DNA from: Achromobacter insolitus
Lineage (GTDB): Bacteria > Pseudomonadota > Gammaproteobacteria > Burkholderiales > Burkholderiaceae_B
Reading direction: 5' to 3'
Assembly (NCBI RefSeq): GCF_002209555.1
Contig: NZ_NJIF01000004.1
Coordinates: 310,001 to 374,000 of the forward strand
Length of the DNA stretch: 64,000 nt
Shown in pieces: positions 1 to 64,000 of this stretch. Both the position numbers and the translations under genes were made by a program. The notes beneath the pieces are model-generated. The model saw only the letters and a list, made by a program, of their open reading frames with translations. It was not told the origin of the DNA and did not search any database. Positions within the stretch are counted from its first letter, which is position 1; each line of letters opens with the position of its first letter.

Positions 1-41
1 AGTGAATCAACCCGCAGTGAATCAATCCCTGCTCGCAAAAC

Positions 42-74
42 AAAAAGGCCTTCGATCCAAGATCAAAGGCCTTT
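42..74 (-). terminator. Rho-independent terminator of first tRNA-Arg
   Basis: Read on the minus strand, a 14-bp stem (one G-T pair) with a tiny loop is followed by TTTTTG. It lies about 30 bases beyond the 3' end of the tRNA-Arg gene. A close copy of this hairpin follows the second tRNA-Arg at 3608-3638. Confidence 0.85.
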
Positions 75-106
75 CCGTTTTCTTTCTGTAGGCCAAGCAA
101 GAAGCT

Positions 107-183
107 TGGCGCGCCCGGCAGGATTCGAACCTACGACCCCCTGGTTCGTAGCCAGGTACTCTATCCAGCTGAGCTACGGGCGC
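107..183 (-). tRNA. tRNA-Arg(ACG), copy 1
   Basis: A 77-nt tRNA on the minus strand with an encoded 3' CCA (complement at 107-109). The acceptor stem is GCGCCCG/CGGGCGC. The anticodon stem CCTGG/CCAGG encloses loop CTACGAA, giving anticodon ACG, which reads CGN arginine codons after inosine modification. The T-arm GGTTCGAATCC is canonical. The gene is base-for-base identical to the copies at 3671-3747 and 3871-3947. Flanking sequence, including the terminator, is also similar to that of copy 2, so the pair arose by duplication. Confidence 0.98.
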
Positions 184-463
184 TCCGAAAGAGGCGTGTT
201 TATACCATGAATAATAAAAGCTGCGCAAATCAGCCGCCCTGTGGCGGTGGTTCCTTCCACAAAACACGCGCAAAGAAAATAGTTCAGAAAGCCCGGTTCA
301 CGAGTCCGCATTGCGAAACTCCCGCGTTGGAAAAATAATTGGCTTCCTGTGCATTTAAGTCATAACATGCGCCCACGAGCGGAAAGCAGCTTCTGTACGG
401 GACCTCTCGCCGACGCCAGCAGCCGGGGCTCTCATCGCCCCCTAACGGTCAGAAGGAACTTGC

Positions 464-1153
464 ATGAACATCAAGCATTCCTCGGGCGCGCTTCTACTGA
501 GCCTTGCGGCCACGATTTTGTCGACGGGCTGTTCCACCGCCCCACAACCGGCGGAATCCGGTTTCCTCCCTGATTACTCGCTTCTGCATCAAGCGCCGGC
601 CCCCGACGGCGGCACCCGGCTCGTTTACCTGAACCCCGCATTCAACCCGTCGCGCTACACCGCGGTCTGGCTCGATCCCGTGATGTATTACCCCGAGCCC
701 CAGCCTTCCGCGGACGTTTCCCTGGAAACCCTCACGGAAATACGCGATGCGGTCAACGAAACCCTCAGGCGCAAGGTGGGCGAGCGCGTGAGGCTGGTCG
801 ATCGCGCCGAACCGGGCGTCGCCCATATACGCATCGCAATCACGGCGGTAGGCACCTCTGCGCAAGCGCTGCGAGCCTATCAATACATCCCTATCGCCCT
901 GGTCATGACCGAGGCCAAGGCCGCCATGGAAGGAGGCATGGCGCGCAACGCGACCGTCGCCATCGAGGCGCGGGTCACGGACAGCATGACGGACGAATTG
1001 CTGTATGCGTCCGTGCGGGGCGGCACGGGCGAGAAGGTCGCCAACGCCACCCAAGGCGCCGGCGGCGTCCGCCTGTCCAAGCTGCAACCGCTGATAGATG
1101 AATGGACTACGGGCGCTGCCCAGGAAATCGGGAAGTACGTCCGGGAACGGTGA
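464..1153 (+). CDS. DUF3313-family lipoprotein
   Basis: A 229-residue protein with a Sec signal peptide and a lipoprotein-type cysteine at position 23 (ILSTGC; leucine sits one place further out than in the classical lipobox). Residues about 34-225 read as the DUF3313 family of small bacterial envelope lipoproteins, whose function is unknown. The start is supported by GAAGGA about 8 bases upstream. It is first in a same-strand unit with a DUF1254 protein (81-bp gap) and an outer-membrane barrel, which suggests a shared envelope role. The family call is from recognised sequence character, not a search. Confidence 0.8.
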   Translation: MNIKHSSGALLLSLAATILSTGCSTAPQPAESGFLPDYSLLHQAPAPDGGTRLVYLNPAFNPSRYTAVWLDPVMYYPEPQPSADVSLETLTEIRDAVNETLRRKVGERVRLVDRAEPGVAHIRIAITAVGTSAQALRAYQYIPIALVMTEAKAAMEGGMARNATVAIEARVTDSMTDELLYASVRGGTGEKVANATQGAGGVRLSKLQPLIDEWTTGAAQEIGKYVRER

Positions 1154-1234
1154 AGCAAGGTATCGGGCGGCACAGTCCTGGCTGTGCTGCGGCCCTTCGT
1201 GATTTTCAAACCATGATTCCGTTGGAGCGATCCT

Positions 1235-2677
1235 ATGAAGCTGACACGCCGCACATTGAACACGGGCGCTCTTGCCCTGCTCGCAACCAGCGCCCTGCGC
1301 AGGCCCGCCCGGGCTGCCGATGGCTTGGTCGCGGATTTGCCTGAAGGCGACGAGCAATTCGGCGTGGCCACCGATGTCTACGTCTACGCCTACCCGCTGG
1401 TGACGATGGAGATGACCAGGCGTGTCATCACCAACGTGGCGGAACCCAAGGGGACACGAGCGCCGATGGGGCATCTCATCAAGCTGCGGCAGTATCCCGA
1501 TGCGAAGTTCCGGGACGTGACGGCGCCCAATGCCGACACGCTCTACACCACGTCCTTCTTTGACGTCGGCGATGAGCCCTGGGTCGTCAGTCTGCCGGAC
1601 ATGAACGGACGCTATGCCTTGTTTCCGATGCTGGACGGCTGGACGACGGTATTCGACGTGCCCGGGAAACGCACGACGGGTACAGGACCGCAAACCTTCG
1701 TGGTGACCGGCCCCGGCTGGGAGGGCGCGATTCCACCAGGCATGACCCAGTACAAATCGCCGACCAGCATCGTCTGGTTGCTGGGCCGCATTTACTGCAC
1801 CGGCACTCAGGAGGACTACGCGGAAGTCCACAAGCTGCAGGATGAAGTGAAGCTCTGTCCGTTGAGCGCCTGGGGCAAGGATTGGAATCCCCCCGCAGGC
1901 AAGGTCGACCCCGCCATCGACATGAAGACCTCGGTGCGCGACCAGGTCAACAACATGGACGCGGTCGAGTACTTCAGCTTGTTTGCCCAGTTGCTCAAGC
2001 GCAACCCGCCCAACGCCGCCGACGCGCCCATCGTCGCGAAGATGGCCACGATAGGGATCGTGCCCGGCAAGGACTTTGACAAGACTCTGCTCGACCCTGC
2101 CGTTGCGAAGCGCGTTCCCCAAGTCGGCTTTGGGCGCATCATGACGCATTTCAAGTCCAGCGGCGGCGACATACAGGACATCGACGGCTGGGGCTTCACA
2201 ACCAAGACCGGCATCTATGGCACCAACTACCTCCAACGCGCGCTGGTGACCGCGATCGGCCTGGGGGCCAACCGCCCGCAGGACGCCATCTACCCCACCT
2301 CCCTGAAATCGGATACCGGCGCCATCAAACGTCTCTATGACGGATCCGAAAAATATGTGCTGACGTTCAAGAAAGGCCTCACGCCTCCCGTCTCGGGCTT
2401 TTGGTCGCTGACCATGTATGACGCGGCCTACTTCTTCGTCGACAACCCGCTGAACCGCTACTCGATCAGCGCGCGCCAGCCCCTGAAGGCAAAGCCGGAC
2501 GGGTCGATCGATTTGCTCATACAGCATGAATCGCCCGGCCCCGAACTGGAGTCGAACTGGCTGCCGGCGCCCAAGGGAAAATTCATCCTGATGATGCGCC
2601 TGTACTGGCCCAATGAAAGCAACCCATCCATCATCGACGGCTCCTGGACCATCCCTCCGGTAAGAAGGGTCACCTGA
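1235..2677 (+). CDS. DUF1254/DUF1214 domain protein, exported
   Basis: A 480-residue protein with a twin-arginine-like leader (TRRTLNT, then a hydrophobic stretch and an ARAA cleavage region), suggesting Tat export to the periplasm. The N-terminal half (about 55-180) matches the DUF1254 pattern (DVYVYAYPLVTMEMTRR, then APNADTLYTTSFFDV). The C-terminal part (about 350-470) matches DUF1214 (GFWSLTMYD and a terminal Trp-rich segment). This two-domain architecture is common in proteobacteria and has no settled biochemical function. It sits between a DUF3313 lipoprotein and an outer-membrane barrel gene. Export is inferred; the domain call is fairly safe. Confidence 0.87.
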   Translation: MKLTRRTLNTGALALLATSALRRPARAADGLVADLPEGDEQFGVATDVYVYAYPLVTMEMTRRVITNVAEPKGTRAPMGHLIKLRQYPDAKFRDVTAPNADTLYTTSFFDVGDEPWVVSLPDMNGRYALFPMLDGWTTVFDVPGKRTTGTGPQTFVVTGPGWEGAIPPGMTQYKSPTSIVWLLGRIYCTGTQEDYAEVHKLQDEVKLCPLSAWGKDWNPPAGKVDPAIDMKTSVRDQVNNMDAVEYFSLFAQLLKRNPPNAADAPIVAKMATIGIVPGKDFDKTLLDPAVAKRVPQVGFGRIMTHFKSSGGDIQDIDGWGFTTKTGIYGTNYLQRALVTAIGLGANRPQDAIYPTSLKSDTGAIKRLYDGSEKYVLTFKKGLTPPVSGFWSLTMYDAAYFFVDNPLNRYSISARQPLKAKPDGSIDLLIQHESPGPELESNWLPAPKGKFILMMRLYWPNESNPSIIDGSWTIPPVRRVT

Positions 2678-2693
2678 TTCCGGCGTGGCACCC

Positions 2694-2710
2694 GCCGGCC
2701 GGAGGCCGGC
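2694..2710 (+). other. Intercistronic GC hairpin
   Basis: GCCGGCC-GGA-GGCCGGC followed by only TTT, in the gap between the DUF1254 gene and the barrel gene. It could be a weak terminator or an mRNA-stability element that lowers expression of the third gene. Confidence 0.45.
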
Positions 2711-2774
2711 TTTGCGCTCACCGCGGGCGTGACGGATCCGATCCATCGCGCCTGCAGTTTGGGAAGGGTTTGCA

Positions 2775-3545
2775 ATGAAAAAAAAGATCACGGGCTGCCT
2801 GGCTTGCGGCCTGCTCCATGCCGCGGCGGCAGTTGGCGCCGAAACGGACCCCGCTCCCGCTTCCCTGCCCTCGAATGAATGGCAGTTCGCGGTCACGCCT
2901 TACTTCTGGGCTGCCGGCCTGTCCGGCAAGGTGTCCCAATCGCGTTCGCCAGTCATCGATATCCATGCCGACTTCGACAAACTGTTCGACAACCTCGACT
3001 TCGGCGCCATGCTGATCGGCGATGCGCGCAAAGGGCGCTACAGCGTATTCGGCGACCTGATCTACACCAAGATCGGCACCCAAGGCGACACACCGCGCGG
3101 CCTGCTGGCCAGCAGCGCGGACGTGAAGACATCCACATTCGCGGGACTGCTCGGGATGGGGTATTCCGTGCTGGAGAATTCGCCGCACCAGCTGGATGTG
3201 GTGGCGGGCTTGCGGGTCTGGTCGGTCGACACCGACATCACGCTCAAGGGCGCTCACCTGAATGGCAGGACGCGCAGCGACGGCGCCACGTGGGTAGACG
3301 GCCTGGTAGGCGTGCGCGGAAACTATGTCCTCAGCTCCAAGTACTACCTCACCGGCTGGGGCCTGATCGGCGCGGGCGGCGCGGAAGCGGATTGGGACGT
3401 CGGCCTGGGCATTGGCTACAACATCAGCAAGAACGTCTCGGCAGCGATAGGCTATCGCGCCCTGGGCGTGGACTACAGCAGCGGGGGATTCAAGTTCGAC
3501 GCGGTGCTCCAAGGCCCGATGGCGGGCTTGACGATCCGCTTCTGA
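2775..3545 (+). CDS. Outer-membrane beta-barrel protein
   Basis: A 256-residue protein with a Sec signal peptide of about 21 residues (cleavage near AVGA/ET). The rest alternates polar and aromatic or hydrophobic residues as in transmembrane beta strands (WQFAVTPYFWAAGLSG, YSVFGDLIYTKI, YYLTGWGLIGAGG) and ends in ...GLTIRF, the terminal phenylalanine recognised by the BAM complex. Length suggests 8-12 strands. The exact family and substrate are unknown. It ends a three-gene unit with the DUF3313 lipoprotein and DUF1254 protein. The start is GAAGGG-preceded. Confidence 0.8.
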   Translation: MKKKITGCLACGLLHAAAAVGAETDPAPASLPSNEWQFAVTPYFWAAGLSGKVSQSRSPVIDIHADFDKLFDNLDFGAMLIGDARKGRYSVFGDLIYTKIGTQGDTPRGLLASSADVKTSTFAGLLGMGYSVLENSPHQLDVVAGLRVWSVDTDITLKGAHLNGRTRSDGATWVDGLVGVRGNYVLSSKYYLTGWGLIGAGGAEADWDVGLGIGYNISKNVSAAIGYRALGVDYSSGGFKFDAVLQGPMAGLTIRF

Positions 3546-3607
3546 CAGGCCTGCTCCGCCAATGATCCAGCGATCCGTCGCGACGGCGTTGGCGACGCGC
3601 AAAACAA

Positions 3608-3638
3608 AAAGGCCTTTGATGCATGATCAAAGGCCTTT
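3608..3638. terminator. Bidirectional terminator, barrel gene and tRNA-Arg copies 2/3
   Basis: A 13-bp stem AAAGGCCTTTGAT/ATCAAAGGCCTTT with a 5-nt loop. It is flanked by A-rich sequence on the left and by TTCCATTTTC on the right, so it can end transcripts from either side. It is a near copy of the hairpin at 42-74. Confidence 0.8.
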
Positions 3639-3670
3639 CCATTTTCTTTGCTGTATTGACCAAGTGAACT

Positions 3671-3747
3671 TGGCGCGCCCGGCAGGATTCGAACCTACGA
3701 CCCCCTGGTTCGTAGCCAGGTACTCTATCCAGCTGAGCTACGGGCGC
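3671..3747 (-). tRNA. tRNA-Arg(ACG), copy 2
   Basis: Identical over all 77 nt, including CCA, to the copies at 107-183 and 3871-3947. Its 5' flank (GCTCCG...AAAGAGGC) and 3' flank (terminator) resemble those of copy 1, marking a duplication of about 190 bp. It lies 123 bp downstream of copy 3 on the same strand and is probably co-transcribed with it. Confidence 0.98.
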
Positions 3748-3870
3748 TCCGGCAAAGAGGCAAAATTATATCAGAAAAATCTTGCCGTTGTTTTTACTGC
3801 TCTGTTTTTACTGCTTTTACTCTTCACTGCTCTTGCTATTTAAACGAGACGTTCAATGCGCAATCGAACT

Positions 3871-3947
3871 TGGCGCGCCCGGCAGGATTCGAACCTACGA
3901 CCCCCTGGTTCGTAGCCAGGTACTCTATCCAGCTGAGCTACGGGCGC
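3871..3947 (-). tRNA. tRNA-Arg(ACG), copy 3
   Basis: Third identical 77-nt copy with encoded CCA, anticodon ACG. No hairpin terminator lies between it and copy 2, so the two probably form one transcript ending at 3608-3638. Confidence 0.98.
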
Positions 3948-4041
3948 ATTTGCGTTTCGCATTGCGTTTAAAAGCAAGCCTTGAATAATAGCGTTATTTC
4001 GCAAAGCGTGCAAGTGACGCATCCGCTCCGGGCACATCGGT

Positions 4042-4836
4042 TCACGCCAGTGCCCCGCTGATCTGCTCCGCCGTGCCGCGCATTTTTTGCAGGAACTTGC
4101 CCACGATTTCGGCGCGCTCGTGCCTTGCCAGACTCAAGCTGGTGGTCAACGCTGCAACCACCCGCCCCCTCTCGTCCTTGATCGGCACGGCCAGGCCGCA
4201 TATGCCCAGCTCCAGATGCTCGCTTGCCAGTGCATACCCCGCCTTTGCTGCGTCTTCGATCGCCTGACGCAACTCCGCAGCCTCAACCAGCGTGTGCTGT
4301 GTATGGCGCGCAAACGGCGCCTTGGCGATGAACAGCTCCCGCTCCTGAACGCTCGCGCCCGCCAACAGCACATGGCCGCTGGACGTGGCGTGGGTCGGCA
4401 GACGTTCTCCAACTCCCAGGCGCCGTGAAAGCGGACTCGGCATTTCCGCGCGGGCCACATAGACCACGTCTTCGCCATCCAACACCGACACGGTGCAGAT
4501 CTCGCCCGTGTCGCGCATGAACTCCTCGACGGCATGCCGCGCAATATCGCGCCAGGACAGCGACGACAAATAGGCATAGCCAAGTTCGAGCACCGCCGGC
4601 GCCAGGCTGAACCTGCGGTCCTCGGTGCGTGCGTAGCCAAGCGTCACCAGCGTGTAGAGCAAGCGCCTGGCGCCAGCCGGCGTCAGGTTGGCGCGCTGCG
4701 CTACTTCACTCAGCGTCAGCGCCTGGTGGCCAGGGCCGAATGCACGGATAACGGCCAGGCCGCGCGCAAAAGCCTCGACGAATTGATCGCCGCCCTTGGG
4801 TAAACCCCAAGTTCGTTCACTCGGAATCTTAGGCAT
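4042..4836 (-). CDS. IclR-family transcriptional regulator
   Basis: A 264-residue DNA-binding regulator of the PcaR/PobR type within IclR. The N-terminal winged helix (about 22-80) includes ALTLSEVAQRANLTPAGARRLL and GYARTEDRRFSLAP. The IclR effector domain follows (about 90-260). It is divergent from a TauD/TfdA dioxygenase and Bug gene, which it probably controls together with itself. The ATG at 4836 directly abuts an AT-rich inverted repeat and has no clear ribosome-binding site, so translation may be near-leaderless or the start may lie further in. Confidence 0.92.
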   Translation of the reverse strand: MPKIPSERTWGLPKGGDQFVEAFARGLAVIRAFGPGHQALTLSEVAQRANLTPAGARRLLYTLVTLGYARTEDRRFSLAPAVLELGYAYLSSLSWRDIARHAVEEFMRDTGEICTVSVLDGEDVVYVARAEMPSPLSRRLGVGERLPTHATSSGHVLLAGASVQERELFIAKAPFARHTQHTLVEAAELRQAIEDAAKAGYALASEHLELGICGLAVPIKDERGRVVAALTTSLSLARHERAEIVGKFLQKMRGTAEQISGALA

Positions 4837-4837
4837 G

Positions 4838-4881
4838 ATTATTTCGACAGAAGAAATAATTTTCGATAGTCGAAAAATAAT
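4838..4881. promoter_or_regulatory. Candidate IclR operator / divergent promoter
   Basis: An AT-rich island in GC-rich DNA. ATTATTTCGAC (4838-4848) is mirrored by GTCGAAAAATAAT (4869-4881), and an inner perfect repeat TTTTCGA-TAG-TCGAAAA spans 4860-4876. It lies between the divergent IclR and dioxygenase genes, where an IclR operator is expected. The assignment is inference. Confidence 0.6.
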
Positions 4882-4933
4882 AGCACACCAGGATGCGATT
4901 GCGCATCAGTGGCTTGCCATCGGAGGAACGAAA

Positions 4934-5815
4934 ATGATGGAACTCACCCCCGTTTACGCGGGCTTTGTCGCCGAGGTGGCCAATATCGACCTGCGCGCGC
5001 CGCTATCGGCGCAGGACATCGAAGCGCTGCGCGGCGCCCTGGATCATTACGCCGTGCTGGTCGTGCCGGACCAGCCCTTGGACGAGGCCGGGCAGATGAC
5101 CGTGGCGCGGTATTTTGGTCCGCTGGAGACATCGGTGGGCGCATCGGTCTACAACGCGCACCGCCCTCGCCGCCTGAACCACGCCGAGCTTTCCGACATC
5201 TCCAACCTGGATGAACGCGGCGGCATTCTGGACAAAGGCGACATTCGCCGCCTTATCAACCTGAGCAACCAGCTCTGGCACACCGACAGTTCCTTCAAGC
5301 GCACGCCGGCCAGCGTATCCCTGTTGTCGGCCCAGGAAATCCCGCCCGTCGGCGGCGCCACCGAATTCGCCGACATGCGGGCGGCCTGGGACGCCCTGGA
5401 CGAAGAACGGCGGCAACGCCTGGCTCCGTTGATCGCGGTGCATGACTACTTTCACTCGCGCGGACTGACGGATTTCGACGTGGGTTCAGTGCCTGACGCC
5501 TGGCGCGAGCTCCAGCCGCCCGTGCGGCAAGTCCTCGTGCGCCGGCATGCAGGCACCGGCCGCCGATCCCTCTACATCGCATCGCACATCAGCCGCATAG
5601 AGGGCATGGATGATGACGAAAGCCGCGAACTGATCGATGAACTCATGGCCTTCGCCACGCAGCCCCAGTTCGTGTACCGGCACCGCTGGCGCGCCAACGA
5701 TCTTGTTCTTTGGGACAACCGCTGCACCATGCACCGGGGCGCCGGCTTCGACGAGAAGTATCGCCGATCGATGCGCCGCGCGACGGTGCAGGACATCGGT
5801 CCGACCGTCGCCTGA
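4934..5815 (+). CDS. TauD/TfdA-family 2-oxoglutarate-dependent dioxygenase
   Basis: A 293-residue Fe(II)/2-oxoglutarate dioxygenase of the taurine / 2,4-D type. The iron ligands are visible as H116-x-D118 (WHTDSSF) and H267 (CTMHRGAGF). Arginines about ten residues further on (YRRSMRRATV) suit 2-oxoglutarate binding. The substrate is unknown; family members hydroxylate sulfonates, aryloxy or other carboxylic acids. An upstream in-frame start exists at 4796, but GGAGGAA at 4922-4928 clearly selects ATG 4934. It is followed 23 bp later by a Bug binding protein and probably forms an operon under the divergent IclR regulator. Confidence 0.9.
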   Translation: MMELTPVYAGFVAEVANIDLRAPLSAQDIEALRGALDHYAVLVVPDQPLDEAGQMTVARYFGPLETSVGASVYNAHRPRRLNHAELSDISNLDERGGILDKGDIRRLINLSNQLWHTDSSFKRTPASVSLLSAQEIPPVGGATEFADMRAAWDALDEERRQRLAPLIAVHDYFHSRGLTDFDVGSVPDAWRELQPPVRQVLVRRHAGTGRRSLYIASHISRIEGMDDDESRELIDELMAFATQPQFVYRHRWRANDLVLWDNRCTMHRGAGFDEKYRRSMRRATVQDIGPTVA

Positions 5816-5838
5816 ATCCCCACAATCGAGACCCACAA

Positions 5839-6801
5839 ATGTCCAACAAGATGAAGCAAATCGCCGCAGCGCTGGCGCTGGGCGCGGCCTGTCTGAACGC
5901 GAGCGCCGCCTTCCCAGACAAACCGATCAATATGGTCGTTCCATTCGGCGCCGGATCCGCGACCGATACGCTGGCGCGCGGCGTTGCCAAGGGCCTGAGC
6001 GAACGGCTGGGACAACCGGTCACGGTGGAAAACAAGCCAGGTGCCGGCGGCGGCATAGGCGCCGCGTACGTGGCCCGCAGCGCGCCGGACGGCTATACCG
6101 TCCTGATGGGCACCAATGGTCCCATGGCGGCCAATGCCAGCCTGTATCAACGCCTGCCCTATGACCCAGTCAAGGACTTCGCCCCCATCGCGCTGATGGG
6201 CCGCCTGCCCATGATCCTGATCGGCAATGCCAGCGCAAAGGCAACGACGCTTCCCGAGCTGGTCGCGGCAGCCAAGGCCCAACCGGGCGCGATCAATTTC
6301 GGCGCCAGCAACACCACGGCGCGGGTCTGGGTGGAACTGCTCAGGCACATGGCCGACATCGACGTGACCACAGTGCTGTACAGCAATGTCGGCGGCATGA
6401 TGACCGACCTCATGAGCGGGCGCATCTCCTATGCCTTCGAGAACGTCGGCCCCTCATTGCCGCAGATTGCCGCAGGCAAGGTGCGCGCCCTGGCCGTGAC
6501 CACGCCCCAACGCGCCCCGTTTGCTCCCGACATTCCGACGGTGGCCGAGAGCGGCCTGGACCGGCATGAACTGGTGGTGTGGTTTGCGATGTTCGCACCG
6601 CGCGACACGCCCGCCCCCATCGTCGAGCGCATCAATGCCGAGGTCAGGCAGGTACTCGACACCGCCGAGCTGCGCCAGCTGTCCGCACAGATCGGCATGA
6701 CTCCGGCCGCAGGCAGCCCCGCGGATCTCAAGGCCTACCAGGAAGACGAGGTGAAGAACTGGCGCAAGCTGGTCGACATGACGGGCGTGCGCATCGACTG
6801 A
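5839..6801 (+). CDS. Bug-family solute-binding protein (TTT receptor)
   Basis: A 320-residue periplasmic receptor of the tripartite tricarboxylate transporter family. It has a Sec signal peptide ending about ASA/AF, then the Bug signature FPDKPINMVVPFGAGSATD, ENKPGAGGGIG and DGYTVLMG. Such proteins bind carboxylates or small aromatic and amido acids, and the ligand cannot be read from sequence. No TctA/TctB membrane subunits lie nearby. It follows the TauD-type dioxygenase and may deliver its substrate or a precursor. Alternative start at 5851. Confidence 0.92.
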   Translation: MSNKMKQIAAALALGAACLNASAAFPDKPINMVVPFGAGSATDTLARGVAKGLSERLGQPVTVENKPGAGGGIGAAYVARSAPDGYTVLMGTNGPMAANASLYQRLPYDPVKDFAPIALMGRLPMILIGNASAKATTLPELVAAAKAQPGAINFGASNTTARVWVELLRHMADIDVTTVLYSNVGGMMTDLMSGRISYAFENVGPSLPQIAAGKVRALAVTTPQRAPFAPDIPTVAESGLDRHELVVWFAMFAPRDTPAPIVERINAEVRQVLDTAELRQLSAQIGMTPAAGSPADLKAYQEDEVKNWRKLVDMTGVRID

Positions 6802-6808
6802 GCGCGGC

Positions 6809-7966
6809 TCAGGCGCTGCCAGCCATATCCAGTCTGGCCAGGAGCGCCCTCGCCTGCTCGACCACATCGTCGTCGTTGGGACGGAACTCCAGCGGCAGCG
6901 CCCGGGACAACTGCTTGAAATGCGCATGGCAGCTGCGCGCGTAAGCCGGGTCGTAGTGGCGGTCTATCAGTTCCTGCGCCAGCTCGCGGCGCGCGCCGCT
7001 ATCGACCAAGGCCAGCCATCCAGACACGCGCTCGCGGCTGTGCAGGCCGATCATGCGCTGCAACTGCGCCTTGAGCGATTCTGGATCTTCGAACAGGTGC
7101 GCGTAGTCCTGCAGCAGGAAGGTCGCGCGATCCGCGCGGCTGGAGCTCACTTCGACACACGGACTGGCGTGCATCGCCGCAAGCAGCGCGGCCGGCAACG
7201 CGACCGCGCCGATCTTGCGGCTTTCCGCTTCGACGAATACTGGCCGCGCCGGATCGAATGCGCGCAAGCGCTGCGCCAGGCGCGTGTCGAAGCCCTTTTG
7301 CGAAGGCTGTGCGACACCGGCCCACGCGCCCAGCAGCGACCCGCGATGCGAGGCCAGGCGCTCCAGGTCCAGCGTCTGCGCGCCCGCCTGCTCCAGGGCA
7401 TTCAGCAATCGCGTCTTGCCGCTGCCAGTGGGGCCGGCCAACACAACGTAGCGCAAGCCGGCGGGCAGGCTTTCCAGGGCGTCCAGCGTGGCCTGGCGAT
7501 AGGTCTTGTAGCCGCCATCGAGTTGCCGCGCCCGCCAACCTATCATGTTGAACATCGTCGTCATGGAGCCGGAACGGGTGCCGCCGCGCCAGCAATAGAT
7601 CAACGGGCGCCAGCCCTGGCGCCGGTCCGCGAAGGTCGTGTCCAGGTGCGCCGCGATATTGCGCGCCACCAGCGCGGCGCCCACTCGCGAGGCCTCGAAG
7701 GGCGAGACCTGCTTGTACAACGTGCCCACCACCACGCGTTCTTCGTTGCTCAGCACCGGCGCGTTGGTGGCGCCAGGAATATGGTCGTCGGCGAATTCGA
7801 GCGGCGTGCGCACATCGATGACTTCGTCGAAATCATCCAGCCGGTCCAGGGTGGCGAGCAGGTGTTTCAAGGGCGGAGCGCGTAAAAGGGAATCTGGAAT
7901 TCTCTCATGTCGGGGCACGGCGCGTGTCTGACCGCGCAGCGGCACCCAGGCTTGCGGCGCGCCCAT
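6809..7966 (-). CDS. mnmH: tRNA 2-selenouridine synthase
   Basis: About 385 residues (SelU/MnmH/YbbB). It replaces sulfur by selenium at 2-thiouridine 34 of tRNA-Lys, Glu and Gln using selenophosphate, through a geranylated intermediate. The rhodanese domain (about 35-140) carries VIDVRTPLEFADDHIPGA and the catalytic C125 in LIYCWRGGTRSGSM. A P-loop GPTGSGKT lies at about 178-185. Length fits the family. The start is uncertain: ATG 7966 was chosen because ATG 7987 touches a terminator hairpin, and neither has a good ribosome-binding site. It ends 8 bp from the convergent Bug gene. Confidence 0.92.
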   Translation of the reverse strand: MGAPQAWVPLRGQTRAVPRHERIPDSLLRAPPLKHLLATLDRLDDFDEVIDVRTPLEFADDHIPGATNAPVLSNEERVVVGTLYKQVSPFEASRVGAALVARNIAAHLDTTFADRRQGWRPLIYCWRGGTRSGSMTTMFNMIGWRARQLDGGYKTYRQATLDALESLPAGLRYVVLAGPTGSGKTRLLNALEQAGAQTLDLERLASHRGSLLGAWAGVAQPSQKGFDTRLAQRLRAFDPARPVFVEAESRKIGAVALPAALLAAMHASPCVEVSSSRADRATFLLQDYAHLFEDPESLKAQLQRMIGLHSRERVSGWLALVDSGARRELAQELIDRHYDPAYARSCHAHFKQLSRALPLEFRPNDDDVVEQARALLARLDMAGSA

Positions 7967-7988
7967 ATGAACAAAGCCGCGGCCCATG

Positions 7989-8026
7989 AAAAAACCCGCA
8001 ATCGCTTGCGCAATTGCGGGTTTTTT
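7989..8026 (-). terminator. Terminator of tRNA-Ser
   Basis: A perfect 14-bp inverted repeat AAAAAACCCGCAAT/ATTGCGGGTTTTTT, with a U-run in either direction. It lies just downstream of tRNA-Ser on the minus strand and just upstream of mnmH. Confidence 0.9.
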
Positions 8027-8062
8027 ATCTCCGGACCAGCCGAAGCCAGATCGGAGAGAATC

Positions 8063-8155
8063 TGGCGGAGATGGTGGGATTCGAACCCACGATGCAGTTT
8101 TTAGCCACATACTCCCTTAGCAGGGGAGCCCCTTCAGCCTCTCGGGCACATCTCC
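8063..8155 (-). tRNA. tRNA-Ser(GCT)
   Basis: A 93-nt class II tRNA on the minus strand with encoded CCA. The acceptor stem is GGAGATG/CATCTCC. The anticodon stem CTCCC/GGGAG encloses CTGCTAA, giving anticodon GCT for AGC/AGU codons. A long variable arm and T-loop GGTTCGAATCC are present. It lies between lysC and mnmH. Confidence 0.97.
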
Positions 8156-8173
8156 GAAGAGAACGAGATTCTA

Positions 8174-8230
8174 GCACGACTTTTTTCACTCTTGCCCGCT
8201 ATGGGGCATTCATCGCAAAAAAAATCGTGC
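8174..8230. repeat. Inverted repeat downstream of lysC
   Basis: GCACGA (8174-8179) plus T6 is mirrored by A8 plus TCGTGC (8225-8230), with a smaller TGCCC/GGGCA hairpin inside. It fills the gap between the lysC stop and the tRNA-Ser promoter. It probably takes part in ending lysC transcription, but it is not a standard terminator. Confidence 0.4.
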
Positions 8231-8242
8231 CACAGTCTGGTC

Positions 8243-9508
8243 TCAGGCCTTTTCAGCGGGCGCCTGGTCCAGGCCGAAGGCCTTGTGCAGCGCGCGCACG
8301 CCCAATTCCATGTACTTGTCGTCGATGATCACCGAGGTCTTGATCTCGCTGGTGCTGATCATCTGGATGTTGATGCCTTCTTGCGAAAGCGTCTGGAACA
8401 TCAGGCTGGCCACGCCCACGTGCGAGCGCATGCCGATGCCGACGATGGAGACCTTGGCGACCTTCTCGTCGGTGGACAGTTCACGCGCGCCCACGGCCGG
8501 GATGACTTCGCGCTTGAGCAGGTCGACGGCGCGAGCGAACTCGTTGCGGTTGACGGTGAACGAGAAGTCGGTCGTGCCAGCCACGGACTGGTTCTGCACG
8601 ATCATGTCGACGTCGATGTTGGCGGCGGCGACCGGACCCAGGATGGAGAAGGCGATGCCGGGCTTGTCCGGAACGGCCAGCAAGGTGATTTTGGCTTCGT
8701 CGCGGCTGAAGGCGATGCCGGAGACAACGGCGGCTTCCATTTTTTCGTCTTCCTCAAAAGTAATCAGCGTGCCCGAGACCATTTCTTCTTCGAGCGGGAT
8801 AAGCGGGTCGGTCAGCGAGGACAGGACCCGGACCGGCACACGGTATTTGCCGGCGAATTCAACCGAGCGGATCTGCAGGACCTTGGAACCCAGCGACGCC
8901 ATTTCCAGCATTTCCTCGAAGGAAACGACGGCCATGCGGCGCGCTTCGGGCACCACGCGCGGATCGGTCGTGTAGACGCCGTCCACGTCGGTATAGATCA
9001 GGCATTCGTCGGCCTTGATGGCGGCCGCCACGGCCACGGCCGAGGTATCGGAACCGCCGCGGCCCAGCGTGGTGATGTGGCCTTCGGGATCGACGCCCTG
9101 GAAACCCGTGACGATGACCACGCGGCCTGCGTCCAGATCGGCGCGGATGCGCTCGTCGTCGATCGACGTGATACGCGCCTTCGTGAAGGACGAATCCGTG
9201 CGCACGGGCACTTGCCAGCCGGCATAGCTGCGGGCCGGCACGCCAGCGGCTTGCAAGGCAATGGCCAACAGGCCGCTGCTGGCCTGCTCGCCGGTGGCGG
9301 CAATCATGTCGAGTTCGCGGCTATCGGGCTGGGGCGAAATTTCGCGCGCCAGGCCGAGCAGGCGATTGGTCTCGCCTGCCATCGCCGACGGAACAACGAC
9401 AACCTGGTGGCCGGCGGCGTGCCACTTCGCGACGCGACGCGCCACGTTTTTGATGCGCTCGACCGAGCCCATCGAAGTACCGCCATATTTGTGAACGATC
9501 AGGGACAT
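8243..9508 (-). CDS. lysC: Aspartate kinase
   Basis: A 421-residue aspartokinase phosphorylating aspartate, the first step to lysine, threonine, methionine and diaminopimelate. The start ATG 9508 gives the expected MSLIVHKYGGTSMGS kinase opening; longer in-frame readings upstream run into tilS. The kinase domain covers about 1-245 with the phosphate-binding TTLGRGGSDTSA. Two C-terminal ACT domains (about 265-420) suit feedback inhibition by lysine and threonine. Length equals the usual class with an internally started small subunit. It is downstream of tilS on the same strand. Confidence 0.97.
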   Translation of the reverse strand: MSLIVHKYGGTSMGSVERIKNVARRVAKWHAAGHQVVVVPSAMAGETNRLLGLAREISPQPDSRELDMIAATGEQASSGLLAIALQAAGVPARSYAGWQVPVRTDSSFTKARITSIDDERIRADLDAGRVVIVTGFQGVDPEGHITTLGRGGSDTSAVAVAAAIKADECLIYTDVDGVYTTDPRVVPEARRMAVVSFEEMLEMASLGSKVLQIRSVEFAGKYRVPVRVLSSLTDPLIPLEEEMVSGTLITFEEDEKMEAAVVSGIAFSRDEAKITLLAVPDKPGIAFSILGPVAAANIDVDMIVQNQSVAGTTDFSFTVNRNEFARAVDLLKREVIPAVGARELSTDEKVAKVSIVGIGMRSHVGVASLMFQTLSQEGINIQMISTSEIKTSVIIDDKYMELGVRALHKAFGLDQAPAEKA

Positions 9509-9662
9509 CTCGTACTCTGGCTGGGAACCCGCCGCAAAAGGTTGACGGGCAAAGCCGTATATTCTAGCGCGACGGTAAAAAATTGCGCAGCTTGTGCAAA
9601 ATTCTGTCCGCGCAGCGGTATTTCGGGGACGCCAGGCCGCCAGACGCCCCGCTTGCTCCCGT

Positions 9663-10727
9663 TCAATGCCGAGGTTCGACCCAGACCCTGCCCCGGTGGC
9701 AACGAATGACGTGGCCGGCCTGCTCCACCCGCAGCTGGCGATCATGGCCCAGGCTGTGCAGCCCGCGCAATTGGCGCAACAGGTCGCGCATCCGGGCGTC
9801 GGTCGGCATGCGCGCGCCATTCTGCTGCAACCAATACCGCAACACGTGCGCCTGCCGCGCGTCGGAAAGCCCGCGCCAGGCCTGCAAGGAAAAACTGGCT
9901 CCATCGGCCGAGGGATCGAGCGCGGCCAAATCCTCCCGCGCCACTTCGTCCAGGATTTGCGCCGCCTCTCCCATGTGCCGCGCATGCCGCGCGACGATGC
10001 CGCGCCACCCCGGCCAGCGGGCGTCCAGCACCGGAGCCAGCAATTCGCGCAGGGCGGCGCGCGTGTAGTGGGGATCGGCATTGGTGGGGTCCTGCACGGG
10101 CCGCCAGCCGCTGGCTGCCGCTACCGCATCGGCCGCCTGCAGGATCGTGTCGCGGCCGATATCCAGCCACGGACGCAGGTAGACCAGGCCATCGCGCCTG
10201 GACACGGGCGCCATGGCCGCCATGCCGGTCAGTCCCGTGCCGCGCAAGAGGCGCAGCAAGACGGTTTCCGCCTGGTCGTTGCGATGATGGGCGAGGAGCA
10301 CATGCGTGACGTCCTGCTCGCGCGCCAATTGCGCCAGCGCCGCATAGCGCGCATCACGCGCCGCCGCCTCGATGCCCTTGCCCGCCGCCTGTGCCACGTC
10401 GACCCTCGCCACGGACAGCGGCAACGCCAACAGCCCGGCCAGCGCCTGGACGTGCTGCGTCCAGGCGTCGGCGGCGGCCTGCAGGCCGTGATGCACATGG
10501 AATAGAACGAGGTCGATGCCGAGCTCGCGTGCCACGGGGGCCGCATGCACGGCAAGCATGGCCGAATCCGCGCCGCCGCTAAGCGCTACCGCAATGCGCG
10601 GCGCGCGCTCCGGCAGCGCCTGCAAGGCGTGGCGCAAGGCCGCCGCCAGCTCGGCCGACACGGGAAGGGAAGGAACAACGCCCGCCGCGGCCCGAGGCGT
10701 GGTGTCGGGCGCTTGGCGGGCGGTCAT
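9663..10727 (-). CDS. tilS: tRNA(Ile)-lysidine synthase
   Basis: A 354-residue ATP-dependent enzyme that attaches lysine to C34 of the tRNA-Ile CAU anticodon, changing it to read AUA. The N-terminal PP-loop SGGADS (50-55) and LAHHRNDQAETVLLRLLRGTGL are diagnostic. It is shorter than the E. coli enzyme (about 430) because little of the C-terminal domain is present; the family varies there. It lies between accA (60-bp gap with a hairpin) and lysC on the minus strand. It is essential in most bacteria. Confidence 0.95.
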   Translation of the reverse strand: MTARQAPDTTPRAAAGVVPSLPVSAELAAALRHALQALPERAPRIAVALSGGADSAMLAVHAAPVARELGIDLVLFHVHHGLQAAADAWTQHVQALAGLLALPLSVARVDVAQAAGKGIEAAARDARYAALAQLAREQDVTHVLLAHHRNDQAETVLLRLLRGTGLTGMAAMAPVSRRDGLVYLRPWLDIGRDTILQAADAVAAASGWRPVQDPTNADPHYTRAALRELLAPVLDARWPGWRGIVARHARHMGEAAQILDEVAREDLAALDPSADGASFSLQAWRGLSDARQAHVLRYWLQQNGARMPTDARMRDLLRQLRGLHSLGHDRQLRVEQAGHVIRCHRGRVWVEPRH

Positions 10728-10756
10728 GGAACAAGGGGCGCGTGGCGCGAAGCCGC

Positions 10757-10780
10757 GGCGCCGGCAAGCCTGCCGGCGCC
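10757..10780. other. Hairpin between accA and tilS
   Basis: A perfect 10-bp GC stem GGCGCCGGCA/TGCCGGCGCC with an AGCC loop and no U-run on either side. It may lower read-through from accA into tilS or stabilise the accA 3' end. Confidence 0.45.
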
Positions 10781-10788
10781 CAGCATGC

Positions 10789-11754
10789 TCAGGCGCGCAC
10801 TTCCTGGTAGGCGCCGTAGGACAGCAGGCGCTGGACGCGCTGTTCCACGAGCTGCTCGGGTGTCATGCCCTGGAGCTGGCGCAGGGCGTCGCCCAGCGCG
10901 CGGCGCAGCAAGCGGGCCATGACGCGCGGGTCGCGGTGGGCGCCGCCCACCGGCTCGTTGACCACGCGGTCCACCAGGCCCAGATCCTTGAGTCGCGGGG
11001 CGATGATGGCCAGCGCTTCGGCGGCTTCGGGCGCTTTGTCGGCGCTGCGCCACAGGATCGAGGCGCAGCCTTCCGGCGAGATCACGGCATAGGTCGCGTA
11101 CTGGAGCATCAGCACGGCATTGCCCACGGCGATGGCCAGGGCCCCGCCGGAGCCGCCTTCACCGATGATGGTGCAGATGACCGGAACCTTCAGTTCGGCC
11201 ATGGCATAGAGATTGTGGCCGATCGCTTCGGACTGGCCGCGCTCTTCGGCGCCGATGCCGGGATAGGCGCCCGGGGTATCCACGAACGTGAACACCGGAA
11301 TGCCGAATTTCTCGGCCAGGCGCATCAGGCGCAGGGCCTTGCGATAGCCCTCCGGACGCGGCATGCCGAAATTGCGGGCGGCGCGTTCCTTGGTGTCGCG
11401 GCCCTTCTGATGGCCAATGACCATGCAGGGCGTGCCGTTGAAACGCGCCAGGCCGCCCACGATGGACTGGTCGTCGGCGTACATGCGGTCGCCGTGCAGT
11501 TCGTGGAAATCGGTGAACATTTCGCGCACGTAGTCCAGCGTGTAGGGACGCTGGGGATGGCGGGCGACCAGGGCCGTTTGCCAAGGCGTGAGCTTGGCGT
11601 AGATTTCCTTGGCCAAGGTCTGGCTCTTCTGCTGCAGACGTCCGATCTCGTCGGAGATGTCTACGGCCGAATCGGCCTGCACGTAGCGCAGCTGCTCGAT
11701 CTTGTTCTCAAGCTCGGCGAGCGGTTGTTCGAATTCCAGAAATGTATTGCGCAT
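10789..11754 (-). CDS. accA: Acetyl-CoA carboxylase carboxyltransferase, alpha subunit
   Basis: A 321-residue AccA. With AccD it transfers the carboxyl group from biotin on AccB to acetyl-CoA, forming malonyl-CoA for fatty acid synthesis. It begins with the typical [16 protein letters not shown]. The crotonase-like core has [20 protein letters not shown] and [14 protein letters not shown], the carboxyltransferase and CoA-binding signatures. Length is normal. It lies in the minus-strand run between the alkA-like gene and tilS. Confidence 0.97.
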
Positions 11755-11790
11755 GTAGTGTGGTTCCGTAGATGGGCTGCCTGGCGTGCG

Positions 11791-12435
11791 TCAGTACTGA
11801 ACCGGAGTCGGTTCCAGACTGCGCCACAGATACCAGGTCGCCACGGTACGCCAGGGTTGCCACGCCAACGAGACTTCGCGAGCCTCGAAGCGCGAGACAG
11901 GCTCGCCGCTGAAATAGTGTAGCGAGATTGCCTTGAGCAACCCAGGATCATCCAGCGGCAGGACATCAGGCCGCTGCAGATTGAAAATCAAAAACATCTC
12001 CGCCGTCCAGCGCCCGATGCCCCGGATGGCGGTCAATTCGGAAATGACGGCTTCGTCGTCCATTGCCGCCCATTTCTCGGGATGGACCCGGCGTTCGCCG
12101 AAATGCACGGCAAGGTCCAGGACGTACTCGGCCTTGCGCTGCGACAGCCCCGCCGCGCGCAGGCCGTCCAGGCCCACCCGCAACACGGCCACAGGCGTGG
12201 GCCGTTTGCCCACGGCTTCGATGAACCGGGTCCAGACGGCGTCGGCCGCCTTGCTGGACACCTGCTGTCCGATGATCGCCCGCGCCAGCGTCACGAAAGG
12301 CGAGCCGCGCGAGGTTAGCCAGACCTCGGGGTGCTGGGGAATGATCTTCTTGAGGATGCGGTCGCGCCGCATCAGGTGGGCTACGGCGGCTTCCCAATAC
12401 TCGGGCTTGGGAATCTCGAGGTCGACGGTGGACAT
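11791..12435 (-). CDS. DNA-3-methyladenine glycosylase II (AlkA-like)
   Basis: A 214-residue HhH-GPD DNA glycosylase that removes alkylated bases in base excision repair. The helix-hairpin-helix TAIRGIGRWTAEM (about 135-147) is followed by the catalytic aspartate, probably D163, in VLPLDDPGLLKA. It lacks the N-terminal domain of E. coli AlkA, as do many betaproteobacterial members. ATG 12435 is preceded by AGGA; an upstream ATG at 12471 would overlap cysS. It lies 20 bp downstream of cysS and 36 bp upstream of accA, so it is probably co-transcribed. Confidence 0.9.
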   Translation of the reverse strand: MSTVDLEIPKPEYWEAAVAHLMRRDRILKKIIPQHPEVWLTSRGSPFVTLARAIIGQQVSSKAADAVWTRFIEAVGKRPTPVAVLRVGLDGLRAAGLSQRKAEYVLDLAVHFGERRVHPEKWAAMDDEAVISELTAIRGIGRWTAEMFLIFNLQRPDVLPLDDPGLLKAISLHYFSGEPVSRFEAREVSLAWQPWRTVATWYLWRSLEPTPVQY

Positions 12436-12455
12436 GGCGGGCGTATCCTGCGGGT

Positions 12456-13910
12456 TCAAGCCCGACGCCATTGCGTCACGCCGCCCGGTTTGTCGTCGAG
12501 TTCGATGCCGGCCTCGCGCAGCTCCGCGCGGATACGGTCGGCTTCCGCGAAATTGCGGGCCGCCTTGGCGGCCGCGCGCGCATCGATCAGGGACTGGATG
12601 GCGACCGCGTCCAGCTCGCGGCGGTCGCCCTGCTCCATCGCTGCCGCCGAATAGCGGGTAGGCGACTGGAAATACGCCGCCGGCTCCTGCTGCAGCAGGC
12701 CCAGCAGCGACGCCAGCGCCTTCAACTGCCCGGCGCTGCGCGCGCTCTTGCTGCGATTGGCCTCCGAGGCCAGTTCGAACAGCGCCGCCACGGCGCCCGA
12801 GCTGTTGAAGTCGTCGTCCATGGCCGCCTTGAAGGCCTGGGCTTGCGGCTCGTTCCAGTCGATGCCCTGGGCATCGGCGGGGACGTTCTGCAGCGCCTGG
12901 TACAGACGGTCGAGCGCGTTCTGCGCGTCGACCAGGTTGTCCGGCGTGTAGTTCTGCGAGCTGCGGTAGTGATTGCGCACGATGAAGAAGCGCACCATTT
13001 CCGCTTCGCGCGGGTTGACGCGGTACACCGCCTGGTCGGCCGCGGGCTCGTCCTGTGCGATGGTCTGGCGGATCGTGCGGAAATTGCCGAGCGACTTGGA
13101 CATCTTGTCCGAATCGACCATGAGCGGGCCGCAGTGCATCCAGATATTGGCGAGCGTGCCGCCGAAGGCGCCCTCGGTCTGGGCGATCTCGTTTTCGTGG
13201 TGCGGGAACTTCAGGTCCGGACCGCCGCCATGGATATCCAACGGCAGGCCCAGCAGCGACTTGCTCATGGCCGAGCACTCGATATGCCAGCCCGGACGGC
13301 CCAGGCCATAGGGCGATTCCCACTTGGTGTCGTCCGGCTCGTCCGCCTTGGCGGACTTCCACAGCACGAAATCCAGCGGATCGCGCTTGGCCGAACCCAC
13401 CGCCACGCGCTCGCCGGCGCGCAGGTCGTCCAGCGTCTTGCCGGACAGCTTGCCGTATCCCGGGAAGCCGCGGACGGAGTAGTTCACGTCGCCATCATCG
13501 GCCTGGTAGGCCAGGCCGTTCTGCTCGAGCTTGCCGATGATGTCCAGCATCTCGCCGACATACTCGGTCGCGCGCGGCTCGCGGTCCGGCGACTGGACGC
13601 CCAGGGCGCGCTCGTCGGCGTGCATGGCGTCGATGTAGAACTCGGTGACTTCGCCGAGGCGGCGGTTGGTCTCGACGGCGCGGCGGATGATCTTGTCGTC
13701 GATATCCGTGATGTTGCGCACATAGTCCACCGCCAGGCCGCTGGCGCGCAGCCAGCGCTGCACGATGTCGAAGGACACCAGCATGCGGGCATGGCCCAGG
13801 TGGCAGAAGTCATAGACGGTCATGCCACACACGTACATGCGCACCTGACCGGCCTGGGCCGGCTTGAACGGTTCTTTGGTACGCGACAACGTGTTGTAGA
13901 TTTGCAGCAT
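12456..13910 (-). CDS. cysS: Cysteine--tRNA ligase
   Basis: A 484-residue class I synthetase charging tRNA-Cys. The HIGH-type motif is HLGH (37-40), with the zinc-ligand C28 in [15 protein letters not shown] occurs in [12 protein letters not shown]. The C-terminal anticodon-binding domain is complete. It is first in the minus-strand housekeeping run, facing away from the TPR gene across a 344-bp divergent region. Confidence 0.97.
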
Positions 13911-14074
13911 GGCGCTTATAGACTTTATCCAAGTTTTCCGTGGCGGTTACGGAAAGTTGTTGCCGAAGGACAATACCTTCGACGTGTACCGCCGGGTCCG
14001 CTATCGATCCCGCATTGCGGCCCCGAGCCATAATCTCACTGGCGCGGACCATTCCGAGCCCCGCAGTTCGAATC

Positions 14075-14112
14075 CGGCTTTGAAGTCGGGCTCGAGCCGG
14101 ATTTCAAACCCG
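14075..14112. repeat. 38-bp imperfect palindrome in the cysS/TPR divergent region
   Basis: Arms meet at a central CTCGAG (14091-14096). The inner GGCTCGAGCC is perfect, TTTGAA/TTCAAA lie outside it and CGG/CCG beyond that; by eye only three of 19 pairs fail. The 344-bp gap between cysS (ends upstream of 13911) and the TPR start at 14255 holds this element and presumably both promoters; I see no gene in it. Confidence 0.6.
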
Positions 14113-14254
14113 CCCTGATGAACGAATCGCCGGGGTTCGTCCCCAATGTCGAGCCAAAACCCAACCGGGGCTAAAATGGCGGTCGTCAAGTATAGCAAGC
14201 GGCCCGGTCGCGCGCGTGAGCGTCGACCTGCCACGACTTTTAACGGATGCCCAA

Positions 14255-14938
14255 GTGACTATCAAGCCGCGCTTTCGCGTCGCCCTGCTCGCCCTGGCCC
14301 TTGCGGGCGCGCCGGTTGGAGCCGCTCTGGCCCAGTCGATGGCGGGCGGCGGTGGAACGAATCCCAACGCCAACCGCACCACCCTGGATCCCATTCCGCC
14401 CGAAGGCGGCTGGGACAGCCTGGCCAAATTGCTGGAAGCGGCCCAGCCCAGCGTCGACACGCGCCTGACGCCCTCGCCGTCGCAGATCACGACGCACATC
14501 GAGCGCCTGCTGAATCGCGGCGACAACGAAGAAGCGCTCGCCATGATCGAAAAGCGCCAGGAGCAGATCAAGGACCAGCGGGGCACCGACGTGCAGCTGA
14601 TGTTCCAGCACGCGCGCGCGCTGGCAGCCCTGAACCGCAGCAACGAGGCCATCGACGTCTACACCGAGATGACCAACCGCTTTCCGGAATTGCCGGAACC
14701 TTGGAACAACCTGGCGGCTCTATATGCTGCCCGGGGCGAACTCGACCGGGCGCAAGATGCGCTCTCGATGGCCCTGCGCGCCGACCCCAACTATGCCGCC
14801 GCCCGCGCCAATATGGGCGACCTGCAACTTCTGCAGGCCTTGAACACCTACAAGAAGGCCGCCCGCGATGGCGTGCCCGGTATGCAGGACAAGGTCCGCG
14901 AAGTCGAAACCATGCTGAAGGATAAACACGGCAAATGA
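14255..14938 (+). CDS. Tetratricopeptide-repeat periplasmic protein
   Basis: About 227 residues, starting at GTG 14255 (AACGGA upstream). A longer reading from ATG 14216 would put charged residues before the leader. The signal peptide [18 protein letters not shown]...AALAQS suggests export. Residues about 80-200 contain TPR helices ([40 protein letters not shown], then a third). Such proteins serve as assembly scaffolds; the partner is unknown. Its stop overlaps the start of the isomerase gene by 4 bases (ATGA), so the two are translationally coupled. Confidence 0.85.
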
Positions 14939-15582
14939 TGTCCCGCTACTCCCCCCTACACCTGCTGCGCCTGACGGCGTGCTCGTTCGCGCTGGCTGCA
15001 TTCGCCCCAGCGCTCGTCAGCGCCGCCCCCGCGGCCAATTCCTCCACCTCCACCTCTGAAGGCACAAAAGCCATGAGCACCAACCCCCGCGTCAAGCTCC
15101 AAACGAACCAAGGCGACATGGTCATCACGCTGGATGCCGCCAAGGCTCCCAAGACCGTCGAGAATTTCCTGACCTACGTCAAGGAAGGCTTCTACAACGG
15201 CACGGTGTTTCACCGCGTGATCGATGGCTTCATGATCCAGGGCGGCGGCTTCGAACCCGGCATGAAGCAGAAGCAGACCCATGCTCCGATCGAAAACGAA
15301 GCCAACAACGGCCTGAAGAACGACAAGTACACCCTGGCCATGGCCCGCACCAGCGATCCGCACTCGGCCACGGCGCAGTTCTTCATCAACGTCTCCAACA
15401 ACGACTTCCTGAACTTCACCGCGCCCACGCCCAACGGCTGGGGCTATGCCGTGTTCGGCACCGTGACCGAAGGCACGGACGTGGTCGACAAGATCAAGGG
15501 CGTGAAGACCGGCAACAAGGGCTTCCACCAGAACGTCCCCAACGACGACGTGATCATCGAGAAGGCCGAAGTTCTTGAATAA
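14935..15582 (+). CDS. Cyclophilin-type peptidyl-prolyl isomerase with putative leader
   Basis: A 215-residue cyclophilin. The isomerase core (about 52-214) contains [27 protein letters not shown] and GYAVFGTV. The first 32 residues form a plausible Sec signal peptide ([21 protein letters not shown]), giving a periplasmic PpiA-like enzyme coupled to the exported TPR protein. A second in-frame ATG at 15074, preceded by GAAGG, would give a 169-residue PpiB-like cytoplasmic enzyme. Both starts look usable. It overlaps the lpxH start by 8 bases. Confidence 0.9.
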
Positions 15583-16348
15583 GATCGCCCTGTCCGGCCC
15601 CATCTGGCTGGCGTCCGACCTGCATCTGGGGCCGGCCACGCCGGCCACCTCGGAGGCCTTCCTGGCCTTCCTGGAGGCCGCGCGGGAGGAAGCCGGCGCC
15701 CTGCTGCTGCCGGGCGACATCTTCGATGCCTGGATCGGCGACGATGTGATCCGCGCCGCGCCGCCGTGGCTCGCCACGGCGCTGACGGCGCTGCGCGACA
15801 CCGCCAGCCGCATTCCGGTGTGGCTGGGCCGCGGCAACCGCGACTTCCTCATTGGGGAAGAGTTGGCCCAGGCCCTGGGCGCCAAGCTGCTGCCCGAGCC
15901 GGCGCTGCTGGAAACGGATTACGGCCAGGTCTTGCTGACCCACGGCGACGAGTTCTGTACGGACGACGCCGCCTACCAGCAATTCCGCAAGATGGTCCGC
16001 GATCCCCGCTGGCAGGCTGAGTTCCTGTCCAAGACGATCCCCGAACGGCTGGCCATGGCACAGCAGGCCCGGGGCGAAAGCCAGGCGGCCAACCAGATGA
16101 AGTCCATGGAAATCATGGACGTCAACGCCGCCGCCATCGTATCGGTCTTCCGCGAGACCGGCGTACGCGTCCTGGTGCATGGCCATACCCATCGCCCGGC
16201 CCGCCACGTGCTGGAAGTGGATGGCAAGAAGCGTGAACGCTGGGTGCTGCCCGACTGGGACTGCGACCACGTCTCGCCCGCCCGCGGCGGCTGGCTGGTC
16301 ATCGACCGCGACGGCCTGCAGTTCTACGACCTGGAAACGGAAGCGTAG
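15575..16348 (+). CDS. lpxH: UDP-2,3-diacylglucosamine diphosphatase
   Basis: A 257-residue calcineurin-like phosphoesterase that cleaves UDP-2,3-diacylglucosamine to lipid X in lipid A synthesis at the inner membrane face. The metal motifs are SDLHLG, GDIFDAW, GRGNRDF, THGDEF and HGHTHRP. The start is TTG 15575 with GAAGG upstream, inside the end of the isomerase gene. Coupling with the preceding genes is likely. The C-terminus is complete. Confidence 0.94.
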
Positions 16349-16379
16349 CGCCCCCGCGCTCCACCGCATGACCGAAAAC

Positions 16380-16407
16380 GACAAGGGCCGCATTTGCGGC
16401 CCTTGTC
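16380..16407. terminator. Terminator between lpxH and uppP
   Basis: A perfect 13-bp stem GACAAGGGCCGCA/TGCGGCCCTTGTC with a 2-nt nominal loop. On the minus strand it is followed by GTTTTC, so it best serves uppP, but it lies between convergent genes and may stop both. Confidence 0.8.
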
Positions 16408-16436
16408 ATTGGTGCTGGCAACAAGCGCCAGCCGGC

Positions 16437-17300
16437 TCAGCGGGTAAAGATCCAGGCCGCGACCACGCCGCCGAACACGATCCGGTACCACGCAAACACG
16501 CGATAGGTGTGGTTGGCGACAAAGCGCAGCACGGCGCGCACCACGACCATCGCGCTCAGGAAGGCGGCAATAAAGCCCACCGCGATGCCCGACAGGTCGT
16601 GCTGGGTGAGCACGTCGAAGTTCTTGTACATGTCGTAGACCGCCGCGCCCAGCATGGTGGGCATGGCGAGGAAGAACGAGAACTCGGTGGCCGTCTTGCG
16701 CTGGATGCCCGCAATCATGCCGCCGATGATGGTGGCGCCCGAACGCGAGGTGCCAGGGATCATGGCCAGGCATTGCGCCACGCCCACGCCCAATGCCTGC
16801 TTCCAGGAAATCTGCTCCAGCGTGCGAGCCGTGGCGCGCTCGTCGGAAGCCGTATCGTCCGCCGCGCCGGGCACGTCGCCCGGCGTATGGTGGGTCTTGC
16901 GTTCCACGTAAAGCATGATCAGGCCGCCCAGCACCAGCGTCACGACCACCACGGCGGGATGGTAGAAGATGCCCTTGATGGCCTTGATGAAGATCGCGCC
17001 GATGACGGCTGCGGGCAAGAAGGCAATGATCAGGTTGCGGGTGAAGGCCACCTCGCTGGGCACGCCGGTCAGCGTGCCGCGGATCAGCGTCAGCAGGCGC
17101 GCGCGGAACACCCACATCACCGCCAGGATGGACCCCAGCTGGATCACCACTTCGAAGACCTTGCCCTGGCTGGACTGGAAATTGATCCAGTCGCCCACCA
17201 GGATGAGGTGCCCAGTGCTGGACACGGGAATGAACTCCGTCAGGCCCTCAATGATGCCCAGGACGAAAGCTTTGAACAGATATAGAGTGTTTTCGGTCAC
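16437..17300 (-). CDS. uppP: Undecaprenyl-diphosphate phosphatase
   Basis: A 287-residue integral membrane phosphatase (BacA/UppP). It recycles undecaprenyl diphosphate to the monophosphate carrier for peptidoglycan and polysaccharide synthesis and underlies basal bacitracin tolerance. The motif EGLTEFIPVSSTGH (about 18-31) and the second motif IPGTSRSGATI are intact. It has about eight hydrophobic segments. It lies 19 bp downstream of the TerC/CBS gene on the same strand. Confidence 0.96.
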   Translation of the reverse strand: MTENTLYLFKAFVLGIIEGLTEFIPVSSTGHLILVGDWINFQSSQGKVFEVVIQLGSILAVMWVFRARLLTLIRGTLTGVPSEVAFTRNLIIAFLPAAVIGAIFIKAIKGIFYHPAVVVVTLVLGGLIMLYVERKTHHTPGDVPGAADDTASDERATARTLEQISWKQALGVGVAQCLAMIPGTSRSGATIIGGMIAGIQRKTATEFSFFLAMPTMLGAAVYDMYKNFDVLTQHDLSGIAVGFIAAFLSAMVVVRAVLRFVANHTYRVFAWYRIVFGGVVAAWIFTR

Positions 17301-17319
17301 GATGGCAGGTCGGTTCCAG

Positions 17320-18903
17320 TTAATCGTTGGCTAGGGATTCGTCGTCGGCGAGCATTTCCTGCGGCCGCTTCTCCACGCGCACCAGCGCGATGCGGCGGCC
17401 GTCCATTTCCAGGACTTCAAAGCGGAAATGCTCGTGATGAATTTCGTACTCGCAGACGTCGCCCGGCTTGGGCAAGTGCCCGAAGCGCGACAGCAGATAT
17501 CCCGCCAGGGTTGAAAAATCCTGGGCGTCATCGACCAGGCCCTCGGTTTCCAGCACTTGCTCGACATGGTGCAGGTCGGCCGCACCGTCGATTTTCCAGG
17601 TGTTCTCGCCGTCGGCGACGATGTCTGGCAGTTCGTCCTCGTCGGGGAATTCGCCGGCGATCGCCTCGAAGACGTCGATGGGCGTCACCAGGCCTTCGAT
17701 CGCCCCGAACTCGTCCGCCACCAGCACCAGCTGGCCGCGCGAGCGCTTGAGCGTGTCCATGAGGCGCAGGATGCCGATGGACTCATGCACGATAATGGGG
17801 TCGCGCAGGCGGTTGCGACGCACCCTGCCCTCGGTGATGAGGTCCGCCACCAGGTCCTTGGCGCGGCCAATGCCCAGCACCTCGTCCAGCGACCCCCTGC
17901 ACACGGGGAAAAAGCTGTGCGGCGCTTCGGTCAGCTGGTGACGGATGGTTTCCGGGTCGTCGTCGATATTGATCCAGGAGACGTCCGTGCGCGGCGTCAT
18001 GATCGAGCGGATGGAACGTTCGGCCAGCGTCAGCACGCCGCTGACCATATTGCGTTCCTCGACCCCGAAGGCGGGAATGGCCGGACCGTCCGCGCTGGGC
18101 AGGTCGGGCTCGTCCGCTGGCGGCCGCTTGCCCAGCATGCGCAACACGGCGGAGGCGGTGCGCTCGCGCATGGGGCGGCGCGCATCCAGCTTGAGCAGGT
18201 TGCGGCGCGCCACCTGGTTGAGCGCCTCGATGGCGACCGAGAAGCCGATGGCGGCATACAGATAGCCCTTGGGCACCTTGAAGCCGAAGGCCTCCGCCAG
18301 CAGCGAAAAGCCGATCATGAGGAGGAAGCCAAGGCACAGCACCACTACCGTGGGGTGGGCATTGACGAAGCGCGTCAGCGGCTTGGACGCCAGCAGCATG
18401 ATGCCGATGGCGATGACGACGGCGATCATCATGATGGCCAGATGGTCCACCATGCCTACCGCGGTGATGACGGAGTCCAGCGAGAACACCGCATCCAGCA
18501 CCACGATCTGCGTCACGATCACCCAGAAGCTGGCATACACGCGCGGGCCCGACGAGCCGCCGTGCTGGGAGCCCTCCAGGCGCTCGTGCAGTTCCATGGT
18601 GCCCTTGAACAGCAGGAACAGGCCGCCGATCATCAGGATCAGGTCGCGGCCCGAGAACGATAGCGGGCCGATGGAAAACAGGGGGGTGGTCAGCGTGACC
18701 AGCCATGACATGACCGACAAGAGGCCAAGACGCATGATGAGCGCCAGGCTCAGGCCCATGATGCGCGCGCGGTCGCGTTGCGCAGGGGGCAGCTTGTCCG
18801 CCAGGATGGCGATGAAAATCAGGTTATCGATCCCCAGGACGATCTCAAGGATGACCAGGGTAAGCAAGCCGACCCACGCAGTGGGGTCCAGCAGCCACTC
18901 CAT
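17320..18903 (-). CDS. TerC-family membrane protein with CBS and CorC domains
   Basis: A 527-residue protein of the YoaE/YegH architecture. A TerC-type membrane domain of seven segments (about 1-235) carries acidic residues in transmembrane helices ([25 protein letters not shown]). A CBS pair follows (about 300-420: [33 protein letters not shown]), then a CorC/HlyC C-terminal domain (about 435-515). TerC proteins are linked to metal efflux and to metalation of secreted proteins. GGAG precedes the start. A misleading hemolysin label is sometimes used for this family. Confidence 0.9.
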
Positions 18904-19052
18904 CAGGAGCTCCAGAAGTTACACGACCGGTAATCGTACATGGAAAATCCGTGACACGCCGGTGACGCGCCCCCTCCGTATGCCTGATGTACACGGGGTT
19001 TAAGCCTTGGGAACCCGGGCATTGCGGGCCTGGACGGATCTCGCAAAGCAAA

Positions 19053-19077
19053 AAAAACCGGCCTGGAGCCGGTTTTT
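19053..19077 (-). terminator. Terminator of azurin gene
   Basis: Stem AAAAACCGGC/GCCGGTTTTT with a 5-nt loop. On the minus strand it is followed by a run of eight T, directly after the azurin stop. Confidence 0.92.
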
Positions 19078-19090
19078 GCGCGGAGGAGGA

Positions 19091-19540
19091 TCAGCTGCCG
19101 AGCTTGAGCGTGCCCTTCATCACGGCCCAGTGGCCCGGGAAAGAGCAGAAGTAGGCATAGGCCTCGCCGGGAGTCAGCTTGGAAACGTCGAAAGTCACGG
19201 AATCGGACTCACCGCCCCCAATGACCTTGGTATGCGCGATGACGCGGGTATCGCCCGCCTTCACGTAGTCCTGCGCCGGACCCGCAGTCATGCCCTCGGT
19301 GGCCACCGCGGTCTTGTCGGCGTCCTTGGTGAGCACCCAGTTGTGGCCCATGGCGGTCTTGGGCAACTTGCCGACGTGCTTGAGATGCACGGTGAATTGC
19401 TTGCAGCTCTTGTCGACGACCATCTCGCTCACGTTGTACTGCATGGCGTCGTTACTCTCGATGGTCGCCTCGCACTGGGCGGCAAACACGGGCAGGCTGG
19501 CTGCGGACAGGGTGATGGCTAGGGTGGCTTTTGCCAGCAT
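19091..19540 (-). CDS. azu: Azurin (blue copper electron carrier)
   Basis: A 149-residue precursor: a 20-residue signal peptide (...[11 protein letters not shown]) and a 129-residue mature azurin. In mature numbering the copper ligands are H46 (GHNW), C112 (YFCSF), H117 (PGHW) and M121. C3 and C26 can form the usual disulfide. Azurin carries electrons in the periplasm to nitrite reductase or peroxidase. The sequence closely resembles Bordetella and Achromobacter azurins; residue 120 is Val, where I recall Met. Start ATG 19540 follows GGAG. An FNR-type promoter lies about 100 bp upstream. Confidence 0.98.
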
Positions 19541-19609
19541 GGGAACTTCTCCGTAAACGTCGCGGCCTTCATACACGCGAGGCAAATGCCTGCGCCGCCG
19601 CCACCCACA

Positions 19610-19651
19610 AGTCTAGAGCCGCACCGGCGCAGTGCCATTGATGGACATCAA
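19610..19651 (-). promoter_or_regulatory. FNR/ANR-dependent azurin promoter
   Basis: TTGATGGACATCAA (19638-19651) is a perfect FNR/CRP-superfamily anaerobic box (TTGAT-N4-ATCAA). On the minus strand, a -10-like TAGACT lies at 19610-19615. The distance from box centre to hexamer centre is 32 bp, exactly that of a class II promoter with activator at -41.5. The predicted transcript would start near 19603 and run into azurin. Confidence 0.82.
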
Positions 19652-19703
19652 TCGCGCCGCGTTCAGTCTTCGGGATCAAGCCCATGCGCAGCGGCCGCCC
19701 ATG

Positions 19704-19727
19704 AAAAAACCGGCCCCCGGGGCCGGT
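19704..19727 (-). terminator. Terminator of suhB-like gene
   Basis: ACCGGCCCC/GGGGCCGGT with a one-base nominal loop. On the minus strand it is followed by T6, about 30 bases after the suhB-like stop and just upstream of the azurin promoter. Confidence 0.85.
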
Positions 19728-19754
19728 GTTTCCTTATGGCGGAGGCGCCCCGCT

Positions 19755-20540
19755 TCAGGCCGCCGAAGGCGGGTTCAACGAAGACAGCATCTGCGTGAAG
19801 ATCTTCGGGCTGGCGGCCAGCACATTGCCGGTGTCCATCCAGCCTTGCTCGCCGTCGAAGTCCGCGACCAGGCCGCCAGCCTCCAGCACCATCAGGCTGC
19901 CCGCAGCCAGGTCCCAGGACTTCAGGCCAACGCCGCAGAAGCCGTCCAGGCGGCCGCACGCCACGTAGGCCAGATCCAGCACCGTGGAACCCAGGCGGCG
20001 TACGCCAGTGCTGCCTTCGGCCATCTGGCGAAAACGCGCGGAGCCTTGCTCCGGGTCGCCGGAATTGGGCCAATGGGCGCCCAGCAGGGCCTCGTGGTAG
20101 CGGGTGCGGCCCGACACGCGCACGCGGCGGTCGTTCAGGAACGTGCCGCTGCCGCGGCTGGCCGTGAAGAGTTCATTGCGGGTGGGGTCATAGATGACCG
20201 CCTGCGTGACCTGGCCGCGCTGCGTCAACGCAATGGACACGGCGTAGTTGGGCAGGCCATGGATGAAGTTCGTGGTGCCGTCCAGGGGATCGATGATCCA
20301 CTGGAATTCAGCCTGGTCGGGGCCTTGCAGGCCGAATTCCTCGCCCAGGACGGCGTGGTCCGGGTACGCGGCGCGCAGCGTCTCGACGATCGACTCCTCG
20401 GCGGCGCGATCGACTTCCGTGACATAATCCCGCGGCCCCTTGCGAGCCACGCTGAGTCGTTCCAAATCCATGCTGGCACGGTTGATAATGGTGCCGGCAC
20501 GCCGGGCCGCCTTGATGGCGATGTTGAGCATCGGGTGCAT
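19755..20540 (-). CDS. suhB: Inositol-monophosphatase family protein (SuhB-like)
   Basis: A 261-residue Mg-dependent phosphatase. The metal-binding motifs are EEFG (in VLGEEFGLQ), DPLDGTTNF and, near the end, SWDLAAGSLMVLEAGG. SuhB enzymes hydrolyse inositol-1-phosphate, and in proteobacteria also act in rRNA transcription antitermination complexes. ATG 20540 gives the family-typical MHPMLNIAIKAARRAG opening; the longer ORF runs into the divergent trmJ promoter. Gene symbol by homology pattern only. Confidence 0.92.
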   Translation of the reverse strand: MHPMLNIAIKAARRAGTIINRASMDLERLSVARKGPRDYVTEVDRAAEESIVETLRAAYPDHAVLGEEFGLQGPDQAEFQWIIDPLDGTTNFIHGLPNYAVSIALTQRGQVTQAVIYDPTRNELFTASRGSGTFLNDRRVRVSGRTRYHEALLGAHWPNSGDPEQGSARFRQMAEGSTGVRRLGSTVLDLAYVACGRLDGFCGVGLKSWDLAAGSLMVLEAGGLVADFDGEQGWMDTGNVLAASPKIFTQMLSSLNPPSAA

Positions 20541-20669
20541 AAAATTCCGTACGAATGCGATGAGTTGGCTTGATGGTAGGCCGCTTGCCGCCCCCCGGTC
20601 CGCCGCTCCCCAACCGGGGAAATCGACCCAAAAAACCAGGAAGGCACTAAGCCAAACGTGCCATTTTAA

Positions 20670-21461
20670 ATGACTCAAGCATTTTCACGTGTTCGGTTCA
20701 TCATGGTGAACCCCAGCCACCCCGGAAACGTGGGTTCGGCGGCCCGCGCCATCAAGACGATGGGATTCTCCGAACTGGTCCTGGTCGAGCCCAAATTTCC
20801 AGATGTAACAAGCCAACCGGAGGCCGTGGCGCTGGCCAGCGGCGCGTTGGACGTGCTGGAAAATGCCCGGATCCACGCTACTTTGGAAGAGGCGCTGGCG
20901 CCCGTCACCATGGCTTTCGCGTTGACCGCCCGCGTGCGCGACCTGGGCCCGCCGCCCTGCGATATCCGCCAGGCCGCCGACCTGGCCCGCGTCCACCTGG
21001 GCGAAACCGCCGAGGGCGTGGCCGCCGTGGTGCTGGGCACGGAACGCGCCGGGCTCACCAACGCCCAGATCGCGCTGTGTCACCGTATCTGCCACATCCC
21101 GGCCAATCCCGAATACAGCTCGCTGAACGTGGCCCAGGCGCTGCAACTGGCTGCCTGGGAGCTGCGCTACGCACTGCTGGTGGACCAGGGCGCGGCGCTG
21201 CTGCCCGCCTCCACCGCGCAAGAAGCGCCGCGCGGCGCGGCCCCGGCCTCCAGCGAAGCCGTCCAGGCCTTCCTGGCGCACTGGGAAGAAGCACTGATCG
21301 GCGTGCAGTTCCTGGATCCGGCGCACCCCAAGAAGCTGATGCCGCGCATGCGCCATCTGTTCTCCCGCCATGCCTTGAGCCGCGACGAAGTGGACATGAT
21401 GCGTGGCGTCTGCACCGCCATGCTGGCCACCGCGCGCCGCAACGACGGAACAAAAAAATAG
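20670..21461 (+). CDS. trmJ: tRNA (cytidine/uridine-32-2'-O)-methyltransferase
   Basis: A 263-residue SPOUT methyltransferase (TrmH family, TrmJ type) adding a 2'-O-methyl at position 32 of tRNAs. It shows the N-terminal MVNPSHPGNVGSAARAIK, the knot motif VVLGTERAGLTNAQI and YSSLNVAQALQLAAWELR. A helical C-terminal extension for dimerisation and tRNA recognition follows (about 170-263). It is divergent from the suhB-like gene, an arrangement common in betaproteobacteria. Confidence 0.94.
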   Translation: MTQAFSRVRFIMVNPSHPGNVGSAARAIKTMGFSELVLVEPKFPDVTSQPEAVALASGALDVLENARIHATLEEALAPVTMAFALTARVRDLGPPPCDIRQAADLARVHLGETAEGVAAVVLGTERAGLTNAQIALCHRICHIPANPEYSSLNVAQALQLAAWELRYALLVDQGAALLPASTAQEAPRGAAPASSEAVQAFLAHWEEALIGVQFLDPAHPKKLMPRMRHLFSRHALSRDEVDMMRGVCTAMLATARRNDGTKK

Positions 21462-21483
21462 GGGCAGGCTCGCGCCTGTCCCC
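21452..21483 (-). terminator. Terminator of Bug gene (minus strand)
   Basis: Stem GGGGCAGGC/GCCTGTCCCC with one bulged base. On the minus strand it is followed by CCCCTATTTTTTT. It overlaps the end of convergent trmJ and may stop both. Confidence 0.8.
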
Positions 21484-21524
21484 TGCAAGGTTTGCCGGGC
21501 GGCTCGCCGCCCGGAAATCGAAAA

Positions 21525-22514
21525 TCAGTCCACCTTGGCGCCCGAGGCCTTGACCACGGGGGCCCAGCCTTCGACTTCCGACTTGATGAACTGGCCGAAT
21601 TCGGCCGGCGTCGTCTTGACGCCCACCGCACCCAGGCTCTCGAAGCTTTTCTGCACTTCGGGCTTGTCCAGCGCCTTGACCATGGCTGCATTGAGCTTGT
21701 TCACGACCTCGGGCGGCGTGCCGGCCGGCGCGATCATGCCGAACCAGGAAGACACGTCGAAATCGGCAAAACCCGCTTCCTGCATCGTGGGCAGATCCGG
21801 GGCGCTCTTGGAGCGTTCCTTGGTCGTCACAGCCAGGGCGCGCAGCTTGCCCGATTGCACGTGCGGCCAGGACGAGGGCATGTTGTCGAACATGAATTGC
21901 ACCTGGCCACCGATCAGGTCGGTCACGGCCGGCGCGCTGCCTTTGTACGGGACGTGCAGCACGTCGATGCCGGTCCTCATCTTGAAGAGCTCGCCCGCCA
22001 TGTGGATGGAGGTGCCGCTGCCGGACGACGCGAACGCCAGCTTGCCGGGATTCTTCTTGGCGTAGTCCACCAATTCCTGCACCGTCTTCACGGGCACTTG
22101 GGGGTTCACCACCAGGATGTTCGGCACCTTGGCGCCCAGGGCCACGGGCGTAAAGTCCTTGGTCAGGTCAAAGTTGACATTCTTGTACAGCGTCTGGTTG
22201 ATGGCGCTGGTCACGGCCACGAACAGCAGCGTGTAACCGTCGGGGTCTGCGCGCTTTACCTGGTCGGTGGCGATATTGCTGCCGGCGCCCGGCTTGTTCT
22301 CGACCACGAAGGACTGGCCGAGGCTCTCGGTCAGTTCCTTGGCCATGATGCGAGCAATCACGTCGGTGGTGCCACCCGCGGAAAAACCGACCACGATACG
22401 GACGGGCTTGTCGGGGTAGGCGGCATGGGCGGAGCCCAGGGCGAATGCGCTTGCGGCGGTAGCCAGAAGGGTGGCGGCGATGCGCCGCAGTCCAGGCTTT
22501 TGACCTGTAGTCAT
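21525..22514 (-). CDS. Bug-family solute-binding protein
   Basis: A 329-residue periplasmic receptor with signal peptide (ATLLATAASAFALGSAHA/AYPDKP). Bug signatures are YPDKPVRIVVGFSAGGTTD, VENKPGAGSNIA, DGYTLLFV and LHVPYKGSAPAVTDLIGG. Ligand unknown. ATG 22514 follows GGAGAC. It is divergent from an IclR regulator; paired GTCC-N7-GGAC sites between them suggest direct control. No membrane transport subunits or enzymes adjoin it, so its pathway is not visible here. Confidence 0.93.
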   Translation of the reverse strand: MTTGQKPGLRRIAATLLATAASAFALGSAHAAYPDKPVRIVVGFSAGGTTDVIARIMAKELTESLGQSFVVENKPGAGSNIATDQVKRADPDGYTLLFVAVTSAINQTLYKNVNFDLTKDFTPVALGAKVPNILVVNPQVPVKTVQELVDYAKKNPGKLAFASSGSGTSIHMAGELFKMRTGIDVLHVPYKGSAPAVTDLIGGQVQFMFDNMPSSWPHVQSGKLRALAVTTKERSKSAPDLPTMQEAGFADFDVSSWFGMIAPAGTPPEVVNKLNAAMVKALDKPEVQKSFESLGAVGVKTTPAEFGQFIKSEVEGWAPVVKASGAKVD

Positions 22515-22534
22515 AGTGTCTCCGTGCGGGTACT

Positions 22535-22549
22535 GTCCATTGAATGGAC
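22535..22549. promoter_or_regulatory. Candidate IclR operator, proximal site
   Basis: A perfect 15-bp palindrome GTCCATT-G-AATGGAC, 21 bp upstream of the Bug start codon. A related site with the same GTCC-N7-GGAC frame lies at 22608-22622. Confidence 0.6.
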
Positions 22550-22607
22550 GATTTGAATTGTTCGATGCTGCATTCTGAGCTATACACAGGCACCACATCA
22601 AGGTAGA

Positions 22608-22622
22608 GTCCACAGCACGGAC
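22608..22622. promoter_or_regulatory. Candidate IclR operator, distal site
   Basis: GTCCACAGCACGGAC shares the outer GTCC...GGAC and 15-bp length with the palindrome at 22535-22549. The start-to-start distance is 73 bp, about seven helical turns. Confidence 0.5.
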
Positions 22623-22673
22623 AGTGGTTTTCCCTTGAATATTCCGTAATAACCCGAGTTTTCAGAGATTTTC

Positions 22674-23435
22674 ATGCAAGATAGCGACGCCGCGGCTGCG
22701 GGTCCACGCACACTGCGGCGCGGATTGGCGGTATTGGCAGCCCTGCGGGACCAGGGCCCTGACGGCCTGAGCGTGACCGACATTGCCCGCCTGACGGGCA
22801 TACAGCGTCCCACCATTTACCGCCTGCTGGCCGCCCTGCTCGACGCTGGGCTGGTGCTGGCCGTGACGGGCACCAAGAAGTACCGCGCCCAACTGGCGGT
22901 GGACCCGGACACGCGTTCGCGCGACCCGCGCGTGCGCCAGTTGCTGCCCGTGTTGCGCCGCCTGGCCGACCGTACCGGCGACGCGGTATTCCTGGTAGTG
23001 CGCGAAGAGGACGATTCCATCAGCCTGCATCGCGAGATCGGCAGCTATCCCGTGCAGATCCTGGCCACCTATGCGGGCAAGCGCCAGCCGCTGGGCGTGG
23101 GATCCGGCGGCATGGCCCTGCTGGCCGCCCTCCCCGACGACGTCGCGCGCGGCATCGTCGAGCGCAACTCCGGCCGGCTGGACGAGTACGGCGGCATGAC
23201 GCCACAGGAAATGTACCGCCTGATCGAAAACACCCGCGCCCGCGGCTATTCCGTTGTGGGCAATCACGCGGTGCGCGGTGCGCTCGGCGTGGGCTGCGCG
23301 CTGCTGGATTCCCAGGGCGCGCCGATCCTGGCGGTCAGCGTGACGGCCATTATCGACCGCATGCCGGCCCAACGGCAGCGCGAAATCGCCGGCTGGATCA
23401 AGACCGAACTGGCGCGCCTGTCCATGCAGGCGTAG
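22674..23435 (+). CDS. IclR-family transcriptional regulator
   Basis: A 253-residue regulator. The winged helix at about 10-70 (LRRGLAVLAALRDQGPDGLSVTDIARLTGIQRPTIYRLLAAL) is followed by the IclR effector domain (about 85-250) with GVGSGGMALLAALPDD and GALGVGCALLDSQG. It is divergent from a Bug receptor gene and probably represses or activates it. It ends just before a strong hairpin shared with the convergent mscS-type gene. Confidence 0.93.
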   Translation: MQDSDAAAAGPRTLRRGLAVLAALRDQGPDGLSVTDIARLTGIQRPTIYRLLAALLDAGLVLAVTGTKKYRAQLAVDPDTRSRDPRVRQLLPVLRRLADRTGDAVFLVVREEDDSISLHREIGSYPVQILATYAGKRQPLGVGSGGMALLAALPDDVARGIVERNSGRLDEYGGMTPQEMYRLIENTRARGYSVVGNHAVRGALGVGCALLDSQGAPILAVSVTAIIDRMPAQRQREIAGWIKTELARLSMQA

Positions 23436-23457
23436 CGCTTTTGGCAGCAGTAAAAAA

Positions 23458-23482
23458 AAACGGGCGCCCTGGGCGCCCGTTT
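23458..23482. terminator. Bidirectional terminator, iclR/mscS
   Basis: Stem AAACGGGCGCCC/GGGCGCCCGTTT around a single-base nominal loop, preceded by A-run (T-run on the minus strand). It separates the convergent IclR and MscS-type genes. Confidence 0.9.
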
Positions 23483-23507
23483 CCGTTCCTGCGAGAAAAA
23501 ACCAGCT

Positions 23508-24341
23508 TCAGGCAGCCGCTCCCGTCTTCGCGTTCTGGATCTCGCGCATCGGAATCGGCGGCTGGAAGCCCGCGTCCTCCAGCGACTTGCGGATGTCCTG
23601 GTACAAGCCCCAGCGCAGGTCCCAATACTTGGCCGCCTCGGTCCACACGCGCACGTTCACGACCACGCCGTTTTCCTTGTAGTCGACCACCTTGACCAGC
23701 GGCTCGGGGTCTTTCAGCGTTTCGGGGCGCGCATCCACGATGGCGCGCAGCTTGGCCACCACCACCTCCAGGTCGTCGCCATAGCGCACCGGCACGGGAA
23801 TATCCAGGCGGCGCGTCTTGTTGCGGCTGTAGTTGGTGATGGTGGCATTCCACACCGTGCTGTTGGGCAGGGTCAGGTGAATGCCGTCGACCTGAACCAG
23901 GCGCGTCAGGAACAGGCCGACCTCTTCCACCGTGCCGTCCACGCCCGTGCTCAGCGCCACGTACTCGCCCGCGCGTATGGGGCGCAGGATGAGGAGCATG
24001 ATACCTGCGGCGATGTTCTGCAACGTGCCTTGCAGAGCCAGACCCACGGCCAGGCCGGCCGCGCCCAGCACGGCGATCAGGCTGGCCGTCTGCACGCCGA
24101 AGCGCGCGAGCACCGCGATCACCGTGAAGATGCGCACCGTCCAGACCACGGTGCTGTAGAACATGGGCACGATGGTGGGATCGATCTTGCTGGAACGCGT
24201 GGCCGCGCGGCGCACCCAGCTGCCCAGCAGGGACGACACCCACCAGCCGATGATGAGGATCAGCAAGGCGATAAGCAGATTGAGGCCCAGGTCCACCAGC
24301 CTGGGAGCCCAGGCGCTAAATTCTTTCAAGGCTTCTTCCAT
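23508..24341 (-). CDS. mscS: Small-conductance mechanosensitive channel (MscS family)
   Basis: A 277-residue inner-membrane channel opening under membrane tension after hypo-osmotic shock. Three transmembrane segments lie at about 15-40, 65-90 and 95-130. The pore-lining glycine/alanine-rich helix AVLGAAGLAVGLALQGTLQNIAAG is intact. The cytoplasmic beta and mixed domains follow (about 130-265). Length matches E. coli MscS (286). GGAG lies upstream of ATG 24341. Confidence 0.94.
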   Translation of the reverse strand: MEEALKEFSAWAPRLVDLGLNLLIALLILIIGWWVSSLLGSWVRRAATRSSKIDPTIVPMFYSTVVWTVRIFTVIAVLARFGVQTASLIAVLGAAGLAVGLALQGTLQNIAAGIMLLILRPIRAGEYVALSTGVDGTVEEVGLFLTRLVQVDGIHLTLPNSTVWNATITNYSRNKTRRLDIPVPVRYGDDLEVVVAKLRAIVDARPETLKDPEPLVKVVDYKENGVVVNVRVWTEAAKYWDLRWGLYQDIRKSLEDAGFQPPIPMREIQNAKTGAAA

Positions 24342-24444
24342 GGATACTCCTGCGCAAAAGTTGAGGCCGCGCGGCGGCCCCGCGACGGGCGCCTGGCGGC
24401 CTGAAAAAAACAGCCGAAAACTTTATCAGATGACGCTTGCGATC

Positions 24445-24463
24445 AGGGCCGCGTTGCGGCCCT
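24445..24463 (-). terminator. Possible terminator of the imelysin operon
   Basis: AGGGCCGC-GTT-GCGGCCCT, about 30 bases after the DUF1513 stop. The following minus-strand sequence has only short T stretches, so it is a weak candidate. Confidence 0.45.
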
Positions 24464-24492
24464 GTTGTGTCAAGCTTTGTAAGCGAAAAGGA

Positions 24493-25617
24493 TCAGGCCT
24501 GCGCGGGCACTTTGCGGAAATGGTTGTCCCACGACACCTCGCGCGACGGCGCCAGCACGGGCGTCTCCGCCCCCGTCGCGTCGGCGCGCAACATGGCGCC
24601 CAGGCCACTGCTCAGCAGGAAACCGGCATCGGCCGCCGGCGCCACGCCGCAACCGTCGGCCAAGGCAGTGGTACCGAGGCACCGGCCGTTGGCCGCGTCC
24701 CAATACATTACTTGCCCGCCCACCGGACTAGACGTCGCCACCACGGCGCCGGCAGCATCCACCGCCACCGAGCCGACGTAGTTGCGCATCTGGCGCAGCG
24801 TCTGAGCGGGACCCTCGAAGAGTTCAAGCCGCGCGCCGCGCCGGTGACGCCCGACCAAGGCGGGACGGTCGGCCGCCGGACCCATGTATTGGCAGCCGAA
24901 CCAGATACAGCCGTCCGCGGCCAACGCCAGATGGCGGATCGAAAGGCGGTGCAAGGCCGGCTCCAGCTCGACCTTCTCCAGCAGTTCTCCGCTGGCCGCG
25001 TCGATGTACGCCAGCGAGGGCCGCATGGTGTCCAGATTGAGTTCCAGCTTGCCGTAGTCGGGATGCGTCAGGATGCCGCCGTTGGCGACGCAGAGTGTCT
25101 TGCCGTCAGGCATCAGCACGACCTCGTGCGGTCCGATGCCGCCGGTATCGAACTCTCCGATGCGGCGGTACGCAGCGCCGGGCGAAGCGTCATAAACCCC
25201 CAGCACGCCCCGGCCCGCCTCAAAATCGTTTTCCGTGGCGGCCAGCAGCCGGCCACCTTCCAGATAGGCGCCATGGCCGAAGAAATGGCGTTCCTCATGC
25301 ATGGGCAGCGCTTGGGGCTCGCCCCCGTCCAGGGAAAATGCCAGCGCGAAAAAGCCAGGTTGACGACCAAAGACCACGGCGCGTCCGCTGGCGGAGTCGA
25401 TCGCGAAGCTGTGTCCGCGCGCAGGCATCGGCACCACCAGCCGATCATGTCCGGTCTCGTCCAGCAACACGGCTTCGTCGCGCCCGCCGCGCTTGCGCGC
25501 GCTCAAGTACAGAACTGCGCCGTCCTTGGGCGCGGCCGCGAGCGCCGCTGCCGGCGCCAGGCCCATGGCGGCGGCAAGCGACAGAAAGCGGCGCCGGTCA
25601 ATCGCCATCGAGCGCAT
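24493..25617 (-). CDS. DUF1513 exported beta-propeller-like protein
   Basis: A 374-residue protein with a Tat-type leader (DRRRFLSLAAAMGLAPAAALAA). The rest reads as repeated beta-propeller-like blades (HSFAIDSASGRAVVFGRQPG, GRGVLGVYD, GIGPHEVVLMPDGKTLCVANGG, YVGSVAVDAAGAVVATSSPVGG). DUF1513 proteins regularly accompany imelysin and di-haem oxidoreductase genes in iron-related operons, but their activity is not known. Start ATG 25617, or ATG 25608; either overlaps the end of the preceding imelysin gene. Last gene of the operon. Confidence 0.87.
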   Translation of the reverse strand: MRSMAIDRRRFLSLAAAMGLAPAAALAAAPKDGAVLYLSARKRGGRDEAVLLDETGHDRLVVPMPARGHSFAIDSASGRAVVFGRQPGFFALAFSLDGGEPQALPMHEERHFFGHGAYLEGGRLLAATENDFEAGRGVLGVYDASPGAAYRRIGEFDTGGIGPHEVVLMPDGKTLCVANGGILTHPDYGKLELNLDTMRPSLAYIDAASGELLEKVELEPALHRLSIRHLALAADGCIWFGCQYMGPAADRPALVGRHRRGARLELFEGPAQTLRQMRNYVGSVAVDAAGAVVATSSPVGGQVMYWDAANGRCLGTTALADGCGVAPAADAGFLLSSGLGAMLRADATGAETPVLAPSREVSWDNHFRKVPAQA

Positions 25618-26689
25618 TGAATCCGATCGTCACGCCCAGAGCCGGCGCCAGATCCTGGTCGACGATGGCCTTGGCGTTCTTGAGGGTCAACGCCGCCAGG
25701 GTCAACAGCCGGCGCCCTTCTTCCTGCGCGAGCGCCTGCTCCAACGGAACCGGCACAGTCTGCAGCGTGCGCGCCGCGCTCTCCAGTTCGCCGCGCACCG
25801 ACACGGCCATCCAAGCCTCACCCGCGGGCAGGGCATAGGCGCCCGCCTGATAGAAGGCCTGCAAGCCATCCAGGTTGGCGGCCAGCAGGCGCGTGGACAA
25901 CTGGCTGCGCCAGAATGCAGCGCGCTTGGGCCGCGCTGCTTCCGGGGTGTCGCCCAACACCGGCAGTATCTTCACGTCGCGCGCGAATTGCAGTCCAGTG
26001 GACAGAGACTTCATGGCCTCGGCCGCGACCTCCTGCTGGTCGCGGTACAGGTCGTTGCCGGCATTGGGTTGCGCAAACTGCCGACCGAAATCGCCTTCGG
26101 CGCTCCAGGCCTGCGCCACATCGCGCGAAATCTGCGTGACGTTGGCCGCGACAGCCTTGGCGTAGCCGCAGGCGTAGGCGAAATCCTGTTCGCCGTTGCG
26201 CCGCAGCAAGGCCGGTTCGCCATAAAGGACATACTCCAGCGCTGGCAGGCCCTGCACCGCCACGCTGCGTCCCGACAGGGCGCCAGGCTGGAGCAAGGCA
26301 TCATCCTTGGCGGCGATGAGCGATTGCACCTGCTTGGGCATGACGCCGCGCGTATCGGGCCAGAAGGCCAGGCGCTCGTAGCGGTTGGCCTGTACCAGCG
26401 GGCCAAAGCGCAGGAACTCGACGCCGGACCAGGCCAGAGCGAGGTTTTCGAACGCCTGCTTCACACGTGCCGCGTCGGCGGCGCCGGGCTGCGCGCACCA
26501 GACGCCCAGCGCGCCATCCAGGGCCGACGCCGCGTCGACCATCCTGGCCATCGCGGGCCGGGCGTAATCGCGCGCAAGGCGCTCGCCCAGATCGGCGGGC
26601 GGCGCAGCAAGAACGGGCCAGGGCGCGGCCCCGATCAGCGCGGCGGCAGCCGTCCACTTCAACAGATGCTTGGCAAATCCCGCCATCAC
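25598..26689 (-). CDS. Imelysin-family protein, degenerate motif
   Basis: A 363-residue exported protein (leader ...AAALIGAAPWPVLA/APPAD) of the imelysin / insulin-cleaving membrane protease fold (PF09375 type), mostly helical. The family GxHxxE motif appears as GLPALEYVLYG: proline replaces the histidine while the glutamate is kept. It therefore probably lost any metal site and may have a structural or ligand-binding role. Its start overlaps the di-haem oxidoreductase stop by four bases (ATGA). It is the second imelysin of the operon. Confidence 0.87.
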   Translation of the reverse strand: MMAGFAKHLLKWTAAAALIGAAPWPVLAAPPADLGERLARDYARPAMARMVDAASALDGALGVWCAQPGAADAARVKQAFENLALAWSGVEFLRFGPLVQANRYERLAFWPDTRGVMPKQVQSLIAAKDDALLQPGALSGRSVAVQGLPALEYVLYGEPALLRRNGEQDFAYACGYAKAVAANVTQISRDVAQAWSAEGDFGRQFAQPNAGNDLYRDQQEVAAEAMKSLSTGLQFARDVKILPVLGDTPEAARPKRAAFWRSQLSTRLLAANLDGLQAFYQAGAYALPAGEAWMAVSVRGELESAARTLQTVPVPLEQALAQEEGRRLLTLAALTLKNAKAIVDQDLAPALGVTIGFNALDGD

Positions 26690-28194
26690 AGCGACTCCAG
26701 GAAACGGATGAGATCGGCGCGTTCCTCCGGCGTCATCGCCACCACGCGGTCACGCGCGGGCTTGCCTGCGCCGCCATGCCACAGCACGGCCTCCAACAAG
26801 GTGCGCGCGCGTCCGTCATGCAGCCAGGTGGCGTTGGGATTCACGGTCTTGGTCAGGCCGATGCCCCACAGCGGCGGCGTGCGCCATTCGCGTCCATTGG
26901 CCAGTCCGTCGGACACGCCATCGGCCAGGTCGTCGCCCATGTCGTGCACCAGCATGTCGGTGTAGGGCCAGATCAGCTGGAAGCGATGCTCAGGCTGCTT
27001 GGCGTTGCGGCTGGTGACGTACTTGGGCACGTGGCAGGCGACGCAATTGGCTTCGTAGAACAGTTTCTTGCCGGCGAGCACGCGCGCATCATCGGCATCG
27101 CGGCGCTGCGGCACGGCCAGGTTGGTGGAATAGATGGTGACGAAGTCCATCAGCTTGGCCGGCACTTCTTCCGGGCCGAAACGCGGCTGCGCGCCGTGCG
27201 GCATGTCCAGGCATTGCTTCTGCGCGGGCGTGCAGTCGCCGGAATGCTTGGGGAACAAGGGCGTCGACAGCCCCATGTCATTGGAGAAGGCGGCGGCGCT
27301 CTGCTGCTCGACCGTGGGTTGGCCAGCCTTCAGGTTGAAGCGGCCCAGAGCTCGCGCGCCAGTGCGCACGTCGGTGACCCAGTTGGCCTTGCCGACGATG
27401 CCATCGCGCTTGTCCGCGCCCACGTTGGCCAGGATGTCGGCCTCGTGTATGGCTTCCAGCAGGCCCAGCCCGATCATGGGCGGCGCCAGCCGAGGCGAAA
27501 TCTGGGTGTCCGCGCGCATCGGGCCGTAACCCAGGTTCTCGATGCGGTACGTGGGCTTCATCAGGGTGACGGTTTCACCGCTATTGAGCGCGACGGGAAC
27601 CGGCGCGTACTCGATTTCCATGCGGCCTTCGGCGGGCAGGCCCGCCACCGCAAAGTTCTGCAGCTGCACGCCATAGACCGGTTCGGGCAAAGCCGCGATT
27701 TCACCTGCGGAAAGCCGCGGGTGGCCGCGATCCGGCCCTTCCGGGACCGCCAGGCGCAGCAACAGCGCCACCGCGTCGGTGCGCTCCAGGGGATCGAAAC
27801 CCGGCACCGTGCCGCGCCCGTCCTTGGTATGACAGGCCTGGCAGGACCGCGCGTTGAACAGCGGACCCAGGCCGTCCGAGGCTTGCGTGGATGCGGGCGC
27901 CGAGACCCAGTCCTTGCGGAACAGGCCGTTGCCGACCTGGAACTCCTGACGCCCCTCGAAGCTCATGTTCGCCGACGGCTGCGAAAAGATGTCGGCATTG
28001 ATGAGCTTGTTGGTGGTGGCTGCCCCCGCCTGCATGGTTTCGAAGGTCTCGGCCTTCGAGAAGTCCCGCGTGGGCGCGGTGATGGCGGTCACGCGCTTAT
28101 TGTCTTCGGGCGAAAGATCGTCGCGCCCGGTTGGAGCAGCGGCGGCGCCGGCGTGGGCCGACGCCGCCAGTACGGCGGCTAAAACGAGTTTCAC
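26686..28194 (-). CDS. Di-haem oxidoreductase (DHOR / thiol oxidoreductase family)
   Basis: A 502-residue periplasmic c-type cytochrome with signal peptide (MKLVLAAVLAASAHAGAAAA). Haem-binding motifs are CQACH (C118-H122) and CVACH (near 385). The C-terminal WRTPPLWGIG...LHDGRARTLLEAVLWHGG is typical of the di-haem oxidoreductase superfamily found with imelysins. It may handle electrons during periplasmic iron reduction or oxidation (inference). The GTG start overlaps the upstream imelysin stop by four bases (GTGA), and the stop overlaps the next start, so all are translationally coupled. Confidence 0.92.
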   Translation of the reverse strand: MKLVLAAVLAASAHAGAAAAPTGRDDLSPEDNKRVTAITAPTRDFSKAETFETMQAGAATTNKLINADIFSQPSANMSFEGRQEFQVGNGLFRKDWVSAPASTQASDGLGPLFNARSCQACHTKDGRGTVPGFDPLERTDAVALLLRLAVPEGPDRGHPRLSAGEIAALPEPVYGVQLQNFAVAGLPAEGRMEIEYAPVPVALNSGETVTLMKPTYRIENLGYGPMRADTQISPRLAPPMIGLGLLEAIHEADILANVGADKRDGIVGKANWVTDVRTGARALGRFNLKAGQPTVEQQSAAAFSNDMGLSTPLFPKHSGDCTPAQKQCLDMPHGAQPRFGPEEVPAKLMDFVTIYSTNLAVPQRRDADDARVLAGKKLFYEANCVACHVPKYVTSRNAKQPEHRFQLIWPYTDMLVHDMGDDLADGVSDGLANGREWRTPPLWGIGLTKTVNPNATWLHDGRARTLLEAVLWHGGAGKPARDRVVAMTPEERADLIRFLESL

Positions 28195-29489
28195 TTGAAT
28201 ACGGCGTCAGGTTTGTCCAGGCTGTCGGAACCTTCGATGGCGACCTTGCCCAGGTCCAGCAGGGCGATCACGCGTTCGAGGCTGCGGGTCTGGTCGACCA
28301 GGCGGTCGATGGCGGCCTGCACCACGGCGTTGCCTTCCTTGTTGCCGTCCGAGATCATCTGGTCGTAGGTCTCGACCGTTTCGGCGCGCGTCTTCATCGC
28401 CTGCATGGCGGCCACGGTGGCGTCCAGCTTGGCGCGCACTTCGGCGTCCAGCTTGGGATCGCGGGCCTTCACCAGTTCCGACAGGCTGGCGCCCGTAACG
28501 GTCTTGCCGTCGATGCGCGTATAGCTGCCCAGGTAGACGTTGCGGATGCCGATCTGGTCGTAGTAGTGCGAGTTGTGGGTGTTGTCGGAGAAGCAGTCGT
28601 GCTCTTCTTCCGGATCATGCAGCATCAGGCCCAGCTTCATGCGTTCGCCGGCCAGCTCGCCGTAGGACAGGCTGCCCAGCCCGGTCAGCATGGCGATCAG
28701 GCCAGCCTTCGGATCTTCCTCGACAGCCTTGCGCGCAGCGCCGTCCTTCTTCCAGTTGCCGACCATTTCTTCCAGGTCGGTCACCAGCAGGTCGGTCACG
28801 GCCTTCAGGAATTCGACCCGGCGCTCGCAGTGGCCGCCCGTGCAGTGCTTGGGATCGAAATCGGTGTGCGGACGATTGCCGGCGTGGCGCTCCTGCGGCG
28901 TGCCCTTGCGGTCCGCCGGTGCCGGGCCGGTGCCGTTCAAATCCTGGCCCCACAGCAGGAATTCGATGGCGTGGTAGCCCGTGGCCACGTTGGCTTCGTT
29001 GCCGTCGGCCTCGTGCAGGACTTCGGACAGCAGCTGGGGAGTGATCTTGCTGACGTCGACGGTCTTGCCGCCCACCGAGATCTTGGAGTTGGCGATGACG
29101 TTGACGGCGTAATAGGCGTTCTCGTCGTTCTCGGTGCCGTAGGACGCGTCCACGTAGTCGATCAGGCCTTCGTCCAGCGGCCAGGCGTTGACGCGGCCTT
29201 CCCAGTCATCGACGATGGGGTTGCCGAAGCGGTAAGCCTCGGTCTGCTGGTAGGGCACGCGCGCTGCGAGCCAGGCCTCGCGCGCGGCCTTGAGCGTTTC
29301 GGCGCTGGGCTTGGCGATCAAGGCGTCGATGGCGGTGCGCAATGCCTTGGCAGAGGTCAGCGAGTCTTCGTAACCGGCCAGCGCCAGATCCGAATACGTG
29401 GCCACCACGGCCTTGGGCTCGACCGCGGCCTGGGCCGTTCCCCCGAATACCGCAGCGGCCAATACCGCTCCCAACAGCAACTTGCGCAT
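28191..29489 (-). CDS. Imelysin-family iron-regulated protein (IrpA-like)
   Basis: A 432-residue exported protein with a 21-residue signal peptide (...AVFGGTAQA/AVEP). The imelysin domain carries the intact GYHAIEFLLWGQD motif (GxHxxE, about 171-177). A distinct insert with CTGGHC suggests a disulfide or metal site. IrpA-like imelysins are induced by iron limitation in several bacteria. It is the first gene of the operon; GGGAG precedes ATG 29489. A Fur-like sequence lies about 70 bp upstream. Confidence 0.9.
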   Translation of the reverse strand: MRKLLLGAVLAAAVFGGTAQAAVEPKAVVATYSDLALAGYEDSLTSAKALRTAIDALIAKPSAETLKAAREAWLAARVPYQQTEAYRFGNPIVDDWEGRVNAWPLDEGLIDYVDASYGTENDENAYYAVNVIANSKISVGGKTVDVSKITPQLLSEVLHEADGNEANVATGYHAIEFLLWGQDLNGTGPAPADRKGTPQERHAGNRPHTDFDPKHCTGGHCERRVEFLKAVTDLLVTDLEEMVGNWKKDGAARKAVEEDPKAGLIAMLTGLGSLSYGELAGERMKLGLMLHDPEEEHDCFSDNTHNSHYYDQIGIRNVYLGSYTRIDGKTVTGASLSELVKARDPKLDAEVRAKLDATVAAMQAMKTRAETVETYDQMISDGNKEGNAVVQAAIDRLVDQTRSLERVIALLDLGKVAIEGSDSLDKPDAVFK

Positions 29490-29555
29490 CGACTTTCTCC
29501 CGTAACTCGAACGGCACCCGCCCCCGCGGCGGCCCGCTCATACTCGAATTTTGAG

Positions 29556-29574
29556 GATGAGAGTGTAAACAATT
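29556..29574 (-). promoter_or_regulatory. Weak Fur-box candidate upstream of imelysin operon
   Basis: The minus-strand 19-mer AATTGTTTACACTCTCATC matches about 12 of 19 positions of one reading of the Fur consensus. It lies in an AT-rich stretch upstream of the iron-type operon. Support is positional plus a partial match only. Confidence 0.35.
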
Positions 29575-29710
29575 TTCGTTTGGTGTTCAGAATAAAGTCA
29601 GATACCTGACATTTCTTTGAACCGTCAGACTGGTTTTCCCGAGGCCGGCAAAACGGCGCGCGCGCGCCTGCGGCAGCTACTATCCCCTCTTCCGCCTCTA
29701 GCCTGCCGCC

Positions 29711-30637
29711 ATGGAACTTCGCCAACTCCGCTACTTCGTCCGCGTCGCAGAACTGGGCAGCATCGGCCGCGCTGCGCGCGAGCTCGAAGTGGTCGCCTCG
29801 GCGCTCAGCCAGCAGATCAGCCGCCTGGAAAGCGAGCTGGCCACGCGTTTGCTGGTGCGCACGCCCACCGGCGTGGTGCCCACCCCCGCCGGCACGGCAT
29901 TCCTGCGGCAGGCGCAGCTGACGCTGCGGCACGCTGAAAACGCGGTGGCCGCAGCGCGCGAGGCGCGGCTCTCCGGCATGGTCAGTGTCGGCTTCGCCCC
30001 CACCACCGCTTCGGTGCTGGCCCGGCCGTTCTACGCGGCCATGGCCGAGCGCTACCCGAATGTGCGGCTGCACCTGGTCGAAGGATTGTCCGGCAACCTG
30101 GGGGAACTGCTCACGGGCCGGCGGCTAGATCTGGCCGTGCTGTTCCAGAACGACAGCACACAGGGACGCAGCGCCATCCCGGTGCTGGATGAGCGATTGT
30201 TCCTGCTTGCGCGCCGCGGCATGGTGCCGCTAGCGGATGGCGAACCGGTCACCATTGCGCAGCTGGGCAGCCTGCCTCAGGCAGTGACAAGCAAGGCCCA
30301 CGGCCTGAGGGCGTGGGTGGAGGCCGCCTTCGAGCGAGCAGGCGTGGAACCATGGATCGGCGTGGAGATCGATGGGCTGACCACGCTGATGGACCTGGTG
30401 CAGGCCAATCCCCTGGCGACCATCCAGCCTGGCGCGGCAGTGGCCCGCGTGGAATCGGGGCTGCTGAGCATGCACCCCATCGATGATCCGTTCCTGTTCC
30501 GGCGCAACCTGGTCTATTGCATCAACGACGAAGAGCTGTCGCCGGCGGCGCTGGCCGCGCGGGTGGTGCTCCTGGACGTGATGCGCGCGCTCGTGCGCAA
30601 CGGCGGCTGGCCGGGGGCAACCCTTCTCGATTCGTGA
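29711..30637 (+). CDS. LysR-family transcriptional regulator
   Basis: A 308-residue LTTR of the Nac/Cbl-like branch. The N-terminal helix-turn-helix is MELRQLRYFVRVAELGSIGRAARELEVVASALSQQISRLE (residues 1-40), and the effector domain covers about 90-300. It points in the same direction as the aldolase / Bug / dehydrogenase genes that follow 107 bp later, rather than divergently, but is the likely regulator of that cluster. The divergent neighbour is the imelysin operon. Confidence 0.92.
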   Translation: MELRQLRYFVRVAELGSIGRAARELEVVASALSQQISRLESELATRLLVRTPTGVVPTPAGTAFLRQAQLTLRHAENAVAAAREARLSGMVSVGFAPTTASVLARPFYAAMAERYPNVRLHLVEGLSGNLGELLTGRRLDLAVLFQNDSTQGRSAIPVLDERLFLLARRGMVPLADGEPVTIAQLGSLPQAVTSKAHGLRAWVEAAFERAGVEPWIGVEIDGLTTLMDLVQANPLATIQPGAAVARVESGLLSMHPIDDPFLFRRNLVYCINDEELSPAALAARVVLLDVMRALVRNGGWPGATLLDS

Positions 30638-30743
30638 TGCCCCCATGCCGGCACAGTGGCTAGGCCCTGCCCGCCACCGCAGATAAATTGCCAGCCAGGA
30701 TGCCGCGGCATGGTGCAGCGGCGACAGATCTGCACGAATTCCA

Positions 30744-31544
30744 ATGAGACCTGATCCCCAAGCGCCGGGGCGCCTGCGCATTGCCTCCATGCGTCCGCAG
30801 TGTTCCGAGGCGGAGTGGAATGCCCGCATCGACCTCGCGGCCTGTTATCGGCTCGTCGAGCTCTATGGCATGGCCGACATGATGGCCAACCATATCTCGG
30901 CGCGCGTGCCGGACGAAGACAACGCCTTCCTGATCAACCCCTACGGGATGATGTACGAGGAAATCACGGCGTCCAGCCTGATCAAGGTGGACGTGGACGG
31001 CACCATCCTGGCCCGCCCTGATTTCGGCGAGCTGGACTACGGCATCAACAAGGCAGGCTATGTGATCCACAGCGCGGTGCACGCCCACCGCCACGAAGTG
31101 GATTGCGTCATCCATACGCACAGCTGGGCGTCGATGGCCGTGTCCTCGCTCGAATGCGGCCTGCTGCCCCTGACCCAGACGGCGATGCGTTTCCTGAAGA
31201 TCGGCTACCACGACTACCAGGGCGTGGTGCTCGGCCTCGAAGAACAAGCCTCGCTGCTGGAAGACCTGGGCCAGGGCGAAGCGCTCATCCTGCGCAACCA
31301 TGGGGCGCTGACCGTGGGCCGGACCGTGGGGGAGGCCTTCAACTGGATGCACCGCCTGGAACTGGCATGCCGTTCCCAGCTTGCTGCCATGGCCACGGAG
31401 TCGCCGCTCAGGGCCGTCGCCGCGCCCGTGCTGCACGACACCTGGAACAACTACCAACCTGGCACGCGGCGGCCATATGGCGTGATGGAGTGGCCCGCGC
31501 TGCTGCGCAAGCTCGACCGGATGGATCCGAGCTATCGCGACTGA
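30744..31544 (+). CDS. Class II aldolase/adducin-family protein
   Basis: A 266-residue zinc-dependent aldolase-fold protein. Zinc-ligand histidines are visible in CVIHTHSWASM and ILRNHGALTVG; an acidic residue in YGINKAGYVIHSAVH may aid catalysis. Family members cleave or epimerise sugar phosphates or decarboxylate hydroxy acids, and the substrate is not identifiable. It lies with a Bug receptor and a 2-hydroxyacid dehydrogenase, so a role in hydroxy-acid catabolism is plausible. The start is uncertain; ATG 30789 is an alternative. Confidence 0.87.
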   Translation: MRPDPQAPGRLRIASMRPQCSEAEWNARIDLAACYRLVELYGMADMMANHISARVPDEDNAFLINPYGMMYEEITASSLIKVDVDGTILARPDFGELDYGINKAGYVIHSAVHAHRHEVDCVIHTHSWASMAVSSLECGLLPLTQTAMRFLKIGYHDYQGVVLGLEEQASLLEDLGQGEALILRNHGALTVGRTVGEAFNWMHRLELACRSQLAAMATESPLRAVAAPVLHDTWNNYQPGTRRPYGVMEWPALLRKLDRMDPSYRD

Positions 31545-31625
31545 GTTGCCTGATTTTGCAGGCGCCGGCCGGCGTGGCGGCACGGCGCCATCGAAAACTC
31601 GACTACGCCCACGCGAGGAGACATC

Positions 31626-32585
31626 ATGAACACTGCACGAGCCCTGCTCGCTTCCGCAGCGCTGGCGGGCGCCTGTACGCTGGCGCCGACCGCGGCGGCG
31701 GACTATCCCGACCGGCCGGTGAAAGTCATCGTCGCGTTCTCGCCGGGCGGCACCACCGACACCCTGACCCGCAGCGTCACCAACACCCTGACCCAAAAGC
31801 TGGGCCAGCCCTTCGTGGTCGAGAACAAGCCCGGCGCGGGCGGCAACATCGGCACCGAGTATGTCGTGCGGGCCGCGGCCGACGGCCACACCCTGATCGT
31901 CAATTCCGTGGGCCCCATCGCCGTCAACCCCTCATTGAACAAACTGCCCTACAGCCCGCTGACCGACCTGGTTCCGATGGTGCAGATCGCCACCGTGCCC
32001 AATGTGCTGGTGGTGCCCCCGTCCTTTCCCGCCCAGGACATCCAGGGATTCCTGAAGTACGTCAAGACCGCGCGGCAGCTCAACTACAGCTCGACCGGCG
32101 TGGGCACCTCCTCGCATCTGTCCAGCTACATGCTGATGGACGAGCTGGGAGTCAACGCCACCCACGTGCCCTACAAGGGCGCGGACGCGGTCAACGACTT
32201 GCTGGCCGGGCGCATCGACTTCATGTTCGCCACCATTCCGTCCGTCATCGGACATATCCGCGCCGGCAAACTTCGGGCGCTTGCGGTCAGCACCTCGCAG
32301 CGTTCCGCCACCCTGCCCGACCTTCCCACCATCGCCGAATCCGGCTATCCGGGCTTCGACGCCGGTTCCTGGTTCGGCTTCTTCGCTCCCAAGGGCACGC
32401 CGCAACAAGTGGTGGATGTCGTCAATCGCGAGGTAAATGCCGCCCTGCCCGGGTTAAACGAACAGATGCTGCGGGAAGGCGCTGAACCGGTTGGCGGTTC
32501 GCCCGCGCAATTCGGTGCGTTCATCCAGCGCGAACACGACAAATGGGCGGTGCTGGTGCGCAAGTTTGCCCCCGAGGCCCATTGA
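31626..32585 (+). CDS. Bug-family solute-binding protein
   Basis: A 319-residue periplasmic receptor with signal peptide (...GACTLAPTAAA/DYPDRP). Signatures are YPDRPVKVIVAFSPGGTTD, VENKPGAGGNIG, DGHTLIVN and HVPYKGADAVNDLLAG. GAGGAGA precedes the start. It lies between a class II aldolase and a 2-hydroxyacid dehydrogenase with short gaps (81 and 12 bp), so it probably binds the hydroxy acid or sugar acid processed by them. Confidence 0.93.
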   Translation: MNTARALLASAALAGACTLAPTAAADYPDRPVKVIVAFSPGGTTDTLTRSVTNTLTQKLGQPFVVENKPGAGGNIGTEYVVRAAADGHTLIVNSVGPIAVNPSLNKLPYSPLTDLVPMVQIATVPNVLVVPPSFPAQDIQGFLKYVKTARQLNYSSTGVGTSSHLSSYMLMDELGVNATHVPYKGADAVNDLLAGRIDFMFATIPSVIGHIRAGKLRALAVSTSQRSATLPDLPTIAESGYPGFDAGSWFGFFAPKGTPQQVVDVVNREVNAALPGLNEQMLREGAEPVGGSPAQFGAFIQREHDKWAVLVRKFAPEAH

Positions 32586-32597
32586 ACCGGCCGCGCC

Positions 32598-33593
32598 ATG
32601 ACACGAAGCTCTGACACAAGCATCCTGTGCTCGCCGGCCGAGGCGCCATCGCTGCGCCTCGCGCTGGACCGCACGCCGGCGGCCGGCCGCTATGCGTTAA
32701 TCCACCCCGTGGCGGGCCAGCCCATGACGGCCGAAACCGCCTTTATCTCGCGGGACGTAACGGGCCATTCCACCAAGTTCGAAATCCAGGAGTCCACGGC
32801 GCTGTATTACGAGGCCATGCGCCACGCGCCGGCGCTGCGCTGGGTGCATGTGCACTCGGCCGGCGCCGACCGCGAGATCTATCAGGCATTGCACGCGCGC
32901 GGGGTGGCGGTCACCACCTCGCAAGGCGCAAGCGACCCGGTGGTCGCCCAGAGCGCCATCGCCGGCCTGCTCGCGCTCGCGCGCAGCCTGCCGGCGCTGG
33001 CCTCGGACCAGCGCGTCCACGCCTGGCGCCCGCTGCTGGATGCGCGCATGCCGCGGGATCTGGCCGGCCAGCATGCCGTGATCGTGGGTTGGGGCGGCAT
33101 CGGGCAGCGCATCGGCGCGTTGCTGGGTGCGCTCGGCCTGGATATCTCGGTCGCGCGTCATAGCGGCGCACCCGTGCCGCAGGCGCGCCATACGGTGGAT
33201 TACGGGGCGCTGGCGTCGCTGCTGCCAGCGGCGGATTGGCTGGTGCTGGCCTGCCCGCTCACGCCGGCCACGCGCAACCTGATCGACCGTGACGCGCTTG
33301 CCGCGCTGCCTGCCCACGCCATGGTGGTGAATGTGGCCCGAGGCCACGTGATCGACGAACCGGAACTGATCGCGGCGCTGCGAGCAGGACGCGTGGGCGG
33401 CGCCTTTCTGGACGTATTCCAGCACGAACCGCTGCCGCCTGAGTCGCCCCTGTGGGACCTGCCCAATGTCATCGTCACGCCGCACAGCGCCGGCTTTTCC
33501 GACCGCAATGCCGCGCGTGTGCGCGGACTGTTCGTCGACAACCTCAATCGCTGGCTCGCCGGCGCACCGCTGGCCAATCGCAGCCTCGCCTGA
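32598..33593 (+). CDS. D-2-hydroxyacid dehydrogenase
   Basis: A 331-residue NAD(P)-dependent dehydrogenase reducing 2-oxo acids or oxidising D-2-hydroxy acids. The Rossmann motif is VGWGGIGQRIG. The catalytic Arg-Glu-His set appears as NVARGHVID, VFQHEPLP and TPHSAG. It starts 12 bp after the Bug gene and completes the aldolase / receptor / dehydrogenase group. The exact substrate is unknown. Confidence 0.92.
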   Translation: MTRSSDTSILCSPAEAPSLRLALDRTPAAGRYALIHPVAGQPMTAETAFISRDVTGHSTKFEIQESTALYYEAMRHAPALRWVHVHSAGADREIYQALHARGVAVTTSQGASDPVVAQSAIAGLLALARSLPALASDQRVHAWRPLLDARMPRDLAGQHAVIVGWGGIGQRIGALLGALGLDISVARHSGAPVPQARHTVDYGALASLLPAADWLVLACPLTPATRNLIDRDALAALPAHAMVVNVARGHVIDEPELIAALRAGRVGGAFLDVFQHEPLPPESPLWDLPNVIVTPHSAGFSDRNAARVRGLFVDNLNRWLAGAPLANRSLA

Positions 33594-33646
33594 GCCGCCT
33601 GCCGCCGCCCGGATCGCCATCCAGGCAGCGGTCGGGCATCGATGCC

Positions 33647-34966
33647 TCAACGCTGCAAGGGCGCCTTTGCCGTCTCGCGCGCCGCCAGCACCGCCACCGC
33701 GGTGACGAGCAGCGCAGCCGCCACATACAGAGAGATGGCGATGGTCGAATTCCAGGATTTGAACAGGCTGGCGATGATCAGCGGCGCGAACCCGCCGCCC
33801 ACGATGCCCGCCAGCGTGTAAGCCAGGGACGAGCCGGCGTAACGCACGCGGCCCGGGAACTGCTCGGTGATGAACGCGGCCTGCGGGCCGTACATCAGCG
33901 CATGGATCAGCAGGCCCACCACGACCGCCGCGCAGATGGCAATGGGATGCGCGGAGTCCATCAGCACGAAGAAGACGAAGGCCCAGATCATGCCCAGCAC
34001 CGCCCCCGCCAGATACACCGGCCGCCGGCCGATCCTGTCGGACAGATGTCCGCACAGCGGTACCGCGATCGCGTTCAGCGCGGCGCCCAGCATGGTGGCG
34101 GTCAGGGCCATGGGCCGGGACAGATGCAGCACCGTCGTCACATAGGTCAGCGTGAATACAACCACCAGCGCATAGAGCACGTCGGATCCGATGCGCGAAC
34201 CGCCCGCAACCAGCAATTGCCGCCAATACTGCCCCAGCACTTCCTTGATGGGAGTGGCGGCGGTTTCGCGCTTTTGCTCCATTTCCAGGAACACGGGTGT
34301 TTCCTCGACGCCGCGCCGCAGCCACAGGCCGAACAGCACCAACGCCACGCTGGAGACGAACGGCACGCGCCAGCCCCATGCCTGGAAATCCTCGGGGCTC
34401 AGGAAGGCGGACACCGCCGCGATGAAACCGGTACCTATCAGCGTGCCGCAGGACGGACCGATCTGCGTAAACGAAGCGTTGCGCCCGCGCTGGTCGGGCT
34501 TGCCGTGCTCCATGGACAGCAGCACGGCGCCCGCCCATTCTCCGCCCAGCGCCACGCCTTGCACGAAGCGCAAGGCCACCAGCGCCACGGGCGCCCACAC
34601 GCCCCAGGTCGCATAGGTCGGCAAAAGCCCCATCAGGCCCGTCGAAATCCCCATGATGACCAGTGTGGCAACCAGCACAAACTTGCGCCCAAGCCGGTCG
34701 CCCAGATGGCCGAAGACAAAGCCGCCCAACGGCCGCGAAACGTAGCCCACGGCATATGTCGAGAATGCCAGGATGGTGCCCGTCAGCGGATCGAAGGAGG
34801 GAAAGAAGATGGAGTTGAATACCAGCGCCGCCATCAGGTTGTAGATGGTGAAGTCATACCACTCCAGCGTAGTGCCAACCGAACTGGCCAGCGCCAGTCT
34901 GCGCATCTTGTTGGGCGCGTCCGCGGTCTTGACCGCAGCGGCGCCGTACAGCGTTTCTTCTGCCAT
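33647..34966 (-). CDS. MFS transporter, metabolite:H+ symporter type
   Basis: A 439-residue major facilitator with twelve hydrophobic segments, of the MHS group (ShiA/KgtP/ProP-like): TTLEWYDFTIYNLMAALVF, the loop GHLGDRLGRKFVL, FVQGVALGGEWAGAVLL and the second-half GHLSDRIGRRPVY. It imports an organic acid or osmolyte with protons; the substrate is unknown. It lies 45 bp downstream of an unrecognised protein gene on the same strand, a likely operon. Confidence 0.93.
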   Translation of the reverse strand: MAEETLYGAAAVKTADAPNKMRRLALASSVGTTLEWYDFTIYNLMAALVFNSIFFPSFDPLTGTILAFSTYAVGYVSRPLGGFVFGHLGDRLGRKFVLVATLVIMGISTGLMGLLPTYATWGVWAPVALVALRFVQGVALGGEWAGAVLLSMEHGKPDQRGRNASFTQIGPSCGTLIGTGFIAAVSAFLSPEDFQAWGWRVPFVSSVALVLFGLWLRRGVEETPVFLEMEQKRETAATPIKEVLGQYWRQLLVAGGSRIGSDVLYALVVVFTLTYVTTVLHLSRPMALTATMLGAALNAIAVPLCGHLSDRIGRRPVYLAGAVLGMIWAFVFFVLMDSAHPIAICAAVVVGLLIHALMYGPQAAFITEQFPGRVRYAGSSLAYTLAGIVGGGFAPLIIASLFKSWNSTIAISLYVAAALLVTAVAVLAARETAKAPLQR

Positions 34967-35011
34967 GGAATTCCCCTTGAATACGATATGTGGTGCGATG
35001 CCGCGGCCTGC

Positions 35012-35683
35012 TTAACGCAGGTCCGCCGCCGTCAATTTCCAGCCCAGTTCCAGCAGCCAGGCGCCCGAGGGATCGGCGCCGAAGGCGCCGCAGGCCTGGG
35101 CGCGCAGGGCGCGAGCGGCCTGCGCCGCGCTCGCCTCCACCACCAGCAGGGGCGCCAGCACCCGGTTTTCGGTGGACTCGCGCGGCAGCGGCGTGCTGAG
35201 GGAGGCGTCGGGCACCAGCAGATAGGACTGCACGAAGCCGTCCGTTTGCGCCAGGTCGGCGCCCAGCGCGCTGGCTCGGGCAACCAGGGCCTCGCTGTCG
35301 TCCGCCTGCGGCAGCGGCAGCACCACGATTTCGCTGCCGGAGCCAAAGCCGGTCACGGCCCGCACCGCGCACACGCGGCGCATCGGGTTGCGCATCCGGT
35401 CCAGATTGGTCACCGACCACGCGGTTTGGCGCTCGAAAGCCGCGCGGTAATCGGATGTGGTGAATGCCGCCAGCGACTCGGTGCGGTACAGGCCCAGGTA
35501 TTTGCGGCCGCCTTCCCGCGAGAGGTAGCGCGCGCCGGAGAGGAAGCCTGGAATGCGCACGCGCTCTTCCACGTGCTCGCGGTCGTACCAGCGGTTGAAA
35601 TCGGCCTCGTGGGCAGGATCGGCGTCAGTGGCGACGAACAGCAGGCCTGGGCAGGAAAGCGAGGATTCGGTATGGGTGCTCAT
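35012..35683 (-). CDS. Unrecognised protein, probable tandem ferredoxin-like fold
   Basis: About 223 residues, starting at ATG 35683 (an upstream ATG at 35725 is possible). No signal peptide or membrane segment. Residues 20-110 (DFNRWYDREHVEERVRIPGF, then ARYL and KYLGLYRTESL) resemble EthD/antibiotic-monooxygenase-like alpha+beta barrels, and the second half (115-220) looks like a diverged repeat. Such proteins degrade or isomerise small substrates in dimeric barrels; no function can be named. It is co-directional with the MHS permease downstream, suggesting that it acts on the imported compound. Confidence 0.75.
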   Translation of the reverse strand: MSTHTESSLSCPGLLFVATDADPAHEADFNRWYDREHVEERVRIPGFLSGARYLSREGGRKYLGLYRTESLAAFTTSDYRAAFERQTAWSVTNLDRMRNPMRRVCAVRAVTGFGSGSEIVVLPLPQADDSEALVARASALGADLAQTDGFVQSYLLVPDASLSTPLPRESTENRVLAPLLVVEASAAQAARALRAQACGAFGADPSGAWLLELGWKLTAADLR

Positions 35684-35809
35684 GAGCTGAAGACAGGGAA
35701 TTCCTTCGATTGCGGAAGGCTCCATCTTCAGCCGGCGGGCGGGCGGCGGACAAACGAGTAATTTTTCTGCGCGGCAACAGAATTATTGAAAGCCGCCCTA
35801 GGGATAACA

Positions 35810-36721
35810 CTATTGCGCCGAACCCAATCGCGGCGCAGTGACCGAGGATGTGAACTGGTCCGAAGCCCGGCTGGCAAGTTCCGCCACCAGCCTGATGGCA
35901 TCGGATCCAGCGCTCTCCAGATAGCTCACGACCAGCAGCTGCGGCGGCACCGGGATGTCGCAGCGGATGATCTGCACCTCGCCGCGCGCGACGTATTCGT
36001 AGATGGGCGGCAAGGGCACCAGCGCCCGGCCAAAGCCGCTGCGAACCAGGCGCGCCAGCGCGGAAATCGAACTGACGCAATGCACCTTGCCCTGCGGCAT
36101 GCCGACCTCCCGGTACAGGGCCTTGAGCGCTTCATGCGGCTGCGATCCAGGGCTCATGGTCAGCACCGGCTCGCTGAGCAGTTGTTGGGCCGTCAGCGTT
36201 TCTTCGTCGCCTGCCGGCCCGACCCAGCCCATCTCCATGGGCAGGCAGGCGGTGCTGATGATGCCGCTGTCGTTCAGCAGGTCCGTCTGCAGCGCAATGT
36301 CCAGCGCGCCTTCGCGCAAGCCCCGGTGCAGCGCCCGTGTGGTCTCGGACGTAAGCTGCACCTCGATGCCCGGATAGGTGGATCGCAGGTTGGTCAGAAA
36401 GCCGATAAGCCAGGTATGCACCACGGTTTCGATGGCTCCGATGCGCACCAACCCGAAGACTTCGTCGCCACCCTTGCCCAGCGACAGGATCTGCTGCCGG
36501 ATCTCCAGCAGCCGTTCGCCATAGTCCAGCAGACGGGTGCCGGTGGCGGTCAGCCTGAGTTCCTTGGCGTCGCGCTCGAACAGGCGCGCGCCTATGTCCT
36601 CTTCCAGCGAGGCGATGCGATTGGCCACGGCGGCCTGGGTAATGTGCAGGCGATCGCTCGCCGCCCGGAAACTGCCCAGGCGCGCCGACCACAAGAAAGC
36701 TTCGACAAAACGCGTATTCAT
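35810..36721 (-). CDS. LysR-family regulator (AtzR-like position)
   Basis: A 303-residue LTTR. The N-terminal helix-turn-helix RFVEAFLWSARLGSFRAASDRLHITQAAVANRIASLEE (about 4-41) precedes an effector domain (about 90-290). ATG 36721 gives the normal LTTR start; the longer ORF covers the promoter region. It is divergent from the ABC / AtzG / AtzE genes, as AtzR is from the cyanurate operon of Pseudomonas, so it is the probable ligand-responsive activator. The function is inferred from position. Confidence 0.9.
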   Translation of the reverse strand: MNTRFVEAFLWSARLGSFRAASDRLHITQAAVANRIASLEEDIGARLFERDAKELRLTATGTRLLDYGERLLEIRQQILSLGKGGDEVFGLVRIGAIETVVHTWLIGFLTNLRSTYPGIEVQLTSETTRALHRGLREGALDIALQTDLLNDSGIISTACLPMEMGWVGPAGDEETLTAQQLLSEPVLTMSPGSQPHEALKALYREVGMPQGKVHCVSSISALARLVRSGFGRALVPLPPIYEYVARGEVQIIRCDIPVPPQLLVVSYLESAGSDAIRLVAELASRASDQFTSSVTAPRLGSAQ

Positions 36722-36854
36722 CTCGGTACGACGCGGCCAGGCATCGCGCAAGGACTCAGAACTCCGGAGCCCCAAGCTCCGATCCGCTCCCATGCTACCG
36801 CCATAAAGGCAGGCACGGCGCGCGCCTGGTTGTGTCCCCTTCAATGGTGCGGCG

Positions 36855-36871
36855 TGCACCAAAGTGGTTCA
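36855..36871 (+). promoter_or_regulatory. NtrC-type binding site
   Basis: TGCACCAAAGTGGTTCA differs at one base from TGCACCA-N3-TGGTGCA, the NtrC enhancer consensus. It is centred about 99 bp upstream of the start predicted from the sigma-54 promoter. A further half-site TGGTGC lies just upstream at 36845-36850 and makes TGGTGC-N5-GCACCA (36845-36861), which may also serve the LysR protein. Confidence 0.7.
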
Positions 36872-36934
36872 AGCGTGGCACCAGCGCGAGGCTGGCGCGG
36901 CCCTCTTCCGGAGTCGGGGAGGCCCGCGACAGGG

Positions 36935-36951
36935 TTGGCACGGCTTTTGCT
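36935..36951 (+). promoter_or_regulatory. Sigma-54 (RpoN) -24/-12 promoter
   Basis: TTGGCACGGCTTTTGCT fits the RpoN consensus YTGGCACG-N4-TTGCW completely, with GG (36937-36938) and GC (36949-36950) separated by exactly 10 bp. A transcript would start near 36962, 49 bases before the ABC binding-protein start. Confidence 0.88.
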
Positions 36952-37010
36952 TGATGCCTGGTATGCCAGCTTGTCTACAAGCGCCCCTTCTTGCACACCA
37001 GGAGTCCCAC

Positions 37011-38018
37011 ATGATCTACCGCAACGCGCCCCATGCCTTCAACGCCACCCGCCGCCGACTGATCCAGGGCGCCGCACTGGGCGCCGCGACGCTGGCCGCG
37101 CCGGCGTTGGCGCGAGCGCAATCGGGACCCGTCATCCGCATCGGCTTCTGGCCCGTGGCGGCCGGCCTGCCGTTCTATGCGGCGCTGGAAAAAGGCTACT
37201 TCAAGGAGGCTGGCCTGAATGTCGAACCGCTGAAGTTCGCCGGAGCGCAGCAGGTCATGGAAGCCATGCTGGCGGGCCGCGCGGACGGCAGCGCCAACGG
37301 CACGGGCTCGGCCAACCTGGCGATCGGCGAAATCGCCTCGCCCGGCCTGTTCAAGATTTTTGCGTCCAACCCCAGCAATGCCAAGCATGTGCTGGACGAG
37401 TTCATCGTCGCGAAAGACAGTCCCATCAAATCCATCGCAGACCTCAAGGGGAAAAAGGTCGGATCTGGACCCGGCATCCAGAACGCCACGCTGGCCAAAG
37501 CAGTGCTGGAGCGCGCCGGCGCAACCGGGGCAACCGTGGTCGAGTTGGCAATCAGCCAGCACGTCGCCGCGGTTGCCGCCGGCCAGTTGGATGCCTGCTA
37601 CACGCTGGAGCCCACGGGCACGGTAGGCAGGCTGAACGGCACCACCCGCGTCCTGGAAACGGGGGTCATCGCCAAATACGTGCTGGGCGACCCGATGGCG
37701 CCCTGGTTCGGCGGATCCGCGTCCCTGACGACCGCCTTCCTGAAAAAACACCCCGAGGAAAGCCGGAAATTCATCGCCGCGTACGCGCGCGGCATCGAAC
37801 TGATCCGCAACAAGCCCGAAGAAGCGCGCCCCTACCTGAAGGGCTACACCGCCATCGAAGGGCCGATGACCGAGGAAGTGCCGCTGGCCGCCTACACGCT
37901 CTACAACGAGTTCACGCCCGGCGACATCCAGTACTTCCAGAAGTTCTTCGACCTGTTTGCCGACAAGGGCGTCTTCGCCCAGAAGGTCGACGTCTCGACC
38001 ATGCTCTACAAGGGCTGA
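37011..38018 (+). CDS. ABC transporter substrate-binding protein (NrtA/SsuA/TauA type)
   Basis: A 335-residue exported binding protein. The leader has an RRR motif and an ARAQ cleavage site (TRRRLIQGAALGAATLAAPALARAQ), so Tat or Sec. Residues 35-330 match the nitrate/sulfonate/taurine binding-protein group (IGFWPVAAGLPFYAALEKGYFKEAGL, then KGKKVGSGPG). AGGAG precedes ATG 37011. It is the first gene behind the sigma-54 promoter, followed by permease and ATPase, so it binds the imported nitrogen compound. Confidence 0.93.
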   Translation: MIYRNAPHAFNATRRRLIQGAALGAATLAAPALARAQSGPVIRIGFWPVAAGLPFYAALEKGYFKEAGLNVEPLKFAGAQQVMEAMLAGRADGSANGTGSANLAIGEIASPGLFKIFASNPSNAKHVLDEFIVAKDSPIKSIADLKGKKVGSGPGIQNATLAKAVLERAGATGATVVELAISQHVAAVAAGQLDACYTLEPTGTVGRLNGTTRVLETGVIAKYVLGDPMAPWFGGSASLTTAFLKKHPEESRKFIAAYARGIELIRNKPEEARPYLKGYTAIEGPMTEEVPLAAYTLYNEFTPGDIQYFQKFFDLFADKGVFAQKVDVSTMLYKG

Positions 38019-38021
38019 GCC

Positions 38022-38834
38022 ATGACCGCAACCGCAACGACGACGGCCGGCCCCGCCGGCACGGCGCGCCCTGCGCGCAAATTCGATACGACTCGGCTGC
38101 TGCCGCTCATCGGCCCATTGGCGCTGTTCGTGGTCTGGGACCTCGTGGTGCGACTACAACTGGTGAGCCCCGTGCTTCTGCCCACGCCCAGCGCGGCCAT
38201 CGCGGCGCTGGCCAAGGGCATGGCCGGCGGCCCGCTGCTGGCGGACTTCCTGGCGTCGCTGAACCGCACGCTGCAAGCCTTCGTGATCGCGGGTGTGATC
38301 GGCGTGCCCCTGGGCGTGCTGCTGGGCAGCAGCGAAAAGGCTTATCGCAGCGTGGAGTTCCTGGTGGACTTCTTCCGCTCCACGCCCTCTTCCGCGCTGA
38401 TTCCGCTGTTCCTCATGATCTTCGGCGTGACCGACATGAACAAGATTGCCATCGCGGCCTTCGCGGCCGTGCTGGTGATTCTGTTCAATAGCGCCTACGG
38501 CGTCATCAACGCCCGCAAGCAGCGCGTCATGGCGGCGCGCGTCATGGGCGCGTCGCGCTGGCGCATCTTCAAGGACGTGCTGATCTGGGAAAGCCTGCAG
38601 CCGACTTTCGTGGGCTTGCGCAGCGGGGTGTCGATGGCGCTGGTCATCGTGATCGTGGCCGAGATGTTCATCGGATCCGACAGCGGCCTGGGCAATCGCA
38701 TCATCAATGCGCAGCAGGTGCTGAATGTGCGCGACATGTATGCGGCCATTCTTGCCGCCGGCGCGCTGGGCTATGTCCTGAATATTCTCTTTCTCGTGCT
38801 GGAAAAGCGCGTGGTCCACTGGAGCGGCCGCTGA
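38022..38834 (+). CDS. ABC transporter permease
   Basis: A 270-residue inner-membrane permease of the NrtB/SsuC/TauC group with about six transmembrane segments. The cytoplasmic EAA loop is visible as RVMGASRWRIFKDVLIWESLQP (about 168-189), which docks with the ATPase. It begins 3 bp after the binding-protein gene. Its stop overlaps the ATPase start by one base, so translation is coupled. Confidence 0.93.
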   Translation: MTATATTTAGPAGTARPARKFDTTRLLPLIGPLALFVVWDLVVRLQLVSPVLLPTPSAAIAALAKGMAGGPLLADFLASLNRTLQAFVIAGVIGVPLGVLLGSSEKAYRSVEFLVDFFRSTPSSALIPLFLMIFGVTDMNKIAIAAFAAVLVILFNSAYGVINARKQRVMAARVMGASRWRIFKDVLIWESLQPTFVGLRSGVSMALVIVIVAEMFIGSDSGLGNRIINAQQVLNVRDMYAAILAAGALGYVLNILFLVLEKRVVHWSGR

Positions 38835-39655
38835 TGTCTACCGTGATCAATCCCATCATCGCACCCGACCCTGCCGCCACCCCGTTCGCGCCCGGCCCGC
38901 TGGGCACGCACATCACGATACGCGGGCTGACCAAGTACTTCGCGGGCTGGCCCTTGTATGAGAACTTCAACCTTGACATACCCAAGGGCAAGATCGTCTC
39001 GGTGTTCGGTCCCAACGGCTGCGGAAAATCCACCTTGATCAACATGATCGCCGGCCTGATTCCCATCGACTCGGGCGAGATCCTGTTCGACGGCAAGTCG
39101 CTGGCGCAGACCAAGATAGGCTATGTCTTCCAGAATTACCGCGAAGCCATGTTCCCGTGGCTGCGCACCATCGACAACATCGCCTATCCGCTACGCCTGG
39201 AAGGTCGCAGCAAAGGTGAAGTCGATGCGCGAGTCGAAGAACTGGTTGCCTCATTCGACGTCAAATTCGACCTGAACCGCTATCCCTATGAGCTGTCCGG
39301 CGGACAGCAACAGACCGCGTCGATCATGCGGGCGCTGGCCCCCGGGCCCGAAGTGCTGTTCCTGGACGAGCCCTTCTCCGCGCTGGATTTCGAGATGACG
39401 CTGTTCATCCGCGAAAAACTGCAGGAGGTGTTCATCCAGACCGGCACCACCATGCTGCTGGTGTCGCATGACCTGGAAGAAGCCGTCTACCTGGCGGACC
39501 AGGTGCTTCTGCTGACCAAACGCCCCACGCGGGTCGCAGAGATCCTGGACTACCGCGACGCGCGTCCCCGCACAGTGGAAACGCTGTCCGAGCCCAGCTT
39601 CATCCAGATGAAGAAACTGAGCCTGGAGATCTTCCAGCGCGAAGTACGCAAGTAA
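38834..39655 (+). CDS. ABC transporter ATP-binding protein
   Basis: A 273-residue ATPase of the NrtD/SsuB/TauB group. Walker A is GPNGCGKS (59-66), Q-loop YVFQNYREAMFPW, signature LSGGQQQ, Walker B EVLFLDEPFSALD and H-loop LVSHDLEE. It powers the importer encoded by the two preceding genes. It is followed 22 bp later by the AtzG-like gene. Confidence 0.95.
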   Translation: MSTVINPIIAPDPAATPFAPGPLGTHITIRGLTKYFAGWPLYENFNLDIPKGKIVSVFGPNGCGKSTLINMIAGLIPIDSGEILFDGKSLAQTKIGYVFQNYREAMFPWLRTIDNIAYPLRLEGRSKGEVDARVEELVASFDVKFDLNRYPYELSGGQQQTASIMRALAPGPEVLFLDEPFSALDFEMTLFIREKLQEVFIQTGTTMLLVSHDLEEAVYLADQVLLLTKRPTRVAEILDYRDARPRTVETLSEPSFIQMKKLSLEIFQREVRK

Positions 39656-39677
39656 GCCCCGTACCGGAGAGTCCGCC

Positions 39678-39860
39678 ATGACCCAGGAAACCATCGACCA
39701 ATACGTACGCAGCGCGCTGGCGCTGGCTGGCTATGCCCTGCGCGAGCAGGCAACGGCCGAAGTCGTGCAGCAATTCACGCGCATCCACGATATCGCGGCC
39801 GGCTTCGTGGACGAGCCGCTGTCCGTGGAATTGGAATCAGCTTCGGTGTTCCGCCCGTGA
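39678..39860 (+). CDS. AtzG/HpxX-like small amidase partner (DUF4089)
   Basis: A 60-residue helical protein matching DUF4089: YVRSALALAGYALREQATAEVVQQFTR and the C-terminal segment before VFRP. AtzG in Pseudomonas and HpxX in Klebsiella are small subunits required by the adjacent amidase, like GatC for GatA. Its stop overlaps the GTG start of the amidase (GTGA), ensuring equal production. It lies in the putative RpoN operon. Confidence 0.87.
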   Translation: MTQETIDQYVRSALALAGYALREQATAEVVQQFTRIHDIAAGFVDEPLSVELESASVFRP

Positions 39861-41245
39861 GCGGCCCCGCGCAGGACATCGCGCGCCAGATCCGCGCTGG
39901 CGAACGCAGCGCCATGGCGGTGCTGGACGCCACGCTGGCGCGCGTGCGCGAACGTGACCCGCGCTACAACTGCTTCACCGCGCTGACGGAAACCCGGGCG
40001 CGGCAGGAAGCGGCTGCCATCGATGCGCGCCGCGCCCGTGGAGAGCCGTTGCCGCCGCTGGCCGGCGTCCCCTACGCGGTCAAGAACCTGTTCGACATCG
40101 CCGACGAAATCACCCTGGCCGGCGGCCGCGTCAATGCGTCCAACCCGGCCGCAAGGCGCGACGCCCGGCTGGTCCAGCGCATGCGTGAGGCCGGCGCCGT
40201 GCTGGTGGGCGCGCTGAACATGGACGAGCACGCCTACGGCTTCACCACGGAAAACAGCCACTACGGCGCCTGCCGCAATCCGCATGACATCTCGCGCATC
40301 GCCGGCGGCTCATCAGGCGGCAGCGCCGCCGCCGTCGCGGGTGGCCTCGTGCCGCTGACGCTGGGCTCGGACACCAATGGTTCGATCCGGGTCCCTGCCT
40401 CGCTGTGTGGCGTGTTCGGCCTGAAGCCTACCTTCGGCCGGCTGTCACGCGCGGGCTCGTTCCCATTCGTCGGCAGCCTGGACCATCTGGGTCCATTTGC
40501 TGCCAGCGCCAGCGATCTGGCCGCCGCCTACGATGCGTTGCAGGGTGAAGACGCGGACGACGTGGCCTGCGCCCCGCGCGCTGCCGACCCTGTGCTACCC
40601 ACCCTGGCGGACGGCGCGCGCGGACTGCGCGTCGCGGTGCTGGGCGGCTACTTTTCCGAGTGGGCCGGACCTCAGGCGCGCCGAGCCGTCGAGATCGCGG
40701 CGCGCGCGCTGGACGCCTCGACCGTGGTCGAACTGCAGGGTGCCGCACAGGCTCGCGCCGCGGCCTTCGTCATCACGGCGGCGGAGGGCGGCGCCCTGCA
40801 CCGCCGCAGGCTCGTCACGCACTACGACTACTACGAACCGCTGTCGCGCGACCGGCTGGTGGCGGGCAGCCTCGTTCCCGCGGCATGGGCGCAACAGGCG
40901 CAACGCATACGCCACCGCGTCTACCGCGAGGCCTTGGCGCTTTTCGAGCGCTATGACGTGCTGATCGCTCCCGCCACACCGGTGCCCGCCCCGCCCATCG
41001 GCTCCGACTGGCTCACGCTCGCCGGCCAGCAGCTGCCCGCGCGCGCCAGCATGGGCATCCTCACGCAGCCGTTGTCATGCATCGGCCTGCCGGTCTGCGC
41101 CGCCCCCGTCTGGCCCGAAGCCGGACAGGACGACCACCTGCCGCTGGGCGTGCAATTGATAGGCGCGCCTTGGCGCGAAGCCGATTGCCTGCGCGCCGCG
41201 CAAGCCCTGGAGCTCGCTGGCATCGCCCGCGCCCGCCCCCTTTAA
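39857..41245 (+). CDS. AtzE/HpxY-family amidase
   Basis: A 462-residue amidase-signature enzyme. The catalytic triad is readable as K76 (YAVKNLFD), S152 (GGSSGGSAAAV) and S176 (GSDTNGSIRVP). AtzE deaminates 1-carboxybiuret in cyanurate breakdown; HpxY takes part in oxalurate use. Here, coupling to an AtzG-like partner and an importer suggests hydrolysis of an imported ureide, releasing ammonia. The substrate is not proven. The start is GTG 39857. Confidence 0.92.
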   Translation: MSGPAQDIARQIRAGERSAMAVLDATLARVRERDPRYNCFTALTETRARQEAAAIDARRARGEPLPPLAGVPYAVKNLFDIADEITLAGGRVNASNPAARRDARLVQRMREAGAVLVGALNMDEHAYGFTTENSHYGACRNPHDISRIAGGSSGGSAAAVAGGLVPLTLGSDTNGSIRVPASLCGVFGLKPTFGRLSRAGSFPFVGSLDHLGPFAASASDLAAAYDALQGEDADDVACAPRAADPVLPTLADGARGLRVAVLGGYFSEWAGPQARRAVEIAARALDASTVVELQGAAQARAAAFVITAAEGGALHRRRLVTHYDYYEPLSRDRLVAGSLVPAAWAQQAQRIRHRVYREALALFERYDVLIAPATPVPAPPIGSDWLTLAGQQLPARASMGILTQPLSCIGLPVCAAPVWPEAGQDDHLPLGVQLIGAPWREADCLRAAQALELAGIARARPL

Positions 41246-41266
41246 CCCCCCGATCCGAGGCCACAC

Positions 41267-41974
41267 ATGGGAACCGCCTTCGCCGTCATCGACATTCCGC
41301 GCACGCTGGCCGACACCGCATACGGCACATTGAAGCGCGACATCCTGGACTTCCGCCTCGCGCCCGGAGACCGTTTCACCGAGACCGAGATCGCCGACCG
41401 CCTGGAGGTCAGCCGCACTCCGGTGCGCGAAGCGCTGTTCCGCCTTGAGCGGGAGGGCTACCTGGAAGTGCGGCAGCGCAATGGCTGGCTGGTCAAGCCG
41501 CTGGACTTCAACACGCTGGACCACTTCTACGAGCTGCGCAGCGTCCTGGAAGCGGCCGCCGTGCAAGCGCTCTGCGTATCAGCCAATGCGGCTGAACGGC
41601 AGCGCGCGCTGCGCCCGCTGGCCGACATCTGGTTGGTGAACGAAAGCGAACGCTCCAGTGATTGCGAAAGGCTGGCCGACCTGGACGAGCGTTTCCACAT
41701 CGATCTGGTCGCGGCGGGAGGCAATCCCGAGATCGCCCGCGTGCATCGGGCGGCCACCGAGCGTATTCGCATCGTGCGCCGCCTGGATTTCACCCTGCCC
41801 GAGCGCATCGGCAAGACCTACGAAGAGCACGCCGCGATACTGGATGCCGCGCTGGCCGGGGACGCGGCGCGCGCGGTCGGACTGTTGAGCGCGCATATCC
41901 AGGGGAGCCAGGCCGCGGTGCGCAAGATCACGCTGCACCGGCTGTACTCCGCCCGTGGCGCGCGCGCAGCCTGA
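41267..41974 (+). CDS. GntR-family regulator (FadR/FCD type)
   Basis: A 235-residue regulator. The winged helix (about 15-85) has YGTLKRDILDFRLAPGDRFTETEIADRLEVSRTPVREALFRLEREGYLEV. A helical FCD ligand domain follows (about 95-220) with conserved His/Asp/Glu metal or ligand residues (LDERFHIDLV, HAAIL). It lies 21 bp after the amidase gene, so it is probably co-transcribed and gives a second level of control besides the LysR protein and RpoN/NtrC. Confidence 0.93.
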   Translation: MGTAFAVIDIPRTLADTAYGTLKRDILDFRLAPGDRFTETEIADRLEVSRTPVREALFRLEREGYLEVRQRNGWLVKPLDFNTLDHFYELRSVLEAAAVQALCVSANAAERQRALRPLADIWLVNESERSSDCERLADLDERFHIDLVAAGGNPEIARVHRAATERIRIVRRLDFTLPERIGKTYEEHAAILDAALAGDAARAVGLLSAHIQGSQAAVRKITLHRLYSARGARAA

Positions 41975-41990
41975 CGAGGGCGCGCCCGCC

Positions 41991-42530
41991 TCAACCGGCG
42001 CGCAGCCAGCGATGCAGCATGCGGGACACCAGCGGCATGCAGATGAACACCATGACGGGGGTGAGCGCGACGCTGGTGACCAGCACGCGCCAGAACACCG
42101 GCAAAAGACTCAGGGGTTCGCTGGCCAGAATCGAAAACACCAGCAGCACCGGAAAATAGGCGAGCCAGATGCTGACGGCCTGCTTCCAGCGCGGTGGCGC
42201 GCTCGCCCTGGGCGCGAACCAATCGTCGGTGCCACTGACACGGCGTTCGTGGCTGGCACGCACCAGCGCGGCTCCGCGTTCCAGCCACATGCGGCGCGGC
42301 AAGGAATTTTCCCAGCGGCCCAGGCTGGCGGCGTCCGCAAAGCGCAGCACGATCTGGTACTGGTCGCCGCCCTCGGGCGGCTGCAGGACGCCCGACCCGA
42401 GAAAGCCGGGAAACCCGGCTGCCAGGATTTCGCCCTGGCGCATCCAGGACAGGAAATCGCCGTAGCGTTCGGGTGTGATGTGTCGGGTGACCAACATGGT
42501 GACCGGGGCGGAAACGGCGGAACTGGTCAT
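41991..42530 (-). CDS. Membrane-anchored antibiotic-monooxygenase-like domain protein
   Basis: A 179-residue protein. Residues 8-100 resemble the antibiotic biosynthesis monooxygenase (ABM) dimeric alpha+beta barrel (VTMLVTRHITPERYGDFLSWMRQGEILAAGFPGFLGS, then QYQIVLRFADAASLGRWENS). Two transmembrane helices follow at about 118-138 and 145-168. AGGAG precedes ATG 42530. It is convergent with the GntR gene (16 bp) and divergent from the AtzH-like gene, interrupting the amidase cluster on the opposite strand. Function unknown. Confidence 0.85.
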   Translation of the reverse strand: MTSSAVSAPVTMLVTRHITPERYGDFLSWMRQGEILAAGFPGFLGSGVLQPPEGGDQYQIVLRFADAASLGRWENSLPRRMWLERGAALVRASHERRVSGTDDWFAPRASAPPRWKQAVSIWLAYFPVLLVFSILASEPLSLLPVFWRVLVTSVALTPVMVFICMPLVSRMLHRWLRAG

Positions 42531-42721
42531 GGCGGAACTCCTGGGACGGCAAGCAGCTTGTTATGCAGTGTTAACCCTAGCAAGCGGCATGCCAGCCACC
42601 AGGCGCCGCGCGTCCCCCGGCGTAGCATTCATCGCAGCGGACACACCGCACCGCGCCATACACCACCTTGGTGATTTCCCAAAGATTCCGCACCACAACG
42701 GTGCCAACCGGAGCAGCAGGC

Positions 42722-43096
42722 ATGGATATCAACCTTCCCGACGTGGTGGCCGAAGTCACCGCCGCCCTCGAACGCTACGAGGCTGCCCTCGTAAACAATC
42801 AGGTGGAGGTGCTGGACGCGCTTTTCTGGAACAGCCCGCACACGCTGCGCTATGGCGCGGGCGAGAACCTTTATGGCTACGAAGCCATACGCGCGTTCCG
42901 CGCGGCGCGCTCGCCTCAAGGCCTGGCACGCCGCGTGCTGCGCACGGTCGTCACGACCTACGGCCAGGATTTCGCCACCGCCAATCTGGAGTTCCAGCGC
43001 GACGGCAGCGACCGCCCTGGACGGCAAAGCCAGACGTGGATGCGCACGCCCGAGGGGTGGCGCGTCGTGGCCGCCCACGTCAGCCTGATGAGTTGA
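42722..43096 (+). CDS. AtzH/HpxZ-like protein (DUF3225, SnoaL fold)
   Basis: A 124-residue protein of the nuclear-transport-factor-2/SnoaL fold. [55 protein letters not shown] is the hallmark of DUF3225. AtzH acts as a 1,3-dicarboxyurea decarboxylase next to AtzG/AtzE, and HpxZ is linked to oxalurate use. Its position 1.5 kb from the AtzG/AtzE pair supports membership of the same pathway, although an opposite-strand gene intervenes. ATG 42722 gives the family length; an upstream M at 42668 is less likely. Confidence 0.87.
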
Positions 43097-43215
43097 TGCG
43101 CCCGCCGACATCAGCGCGTCATGATGCTGAATAAACATATGCGCGATCGTCATTGAGCGGGCTTGCGTACAGGTCTACACTGACATTCCCGTCCAACCCT
43201 TGGAGCCTGCGCCCC

Positions 43216-43770
43216 ATGAGCACCTACAAGATTGCCGTTTTCGTCGGAAGCCTGCGCGCTGCCTCGTTCAACCTGCGGCTGGCCCGCGCGCTGGAAAAGC
43301 TGGTGCCCGCGGACTTCAAGTTCGAGTACGTGAGCCTGGGCGATGTGCCGCTCTACAACCAGGACAACGAGAACAACCTGCCCGCGCCCGCCGCCAAGCT
43401 CAAGCAGCAGATCGCCGACGCCCAGGGCATCCTGTTTGTTTCGCCCGAGCACAATCGCTCCTTGCCCGCTGCCCTCAAGAACGCCATCGACTGGGGTTCG
43501 CGCCCCTGGGGCCAGAACTCCTGGACCGGCAAGGCCGCCGGCATCGTCGGCACCTCGCCCAGCGCCGCCGGCACCGCGCTGATGCAGCAGCACTTGCGCA
43601 ATATCCTGGCAGCTGAAGGAGCCAACGTCCTGACCACGCCTGAGGTCTTCCTGCAGTACACGGAAGGCCTGATCGATGACCAGTACACCATCACCAACGA
43701 AGGCACCCGCAAGTTCCTGCAAGGCTGGGTGGACCGCTACGTGGACTGGATCAAGAAGTTCAACGCCTGA
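43216..43770 (+). CDS. NADPH-dependent FMN reductase family protein
   Basis: A 184-residue flavodoxin-like reductase of the ChrR/YieF/azoreductase type. The phosphate-binding GSLRAASFNLRLARAL (about 12-27) and SPEHNRSLPAALKNAIDWGSRP (about 76-97) are characteristic. It reduces quinones, chromate or azo dyes at the expense of NAD(P)H, limiting one-electron cycling. GGAG precedes ATG 43216. Two hairpins, one a strong terminator, follow. Confidence 0.93.
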   Translation: MSTYKIAVFVGSLRAASFNLRLARALEKLVPADFKFEYVSLGDVPLYNQDNENNLPAPAAKLKQQIADAQGILFVSPEHNRSLPAALKNAIDWGSRPWGQNSWTGKAAGIVGTSPSAAGTALMQQHLRNILAAEGANVLTTPEVFLQYTEGLIDDQYTITNEGTRKFLQGWVDRYVDWIKKFNA

Positions 43771-43810
43771 TCGCCGCCGCTGCCGGCACGGGCTCCTCCC
43801 GGCCGGCAGA

Positions 43811-43836
43811 GATCGCCCGCCTACCTCCGGGCGATC
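43811..43836 (+). other. Stem-loop upstream of terminator
   Basis: GATCGCCCG/CGGGCGATC, a perfect 9-bp stem with an 8-nt loop and no U-run, directly preceding the terminator at 43837. Probably protects the 3' end of the transcript. Confidence 0.6.
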
Positions 43837-43870
43837 AAGCCCCCCGATACGTTCGGGGGGCTTTTTTTTT
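43837..43870 (+). terminator. Rho-independent terminator of FMN-reductase gene
   Basis: AAGCCCCCCGA/TCGGGGGGCTT stem with loop TACGT, followed by a run of nine or more T. Confidence 0.95.
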
Positions 43871-43994
43871 GGACGTGCCCGCGCCGCCACCGCAAAATAG
43901 TCACTCGCGCCTCCGGAAGAATGCACAGCCCGCCCCAAGGTGGGCCAGCCCCCTCGAGGGCAGCAAGCCGAAGGCGCGGCGTGGAGGCCCACAC

Positions 43995-44090
43995 TTATCC
44001 CCGCCAACTGTGGAGAAGGTTGAGGACAGCCTTTGGGCAGAGTCAAAATCTCCTGTCCCGCCAAGCACTTGCAAGGGGCGGTCAAAAAAT
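43995..44090 (+). repeat. 96-bp repeat, copy 1
   Basis: Opens TTATCCCC, has TGTGGAGAA at offset 14, TGAGGACAGC at offset 26 and CCAAGCACTTGCAAGG near the end. It aligns without gaps to copies at 44186, 44311 and 44474; by hand count about 74 percent identical to copy 3. Confidence 0.85.
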
Positions 44091-44094
44091 GCGC

Positions 44095-44117
44095 AATCAT
44101 CCTTTTGGATGATTTTT
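44095..44117 (+). terminator. Terminator-like hairpin in repeat spacer
   Basis: AATCATCC-TTTT-GGATGATT followed by TTTG. Placed 5 bp after repeat copy 1, as a terminator of a small transcript covering that repeat would be. Confidence 0.5.
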
Positions 44118-44185
44118 GTCGCACTTATCCACTGAAATCGGGATGAACCCGCGACCTCGCGCCGCAATCTTGCGGCCATGTGCAT

Positions 44186-44281
44186 TTGTCCCCGCGTTCT
44201 GTGGAAAAGCATGAGGACAGTATGAGGGCAGCTTGGAAATTCCCTTGCATATCAAGTGCCTGCAGGGGGTGGTCAAGAATG
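44186..44281 (+). repeat. 96-bp repeat, copy 2
   Basis: Opens TTGTCCCC, then TGTGGAAAA at offset 14 and TGAGGACAG at offset 26. The 3' part (AAGTGCCTGCAGGGGGTGG) is more diverged but in register with the others and ends GGTCAAGAA. Confidence 0.82.
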
Positions 44282-44310
44282 GCTCAAACACCGTATCGAG
44301 ACGTGGCGGG

Positions 44311-44406
44311 TTGTCCCCGGCAAATGTGGATAAGCCTGAGGACAGCCTGCGGGTAGCGTTCAAAAACCCTTACGGGCCAAGCACTTGGAAGGCCCGCTCA
44401 AGAAAC
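44311..44406 (+). repeat. 96-bp repeat, copy 3
   Basis: The copy closest to consensus. TTGTCCCC, then TGTGGATAA (perfect DnaA box on the minus strand) at offset 14, TGAGGACAGC at offset 26, CCAAGCACTTGGAAGG and CTCAAGAAA at the end. Confidence 0.87.
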
Positions 44407-44473
44407 GCTCACTATCCGCGGACCCACGGTGTCATGCCGAGCAGAAACTGCAAAGGGCAAAAGCGCGGCCAGC

Positions 44474-44569
44474 TTGTCCCCACCGAATGTGGACAAGCCT
44501 CTGAACAGTCGCATAACAAGCTGGAAAAACCCTTATCCGACAGTCACTTGGATGGCGTGCTCAAGAAAG
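44474..44569 (+). repeat. 96-bp repeat, copy 4
   Basis: TTGTCCCC, then TGTGGACAA at offset 14. The GAGGACAG element is decayed (CTGAACAG). CAGTCACTTGGATGG and CTCAAGAAA remain in register. It ends 15 bp before the dodecin stop codon. Confidence 0.82.
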
Positions 44570-44584
44570 AAGCAGCAAGAGAGC

Positions 44585-44800
44585 TCATTCGTTGCCTTCC
44601 AGCCGCATGCCAATCTTCAAACCGACCTGCCAGTACGCCACCTTGCCGTCCTTGATATGGCCGCGCACTTCGGTGACTTCGAACCAATCCAGGTTGCGCA
44701 GCGTTTCGGAAGCGCGGGCGATGGCCTGGGAGATGGCGTCATCGGTGGATTTGGTGGAAGAGCCCACCAATTCGATTTGCTTGTAGACATGATTCGACAT
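44585..44800 (-). CDS. Dodecin family protein
   Basis: A 71-residue flavin-binding storage protein forming hollow dodecamers. It has MSNHVYKQIELVGSSTKS, then ISQAIARASETLRNLDWFEV and the beta strands GKVAYWQVGLKIGMRLE. The tryptophan in LDWFEV stacks with flavin in homologues. GGAGACGAG precedes ATG 44800. It is divergent from the DUF6496 gene; stress co-regulation is possible but not shown. Confidence 0.95.
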   Translation of the reverse strand: MSNHVYKQIELVGSSTKSTDDAISQAIARASETLRNLDWFEVTEVRGHIKDGKVAYWQVGLKIGMRLEGNE

Positions 44801-44988
44801 AGCTCGTCTCCGCTGAGGGTGTGAGTCGTGAATCGTCGGCCTGGCCAAGGTGTTCCGGCGCTTACGACCGGCAATCCATTCGAACACACAGCATACGCTC
44901 ACGGCGCTAGAGTGGTGTTACGAGTTCCGTCGCACCGGCCTCGGCGCGGCGGAACCCGTTCCCGCAACGCAAGCAAGGAGGTGTCGTC

Positions 44989-45495
44989 ATGCCTGAACGA
45001 AAAACCCTGGAACGAGCGGCGCGCGATAAACGCCAAGGAAAGTCCGCGTCCACGCAAGCCGGAGAGTTCGTGCGCGAGGAAATCGAACACGTGCGCGAAG
45101 GCAAGCACGGCGTGCGCTCCACCAAGCAGGCGATCGCGATCGGACTGTCCAAGGCGCGGCGGGCAGGCGTCGACCTGCCCACCCCCAAGAAGGCCAGCGC
45201 AGCCACGAAGCGCAAGGCCAAGCAGGACAGCAAGGCGGCTGAGGACGGGCATGCCAAGTCGACCAAACGCGCCAAGGCCACCACCACCGCCCTGAAGAAA
45301 GAAAGCACCAAGCCCGCATCGCGCACTGCGCTGTCGCGCCAGGCCAGCGCATCCGCGTCCAAACGCACCGCGGCCGCGCGCTCCGCCGCCGCCAAGAAGG
45401 CTGCCGCCACCAAAGGCGCGGCGGGGCGTTCCGCAGCGGCGAAGAAAGCCGCTCGCACGCGCGCGGCGAATCAGCGCGCCGCCCACGCACATTGA
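44989..45495 (+). CDS. DUF6496 protein with histone-H1-like Lys/Ala tail
   Basis: A 168-residue, very basic protein. Residues about 20-65 (EFVREEIEHVREGKHGVRSTKQAIAIGLSKARRAG) match DUF6496, a short stress-associated domain. From about 66 on the chain is almost wholly Lys, Ala, Ser, Thr and Arg with AAKKAA-type repeats, as in bacterial H1-like nucleoid proteins (Bordetella BpH1, AlgP). It may bind DNA or RNA through this tail. AAGGAGG precedes ATG 44989. Tail length is likely to vary between strains. Confidence 0.85.
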   Translation: MPERKTLERAARDKRQGKSASTQAGEFVREEIEHVREGKHGVRSTKQAIAIGLSKARRAGVDLPTPKKASAATKRKAKQDSKAAEDGHAKSTKRAKATTTALKKESTKPASRTALSRQASASASKRTAAARSAAAKKAAATKGAAGRSAAAKKAARTRAANQRAAHAH

Positions 45496-45502
45496 GGCCC
45501 GG

Positions 45503-46432
45503 TCAGGCCCTGACGTCCGGCCCCGCGGCAGGGCCTGCCTCGAATGCCTTGAAGCGTTCATGCAGAAACTCGCGCAGGCGCTTGACCGCCGGCGACAGCA
45601 GCATGCGGTGCACGCAGAGCAGGTATAGCGGCGAAGGCTCGCACTCATAGTCGGCCAGGACCTCGATGAGCCGGCCCGCCCGCAAGTCGGCCAGCACGTC
45701 ATAGCGCGATTTGTACGCCAGCCCGTGGCCGGCCAGCGCCCAGCGGCGCACCAGTTCGCCGTCGTCGCCCACTCGATCGCCCTTGACCGGTACGTTGAGG
45801 ACGGTCCCCTGGTGCAGAAAGGCCCAGCGGTCATGCAAGGTTTCGCCCAGCACAAACGACAGGCAATTGTGGCGCCGCAGGTCCTCGGGCACGCGGGGGA
45901 CGCCATGGCGCGCAAGGTAGGCCGGCGAAGCGCACACGACGCGGCGATTGTGCTCGGCAAGCGGCAGGGCCACCAGTCCCGAGTCGTTCGGCGTGCCATA
46001 GCGCACGGCGATATCGACCGGTTGCCGGTACAGATCGGCCAGGCGGTCACTGATGCGCACCTGGAAGTTGACGCGCGGATGGCGTTCCTGGAATTCGTCC
46101 AACCAGGGCAGCAACACGTGGCGGCCGAGGTCCGAGGGGATCGACACGGACAGCGTGCCCGAGATGTCCGTCTTGTTGCGCGCCACGGCATTCCTGCCTG
46201 CTTCCAAGGCCGACAGCGCCGAGCGGGCATGCTCCAGGTAGCGTTCGCCGTCGCTGGTCAGCCTGAGGCTGCGCGTCGAACGCACGAAGAGGCGCGCGTC
46301 CAGGGCTTGCTCCAGCCGTTTGAGCGCGGCGCTGGCAACCGCAGGCGTCAGGTCCAGTTCGCGCGCGGCGGCGGAAAAGCTGCCTTGGGCGGCTGCCGCC
46401 ATGAAAATTCTCAGGTCCTCAAACCGCACCAT
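45503..46432 (-). CDS. LysR-family transcriptional regulator
   Basis: A 309-residue LTTR of the CrgA/YafC-like group. The helix-turn-helix is RFEDLRIFMAAAAQGSFSAAARELDLTPAVASAALKRLE (about 3-41), and the effector domain covers about 92-300. It is divergent from an SDR gene, with a TTTCAA-N7-TTGAAA motif between them, so it probably controls the SDR / quinone-oxidoreductase pair. Confidence 0.93.
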   Translation of the reverse strand: MVRFEDLRIFMAAAAQGSFSAAARELDLTPAVASAALKRLEQALDARLFVRSTRSLRLTSDGERYLEHARSALSALEAGRNAVARNKTDISGTLSVSIPSDLGRHVLLPWLDEFQERHPRVNFQVRISDRLADLYRQPVDIAVRYGTPNDSGLVALPLAEHNRRVVCASPAYLARHGVPRVPEDLRRHNCLSFVLGETLHDRWAFLHQGTVLNVPVKGDRVGDDGELVRRWALAGHGLAYKSRYDVLADLRAGRLIEVLADYECEPSPLYLLCVHRMLLSPAVKRLREFLHERFKAFEAGPAAGPDVRA

Positions 46433-46443
46433 GCCGGCCTCAT

Positions 46444-46462
46444 TTTCAAAAAATTATTGAAA
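46444..46462. promoter_or_regulatory. LysR-type operator candidate
   Basis: TTTCAA-N7-TTGAAA, a 19-bp interrupted palindrome containing the T-N11-A arrangement. It is 12 bp upstream of the LysR start codon and divergent from the SDR gene. Confidence 0.65.
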
Positions 46463-46544
46463 CTGACTGCGATGCTAGCCGCTTTTTCCCTGGTTTGGAC
46501 TGGGTAATCATGCCCACATCCCCCGACACGCAAGGAGTCACCCC

Positions 46545-47339
46545 ATGAAAATCGAACTAAACGGCAAGAAGGCCCTGGTCACCGGATCTTCCGGCGGCAT
46601 CGGCCTGGCCATCGCCGCGGGTCTGGCCGAGGCCGGCGCCGAGGTCGTGCTGCACGGCCGTAACGCCGACAAATTGGCACAGGCCGCCGCCTCCCTCGCC
46701 AAACAGTTTGCCGCCGCCCGCGTCAGCACCGTGCAGGCCGATCTCGCCACCGCCGACGGCGCGGCTTCGATCTCCGCCGCGCATCCCGACGTGGACATCC
46801 TGATCAACAACGCCGGCTACTTCGCCCCCAAGTCCTTCACCGAAATCACGGACGACGATTGGCAGTACATGCTGGACACCAACGTCATGAGCGGCGTGCG
46901 CCTGTCGCGCTACTACCTGCCTCGCATGCTGGCCGCCGGCTGGGGTCGCATCGTGTTCATCTCCAGCGAATCCGCGGTGCAGATTCCCGCCGAAATGATC
47001 CATTACGGCGTGAGCAAGACCGCCTTGCTGGGCGTGTCTCGCGGGCTGGCTGAACTGACGGCCGGCACCGGCGTTACCGTCAACGCCGTACTGCCCGGCC
47101 CCACCCGCTCCGAGGGCGTATCGGACTTCTTCGCCGAAATGGCCAAGGAGCAAGGCGTGACCCAGGACGAAATGGAACGCGACTTCATCGCCCAACACCG
47201 CCCCACCTCACTGCTGCGGCGCCTGGCCACCGTTGAAGAAGTGGCCAATATGGTCGTCTACACCTGCTCGACGCAAGCCTCGGCCACCAATGGCGCCGCG
47301 CTGCGCGTGGACGGCGGCGTCGTCCGCTCCATCATCTGA
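46545..47339 (+). CDS. Short-chain dehydrogenase/reductase
   Basis: A 264-residue SDR with the cofactor motif TGSSGGIG (13-20), NNAG (88-91) and catalytic YGVSK (Y154, K158). The arginine in LHGRN suggests NADPH preference. Substrate unknown. AAGGAG precedes the start. Followed 15 bp later by a quinone-oxidoreductase-type gene; both are probably induced through the divergent LysR protein. Confidence 0.94.
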   Translation: MKIELNGKKALVTGSSGGIGLAIAAGLAEAGAEVVLHGRNADKLAQAAASLAKQFAAARVSTVQADLATADGAASISAAHPDVDILINNAGYFAPKSFTEITDDDWQYMLDTNVMSGVRLSRYYLPRMLAAGWGRIVFISSESAVQIPAEMIHYGVSKTALLGVSRGLAELTAGTGVTVNAVLPGPTRSEGVSDFFAEMAKEQGVTQDEMERDFIAQHRPTSLLRRLATVEEVANMVVYTCSTQASATNGAALRVDGGVVRSII

Positions 47340-47354
47340 TCCTTGCCTGAAACC

Positions 47355-48368
47355 ATGAAAGCCATCGCCTTTTCCAAGAACCTGCCCGCCGACCATCCCG
47401 AGGCGCTGCAGGACATCACCCTCGCCGATCCCGTGCCGGGCGAGCGCGACCTGCTGGTCGAAGTCCGCGCGATTTCAGTCAACCCGGTGGACGTGAAGAT
47501 CCGCGCCAATCGCAAGCCCAAGGAAGGCCAGCCCGAGGTCATAGGCTGGGACGCCGCAGGCGTCGTGCGCGCGGTCGGCGCCAAGGCCAGCCTGTTCAAG
47601 CCGGGCGACCGCGTCTGGTATGCGGGCGCGCTGAACCGGCCCGGCGCCAACAGCGAATTGCACGTGGTGGACGAGCGCATCGTGGGCCGAATGCCCGCCA
47701 GCCTGGATTACGCGCAGGCCGCCGCGCTGCCGCTGACCACCATCACTGCCTGGGAGCTGCTGTTCGACCGCCTGCGCGTGCTGGACAACAGCGCCCCCAG
47801 CCAGGGCAGCCTGCTGGTCATCGGGGCCGCAGGCGGCGTGGGATCCATCCTGGTGCAACTGGCGCGCCAACTGACCGGCCTGACGGTGATCGGCACCGCC
47901 TCGCGTCCGGAGACGCAAGCCTGGGTCCGCGAACTGGGCGCGCATCACGTCATCGACCATAGCCAGCCCCTGGCCGCCGAGCTCAAGCGCATCGGTTTTC
48001 CGCACGTCAGCCACATCGCCGGCCTGACCCAGACCGACCAGCACTTCGCGCAAATGGCCGAAGCGATCGCGCCGCAAGGCAAGATCGCCCTGATCGACGA
48101 CCCCGCGGCCATCGACGTGCGTCTGCTCAAGTCCAAGTCGGCTTCGCTGCACTGGGAGTTCATGTTCGCGCGTTCGCTGCACGCCACCCCCGACTTGATC
48201 GCGCAGCACGAACTGCTGAACCAGGCCGCCCGCCTGATCGACGAAGGCACATTGCGCACCACCCTCGGCGCGCACTACGGCAAGATCAACGCGGAAAACC
48301 TGCGGCGCGCCCATGCCTTCATTGAAAGCGGCAAGGCGCAGGGAAAGATCGTGCTGGAAGGGTTCTAG
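47355..48368 (+). CDS. Zinc-type alcohol dehydrogenase-like (quinone oxidoreductase) protein
   Basis: A 337-residue MDR-superfamily protein. The GroES-like domain (about 25-125) includes VEVRAISVNPVDVKIRANR and VIGWDAAGVVRAVG. The Rossmann motif is VIGAAGGVGSILVQLA. The usual zinc-ligand cysteines are absent, which points to the NADPH:quinone or enone reductase branch. An in-frame TTG at 47343 is possible, but ATG 47355 gives the normal MKAIAF opening. Confidence 0.91.
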   Translation: MKAIAFSKNLPADHPEALQDITLADPVPGERDLLVEVRAISVNPVDVKIRANRKPKEGQPEVIGWDAAGVVRAVGAKASLFKPGDRVWYAGALNRPGANSELHVVDERIVGRMPASLDYAQAAALPLTTITAWELLFDRLRVLDNSAPSQGSLLVIGAAGGVGSILVQLARQLTGLTVIGTASRPETQAWVRELGAHHVIDHSQPLAAELKRIGFPHVSHIAGLTQTDQHFAQMAEAIAPQGKIALIDDPAAIDVRLLKSKSASLHWEFMFARSLHATPDLIAQHELLNQAARLIDEGTLRTTLGAHYGKINAENLRRAHAFIESGKAQGKIVLEGF

Positions 48369-48519
48369 GAAGCGCGCATGCCTTGCCGCGATCCGCGCGG
48401 CGGGGCATCTCGCAATTGGCGGCGGAAAGCAGTACAACCTCGACTGCGCGCAATCGCAAGCGCAATGCCATCGGGAGTCTCTTCTGCTCGACCACATATT
48501 CAATCAGACGCTGGAACCC

Positions 48520-48765
48520 GTGCTTTGGGGGATGGTGGCCTTCACCTTGCTGATGCTGAGGCTGGCGCCCCTGCAGGGATGGAAGGCCGCCATCGTCGCC
48601 GGCATCACGGCGGGCCTGGTCTTCGATACCGTGCAATTCCGCGTGGGTCCGCCGCGGCTTTGGGATTCGCTGGTGCTGGGCTCGATGCTGGCCGCCCTGC
48701 TGGCGGCGGCCGTGCTGGAACTGCTGGTGCACTTGCTGCGGCGCTCGCGCACCGAGCGCGCCTGA
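48520..48765 (+). CDS. Small hydrophobic membrane protein, start uncertain
   Basis: An ORF of about 81 residues encoding three hydrophobic helices (VLWGMVAFTLLMLRLA, WKAAIVAGITAGLVFDTVQ, LWDSLVLGSMLAALLAAAVLELLVHLL) and a basic tail. The coding frame is open much further upstream, but that part mirrors the end of the previous gene. GTG 48520 or ATG 48532 are the plausible starts, neither with a strong ribosome-binding site. Not recognised; could be a diverged small conserved membrane protein. Confidence 0.55.
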   Translation: MLWGMVAFTLLMLRLAPLQGWKAAIVAGITAGLVFDTVQFRVGPPRLWDSLVLGSMLAALLAAAVLELLVHLLRRSRTERA

Positions 48766-48815
48766 CACGCCGCAGCGGCCTGCGGACAAGACCCGATGCG
48801 CCGCCCGGCCCCTTT

Positions 48816-49172
48816 TCAGGCGCGCCCTTCCCGCTTGGCCCGGGCGTGAGGATCCTTGATTTCAGCCTCCAGTTCGGCGATCAACCACTCGAACCAGCCG
48901 TTTTCAGCGCGGGCATAGACCACCGCGGCCGGCGTCTTGCCTGTGCGCCAGCCCGGCTGGTGCGCATCCATCCACGCTCCCAGGCTTTTATGCGGCGCCA
49001 ACAGGCCCGACAGCCACGACCACAGGTAGTCGGGCACGTTGCGGCGGAATCCTTGCGCGCAGGCGTAGATGGTGGGCTCAAGCGGCAGGTTGCCGGCGCG
49101 GGCCAGCCTCGCCTGCACCCGGCGCAGGATCTCGGCCGCAGCCTGCAATTGTTCGGTGCTGAGCTTTTTCAC
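48816..49172 (-). CDS. Conserved hypothetical protein
   Basis: A 118-residue soluble, mainly helical protein starting at GTG 49172 with AGGAG upstream. It has no signal peptide or membrane segment. Trp-rich segments (YLWSWLSGLLAPHKSLGAWM, NGWFEWLIAELEAEI) suggest a packed helical domain. I do not recognise the family. It lies 69 bp downstream of the aldose epimerase gene on the same strand. Confidence 0.7.
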   Translation of the reverse strand: MKKLSTEQLQAAAEILRRVQARLARAGNLPLEPTIYACAQGFRRNVPDYLWSWLSGLLAPHKSLGAWMDAHQPGWRTGKTPAAVVYARAENGWFEWLIAELEAEIKDPHARAKREGRA

Positions 49173-49241
49173 GTGAGGACTCCTAGACTTGGTTTGCCCG
49201 GATTATCGCCGCAGGCGGCAGCGCTTTCAAAGGGGCGCGGT

Positions 49242-50153
49242 TCATCGGCTAATCGCCTCCCGCGGCGGGTCCAGCCTAAACAGCGCGGTCGCGCTGAAAC
49301 GCGCGCCAGGCTCCAGCACCCGCATGCCGGTGCGGGCGTCACCAGCTGCCGCCAGGTTGAACGCGTCCGCCACATTGGTGACCGGCTCCACACACAGGAA
49401 CTCCGAACCGCCCGCCGTATACACCACCAGGTGCGCAAACGCCGGATCGGCGTGCAGCGCCAGCTGGTGCCCGTCCGGCCAATGCAGAGTGGCCCGCCCT
49501 TCCCATTGCGACAGATAGGTGTCGCAGCCGCTGGCCGAACGCCGCAATTCGCGCACGTGGACAGCCTTGCTGCCCGCAGGCAACCCGTCGGCGTCCGCCG
49601 GCCATTCGCGGCGCGCGTGCAGCGTGACGCGTTCAGCCGTGAAATAGGGATGCAGGCCCAAGCCGAACGGCATGGGCGTATCGCCAAGATTGGTGATGCC
49701 AAGCGCCACACTCAGGCCGCGCGCGTCCAGCCGGTAGCGCTGCACGCATTCGAAGGCCCAGGGCCAGCCCAGCACGCCGGCGGGCTGATCCAGCACCAGG
49801 TCGACGCTGTCCGCGCCGTGGCTGCGCACGCGCCACGCTTGATGCAGGCCCGCTCCATGGATCGCATGGGGCCGGCCCGGCACGGATTGCAGCGCGTGGC
49901 GCACGCCGTTGAAGGCGAACACGCCGTCCCGAATGCGGTTGGCGTACGGCGCCAGCGGATAGGAGCCTGCGCGCGGCCACTGGCCGGCAGGCCACTGCGT
50001 GGCGGCCAGCGGCACGATCCAGTCGTGCGTGTGCGTGGACAGCCGGGTCAGGCGTCCGCCGCCTCCAGGCGCGAACTCAGCCAGGTGCGGGCCGCTGGCA
50101 ATGGTGATGCGTTCGCTGGCATCCAGCGATGCCGGAACGGGAAGATCCTGCAT
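49242..50153 (-). CDS. Aldose 1-epimerase family protein
   Basis: A 303-residue beta-sandwich epimerase interconverting alpha and beta anomers of hexoses. It shows SYPLAPYANRIRDGVFAFNG, HAIHGAGLHQAWRV (active-site His) and FGLGLHPYF (second His), and the C-terminal glutamate region CVEPVTN. ATG 50153 is preceded by GGAG. It is downstream of the LysR gene at 50241 on the same strand. The sugar is unknown. Confidence 0.92.
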   Translation of the reverse strand: MQDLPVPASLDASERITIASGPHLAEFAPGGGGRLTRLSTHTHDWIVPLAATQWPAGQWPRAGSYPLAPYANRIRDGVFAFNGVRHALQSVPGRPHAIHGAGLHQAWRVRSHGADSVDLVLDQPAGVLGWPWAFECVQRYRLDARGLSVALGITNLGDTPMPFGLGLHPYFTAERVTLHARREWPADADGLPAGSKAVHVRELRRSASGCDTYLSQWEGRATLHWPDGHQLALHADPAFAHLVVYTAGGSEFLCVEPVTNVADAFNLAAAGDARTGMRVLEPGARFSATALFRLDPPREAISR

Positions 50154-50240
50154 AGATGTAAGGCTCCGATGACGCGACAAGGGTCGCGCGCTGCGATTGT
50201 GCCGTCCGCAGGATAGCGGCGGCAAGCGCCGGGCGATTCC

Positions 50241-51131
50241 TCATTCCCCCGCGGTAACGACGCCGCACAGCGCCAGCAGCCGGCCCAGCGCTGGATTCTG
50301 ATTGGTCTCCAGCCATGCGATGCCATGTTGCAGCTTGGGCGCGTCCGCAGGCAGCGGCCGGAACACCACGCCCTCCATGTTGAACGACTCGATGTCTCGC
50401 GGAATGATGGCCACGCCCGTGCCGGCCGCGACCAGGCACATCAGGGTCTGCGATGCCTCCGTTTCGCGCACCACGCGGGGCAGAAAGCCTGCCTCCAGGC
50501 AGATGGCATCCATGGCGCCGCGCAGGTGAAAGCCCTTGCCCGAGGGATAGGCGATAAACGGTTCATGGGCCAGGTCGGCAACGCGCAGGCCGGGCTTGGC
50601 CGCCAGGGGATGGGCGTCGGCCAGCGCAATGGAGAACTCGCTGAGCATGAACTCGTGCGACACGATGTGCTTACCTTCCAGCGGCAAGAAACACAGCGCC
50701 GCGTCCAGCGCGCCGTCCAGCAGCTTCAGGCGCAGTTCGCCGGTGGGCAACGGCCCCTGGATGTCCAGCGCGATGTCGCTGTAATGGCGCCGGCAATCCC
50801 GCACCAGGCCAGGCAGGCGCACGTGGCTGGCGCGTCCGGTGTAGCCCAGCCGCAGGCTGCCGGTCTCGCCGCGGCCGGCTTTGCGGCAGGCTTGCACGGC
50901 GCTGTCGAGCTGCCGGAACATGGGCTGGAGGTTGTCCAGGAATACGCGCCCGGCCACCGTCAGCGTCACCTTGCGCGTGCTGCGATCGAAAAGCTTCACA
51001 CCCAACTCGTCTTCCAGTTCGCGGATGCGCTGGCTCAAGGGAGGCTGGGCGATGTGCAGGCGCAAGGCGGCGCGCGTGAAGTTCAGCTCCGTGGCAAGAA
51101 CCATGAAGCTTTGCAGATGGCGCAATTCCAT
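50241..51131 (-). CDS. LysR-family regulator (BenM/CatM-like)
   Basis: A 296-residue LTTR. The start MELRHLQSFMVLATELNFTRAALRLHIAQPPLSQRIRELE is typical of the BenM/CatM/CbbR group acting in aromatic catabolism. The effector domain covers about 90-290. It is divergent from the SDR / fumarylacetoacetase / Bug genes, with two LysR-type motifs between, so it is the likely activator of that cluster. Confidence 0.93.
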   Translation of the reverse strand: MELRHLQSFMVLATELNFTRAALRLHIAQPPLSQRIRELEDELGVKLFDRSTRKVTLTVAGRVFLDNLQPMFRQLDSAVQACRKAGRGETGSLRLGYTGRASHVRLPGLVRDCRRHYSDIALDIQGPLPTGELRLKLLDGALDAALCFLPLEGKHIVSHEFMLSEFSIALADAHPLAAKPGLRVADLAHEPFIAYPSGKGFHLRGAMDAICLEAGFLPRVVRETEASQTLMCLVAAGTGVAIIPRDIESFNMEGVVFRPLPADAPKLQHGIAWLETNQNPALGRLLALCGVVTAGE

Positions 51132-51151
51132 GACGAGTTCCGGTATCGGCT

Positions 51152-51168
51152 ATTGATATGCATCCAAT
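51152..51168. promoter_or_regulatory. LysR-type box (ATTG-N9-CAAT)
   Basis: ATTGATATGCATCCAAT with T-N11-A spacing, 21 bp upstream of the LysR start codon in the divergent region. Confidence 0.55.
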
Positions 51169-51188
51169 ATAAATGATGTTCCGATAAT

Positions 51189-51207
51189 AAATTGGACGAC
51201 TCAATTT
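51189..51207. promoter_or_regulatory. LysR-type box (AAATTG-N7-CAATTT)
   Basis: A perfect 6-bp inverted repeat with 7-bp spacer, T-N11-A compatible, 37 bp away start-to-start from the ATTG-N9-CAAT element. It lies towards the SDR gene. Confidence 0.62.
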
Positions 51208-51258
51208 CAGCCCACTAAGCTGCCACGCATTGCATAACGACACAGCGTGGAGACAAGC

Positions 51259-52047
51259 ATGGCTGATCTTTCGGGGCGCGTTGCCCTGGTAACCGGTTCG
51301 ACCAGCGGCATCGGCCTGGCCGTGGCGCGGCGCCTGGCGCGCTCGGGCGCCACCCTGGTGCTCAACGGCCTGGCCGATGCGGACGCGGTCGATGCCCTGT
51401 GCGCCGAATTCCGCGATACCTATGGCGTGCCGGTGCGGTTCCAAGCCTGCGACCTGCGCAAGCCGGCGCAGATCGAAACCATGATGGCCGAGCTGAACCA
51501 CGCCTATGGCGCGCTGGACATCCTGGTCAACAACGCCGGCATCCAGCACGTCAGCCAGATCGAGGCCTTCCCCGTCGACAAATGGGACGACATGATCGCG
51601 GTCAACCTGTCGGCCAGTTTCCACACCATACGCACGGCGCTGCCGGCCATGCGCGCGCGCAACTGGGGTCGCATCGTAAACATGGCGTCCATCAGCGGAT
51701 TGCGCGGACGTGCGGGCAAGACTGGCTACAACGCAACCAAGCACGGTTTGATAGGCCTTACCAAGTCCGTGGCGCTGGAGACGGCGCAGACCGCCATTAC
51801 CTGCAACGCGATCTGCCCCGGTTGGGTGCATACGCCGCTGGTGCAAAAGCAGATCGACGCGCTGGCCGAGCGCGAGGGCCTGGACAATGCCGCAGCCACC
51901 AACAAATTGCTGGGCCTGCGCCAGCCTTCGGGCAAGTTCGTCACCCTGGAACAGATCGCGGGCCTGTGCGAGTTCTTTTGCTCGCCTGATGCGGACGAAG
52001 TGCGCGGCGTGGCCTGGGCCATGGACGGCGGCACCACCGCCGCCTGA
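51259..52047 (+). CDS. Short-chain dehydrogenase (3-hydroxybutyrate-dehydrogenase-like)
   Basis: A 262-residue SDR closely resembling D-3-hydroxybutyrate dehydrogenases: VTGSTSGIG (11-19), NNAGIQHV, SISGLRG, YNATKHGLIGLTK (catalytic Tyr/Lys) and CNAICPGWVHTPLV. It would oxidise a hydroxy acid with NAD. GGAGAC precedes ATG 51259; a GTG at 51247 is in frame. It is the first gene of a cluster with a fumarylacetoacetase-type hydrolase and a Bug receptor, so its substrate may differ from hydroxybutyrate. Confidence 0.9.
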   Translation: MADLSGRVALVTGSTSGIGLAVARRLARSGATLVLNGLADADAVDALCAEFRDTYGVPVRFQACDLRKPAQIETMMAELNHAYGALDILVNNAGIQHVSQIEAFPVDKWDDMIAVNLSASFHTIRTALPAMRARNWGRIVNMASISGLRGRAGKTGYNATKHGLIGLTKSVALETAQTAITCNAICPGWVHTPLVQKQIDALAEREGLDNAAATNKLLGLRQPSGKFVTLEQIAGLCEFFCSPDADEVRGVAWAMDGGTTAA

Positions 52048-52133
52048 AATCGCGGCAGCAGCCGCAACTGAACATACGCGCCGGCCGGGCATCGGCGCGC
52101 AGCCATACCGATAACGCCCGCGAGGAGAGCACG

Positions 52134-53444
52134 ATGCTGGACCACACCCATGCCCCCGGCGCCAAGAGCTGGGTCGACGGAGCCAACGGCCATCCGGACT
52201 TCCCGGTGCAGAACCTGCCAATAGGCGTGTTCCGCCACGACGGCGGCACGCCCCGGGTCGGCGTGGCCATCGGCGAGCACGTGCTGGATGCGCGAGCCGC
52301 CGTGGAACTGGGCTTGCTGGACGGTCTGGATCCGGCTTCGCGCCAGGCGCTGTCGGCAAACCGGCTCAACGATTGGATGGCGTTGCCGGCCACTGCCCGC
52401 CAGGACGTGCGGCACGCCCTGTTCGCGCTGCTGGACGCCTCCCACCCCGCCAGCGCCCGGCATGCGGCACAGGCCGCGCGCCTGCTGCACCCGCAGGCGG
52501 AGTGCGAACTGCTGTTGCCGGCGGACGTGGGCGACTACACCGACTTCTATGCCGGCATCCATCATGCGAGCCACGTGGGCAAACTGTTCCGGCCCAACAA
52601 CCCGCTGATGCCGAACTACAAGCATGTGCCCATTGCCTATCATGGCCGCGCCTCATCCATCTGCGCTTCCGGCACACCGGTGCGCCGGCCGCGCGGACAG
52701 GTCCGGACCGCAGCCGGCGTCGACACCCCGGCCTATCGCCCGTCGGCGCAACTGGACTTCGAACTGGAACTGGCAATCTGGATCGGCCCCGGCAATGCGC
52801 TCGGCGAGCCAGTACCTCTGGAACAGGCCGCGAGCCACGTGGCGGGCTACGGCCTGCTGAACGACTGGTCAGCGCGCGACATCCAGGCCTGGGAATACCA
52901 GCCGCTTGGGCCGTTCCAGGGCAAGAACTTCGCCTCCACCGTGTCGCCATGGGTGGTGACCGCCGAGGCGCTGGCGCCGTTCCGCCGCGCCGCCATGGCG
53001 CGCGGCGACGGCGACCCCGACCTGCTGCCATATCTGCGCAACACCGACGACGCCGCCATGGGCGGGATGGCCATCGCGCTGGAGGCATGGCTGTCCACTC
53101 CCCTCATGCGCGAACGCTCGCTGGCGCCGCAGCGGCTGGCTGCCTCCGACGCGCGCCATCTGTACTGGACGCCGGCGCAGATGGTGACGCAGCACACGCT
53201 GGGCGGCTGCAATCTGCGGCCGGGCGACCTGCTGGGGTCCGGCACCATCTCCACGCCCGACGACAGCGGCCACGGCAGCTTGCTCGAACTGACTCACGGC
53301 GGCACGCGCCCCATCACCTTGCCCTCGGGCGAAACGCGGCTGTTCCTGGAGGCGGGGGATGAAGTCACCCTGACGGCCCATTGCAGCCGCGACGGGTTCC
53401 AGCGCATCGGCTTCGGCGCAAGCCGGGCACGCATCATCGAATGA
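52134..53444 (+). CDS. Fumarylacetoacetase-family hydrolase, two-domain
   Basis: A 436-residue protein with the full two-domain architecture of tyrosine-pathway fumarylacetoacetase. Active-site residues map one-to-one with a constant offset to the mammalian enzyme: D137 and H144 (DYTDFYAGIHHASHVGKLFR), E210 and E212 (FELEL), D244 (LLNDWSARDI) and K264. It cleaves a C-C bond in 4-fumarylacetoacetate or an analogue. No homogentisate dioxygenase gene adjoins; it sits with an SDR and a Bug receptor. GAGGAG precedes ATG 52134. Confidence 0.93.
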   Translation: MLDHTHAPGAKSWVDGANGHPDFPVQNLPIGVFRHDGGTPRVGVAIGEHVLDARAAVELGLLDGLDPASRQALSANRLNDWMALPATARQDVRHALFALLDASHPASARHAAQAARLLHPQAECELLLPADVGDYTDFYAGIHHASHVGKLFRPNNPLMPNYKHVPIAYHGRASSICASGTPVRRPRGQVRTAAGVDTPAYRPSAQLDFELELAIWIGPGNALGEPVPLEQAASHVAGYGLLNDWSARDIQAWEYQPLGPFQGKNFASTVSPWVVTAEALAPFRRAAMARGDGDPDLLPYLRNTDDAAMGGMAIALEAWLSTPLMRERSLAPQRLAASDARHLYWTPAQMVTQHTLGGCNLRPGDLLGSGTISTPDDSGHGSLLELTHGGTRPITLPSGETRLFLEAGDEVTLTAHCSRDGFQRIGFGASRARIIE

Positions 53445-53515
53445 CATTCAAAACCAGGCATCCCGCAAAGCCTGGAACCAGCCGGCAAGCCGGCGGCACA
53501 CAAAGGAGGAAAGAC

Positions 53516-54475
53516 ATGAAGAAGATTCTGGCAGCAGGCATGGTGGCCCTGGCAGCGGCAGGCAGCGCGCCCGCGCTGGCGCAAGACTTCCCCAACCATC
53601 CGATCCGCCTGATCATTCCGTATTCCGCCGGCGGCGTCACCGATGTCGTCGGCCGCGCCCTGGCCGAACAGTCTGGCAAGCGGCTGGGCCAGACCGTGGT
53701 GGTGGAGAACAAGACCGGCGCCAACGGCACCCTGGGCGCAACGCAGATGCTCAACACCGCCCCCGACGGCTACACCGTCACCATGGTGCCCATCGGCATC
53801 TTCCGCATGCCGCATATCACCGGCACGCGGTATGACCCGATCAAGGACCTGACCTATATCTCCATGATCGCCGGCTACAACTATTACGTCGCGGTCGGCG
53901 CCGACTCTCCCTGGAAAACACTGGACGATCTGGTCGCCTACGCCAAGTCCAAGCCTGACGCGATTTCCTACGGCACGCCGGGCGCCTACAGCAGCCAGCA
54001 CATCGCCATGGTGCAATTGGGCGAAGCCGCCCAGGCCAAATGGACCCACGTGCCCTACAAGGGCGATGCCGACGCGCTGTCCGCCATGCTGGGCGGCCAC
54101 ATCCAGGTGCTGGTCGGCGCAAGCACCATCCTGCCCTACGTGGCCTCGGGCAAAGTGCGCATCCTCGCTTCGCTGGGCGACAAGCGCTCGCCGGACCTGC
54201 CGGACGTCCCCACGCTGAAGGAGGCCGGCTATCCCGTGGTGCACACCTCGCCTTTCGGCATTGCCGGCCCCAAGGGCATGGACCCGGCCGTCATCGCCAA
54301 GCTCGACGGCGCCTTCCGCGCCACCCTCAAGGACGAGGCCTTCCTCGCCCTGCTGCGCCAATCCGGCGTCTCGCCGCAATACATGGATTCCGCCACCTAC
54401 ACCAAAGCCGCGAAGGCCAGCGCGGATACGGAGCGCGAGGTCATCAAGAAGCTGGGCAACATCATGAACAAATAA
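53516..54475 (+). CDS. Bug-family solute-binding protein
   Basis: A 319-residue periplasmic receptor. Signal peptide [27 protein letters not shown], then [39 protein letters not shown] and [25 protein letters not shown] precedes ATG 53516. It is last in the SDR / fumarylacetoacetase-type cluster, 71 bp after the hydrolase, so its ligand is probably that pathway's substrate. Confidence 0.94.
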
Positions 54476-54540
54476 AGTACGGACCAAACCGGCATCCGTC
54501 CCTCCCCGCAGCGGTTCGCCCGCCCGATACAATCACGGGC

Positions 54541-57210
54541 ATGAATTCCGCAACGCAAAACACCGCCGCCGACGCCCACGCGGGCCACACCCCCATGATG
54601 CAGCAATACCTCCGCCTGAAGGCGGAGGCCGGCCCCTTGCTGCTGTTCTACCGCATGGGGGATTTCTATGAAATGTTCTATGAAGACGCGGAGCGCGGCG
54701 CGCGTCTGCTCAACCTGACGCTGACCAAGCGCGGGTCGTCCAATGGCACGCCGATTCCCATGGCGGGATTGCCGGTCCATGCCATGGAGCAATACCTGGC
54801 GCGGCTGGTCGCCATGGGCGAATCCATCGCCATTTGCGAGCAGATCGGCGATCCGGCGGCGTCCAAAGGACCCGTCGAGCGCCGCATCGTGCGCATCGTC
54901 ACGCCCGGCACGCTGACAGATGACGCGCTGCTGCCCGCCAAGGCGGACCGCGCGCTGGCCGCCGTGTTCGTCGGCGGCACGGCGCGCGCGCCGCGCGCGG
55001 GGCTGGCCTGGCTGAATCTGGCCAGCGGCGATTTCCGCGTGACCGAATGCGCGCCCGGGCAACTGGAATCCGAACTGCACCGCATCGCGCCGGCCGAAAT
55101 CGTTTGCGCCGACAGCGCCGAATTCGATTTCCCCTTTGAAGGCGCGCGGGCCCGCGTGCCCGACTGGCACTTCGAAGCCGACAGTGCCCGCGCCCACCTG
55201 CTGGCCCATTTCAAGACGGACACATTGGCTGGCTTCGATATCGAAGACATGCCCGCCGGCATATGCGCAGCGGGCGCCCTGCTGCGCTACGCGGCGCGCA
55301 CCCAGTCGCAGGCCCTGACCCACGTCCAAAGCCTGTCGGCGGAACGCCCTGGCCAGTACGTGCTGCTGGATCCGGTCACGCGCCGCAATCTCGAACTGAC
55401 ACAGACCCTGTCCGGCGAAGACTCGCCCACGCTGTTCTCGCTGCTGGACGGCTGCCGCACCCCAATGGGCAGCCGCTTGCTGCGGCGTTGGCTGCACCAT
55501 CCATTGCGCGAGAATGAACCGGCGCTGGCGCGCCAGCAGGCCATTTCGGCGCTGCTGGCTGGCCGCATGGACATGGAGCAGAGCTTCGGGGCGGCCGGCT
55601 TCGGCTCGGCCGGCCTGCTGGAATCGCTGCGCGACGCACTGAACGCCTTCCCCGACATCGAGCGTATTGCCGCCCGTCTGGCGCTGCGCTCGGTTCGCCC
55701 GCGCGAATTGGCCAGCCTGCGCGATGCGCTTCAGGCTTTGCCCGCGTTGCGCGACCAGGTGGAACCCATGGCGGACTCGCCGCGGCTGGGCGAACTGACC
55801 GCTCACTTGTCGGTGGATCCGGCCCTGGCCGCCCTGCTGGTGCGCGCCATCGCCGCCGAACCCGCCGTCGCCATCCGCGACGGCGGCGTCCTGGCTGCCG
55901 GCTTTGACGCCGAACTGGACGAGCTGCGCGGCCTGGCGGCCGATGGCGGCGACTTCCTGGTGCAGCTGGAAGCGCGTGAGCGCGAGCGCACCGGCATCAG
56001 CAATCTGCGCGTGGAATTCAACCGCGTGCATGGCTTCTACATCGAAGTCACCAAGGGCCAGACGGCCAAGGTGCCGGAGGACTACCGCCGCCGCCAGACG
56101 CTGAAGAACGCCGAACGCTACATCACCCCTGAACTCAAGACCTGGGAGGACAAGGTGCTGTCCGCCCAGGACCGCTCGCTGGCTCGCGAGAAATGGCTGT
56201 TCGAGCAGTTGCTCGACGTGCTGGCCGAGCACGTGCGCCCGCTGTCCGACTGCGCCGCCGCGTTGGCGGAACTGGATGCCTTGGCAGCCCTGGCCGAACA
56301 TGCGCGCCGCCACGACTGGATCGCGCCCGAACTGTCCGAGCAGGCCGACATCGACATCGACGCGGGCCGCCACCCCGTGGTGGAAAACGCCATCGAACGC
56401 TTCACGCCCAATGGTTGCCGGCTGGAGCCCGCGCGCCGCATGCTGCTGATCACCGGCCCGAACATGGGCGGTAAATCGACCTATATGCGGCAGGTGGCGC
56501 TGATCGTGCTGCTGGCTCGCATCGGCAGCTTCGTGCCCGCGTCGCGCGCCCGGATTGGCAAGATCGACCGCATCTTCACCCGTATCGGCGCGGCCGACGA
56601 TCTGGCGGGCGGGCGCTCGACCTTCATGATGGAGATGACCGAGGCCGCCGCCATCTTGTCGGCCAGCACGCCCAACAGCCTCGTGCTGATGGACGAAATC
56701 GGCCGCGGCACCTCCACTTACGACGGCCTGGCCCTGGCGTGGGCCATCGCCTGCCGCCTTCTCGCGCACAACCGCGCGCTGACGCTGTTCGCCACCCACT
56801 ATTTCGAGCTGACGCGCCTGCCCGCGGAACAGCCGGCCTCAGCCAACGTGCACCTGGCCGCGGCGGAATCGGCCGGCGGCATCGTGTTCCTGCACGAAGT
56901 GCGCGAAGGCCCGGCCAGCCGCAGCTACGGGATCCAGGTGGCGCAGCGCGCCGGCGTGCCCGCCGCCGTCATCCGCCAGGCCTCGCGCGAGCTGGAACGC
57001 CTGGAAGCCCAGGGCGCGCCCACGCCGCAGCTGGGGCTGTTCGCGGCCGCGGCGGACGCCGACGCGCAAGCCTACGCTCAAGCCGACCGCTCCGACGAGC
57101 TGGAGGCGCTGGACGCCCTGCGCGAGGAACTCGCCGCCATCGATCCCGACAGCCTGACCCCGCGCGAAGCGCTGGATGCCCTCTACCGCCTGAAGAAGCA
57201 CCTGCAATGA
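54541..57210 (+). CDS. mutS: DNA mismatch repair protein MutS
   Basis: An 889-residue MutS. The mismatch-reading F-x-E is F42-Y-E44 in [13 protein letters not shown]. Connector, lever and clamp domains follow. Walker [10 protein letters not shown], then [12 protein letters not shown] and [14 protein letters not shown] complete the ATPase. It recognises mispairs and recruits MutL. ATG 54541 gives the conserved start; the frame is open further upstream but non-homologous. Its stop overlaps the JmjC gene start (ATGA), so the two are coupled. Confidence 0.97.
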
Positions 57211-58400
57211 ACCTTGATCATCCCTTGACGCTGCTGGGCAACCAGAGTCCCAACGACTTCATGCGCCGCTACTGGCAGCGCAAGCCTTTGCTGATCCGTC
57301 AGGCCATTCCCGGATTCAAGCCCCCGGTAACCATCGCCGCCATCAAGAAGCTCGCACGCCGCGACGACGTGGAGTCGCGCCTGATCTGGCGCGAAAACGG
57401 CGAATGGCAAATGGAGAACGGCCCATTCGCCCGTCTGCCCAAGGACAATGAAGGCGACTGGACGCTGCTCGTGCAAAGTGTCGACCTGCACAGCGACGCC
57501 GCCTCCGAACTGATGCAGCTATTCCGCTTCATTCCCGACGCGCGGTTGGACGACGTCATGATCAGCATCGCCAGCCACGGCGGTGGCGTGGGGCCGCATT
57601 TCGACAGCTACGACGTGTTCCTGCTGCAGGCGGCGGGCGAGCGCGAATGGCGCTACGGCCGACAAAAGGACCTGTCGCTGGAGCCCGGCTTGCCGCTGAA
57701 GATCCTGAGCCGCTTCGAACCCGAAGAAAAGGCCGTGCTGGTCCCCGGAGACATGCTGTACCTGCCGCCTCAAGCCGCCCATGACGGCATCGCCATGGGC
57801 GACGGGTGCATGACCATCTCCATCGGTTTCCGCGCGCCCACCCAGGCGACGCTGGCGCGCGGCCTGCTCGAAGCCGCCGCGGACCAGGTCATGGCCCGGG
57901 TCGGCCTGCTGGGCGGCCCCTATGGCGAACCTGCCCTGCCCGGCCCCAAGCTGTCCGCCGTGTATCGCGACCCCGGGCAGCCGGCCGTCGACACCCCCGC
58001 CGCCCTGCCCGACGCATTGGTGGCCGCCACGCTGGAAACCGTGGACAAGCTGCGCTTTGACGATGCGCTGGCTGCGCGTTTTCTGGGTTGCTGGCTGACC
58101 GAACCCAGCAATCTCAGCGTGTTCGACGCGCCCGAAGGCATGGACGTGGACCTGGAAGAGGACTGGCCTGCCACGGGCAGGCTGGTGCTGGACCGCCGCA
58201 GCCGCATGCTGTATCGCGGCAAGCAGCTTTTCATCAACGGGGAAACGGCCATGGCGCCCGCTGAAGCGGCCTTGCGCGCGCTGGCCGATGCACGCAGCCT
58301 GGATTGTTCCGACCCGTCCTGCGCGCGCCTGTCCGACGACGCGCGCTCCTGCCTCGCGGATTGGCTGGATTCAGGCTGGATCCGGTACGAGCCGGCGTAG
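57207..58400 (+). CDS. roxA: Ribosomal protein L16 arginine hydroxylase-type JmjC protein
   Basis: A 397-residue Fe(II)/2-oxoglutarate oxygenase of the YcfD/RoxA family, which hydroxylates an arginine of ribosomal protein L16. The iron ligands are H131 and D133 ([10 protein letters not shown]) and H192 (AAHDGIAMG). The C-terminal dimerisation and winged-helix parts are present (about 220-397). It is translationally coupled to mutS by a 4-bp overlap, an arrangement I do not connect with any known functional link. Confidence 0.9.
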
Positions 58401-58413
58401 CATCCGGACACCG

Positions 58414-58458
58414 CCGCGTATCAGTCCTGTACAGAAGGAAATCAGGTCTGATACGCGG
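58414..58458. repeat. Inverted repeat after roxA
   Basis: CCGCGTATCAG (58414-58424) and CTGATACGCGG (58448-58458) are perfect 11-bp arms around a 23-nt loop that itself contains CTGTACAG. It is either the 3' hairpin of the mutS/roxA transcript (no U-run) or an operator for the small lipoprotein gene. Confidence 0.6.
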
Positions 58459-58617
58459 GACACATCAAGAAAGACATAACACGAAGCTGAAAGGTTTGTT
58501 GCCGTTGGGATGCGACCTTTTTAACTTTCATACGCGCTGCGCCCACGTGTTCCTGTAGCCTGACCTCTGGTTTCCCCTAATGGGGTTTCAAGAGTCGTCA
58601 TCTACAGGAGTCTAAAA

Positions 58618-58845
58618 ATGATGAGCAAAACCTTGATTATTGCCTCGGTGCTGGCCGTCGCGCTGAGCGCCTGCAACAAGAAGGAAGATGCCCCGGCGCC
58701 CGCGACCAACCCCGCCCCGGGCGCAAGCACGCCCGCCCCGTCCACGACGCCTCCGGCCACCGCACCGGCTCCGGCGCCCACGCCCAACACCACGCCGGGC
58801 GGCGGTTCCACCACCCCCGGCGGCTCGACCACGCCCGCGTCCTAA
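58618..58845 (+). CDS. Small Pro/Thr/Ala-rich lipoprotein
   Basis: A 75-residue protein with a lipoprotein signal (VLAVALSACNKKED, cysteine C19) and a low-complexity tail of Pro, Ala and Thr ending in GGGSTTPGGSTTPAS repeats. It is probably a surface or periplasmic lipid-anchored linker-like peptide; function unknown. AGGAG precedes ATG 58618, and a strong terminator follows at 58884, so it is a single-gene unit. Tail length may vary between strains. Confidence 0.82.
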   Translation: MMSKTLIIASVLAVALSACNKKEDAPAPATNPAPGASTPAPSTTPPATAPAPAPTPNTTPGGGSTTPGGSTTPAS

Positions 58846-58883
58846 TAAAATTCAGAGACGAACCCCCGCTCTGAAGACGCAAG

Positions 58884-58919
58884 AAAAAGCCCCGGCTATT
58901 GCAGCCGGGGCTTTTTTTT
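58884..58919 (+). terminator. Terminator of small lipoprotein gene
   Basis: AAAAAGCCCCGGCT/AGCCGGGGCTTTTT stem with loop ATTGC, continuing T-run. Confidence 0.95.
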
Positions 58920-58984
58920 CGTCCGCGGCGCTCAGTTGGAGCGCGACGCCCTGGTCAACATAGGCACCAAGAAAAGACGAAAAA

Positions 58985-59010
58985 AAAGAGGCCCCATCCG
59001 GGGCCTCTTT
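58985..59010 (-). terminator. Terminator of dapA-bamC operon
   Basis: AAAGAGGCCCC/GGGGCCTCTTT with ATCC loop. On the minus strand a T-run continues after the stem. It lies just beyond the bamC stop. Confidence 0.92.
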
Positions 59011-59047
59011 GCGCAGGCCTGCGCCAAGGCGCAGGACCGGTTCGTCT

Positions 59048-60172
59048 TTACATCTTGTCCTTCAGCACGCTCAGCAGACGCTGGGCGGTGGCGCTGTTGT
59101 CGCGCGCGCCATTGGCATCCAGCACCGTCACCAGGGTCTGATCCCCGCTTGCGGCCAGGTGGATACGGTATTGCGGCGCTTCGGCCTTCTTGTCGCCCGA
59201 GAACATGCGGCTGAAGAAGCCCGGCTGCTCGATCTTCTCGCCCGTGTCGGTATCGACATAGCGGACGAAGTAATCGCCAGCGGAGCGGTCGCGATCGTCC
59301 ACGGCAAAACCGCCGCCGTCCAGCGCCACGCCGACACGACGCCATGCGCGGTCGTAGGATTCGCTGACGATAAGCGACGCGCCTTGGGCACGCACGTCCT
59401 GCTGCACGGCCGGCTTCTGCGGCGCCGCTTCAGCCTGCTGGACCAGCTTGCGAGCGTTGTCGACGTCCGAACCCAGATAGACCATCATGCGGGCGAGCAT
59501 GGCGGCGTTCAGGCCCGGATCTTCCTTGCCGTTTTGCCATTGCACCTGCATGCCGTCGCTGCCCACGCGCTTTTCAAGCATCTGGCGGTGGCTGACGTAG
59601 ATCTCGGTATGGCCGTTCACGCGTTCGACGCGAGTACGGAATTTCTCGCGCTCGCCGCTATCCCAGGCCGACTCGAGGATCATGCCCAGGGCCTGGCGCA
59701 GCCAGCTTTCCGGAATCTTGGCGCGGTTTTCGGCCCAATCGGTTTCGATCAGGCCAGCCGACGGATTATTGCTGGCCACGGTAAAGCCGCTTTCGGTCCA
59801 GAAGTCCACCAGACGCGGGAACACGTCTTCCGGCGGACGATCCACGACCAGCCAGCGCAGGTCGCCGTCACGTTCGACGCGCATGTCCTGGCGGCCCGGA
59901 AGCACGTTGCTGGTCTTGGGCTGGCTGGCTTGAACCTGGCCCTGCTGCTGGAACTGCGAATAGGTGGTCGAGCCCGAGGCGGGCGCGCGGTAACGCGGAT
60001 CGCTGTTGGCCTGGGTCAGGTCAGGCGGGATGCTGAGGGGCTCTCCACGCTGGGTGACTGCGCTCTTGTAATTGACGGACTCTTCATTGCCCAGGAATTG
60101 ATTGACCTCGCTACAACCGGCCAACAACACCAGAGACATCAATGCCGACAAACCGGCATGACGTTTGTTCAT
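59048..60172 (-). CDS. bamC: Outer-membrane assembly lipoprotein BamC
   Basis: A 374-residue NlpB/BamC lipoprotein (lipobox LLAGC, C20) of the BAM complex that inserts beta-barrels in the outer membrane. Residues after C20 form the flexible BamD-binding segment (NYKSAVTQRGEPLSIPPDL); two helix-grip domains follow. ATG 60172 is preceded by GAGGA; a GTG at 60184 is unlikely. It follows dapA by 17 bp, the same pairing as in E. coli. Confidence 0.93.
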   Translation of the reverse strand: MNKRHAGLSALMSLVLLAGCSEVNQFLGNEESVNYKSAVTQRGEPLSIPPDLTQANSDPRYRAPASGSTTYSQFQQQGQVQASQPKTSNVLPGRQDMRVERDGDLRWLVVDRPPEDVFPRLVDFWTESGFTVASNNPSAGLIETDWAENRAKIPESWLRQALGMILESAWDSGEREKFRTRVERVNGHTEIYVSHRQMLEKRVGSDGMQVQWQNGKEDPGLNAAMLARMMVYLGSDVDNARKLVQQAEAAPQKPAVQQDVRAQGASLIVSESYDRAWRRVGVALDGGGFAVDDRDRSAGDYFVRYVDTDTGEKIEQPGFFSRMFSGDKKAEAPQYRIHLAASGDQTLVTVLDANGARDNSATAQRLLSVLKDKM

Positions 60173-60189
60173 ACGTATCCTCACGATAT

Positions 60190-61095
60190 TTAGAGCAGGC
60201 CCGTTTCCTGGAGCGCGGCGCGCACGGTCGCGTGGTGCTGCGCTCCGAGTTCAACCAGCGGCAGCCGGTAGCCCAGTGCGCTGCGGCCCATTTCGGCCAA
60301 CGCCCACTTGACAGGGATGGGGTTGGCTTCAACGAACAAAGCCTTGTTCAGACGCGCCAGGTACGCATTAAGTTCGCGCACCTTCGGCACATTGCCAGCC
60401 AGGGCGGCGGCACAGAGCTCGCGCATGAGCTTCGGCGCCACGTTGGCCGTTACGGAAATATTGCCGCGCGCGCCCAGCAGGATCAGGGCAGCGGCGGTGG
60501 GATCATCCCCGCTGAAAACCTGGAAGCTGGCCGGCGCTTCACGCAGCAAGAGGCCACCGCGGGCGATGTCGCCCGTGGCGTCCTTGATGCCGATGATGCC
60601 CGGCACCTGCGCCAGGCGCAGGATCGTCTCGTTGCTCATGTCGGCAACGGTACGGCCCGGCACGTTGTACAGGATGGTGGGCAGATCGACGGCTTCCGCG
60701 ACGGTGCGGAAGTGGCGGTACAGCCCTTCTTGCGAAGGCTTGTTGTAATAAGGAACGACGGACAGGCCGGCCTGCGCGCCCACGGCCTTGGCGTGGCGCG
60801 TCAGGTGGATGGCTTCGTCGGTGGAATTGGCGCCCACGCCCGCGATGACCGGAATGCGGCCCGCTGCGTGTTCGACGGCAACGCGGATCAGTTCCGCGTG
60901 CTCTTCCATGGACACCGTAGGCGACTCCCCGGTAGTGCCCACCACCACCAGTGCGTCGGTTCCTTCCTGGATATGCCAGTCGATCAGCGACCGGTAGGCA
61001 GCGTAGTCCAGGCTGCCGTCGGGCTGCATAGGGGTGACGAGGGCCACCATGCTGCCTTGGAAATTAACGCCTGCGGCGGTTGCAGGGGATGCCAT
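60190..61095 (-). CDS. dapA: 4-hydroxy-tetrahydrodipicolinate synthase
   Basis: A 301-residue TIM-barrel enzyme condensing pyruvate with aspartate semialdehyde in diaminopimelate/lysine synthesis. The Schiff-base lysine is K171 ([11 protein letters not shown]), the proton relay Y143 (YNVPGRT), with the TTGE motif near 54-57. ATG 61095 gives the normal start. It is first in the dapA-bamC operon. It belongs to the same pathway as lysC at 8.2 kb. Confidence 0.96.
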
Positions 61096-61182
61096 AAATG
61101 TAGGGCTCCAAAACCCCACGGCAGGATGCCCCGGGGCCAGAATCAATGAAACTATTGAGTTTAACGGATATTGGCTGAAATC

Positions 61183-61830
61183 CTACAGAAACCACTGGAC
61201 TATGGTCGTCCCCATGGCAAGCACGGGGCGCATCAAAAGCCAGAGCACGTCCGTCACCAGCAGGACAACGACGATCACCAGGCCATACGGCTCGATTTTC
61301 GAGTACTGCCAGGCCATGCGATTGGGCAGCAGGCTGAAGAGGATCCGTCCCCCGTCCAGGGGCAGGATGGGCAGCAGATTCAGCGCCATGAGCACCAGGT
61401 TGACGTTCACCCCGGCCACGGCCATTTCGAACCAGAACGACTCCTGCAGCCCGGACTCCAGGAAGAGGCGCAAGGAGAACGCCCACAGGACGGCCATGAG
61501 CAGGTTCGCGGCGGGCCCTGCCAACGCCACCCAAAGCATGTCCTGCTTGGGCCTGCGCAAGCGGCTGAAATCCACCGGCACGGGCTTGGCCCAGCCGAAC
61601 AGCATGCCGGGGCTGCCCAATAGCTTGGACGCCAGCAGGATCGCCACCGGCACCAGCAGCGTGCCGACGGGATCGATGTGCCGCGCCGGATTCAGGCTGA
61701 TGCGTCCGGCCTGGTAGGCCGTGGGGTCGCCGAACATGCGCGCGACAAAGCCGTGCGCGGCTTCGTGCAAGGTGATGGCGAAAATGACCGGTATCGCGTA
61801 GACCGCAATGGTTTGAATGATGTCGTTCAT
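61183..61830 (-). CDS. Site-2 protease family membrane metalloprotease
   Basis: A 215-residue protein with about five transmembrane segments. The zinc motif HEAAH (H22, E23, H26) lies in the first helix and the third-ligand motif NLLPILPLDGGRIL in the last third. It belongs to the short YwhC/Rip-like group without PDZ domain. Substrate unknown. It is 71 bp downstream of a YrdC/YciO gene on the same strand, a pairing seen in many proteobacteria. Confidence 0.92.
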   Translation of the reverse strand: MNDIIQTIAVYAIPVIFAITLHEAAHGFVARMFGDPTAYQAGRISLNPARHIDPVGTLLVPVAILLASKLLGSPGMLFGWAKPVPVDFSRLRRPKQDMLWVALAGPAANLLMAVLWAFSLRLFLESGLQESFWFEMAVAGVNVNLVLMALNLLPILPLDGGRILFSLLPNRMAWQYSKIEPYGLVIVVVLLVTDVLWLLMRPVLAMGTTIVQWFL

Positions 61831-61899
61831 GGCGAACCGGATTGTAGATGAGCCACGAGCCGGCGCATGCCGGCTTTTGGATCGGCGCGGTGGACGCAG

Positions 61900-62526
61900 T
61901 CAGCCAAGACCGAGGGTGGCAGGATCGCCTCGTCCGACGCGCACCACCACCGGCTCGTCGCCGGTAAGGTCGATCACGGTGGTGGGCGATTGCGGGCAGG
62001 CGCCCGCGTCGATGATGGCCGCCAGGGAATGTTCGTAGCGTTCGCGGATTTCTTCCGCGTCGTTCAGCGCTTCGGTCTCGTCCTTGGGGATGAGCGTAGT
62101 GGACAGCAAGGGCGCCCCCACCTGCTCCAGCAAGCCCAGCATGACCGGATGATCCGGCACGCGGATGCCGATGGTCTTGCGCGATGGGTGCGACACGCGG
62201 CGCGGCACTTCCTTGGTGGCTTCGAGGATGAAGGTCCAGGGTCCCGGCGTGGCTGCCTTCAGCAGGCGGTACTGGCGGTTGTCGACGCGCGCGAAATGGC
62301 CGATTTCGGCCAGGTCGCGGCATAGCAGCGTGAGATGATGGCGCTCGTCCAGGCCCCGCAGGCGGCGCAGTCCGTCGGCGGCGTTCTTGTCGTCCAGACG
62401 CGCCACCACGGCGTAACTCGAGTCAGTGGGTACCGCGACCAATCCCCCGTCGGCAAGCCATTGGGCCGCCTGCTTGAGCAGGCGCGGTTGCGGATTCGCG
62501 GGATGGATGGAGAAATACAGGGCCAT
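61900..62526 (-). CDS. L-threonylcarbamoyladenylate synthase-type protein (YrdC/YciO)
   Basis: A 208-residue YrdC-domain protein. It has GGLVAVPTDSSYAVVARLDDKNAAD, HHLTLLCRDLAEIGHFA, GPWTFILEATKEVPRRV, TIGIRVPDHP and a C-terminal SPTTVIDLTGDEPVVVRVG. Family members make threonylcarbamoyl-AMP for t6A37 of tRNA; the YciO branch, which this resembles in length and in PTDSSYA, has weaker or different activity. Do not assume it is the essential TsaC. Confidence 0.9.
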   Translation of the reverse strand: MALYFSIHPANPQPRLLKQAAQWLADGGLVAVPTDSSYAVVARLDDKNAADGLRRLRGLDERHHLTLLCRDLAEIGHFARVDNRQYRLLKAATPGPWTFILEATKEVPRRVSHPSRKTIGIRVPDHPVMLGLLEQVGAPLLSTTLIPKDETEALNDAEEIRERYEHSLAAIIDAGACPQSPTTVIDLTGDEPVVVRVGRGDPATLGLG

Positions 62527-62612
62527 GGGTTTATCCTAACACTCTTGAAGGCCGCTCAGTAAAGGGCGGCGATGCAAAATGGCGGGAACGCCGACCCGCC
62601 CGGAGAAAGAGT

Positions 62613-63467
62613 ATGCGCCTTGATGACTCGCGCGAAAGCGACAATGTGGAAGACCGCCGTTCCAGCGGCCCACGTATCGGCGGCCGCGGCACCATCGGCA
62701 TAGGCACGATCGTGCTCGCCCTGGTCGCCATGTATTTCGGCGTGGATCCCAGCGTGGTCCTGCAGATGGCCGAAGGCCCGCCCGTGCAGCAACAGGAGAC
62801 ACCGGCCTCGCGCCCGCCCGCCAACGACCCGCAGGCCGTCTTCGTCTCCAAGGTGCTGGGCGAAACCGAAGACACCTGGAGCGCCATCTTCCAGAAAGAC
62901 CTGAACCGCCAGTACGTGGCGCCCAAGCTGGTGCTGTTCCGCGGCGCCACGCCCACCGCCTGCGGCACGGGGCAGTCGGCCATGGGCCCCTTCTACTGCC
63001 CGGGCGACAGCAAGGTTTACATCGATCTGGCGTTCTTCGACGAATTGCAAAGCCGCTTCAAGGCGCCCGGCGATTTTGCCCAGGCTTATGTGATCGCGCA
63101 TGAGGTCGGGCATCACGTCCAGCACCTGCTGGGCATTTCGGATCAGGTCGACAATCTGCGGCGCCGCAACCCGTCCCAGGCCAACGCCTTGTCCGTGCGC
63201 ATGGAGCTGCAGGCCGACTGCTTCGCGGGCTTGTGGGCGCAGCGCGCCAACGCGGCGCGCAACATCCTGGAAAGCGGCGACGTGGAAGAAGCCCTGGCCG
63301 CCGCCACCGCGATCGGCGACGACCGCCTGCAAAAGCAGAGCCAGGGCTATGTCGTGCCCGACACCTTCACGCACGGATCCTCGGCGCAGCGCGTGCGCTG
63401 GTTCAAGCGCGGACTGGAGAGCGGCAGCATCAAGCAATGCGACACGTTCGGCGCCAGCTCGCTGTAG
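62613..63467 (+). CDS. YpfJ/KPN_02809-family zinc metallopeptidase
   Basis: A 284-residue membrane-anchored protein: a short cytoplasmic N-terminus, one transmembrane helix (about 29-48) and a periplasmic domain with HEVGHH (H163, E164, H167) and a distal ELQADCFAG as third-ligand region. Cysteines C117 and C129 (ACGTGQ, YCPGD) may form a disulfide. The family is called putative neutral zinc metallopeptidase; substrate unknown. It is divergent from the YrdC/YciO gene. Confidence 0.93.
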   Translation: MRLDDSRESDNVEDRRSSGPRIGGRGTIGIGTIVLALVAMYFGVDPSVVLQMAEGPPVQQQETPASRPPANDPQAVFVSKVLGETEDTWSAIFQKDLNRQYVAPKLVLFRGATPTACGTGQSAMGPFYCPGDSKVYIDLAFFDELQSRFKAPGDFAQAYVIAHEVGHHVQHLLGISDQVDNLRRRNPSQANALSVRMELQADCFAGLWAQRANAARNILESGDVEEALAAATAIGDDRLQKQSQGYVVPDTFTHGSSAQRVRWFKRGLESGSIKQCDTFGASSL

Positions 63468-63487
63468 GCGCGTGAGCACCAACTCCC

Positions 63488-63533
63488 GCGCCGCCCTCTT
63501 CGCTGTATATCCATACAGCAAAGAGGGCGGCGC
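63488..63533. repeat. 46-bp near-perfect inverted repeat
   Basis: Two 21-bp arms (63488-63508 and 63513-63533) with one mismatch and a 4-nt loop ATCC, GC-rich outside and AT-rich inside. Its core is a LexA-like box. It lies 20 bp after the metallopeptidase stop. No U-run follows. Confidence 0.82.
63503..63518. promoter_or_regulatory. LexA (SOS) box candidate
   Basis: CTGTATATCCATACAG matches the proteobacterial SOS consensus CTGT-N8-ACAG completely and the E. coli optimal box at 14 of 16 positions. It is about 130 bp upstream of the gene starting at 63651. Confidence 0.65.
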
Positions 63534-63650
63534 AGTCTTCATCTTGTAAGATTACGCCCCCTCGCTGTGTTGCGCGTGCGTTCGCCGCTGCGCGGCGCAT
63601 GCCAGGCGCGCTGTCCGGCGCGCGCATTTCCAAGACCCTAGATCCGTTCC

Positions 63651-64000
63651 ATGGCCAACAAGTTCGAACCGTTAATCACCGTTGATGAGGTGCAAGAGAT
63701 TCTTGCCGAACCCAAGGAAACCGTAAAACCGATCACCTGGGCGCCGAAGCCCGCCGCCAGCAATCCCCAGTGGATGGAATTCGCGTGCGCCTGTCGGGTC
63801 AAGGGCGAAGTGCGCGAAGACGTGATCTTCCGAGCAATCTATCGCGGCGCCCGCACGGCCGTGCATGGCCAGGCCACCATTTTCCTGGCCGAAGCGTTCT
63901 GCGCCAGTCTCTTCGTGGGCCCGCACCGCGTGTTCGGCGTGGACACCGACGACTCCTTCCACACCAGTCTGGTGGGCGAAGGCCGGCCGCAGTACCGCAA
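63651..64000 (+). CDS. Unrecognised protein, 5' part only (runs off the window)
   Basis: An ATG at 63651 opens a frame that stays open to the window end (116 codons). It begins MANKFEPLITVDEVQEILAE and continues with PKPAASNPQWMEFACACRV, then EDVIFRAIYRGARTAVHGQATIFLAEAF and VFGVDTDDSFHTSLVGEG. It looks like a soluble alpha+beta protein, and the codon pattern fits real coding sequence. I do not recognise the family. The LexA-like box upstream raises the possibility of DNA-damage control. Confidence 0.7.
   Translation, partial: MANKFEPLITVDEVQEILAEPKETVKPITWAPKPAASNPQWMEFACACRVKGEVREDVIFRAIYRGARTAVHGQATIFLAEAFCASLFVGPHRVFGVDTDDSFHTSLVGEGRPQYR

What the first reader, a model, noticed from the sequence alone, without database searches (positions are those of the whole stretch)
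43995..44569. Four gap-free 96-bp repeats, each centred on a DnaA-box-like 9-mer
Copies at 43995, 44186, 44311 and 44474 align over 96 bp without gaps. Each has TTRTCCCC at the start, TGTGGANAA at offset 14, in three of them TGAGGACAG at offset 26, and (C)ACTTG..AGG..G..TCAA at the end. TTGTCC and GGACAG can pair to close a hairpin with the TGTGGANAA in its loop. Five 9-mers in about 490 bp fit a relaxed DnaA box, one perfectly (44325). No dnaA, dnaN, gyrB or rpmH is near, so this is not the normal oriC. Options: a DnaA-titrating or regulatory locus, a replication relic of an integrated element, or a family of small RNAs (hairpin plus U-run after copy 1). Between-unit spacing varies while unit length does not, so the unit itself is under constraint.
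Basis: partly seen in the sequence, partly recalled or inferred. Interest (0 to 1): 0.85.

Follow-up and report, generated by a model that had tools for sequence, protein, structure and literature searches.

The report
Tandem DnaA-recharging DNA sites in Achromobacter
Four repeats in what is very probably an Achromobacter chromosome look like compact, tandem versions of the E. coli DARS sites that recharge the replication-starting protein DnaA with ATP, a multi-copy form of that control system.

Summary
The repeats are real: four gapless ~101-bp units, found as one array in 36 of 37 genus genomes and without conserved RNA fold. Each unit has the geometry of E. coli DARS cores: DnaA box I forward at 0, box II reversed at +14, box III reversed at +26. 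MG1655 DARS1 and DARS2, read here, have the same offsets. Downstream lie an IHF-like and a Fis-consensus site, in DARS2 order.

The own genome holds seven units (array, a single 111 kb away, a pair elsewhere). Thirteen genus genomes hold 7-8; in the 11 placed, loci lie 0.26-0.39 of the chromosome from dnaA. Some other Burkholderiales genomes carry one or two elements with better DnaA boxes. A model from 17 such loci finds the four window units (E 3e-12 to 1e-6) and ranks DARS1 first among E. coli loci. Hda, Fis, IHF-alpha and DnaA genes are present.

Best reading: a tandem array of compact DARS2-like elements that regenerate ATP-DnaA; architecture shown, function inferred. DARS2-like sequences in beta-proteobacteria are mentioned in one review passage, so the novelty is the compact, tandem, multi-copy form, for which I found no description.

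The parts
43995..44095 (+). Unit 1: box I 43995-44003, box II 44009-44017 (TGTGGAGAA), box III 44021-44029, IHF-like 44059-44071 (6 of 9), Fis-like 44080-44094 (6 of 6 consensus positions)
44186..44286 (+). Unit 2: box I 44186-44194, box II 44200-44208 (TGTGGAAAA), box III 44212-44220, IHF-like 44250-44262 (8 of 9), Fis-like 44271-44285 (5 of 6)
44311..44411 (+). Unit 3: box I 44311-44319, box II 44325-44333 (TGTGGATAA, perfect DnaA box), box III 44337-44345, IHF-like 44375-44387 (6 of 9), Fis-like 44396-44410 (5 of 6)
44474..44574 (+). Unit 4: box I 44474-44482, box II 44488-44496 (TGTGGACAA), diverged box III 44500-44508 (TCTGAACAG), IHF-like 44538-44550 (5 of 9), Fis-like 44559-44573 (5 of 6)
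44125..44133 (+). Extra DnaA-box-like 9-mer TTATCCACT between units 1 and 2; TTATNC in 30 of 30 aligned genus loci
44095..44114 (.). Short hairpin after unit 1, partly conserved in 30 genus loci; role unknown
43216..43770 (+). Flanking gene, NADPH-dependent FMN reductase family
44585..44800 (-). Flanking gene, dodecin

Best explanation
The locus is a tandem array of four compact DARS2-like elements (DnaA-reactivating sequences). In each unit two DnaA molecules would sit head-to-head on boxes I and II, with a third on box III. IHF bends the DNA just downstream and Fis binds next to it, so ADP leaves DnaA and ATP-DnaA is regenerated for the next initiation at oriC, reversing Hda-driven inactivation. 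Shown here: box geometry, the order core-IHF-like-Fis-like, conservation, copy number, conserved chromosomal distance, presence of Hda, Fis, IHF-alpha and DnaA genes, and sequence-model similarity to elements with better DnaA boxes in other Burkholderiales. Inferred from E. coli work: DnaA, IHF and Fis binding, head-to-head DnaA contact, ADP release.
For: Same 0/+14/+26 offsets and orientations as MG1655 DARS1 (TTATCCACT, TGTGGATAA, TGTGTATTA) and DARS2 (TTATTCACC, TGTGGATAG, TGTGAAGAA). Papers state that box I is opposite to II and III, with the same spacing in DARS1 and DARS2 (PMC5742627, passages), and that I/II act head-to-head (PMC8682772, passages). In 65 out-of-genus units the six Fis consensus positions are kept in 44-62 of 65 (G88 61, Y91 62, A92 60, T98 44, R99 59, C102 59); A93, A96 and A103 are also conserved, and conservation ends at column 103. 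Best of all placements on both strands: Fis at column 88 (mean 5.57 of 6; 45 of 47 units with 5 or 6), IHF at column 67 (6.85 of 9; highest mean in 200 mononucleotide shuffles 3.19). In 14 of 17 loci of other Burkholderiales families the aligned element has boxes of 7, 8 and 7 of 9 or better at 0/+14/+26, and only 14 of 103,202 positions in those loci meet this rule (loci chosen by model R2). R3, built from these 17 loci, finds the four window units at E 2.8e-12 to 1.4e-6, next hit 0.13, and DARS1 first in 16.7 kb of E. coli loci, E 1.1e-6. Own-genome pattern with spacer 4-9 allowed: 6 of 6 hits have spacer 6, reversed-pattern control 0. Hda over cut-off, Fis homologue, IHF-alpha over cut-off, DnaA 53% identical to E. 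coli's, with GGRDHTTVLHA identical. In 11 genomes all placed loci lie 0.26-0.39 of the genome from dnaA, even where loci are on swapped arms.
Against: No binding or activity data. Window boxes I and III match TTWTNCACA at only 6-7 and 6 of 9, and the IHF match is 5-8 of 9. In the seven own units an overlapping reverse IHF placement scores slightly better (6.71 against 6.43). The E. coli DARS2 core is only a weak hit (R1 rank 4, E 0.25; R2 rank 7, E 0.19; R3 rank 8, E 0.01). R3 also scores datA (E 1.7e-4), an oriC edge (0.0017) and the dnaA upstream region (0.0065), so part of the score is DnaA boxes in general. Core-to-IHF and core-to-Fis distances (64 and 85 from box I) are shorter than in DARS2 (about 93 and 145), where spacing matters. 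79 of 200 family genomes gave no R1 match and 131 of 200 order genomes no R2 match, with strict filters. E. coli is described with two DARS, not seven.
Confidence: 0.72

Rival explanations
1. The array is a datA-like or pure titration locus: it soaks up DnaA, or promotes hydrolysis of ATP-DnaA with IHF, rather than recharging it.
For: Dense DnaA boxes plus an IHF-like site; R3 matches a datA stretch (E 1.7e-4) and R2 a datA stretch over columns 14-54 (E 0.14). datA, DARS1 and DARS2 together account for much of E. coli's DnaA titration (PMC12371093, passages).
Against: The conserved box I/II opposition at +14 with III at +26 is the DARS core geometry. The datA hits lack box I. The Fis site is a DARS2 part, and DARS lie mid-arm as here.
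Confidence: 0.15
2. The unit is bound by an unknown protein; the DnaA, IHF and Fis look-alikes are coincidental.
For: Box II carries any base at its third DnaA position (reverse reading), which the E. coli R-box TTWTNCACA does not; boxes I and III are far from consensus in the window.
Against: Related elements in other Burkholderiales families have TTATCCACA / TGTGGATAA / TGTGGAAAG-like boxes in the same register, and R3 built from them finds the window units.
Confidence: 0.06
3. A family of four small RNAs.
For: A hairpin with a U-run lies after unit 1.
Against: Consensus fold -0.67 kcal/mol, 4 pairs, none compensatory; no Rfam match at gathering score over the array; no sigma-70-like promoter found.
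Confidence: 0.03
4. A secondary replication origin or the replication relic of an integrated element.
For: DnaA boxes with IHF and Fis sites are also oriC parts.
Against: 1.9-2.4 Mb from dnaA in 11 of 11 genomes placed. 19 of the 33 TTATCCACA sites of the own genome lie on contig C21 within 16-97 kb, around dnaA. Flanking genes shared with other genera.
Confidence: 0.03

Closest known systems
E. coli DARS2
   Same: Three DnaA boxes at 0 (forward), +14 and +26 (reversed), then IHF and Fis sites in that order; intergenic; mid-arm; conserved distance from the origin
   Different: Here ~101 bp instead of 455 bp, shorter spacing to IHF and Fis, one IHF-like and one Fis-like site per unit, four units in tandem and 7-8 per genome, degenerate boxes I and III
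E. coli DARS1
   Same: Identical box offsets and orientation; best E. coli hit of models R2 and R3
   Different: Single, and not described with IHF or Fis sites in the passages seen. Separate three-box cores resembling it were also seen in two Achromobacter genomes
E. coli datA
   Same: DnaA boxes plus an IHF site
   Different: No box I/II/III core in register found by the models; IHF site between boxes 2 and 3
E. coli oriC
   Same: DnaA boxes, IHF and Fis sites
   Different: The window locus is about 2 Mb from dnaA; I did not look for an unwinding element
Streptomyces and Bacillus DnaA box clusters (recalled; the Streptomyces paper seen only as a reference-list entry)
   Same: DnaA-box clusters away from oriC that affect initiation
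   Different: Not compared in sequence here

Membership tests
DARS | Core of three DnaA boxes, I opposite to II and III, with spacing as in DARS1 and DARS2 (0/+14/+26) | tested here: met
DARS | Core boxes are DnaA boxes (near TTWTNCACA) | tested here: inconclusive
   Window: box II 8-9, box I 6-7, box III 6 of 9; 14 of 17 related non-family elements reach 7/8/7
DARS | Promotes ADP release from DnaA | not testable with these tools
   needs biochemistry
DARS2 | IHF-binding site downstream of the core | tested here: inconclusive
   Consensus best at column 67, mean 6.85 of 9 in 47 units; 5-8 of 9 in the seven own units
DARS2 | Fis-binding site GNNYANNNNNTRNNC beyond the IHF site | tested here: met
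   45 of 47 other-genus units and 7 of 7 own units with 5-6 of 6 positions; sequence match only
DARS2 | Spacing between core, IHF and Fis sites as in E. coli DARS2 | tested here: not met
   64 and 85 from box I here, about 93 and 145 in MG1655; so filed as DARS2-like, not as DARS2
DARS2 | Conserved mid-arm chromosomal position | tested here: met
   0.26-0.39 of genome from dnaA in 11 of 11 genomes computed
datA | IHF site between DnaA boxes 2 and 3 | tested here: not met
   The IHF-like site follows all core boxes
Small RNA | Conserved secondary structure | tested here: not met

The most novel reading that the evidence does not exclude
Alcaligenaceae run ATP-DnaA regeneration through a multi-copy system: an old array of four (up to nine units per genome) compact DARS2-like modules, in Achromobacter each kept at its own box II variant by position (mostly TGTGGAGAA, TGTGGAAAA, TGTGGATAA, TGTGGACAA), giving graded DnaA affinities and so a stepwise or cooperative recharging switch, with further units usually on the other arm at a similar distance from the origin.
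Probability: 0.3. Interest if true: 0.88.

Novelty: new variant of a known kind. Interest (0 to 1): 0.74.

Why it matters
DARS sites are the known DNA elements that turn ADP-DnaA back into ATP-DnaA. How far they reach is stated unevenly: a primary paper says that Fis and the DARS2 core are conserved specifically among gamma-proteobacteria related to E. coli (PMC4245941, passage), one review says E. coli-proximal beta- or gamma-proteobacteria (PMC5742627, passage), another says many proteobacterial species (PMC10380432, passage). The elements here document the core, with IHF-like and Fis-like sites, across Burkholderiales genera, in a compact form and, in one family, in tandem arrays and up to nine copies. 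They offer natural modules of about 101 bp with fixed spacing in which the role of each box and of IHF and Fis can be tested, and pose a testable question: why keep four non-identical copies side by side?

Tried and rejected
Small RNA: rejected on fold, Rfam and promoter scans. Normal oriC or terminus: rejected on distance from dnaA, DnaA-box density around dnaA and sampled GC skew of one genome, which is noisy (9 of 11 stretches up to 3.1 Mb positive, 6 of 9 from 3.4 Mb on negative; array at 4.13 Mb). Stop-free-span check of 84 units (45 inside a span of 450 nt or more): uninformative in GC-rich DNA. An OR-type paper search was useless, and one returned unrelated papers because the term datA matches 'data'. 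Fujimitsu 2009 was not held, so what it says on conservation was not seen. The count of DnaA pairs by offset (14 at +14, 8 at +26, at most 3 at any other) is biased, because several loci were chosen for that offset. R1 was built from 15 of the 30 fetched array loci. R2 came from 60 of the 84 aligned units, weak or near-duplicate ones left out by hand. R3 uses all 19 rows of A5, two of them partial reverse hits and two (L146, L147) identical over the aligned element. G031 and the fragmented own genome were left out of the position computation (11 of 13 used), and mostly one representative unit per array was entered.

Full report
OBSERVATION. The four copies are at the stated places and align without gaps. 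The best ungapped 96-mer pair scores 71 matches against at most 48 in 200 mononucleotide shuffles. The own genome (28 contigs, 6.44 Mb) has the array once. A sequence-only model R1, built from 60 units of 15 genus loci, finds seven units in it: the four here, one at C23:242467 and a pair at C11:186155 and 189907. All seven have E of 1.4e-11 or less and the next hit is 0.55; 150 of 2266 first-look candidates were scored.

CONSERVATION. The array is found once in each of 36 of 37 genus genomes; the miss, G028, is 78% complete. By plain DNA comparison it is in 0 of 24 genomes of other families. A pattern for unit 3 hits 29 named stretches, 27 Achromobacter and 2 Bordetella, and the window's array region is closest to A. 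aegrifaciens (88% over 1597 nt) and A. xylosoxidans (87%), with Bordetella at 80-81% over about 550 nt. So I take the genus as Achromobacter, family Alcaligenaceae, order Burkholderiales (NCBI lineage; the tool's own family and order labels f1 etc. are unnamed). In an alignment of 30 loci the blocks of the units are conserved while spacers are less so. Copies are orthologous by position: identity within a position is 0.80-0.84 across genomes, and between positions in one genome 0.58-0.66. Box II is TGTGGAGAA in 28 of 30 for copy 1, TGTGGAAAA in 20 of 29 for copy 2 (one 99-nt row dropped), TGTGGATAA in 30 of 30 for copy 3 and TGTGGACAA in 30 of 30 for copy 4. So the copies have been kept apart, not homogenised. 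Dodecin flanks the array in 30 of 30 loci and the FMN reductase is found in 24 of 30 (loci are short). Among 21 loci of other genera (L086-L104, L109, L125) the FMN reductase is near in 14 and dodecin in 11; the three single-unit loci of the own genome tested in the same call have neither.

WHAT THE UNIT IS. RNAalifold on 60 units gives -0.67 kcal/mol and no compensatory change. R1 over 200 family genomes hits 121 (34 of 43 genera), up to nine units each. Sixty-five out-of-genus units share TTATCCCC, 6 nt, TGTGGANAA, then a third reversed box-like motif at +26, an A-tract, CAA-N4-TTG and G-N2-YA-N5-TG-N2-C in one register. The consensus sequences for DnaA (TTWTNCACA), IHF (WATCAANNNNTTR) and Fis (GNNYANNNNNTRNNC) were read in PMC4585315 (passages). 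The six Fis positions are kept in 44-62 of 65 units; other columns there (A93, A96, A103) are conserved too. Fis: the best placement is column 88 in both groups. IHF: the best is column 67 forward in other genera; in the seven own units the overlapping reverse placement at column 70 is slightly better (6.71 against 6.43 of 9).

LINK TO DARS. The intergenic regions at 0.81 and 2.97 Mb, where a review places DARS1 and DARS2 (PMC5742627, passages), were read from MG1655. Boxes of 8 of 9 or better stand at 0, +14 and +26 in both: L106:1608/1622/1634 and L105:1136/1150/1162. IHF-like sites follow at L105:1229 and 1245 and a Fis consensus at 1281. That these are the published core boxes is my reading from location and spacing; the figures were not seen. 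The window units have the same offsets and orientations. R1 and R2 place DARS1 second and first among hits in small E. coli sets, and DARS2 fourth and seventh; on the E. coli dnaA and oriC loci the best R2 hit is E 0.059. R2 (105 columns) over 200 order genomes hits 69 (46 of 108 genera) at E 0.001 or less. Outside the own family these are one or two per genome and weak (best E 1.1e-7), and such E-values are rough. In 17 fetched non-family loci (12 families) 16 have a box II of 9 of 9 and 14 reach 7/8/7 at 0/+14/+26, for example TTACCCACA / TGTGGATAA / TGTGGGTAG in L141; L155 does not fit the register. R3, built from these loci alone, recovers the four window units, next hit E 0.13, in 64 kb. 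As a false-positive check, R2 on 400 kb of G013 gave only the four array units and two weaker hits (E 5e-4 and 0.003), both DnaA box pairs in register.

MACHINERY AND PLACE. Hda, a Fis homologue 39% identical to E. coli Fis, IHF-alpha and a DnaA 53% identical to E. coli DnaA are encoded. IHF-beta and DiaA were not sought. R2 finds 7-8 units in each of 13 genus genomes: this array, one or two singles about 100-150 kb away, and a pair 3.7-5 kb apart. In 11 genomes the placed loci lie 0.26-0.39 of the genome from dnaA. Relative to the common layout, loci are mirrored to the other arm in G016 (all), G021 (array and singles) and G005 (pair), yet the distance stays similar. Genome lengths were rounded to 0.1 Mb for 9 of the 11, so fractions are good to about 1%.

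MECHANISM. Inferred from E. coli: DnaA on boxes I and II meets head-to-head, ADP leaves, apo-DnaA reloads ATP; IHF and Fis on the adjacent sites activate this (PMC8682772, PMC5742627, PMC4245941, passages). Box I and III degeneracy may make ADP-DnaA assembly depend on IHF and Fis; that is speculation.

NOVELTY. The reach of DARS is stated unevenly in print: gamma-proteobacteria related to E. coli (PMC4245941), E. coli-proximal beta- or gamma-proteobacteria (PMC5742627, citing the former), many proteobacterial species (PMC10380432). So a DARS2-like element in a beta-proteobacterium is not new as such. I found no description of tandem, compact or multi-copy DARS, or of these repeats, in searches for DARS with Burkholderia, Pseudomonas, Betaproteobacteria or proteobacteria, and for DnaA boxes with Achromobacter or Bordetella. 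Of the eight papers I saw passages of five and listings of three; PMC13220808 (passages) and PMC10218098 (passages) speak of DARS in E. coli only, apart from noting its absence in Bacillus subtilis in the former. Subscription papers were not searched.

LIMITS. No function was measured. Part of the model scores reflects DnaA boxes as such: R3 also scores datA, oriC and dnaA-upstream boxes. The spacing from core to IHF and Fis differs from DARS2, where spacing was shown to matter (PMC4245941, passage).

Noticed in passing
G029:C1 about 3.8746 Mb (L174:954, minus strand) and G013:C1 about 3.7247 Mb (L057:4734-4773, minus strand): Three-box cores at 0/+14/+26 with full or near-full DnaA boxes (TTATCCACA, TGTGGATAA, TGTGCAAAA or TGTGTAGAA), resembling DARS1: possibly a second DARS type in Achromobacter.
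   Followed up: partly
G000:C21:16-97 kb: 19 of the 33 perfect TTATCCACA sites of the genome lie in this 81-kb stretch around dnaA (C21:54768), like the origin-proximal box density reported for E. coli (PMC12371093 passages).
   Followed up: partly
G000:C22:298557-298579 (L172): Perfect opposed pair TTATCCACA-N5-TGTGGATAA at +14, with a further TGTGGATAC at +32 instead of +26; similar pair in G029 at 3.0032 Mb.
   Followed up: partly
G000:C4:39054-39076, minus strand (L039): TTATCCCC-N6-TGTGGAAAA pair with the same spacer, in the intergenic region between a thioredoxin-like and a ParE/GyrB-like gene (gene names by eye), without the rest of the unit.
   Followed up: no
window 44095-44133: Hairpin plus an extra DnaA-box-like 9-mer between units 1 and 2, partly kept in 30 genus loci without clear compensatory changes.
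   Followed up: partly
window 9577-9626, minus strand: Weak partial R2 hit (columns 50-99, E 0.044), covering the IHF-like and most of the Fis-like part only.
   Followed up: no
window 44989-45495: Lysine/alanine-rich protein with a DUF6496 match beside the array.
   Followed up: no
window 107-183, 3671-3747, 3871-3947: Three tRNA-Arg(acg) genes on the minus strand, two adjacent and one 3.5 kb away, with a tRNA-Ser(gct) at 8063-8155.
   Followed up: no
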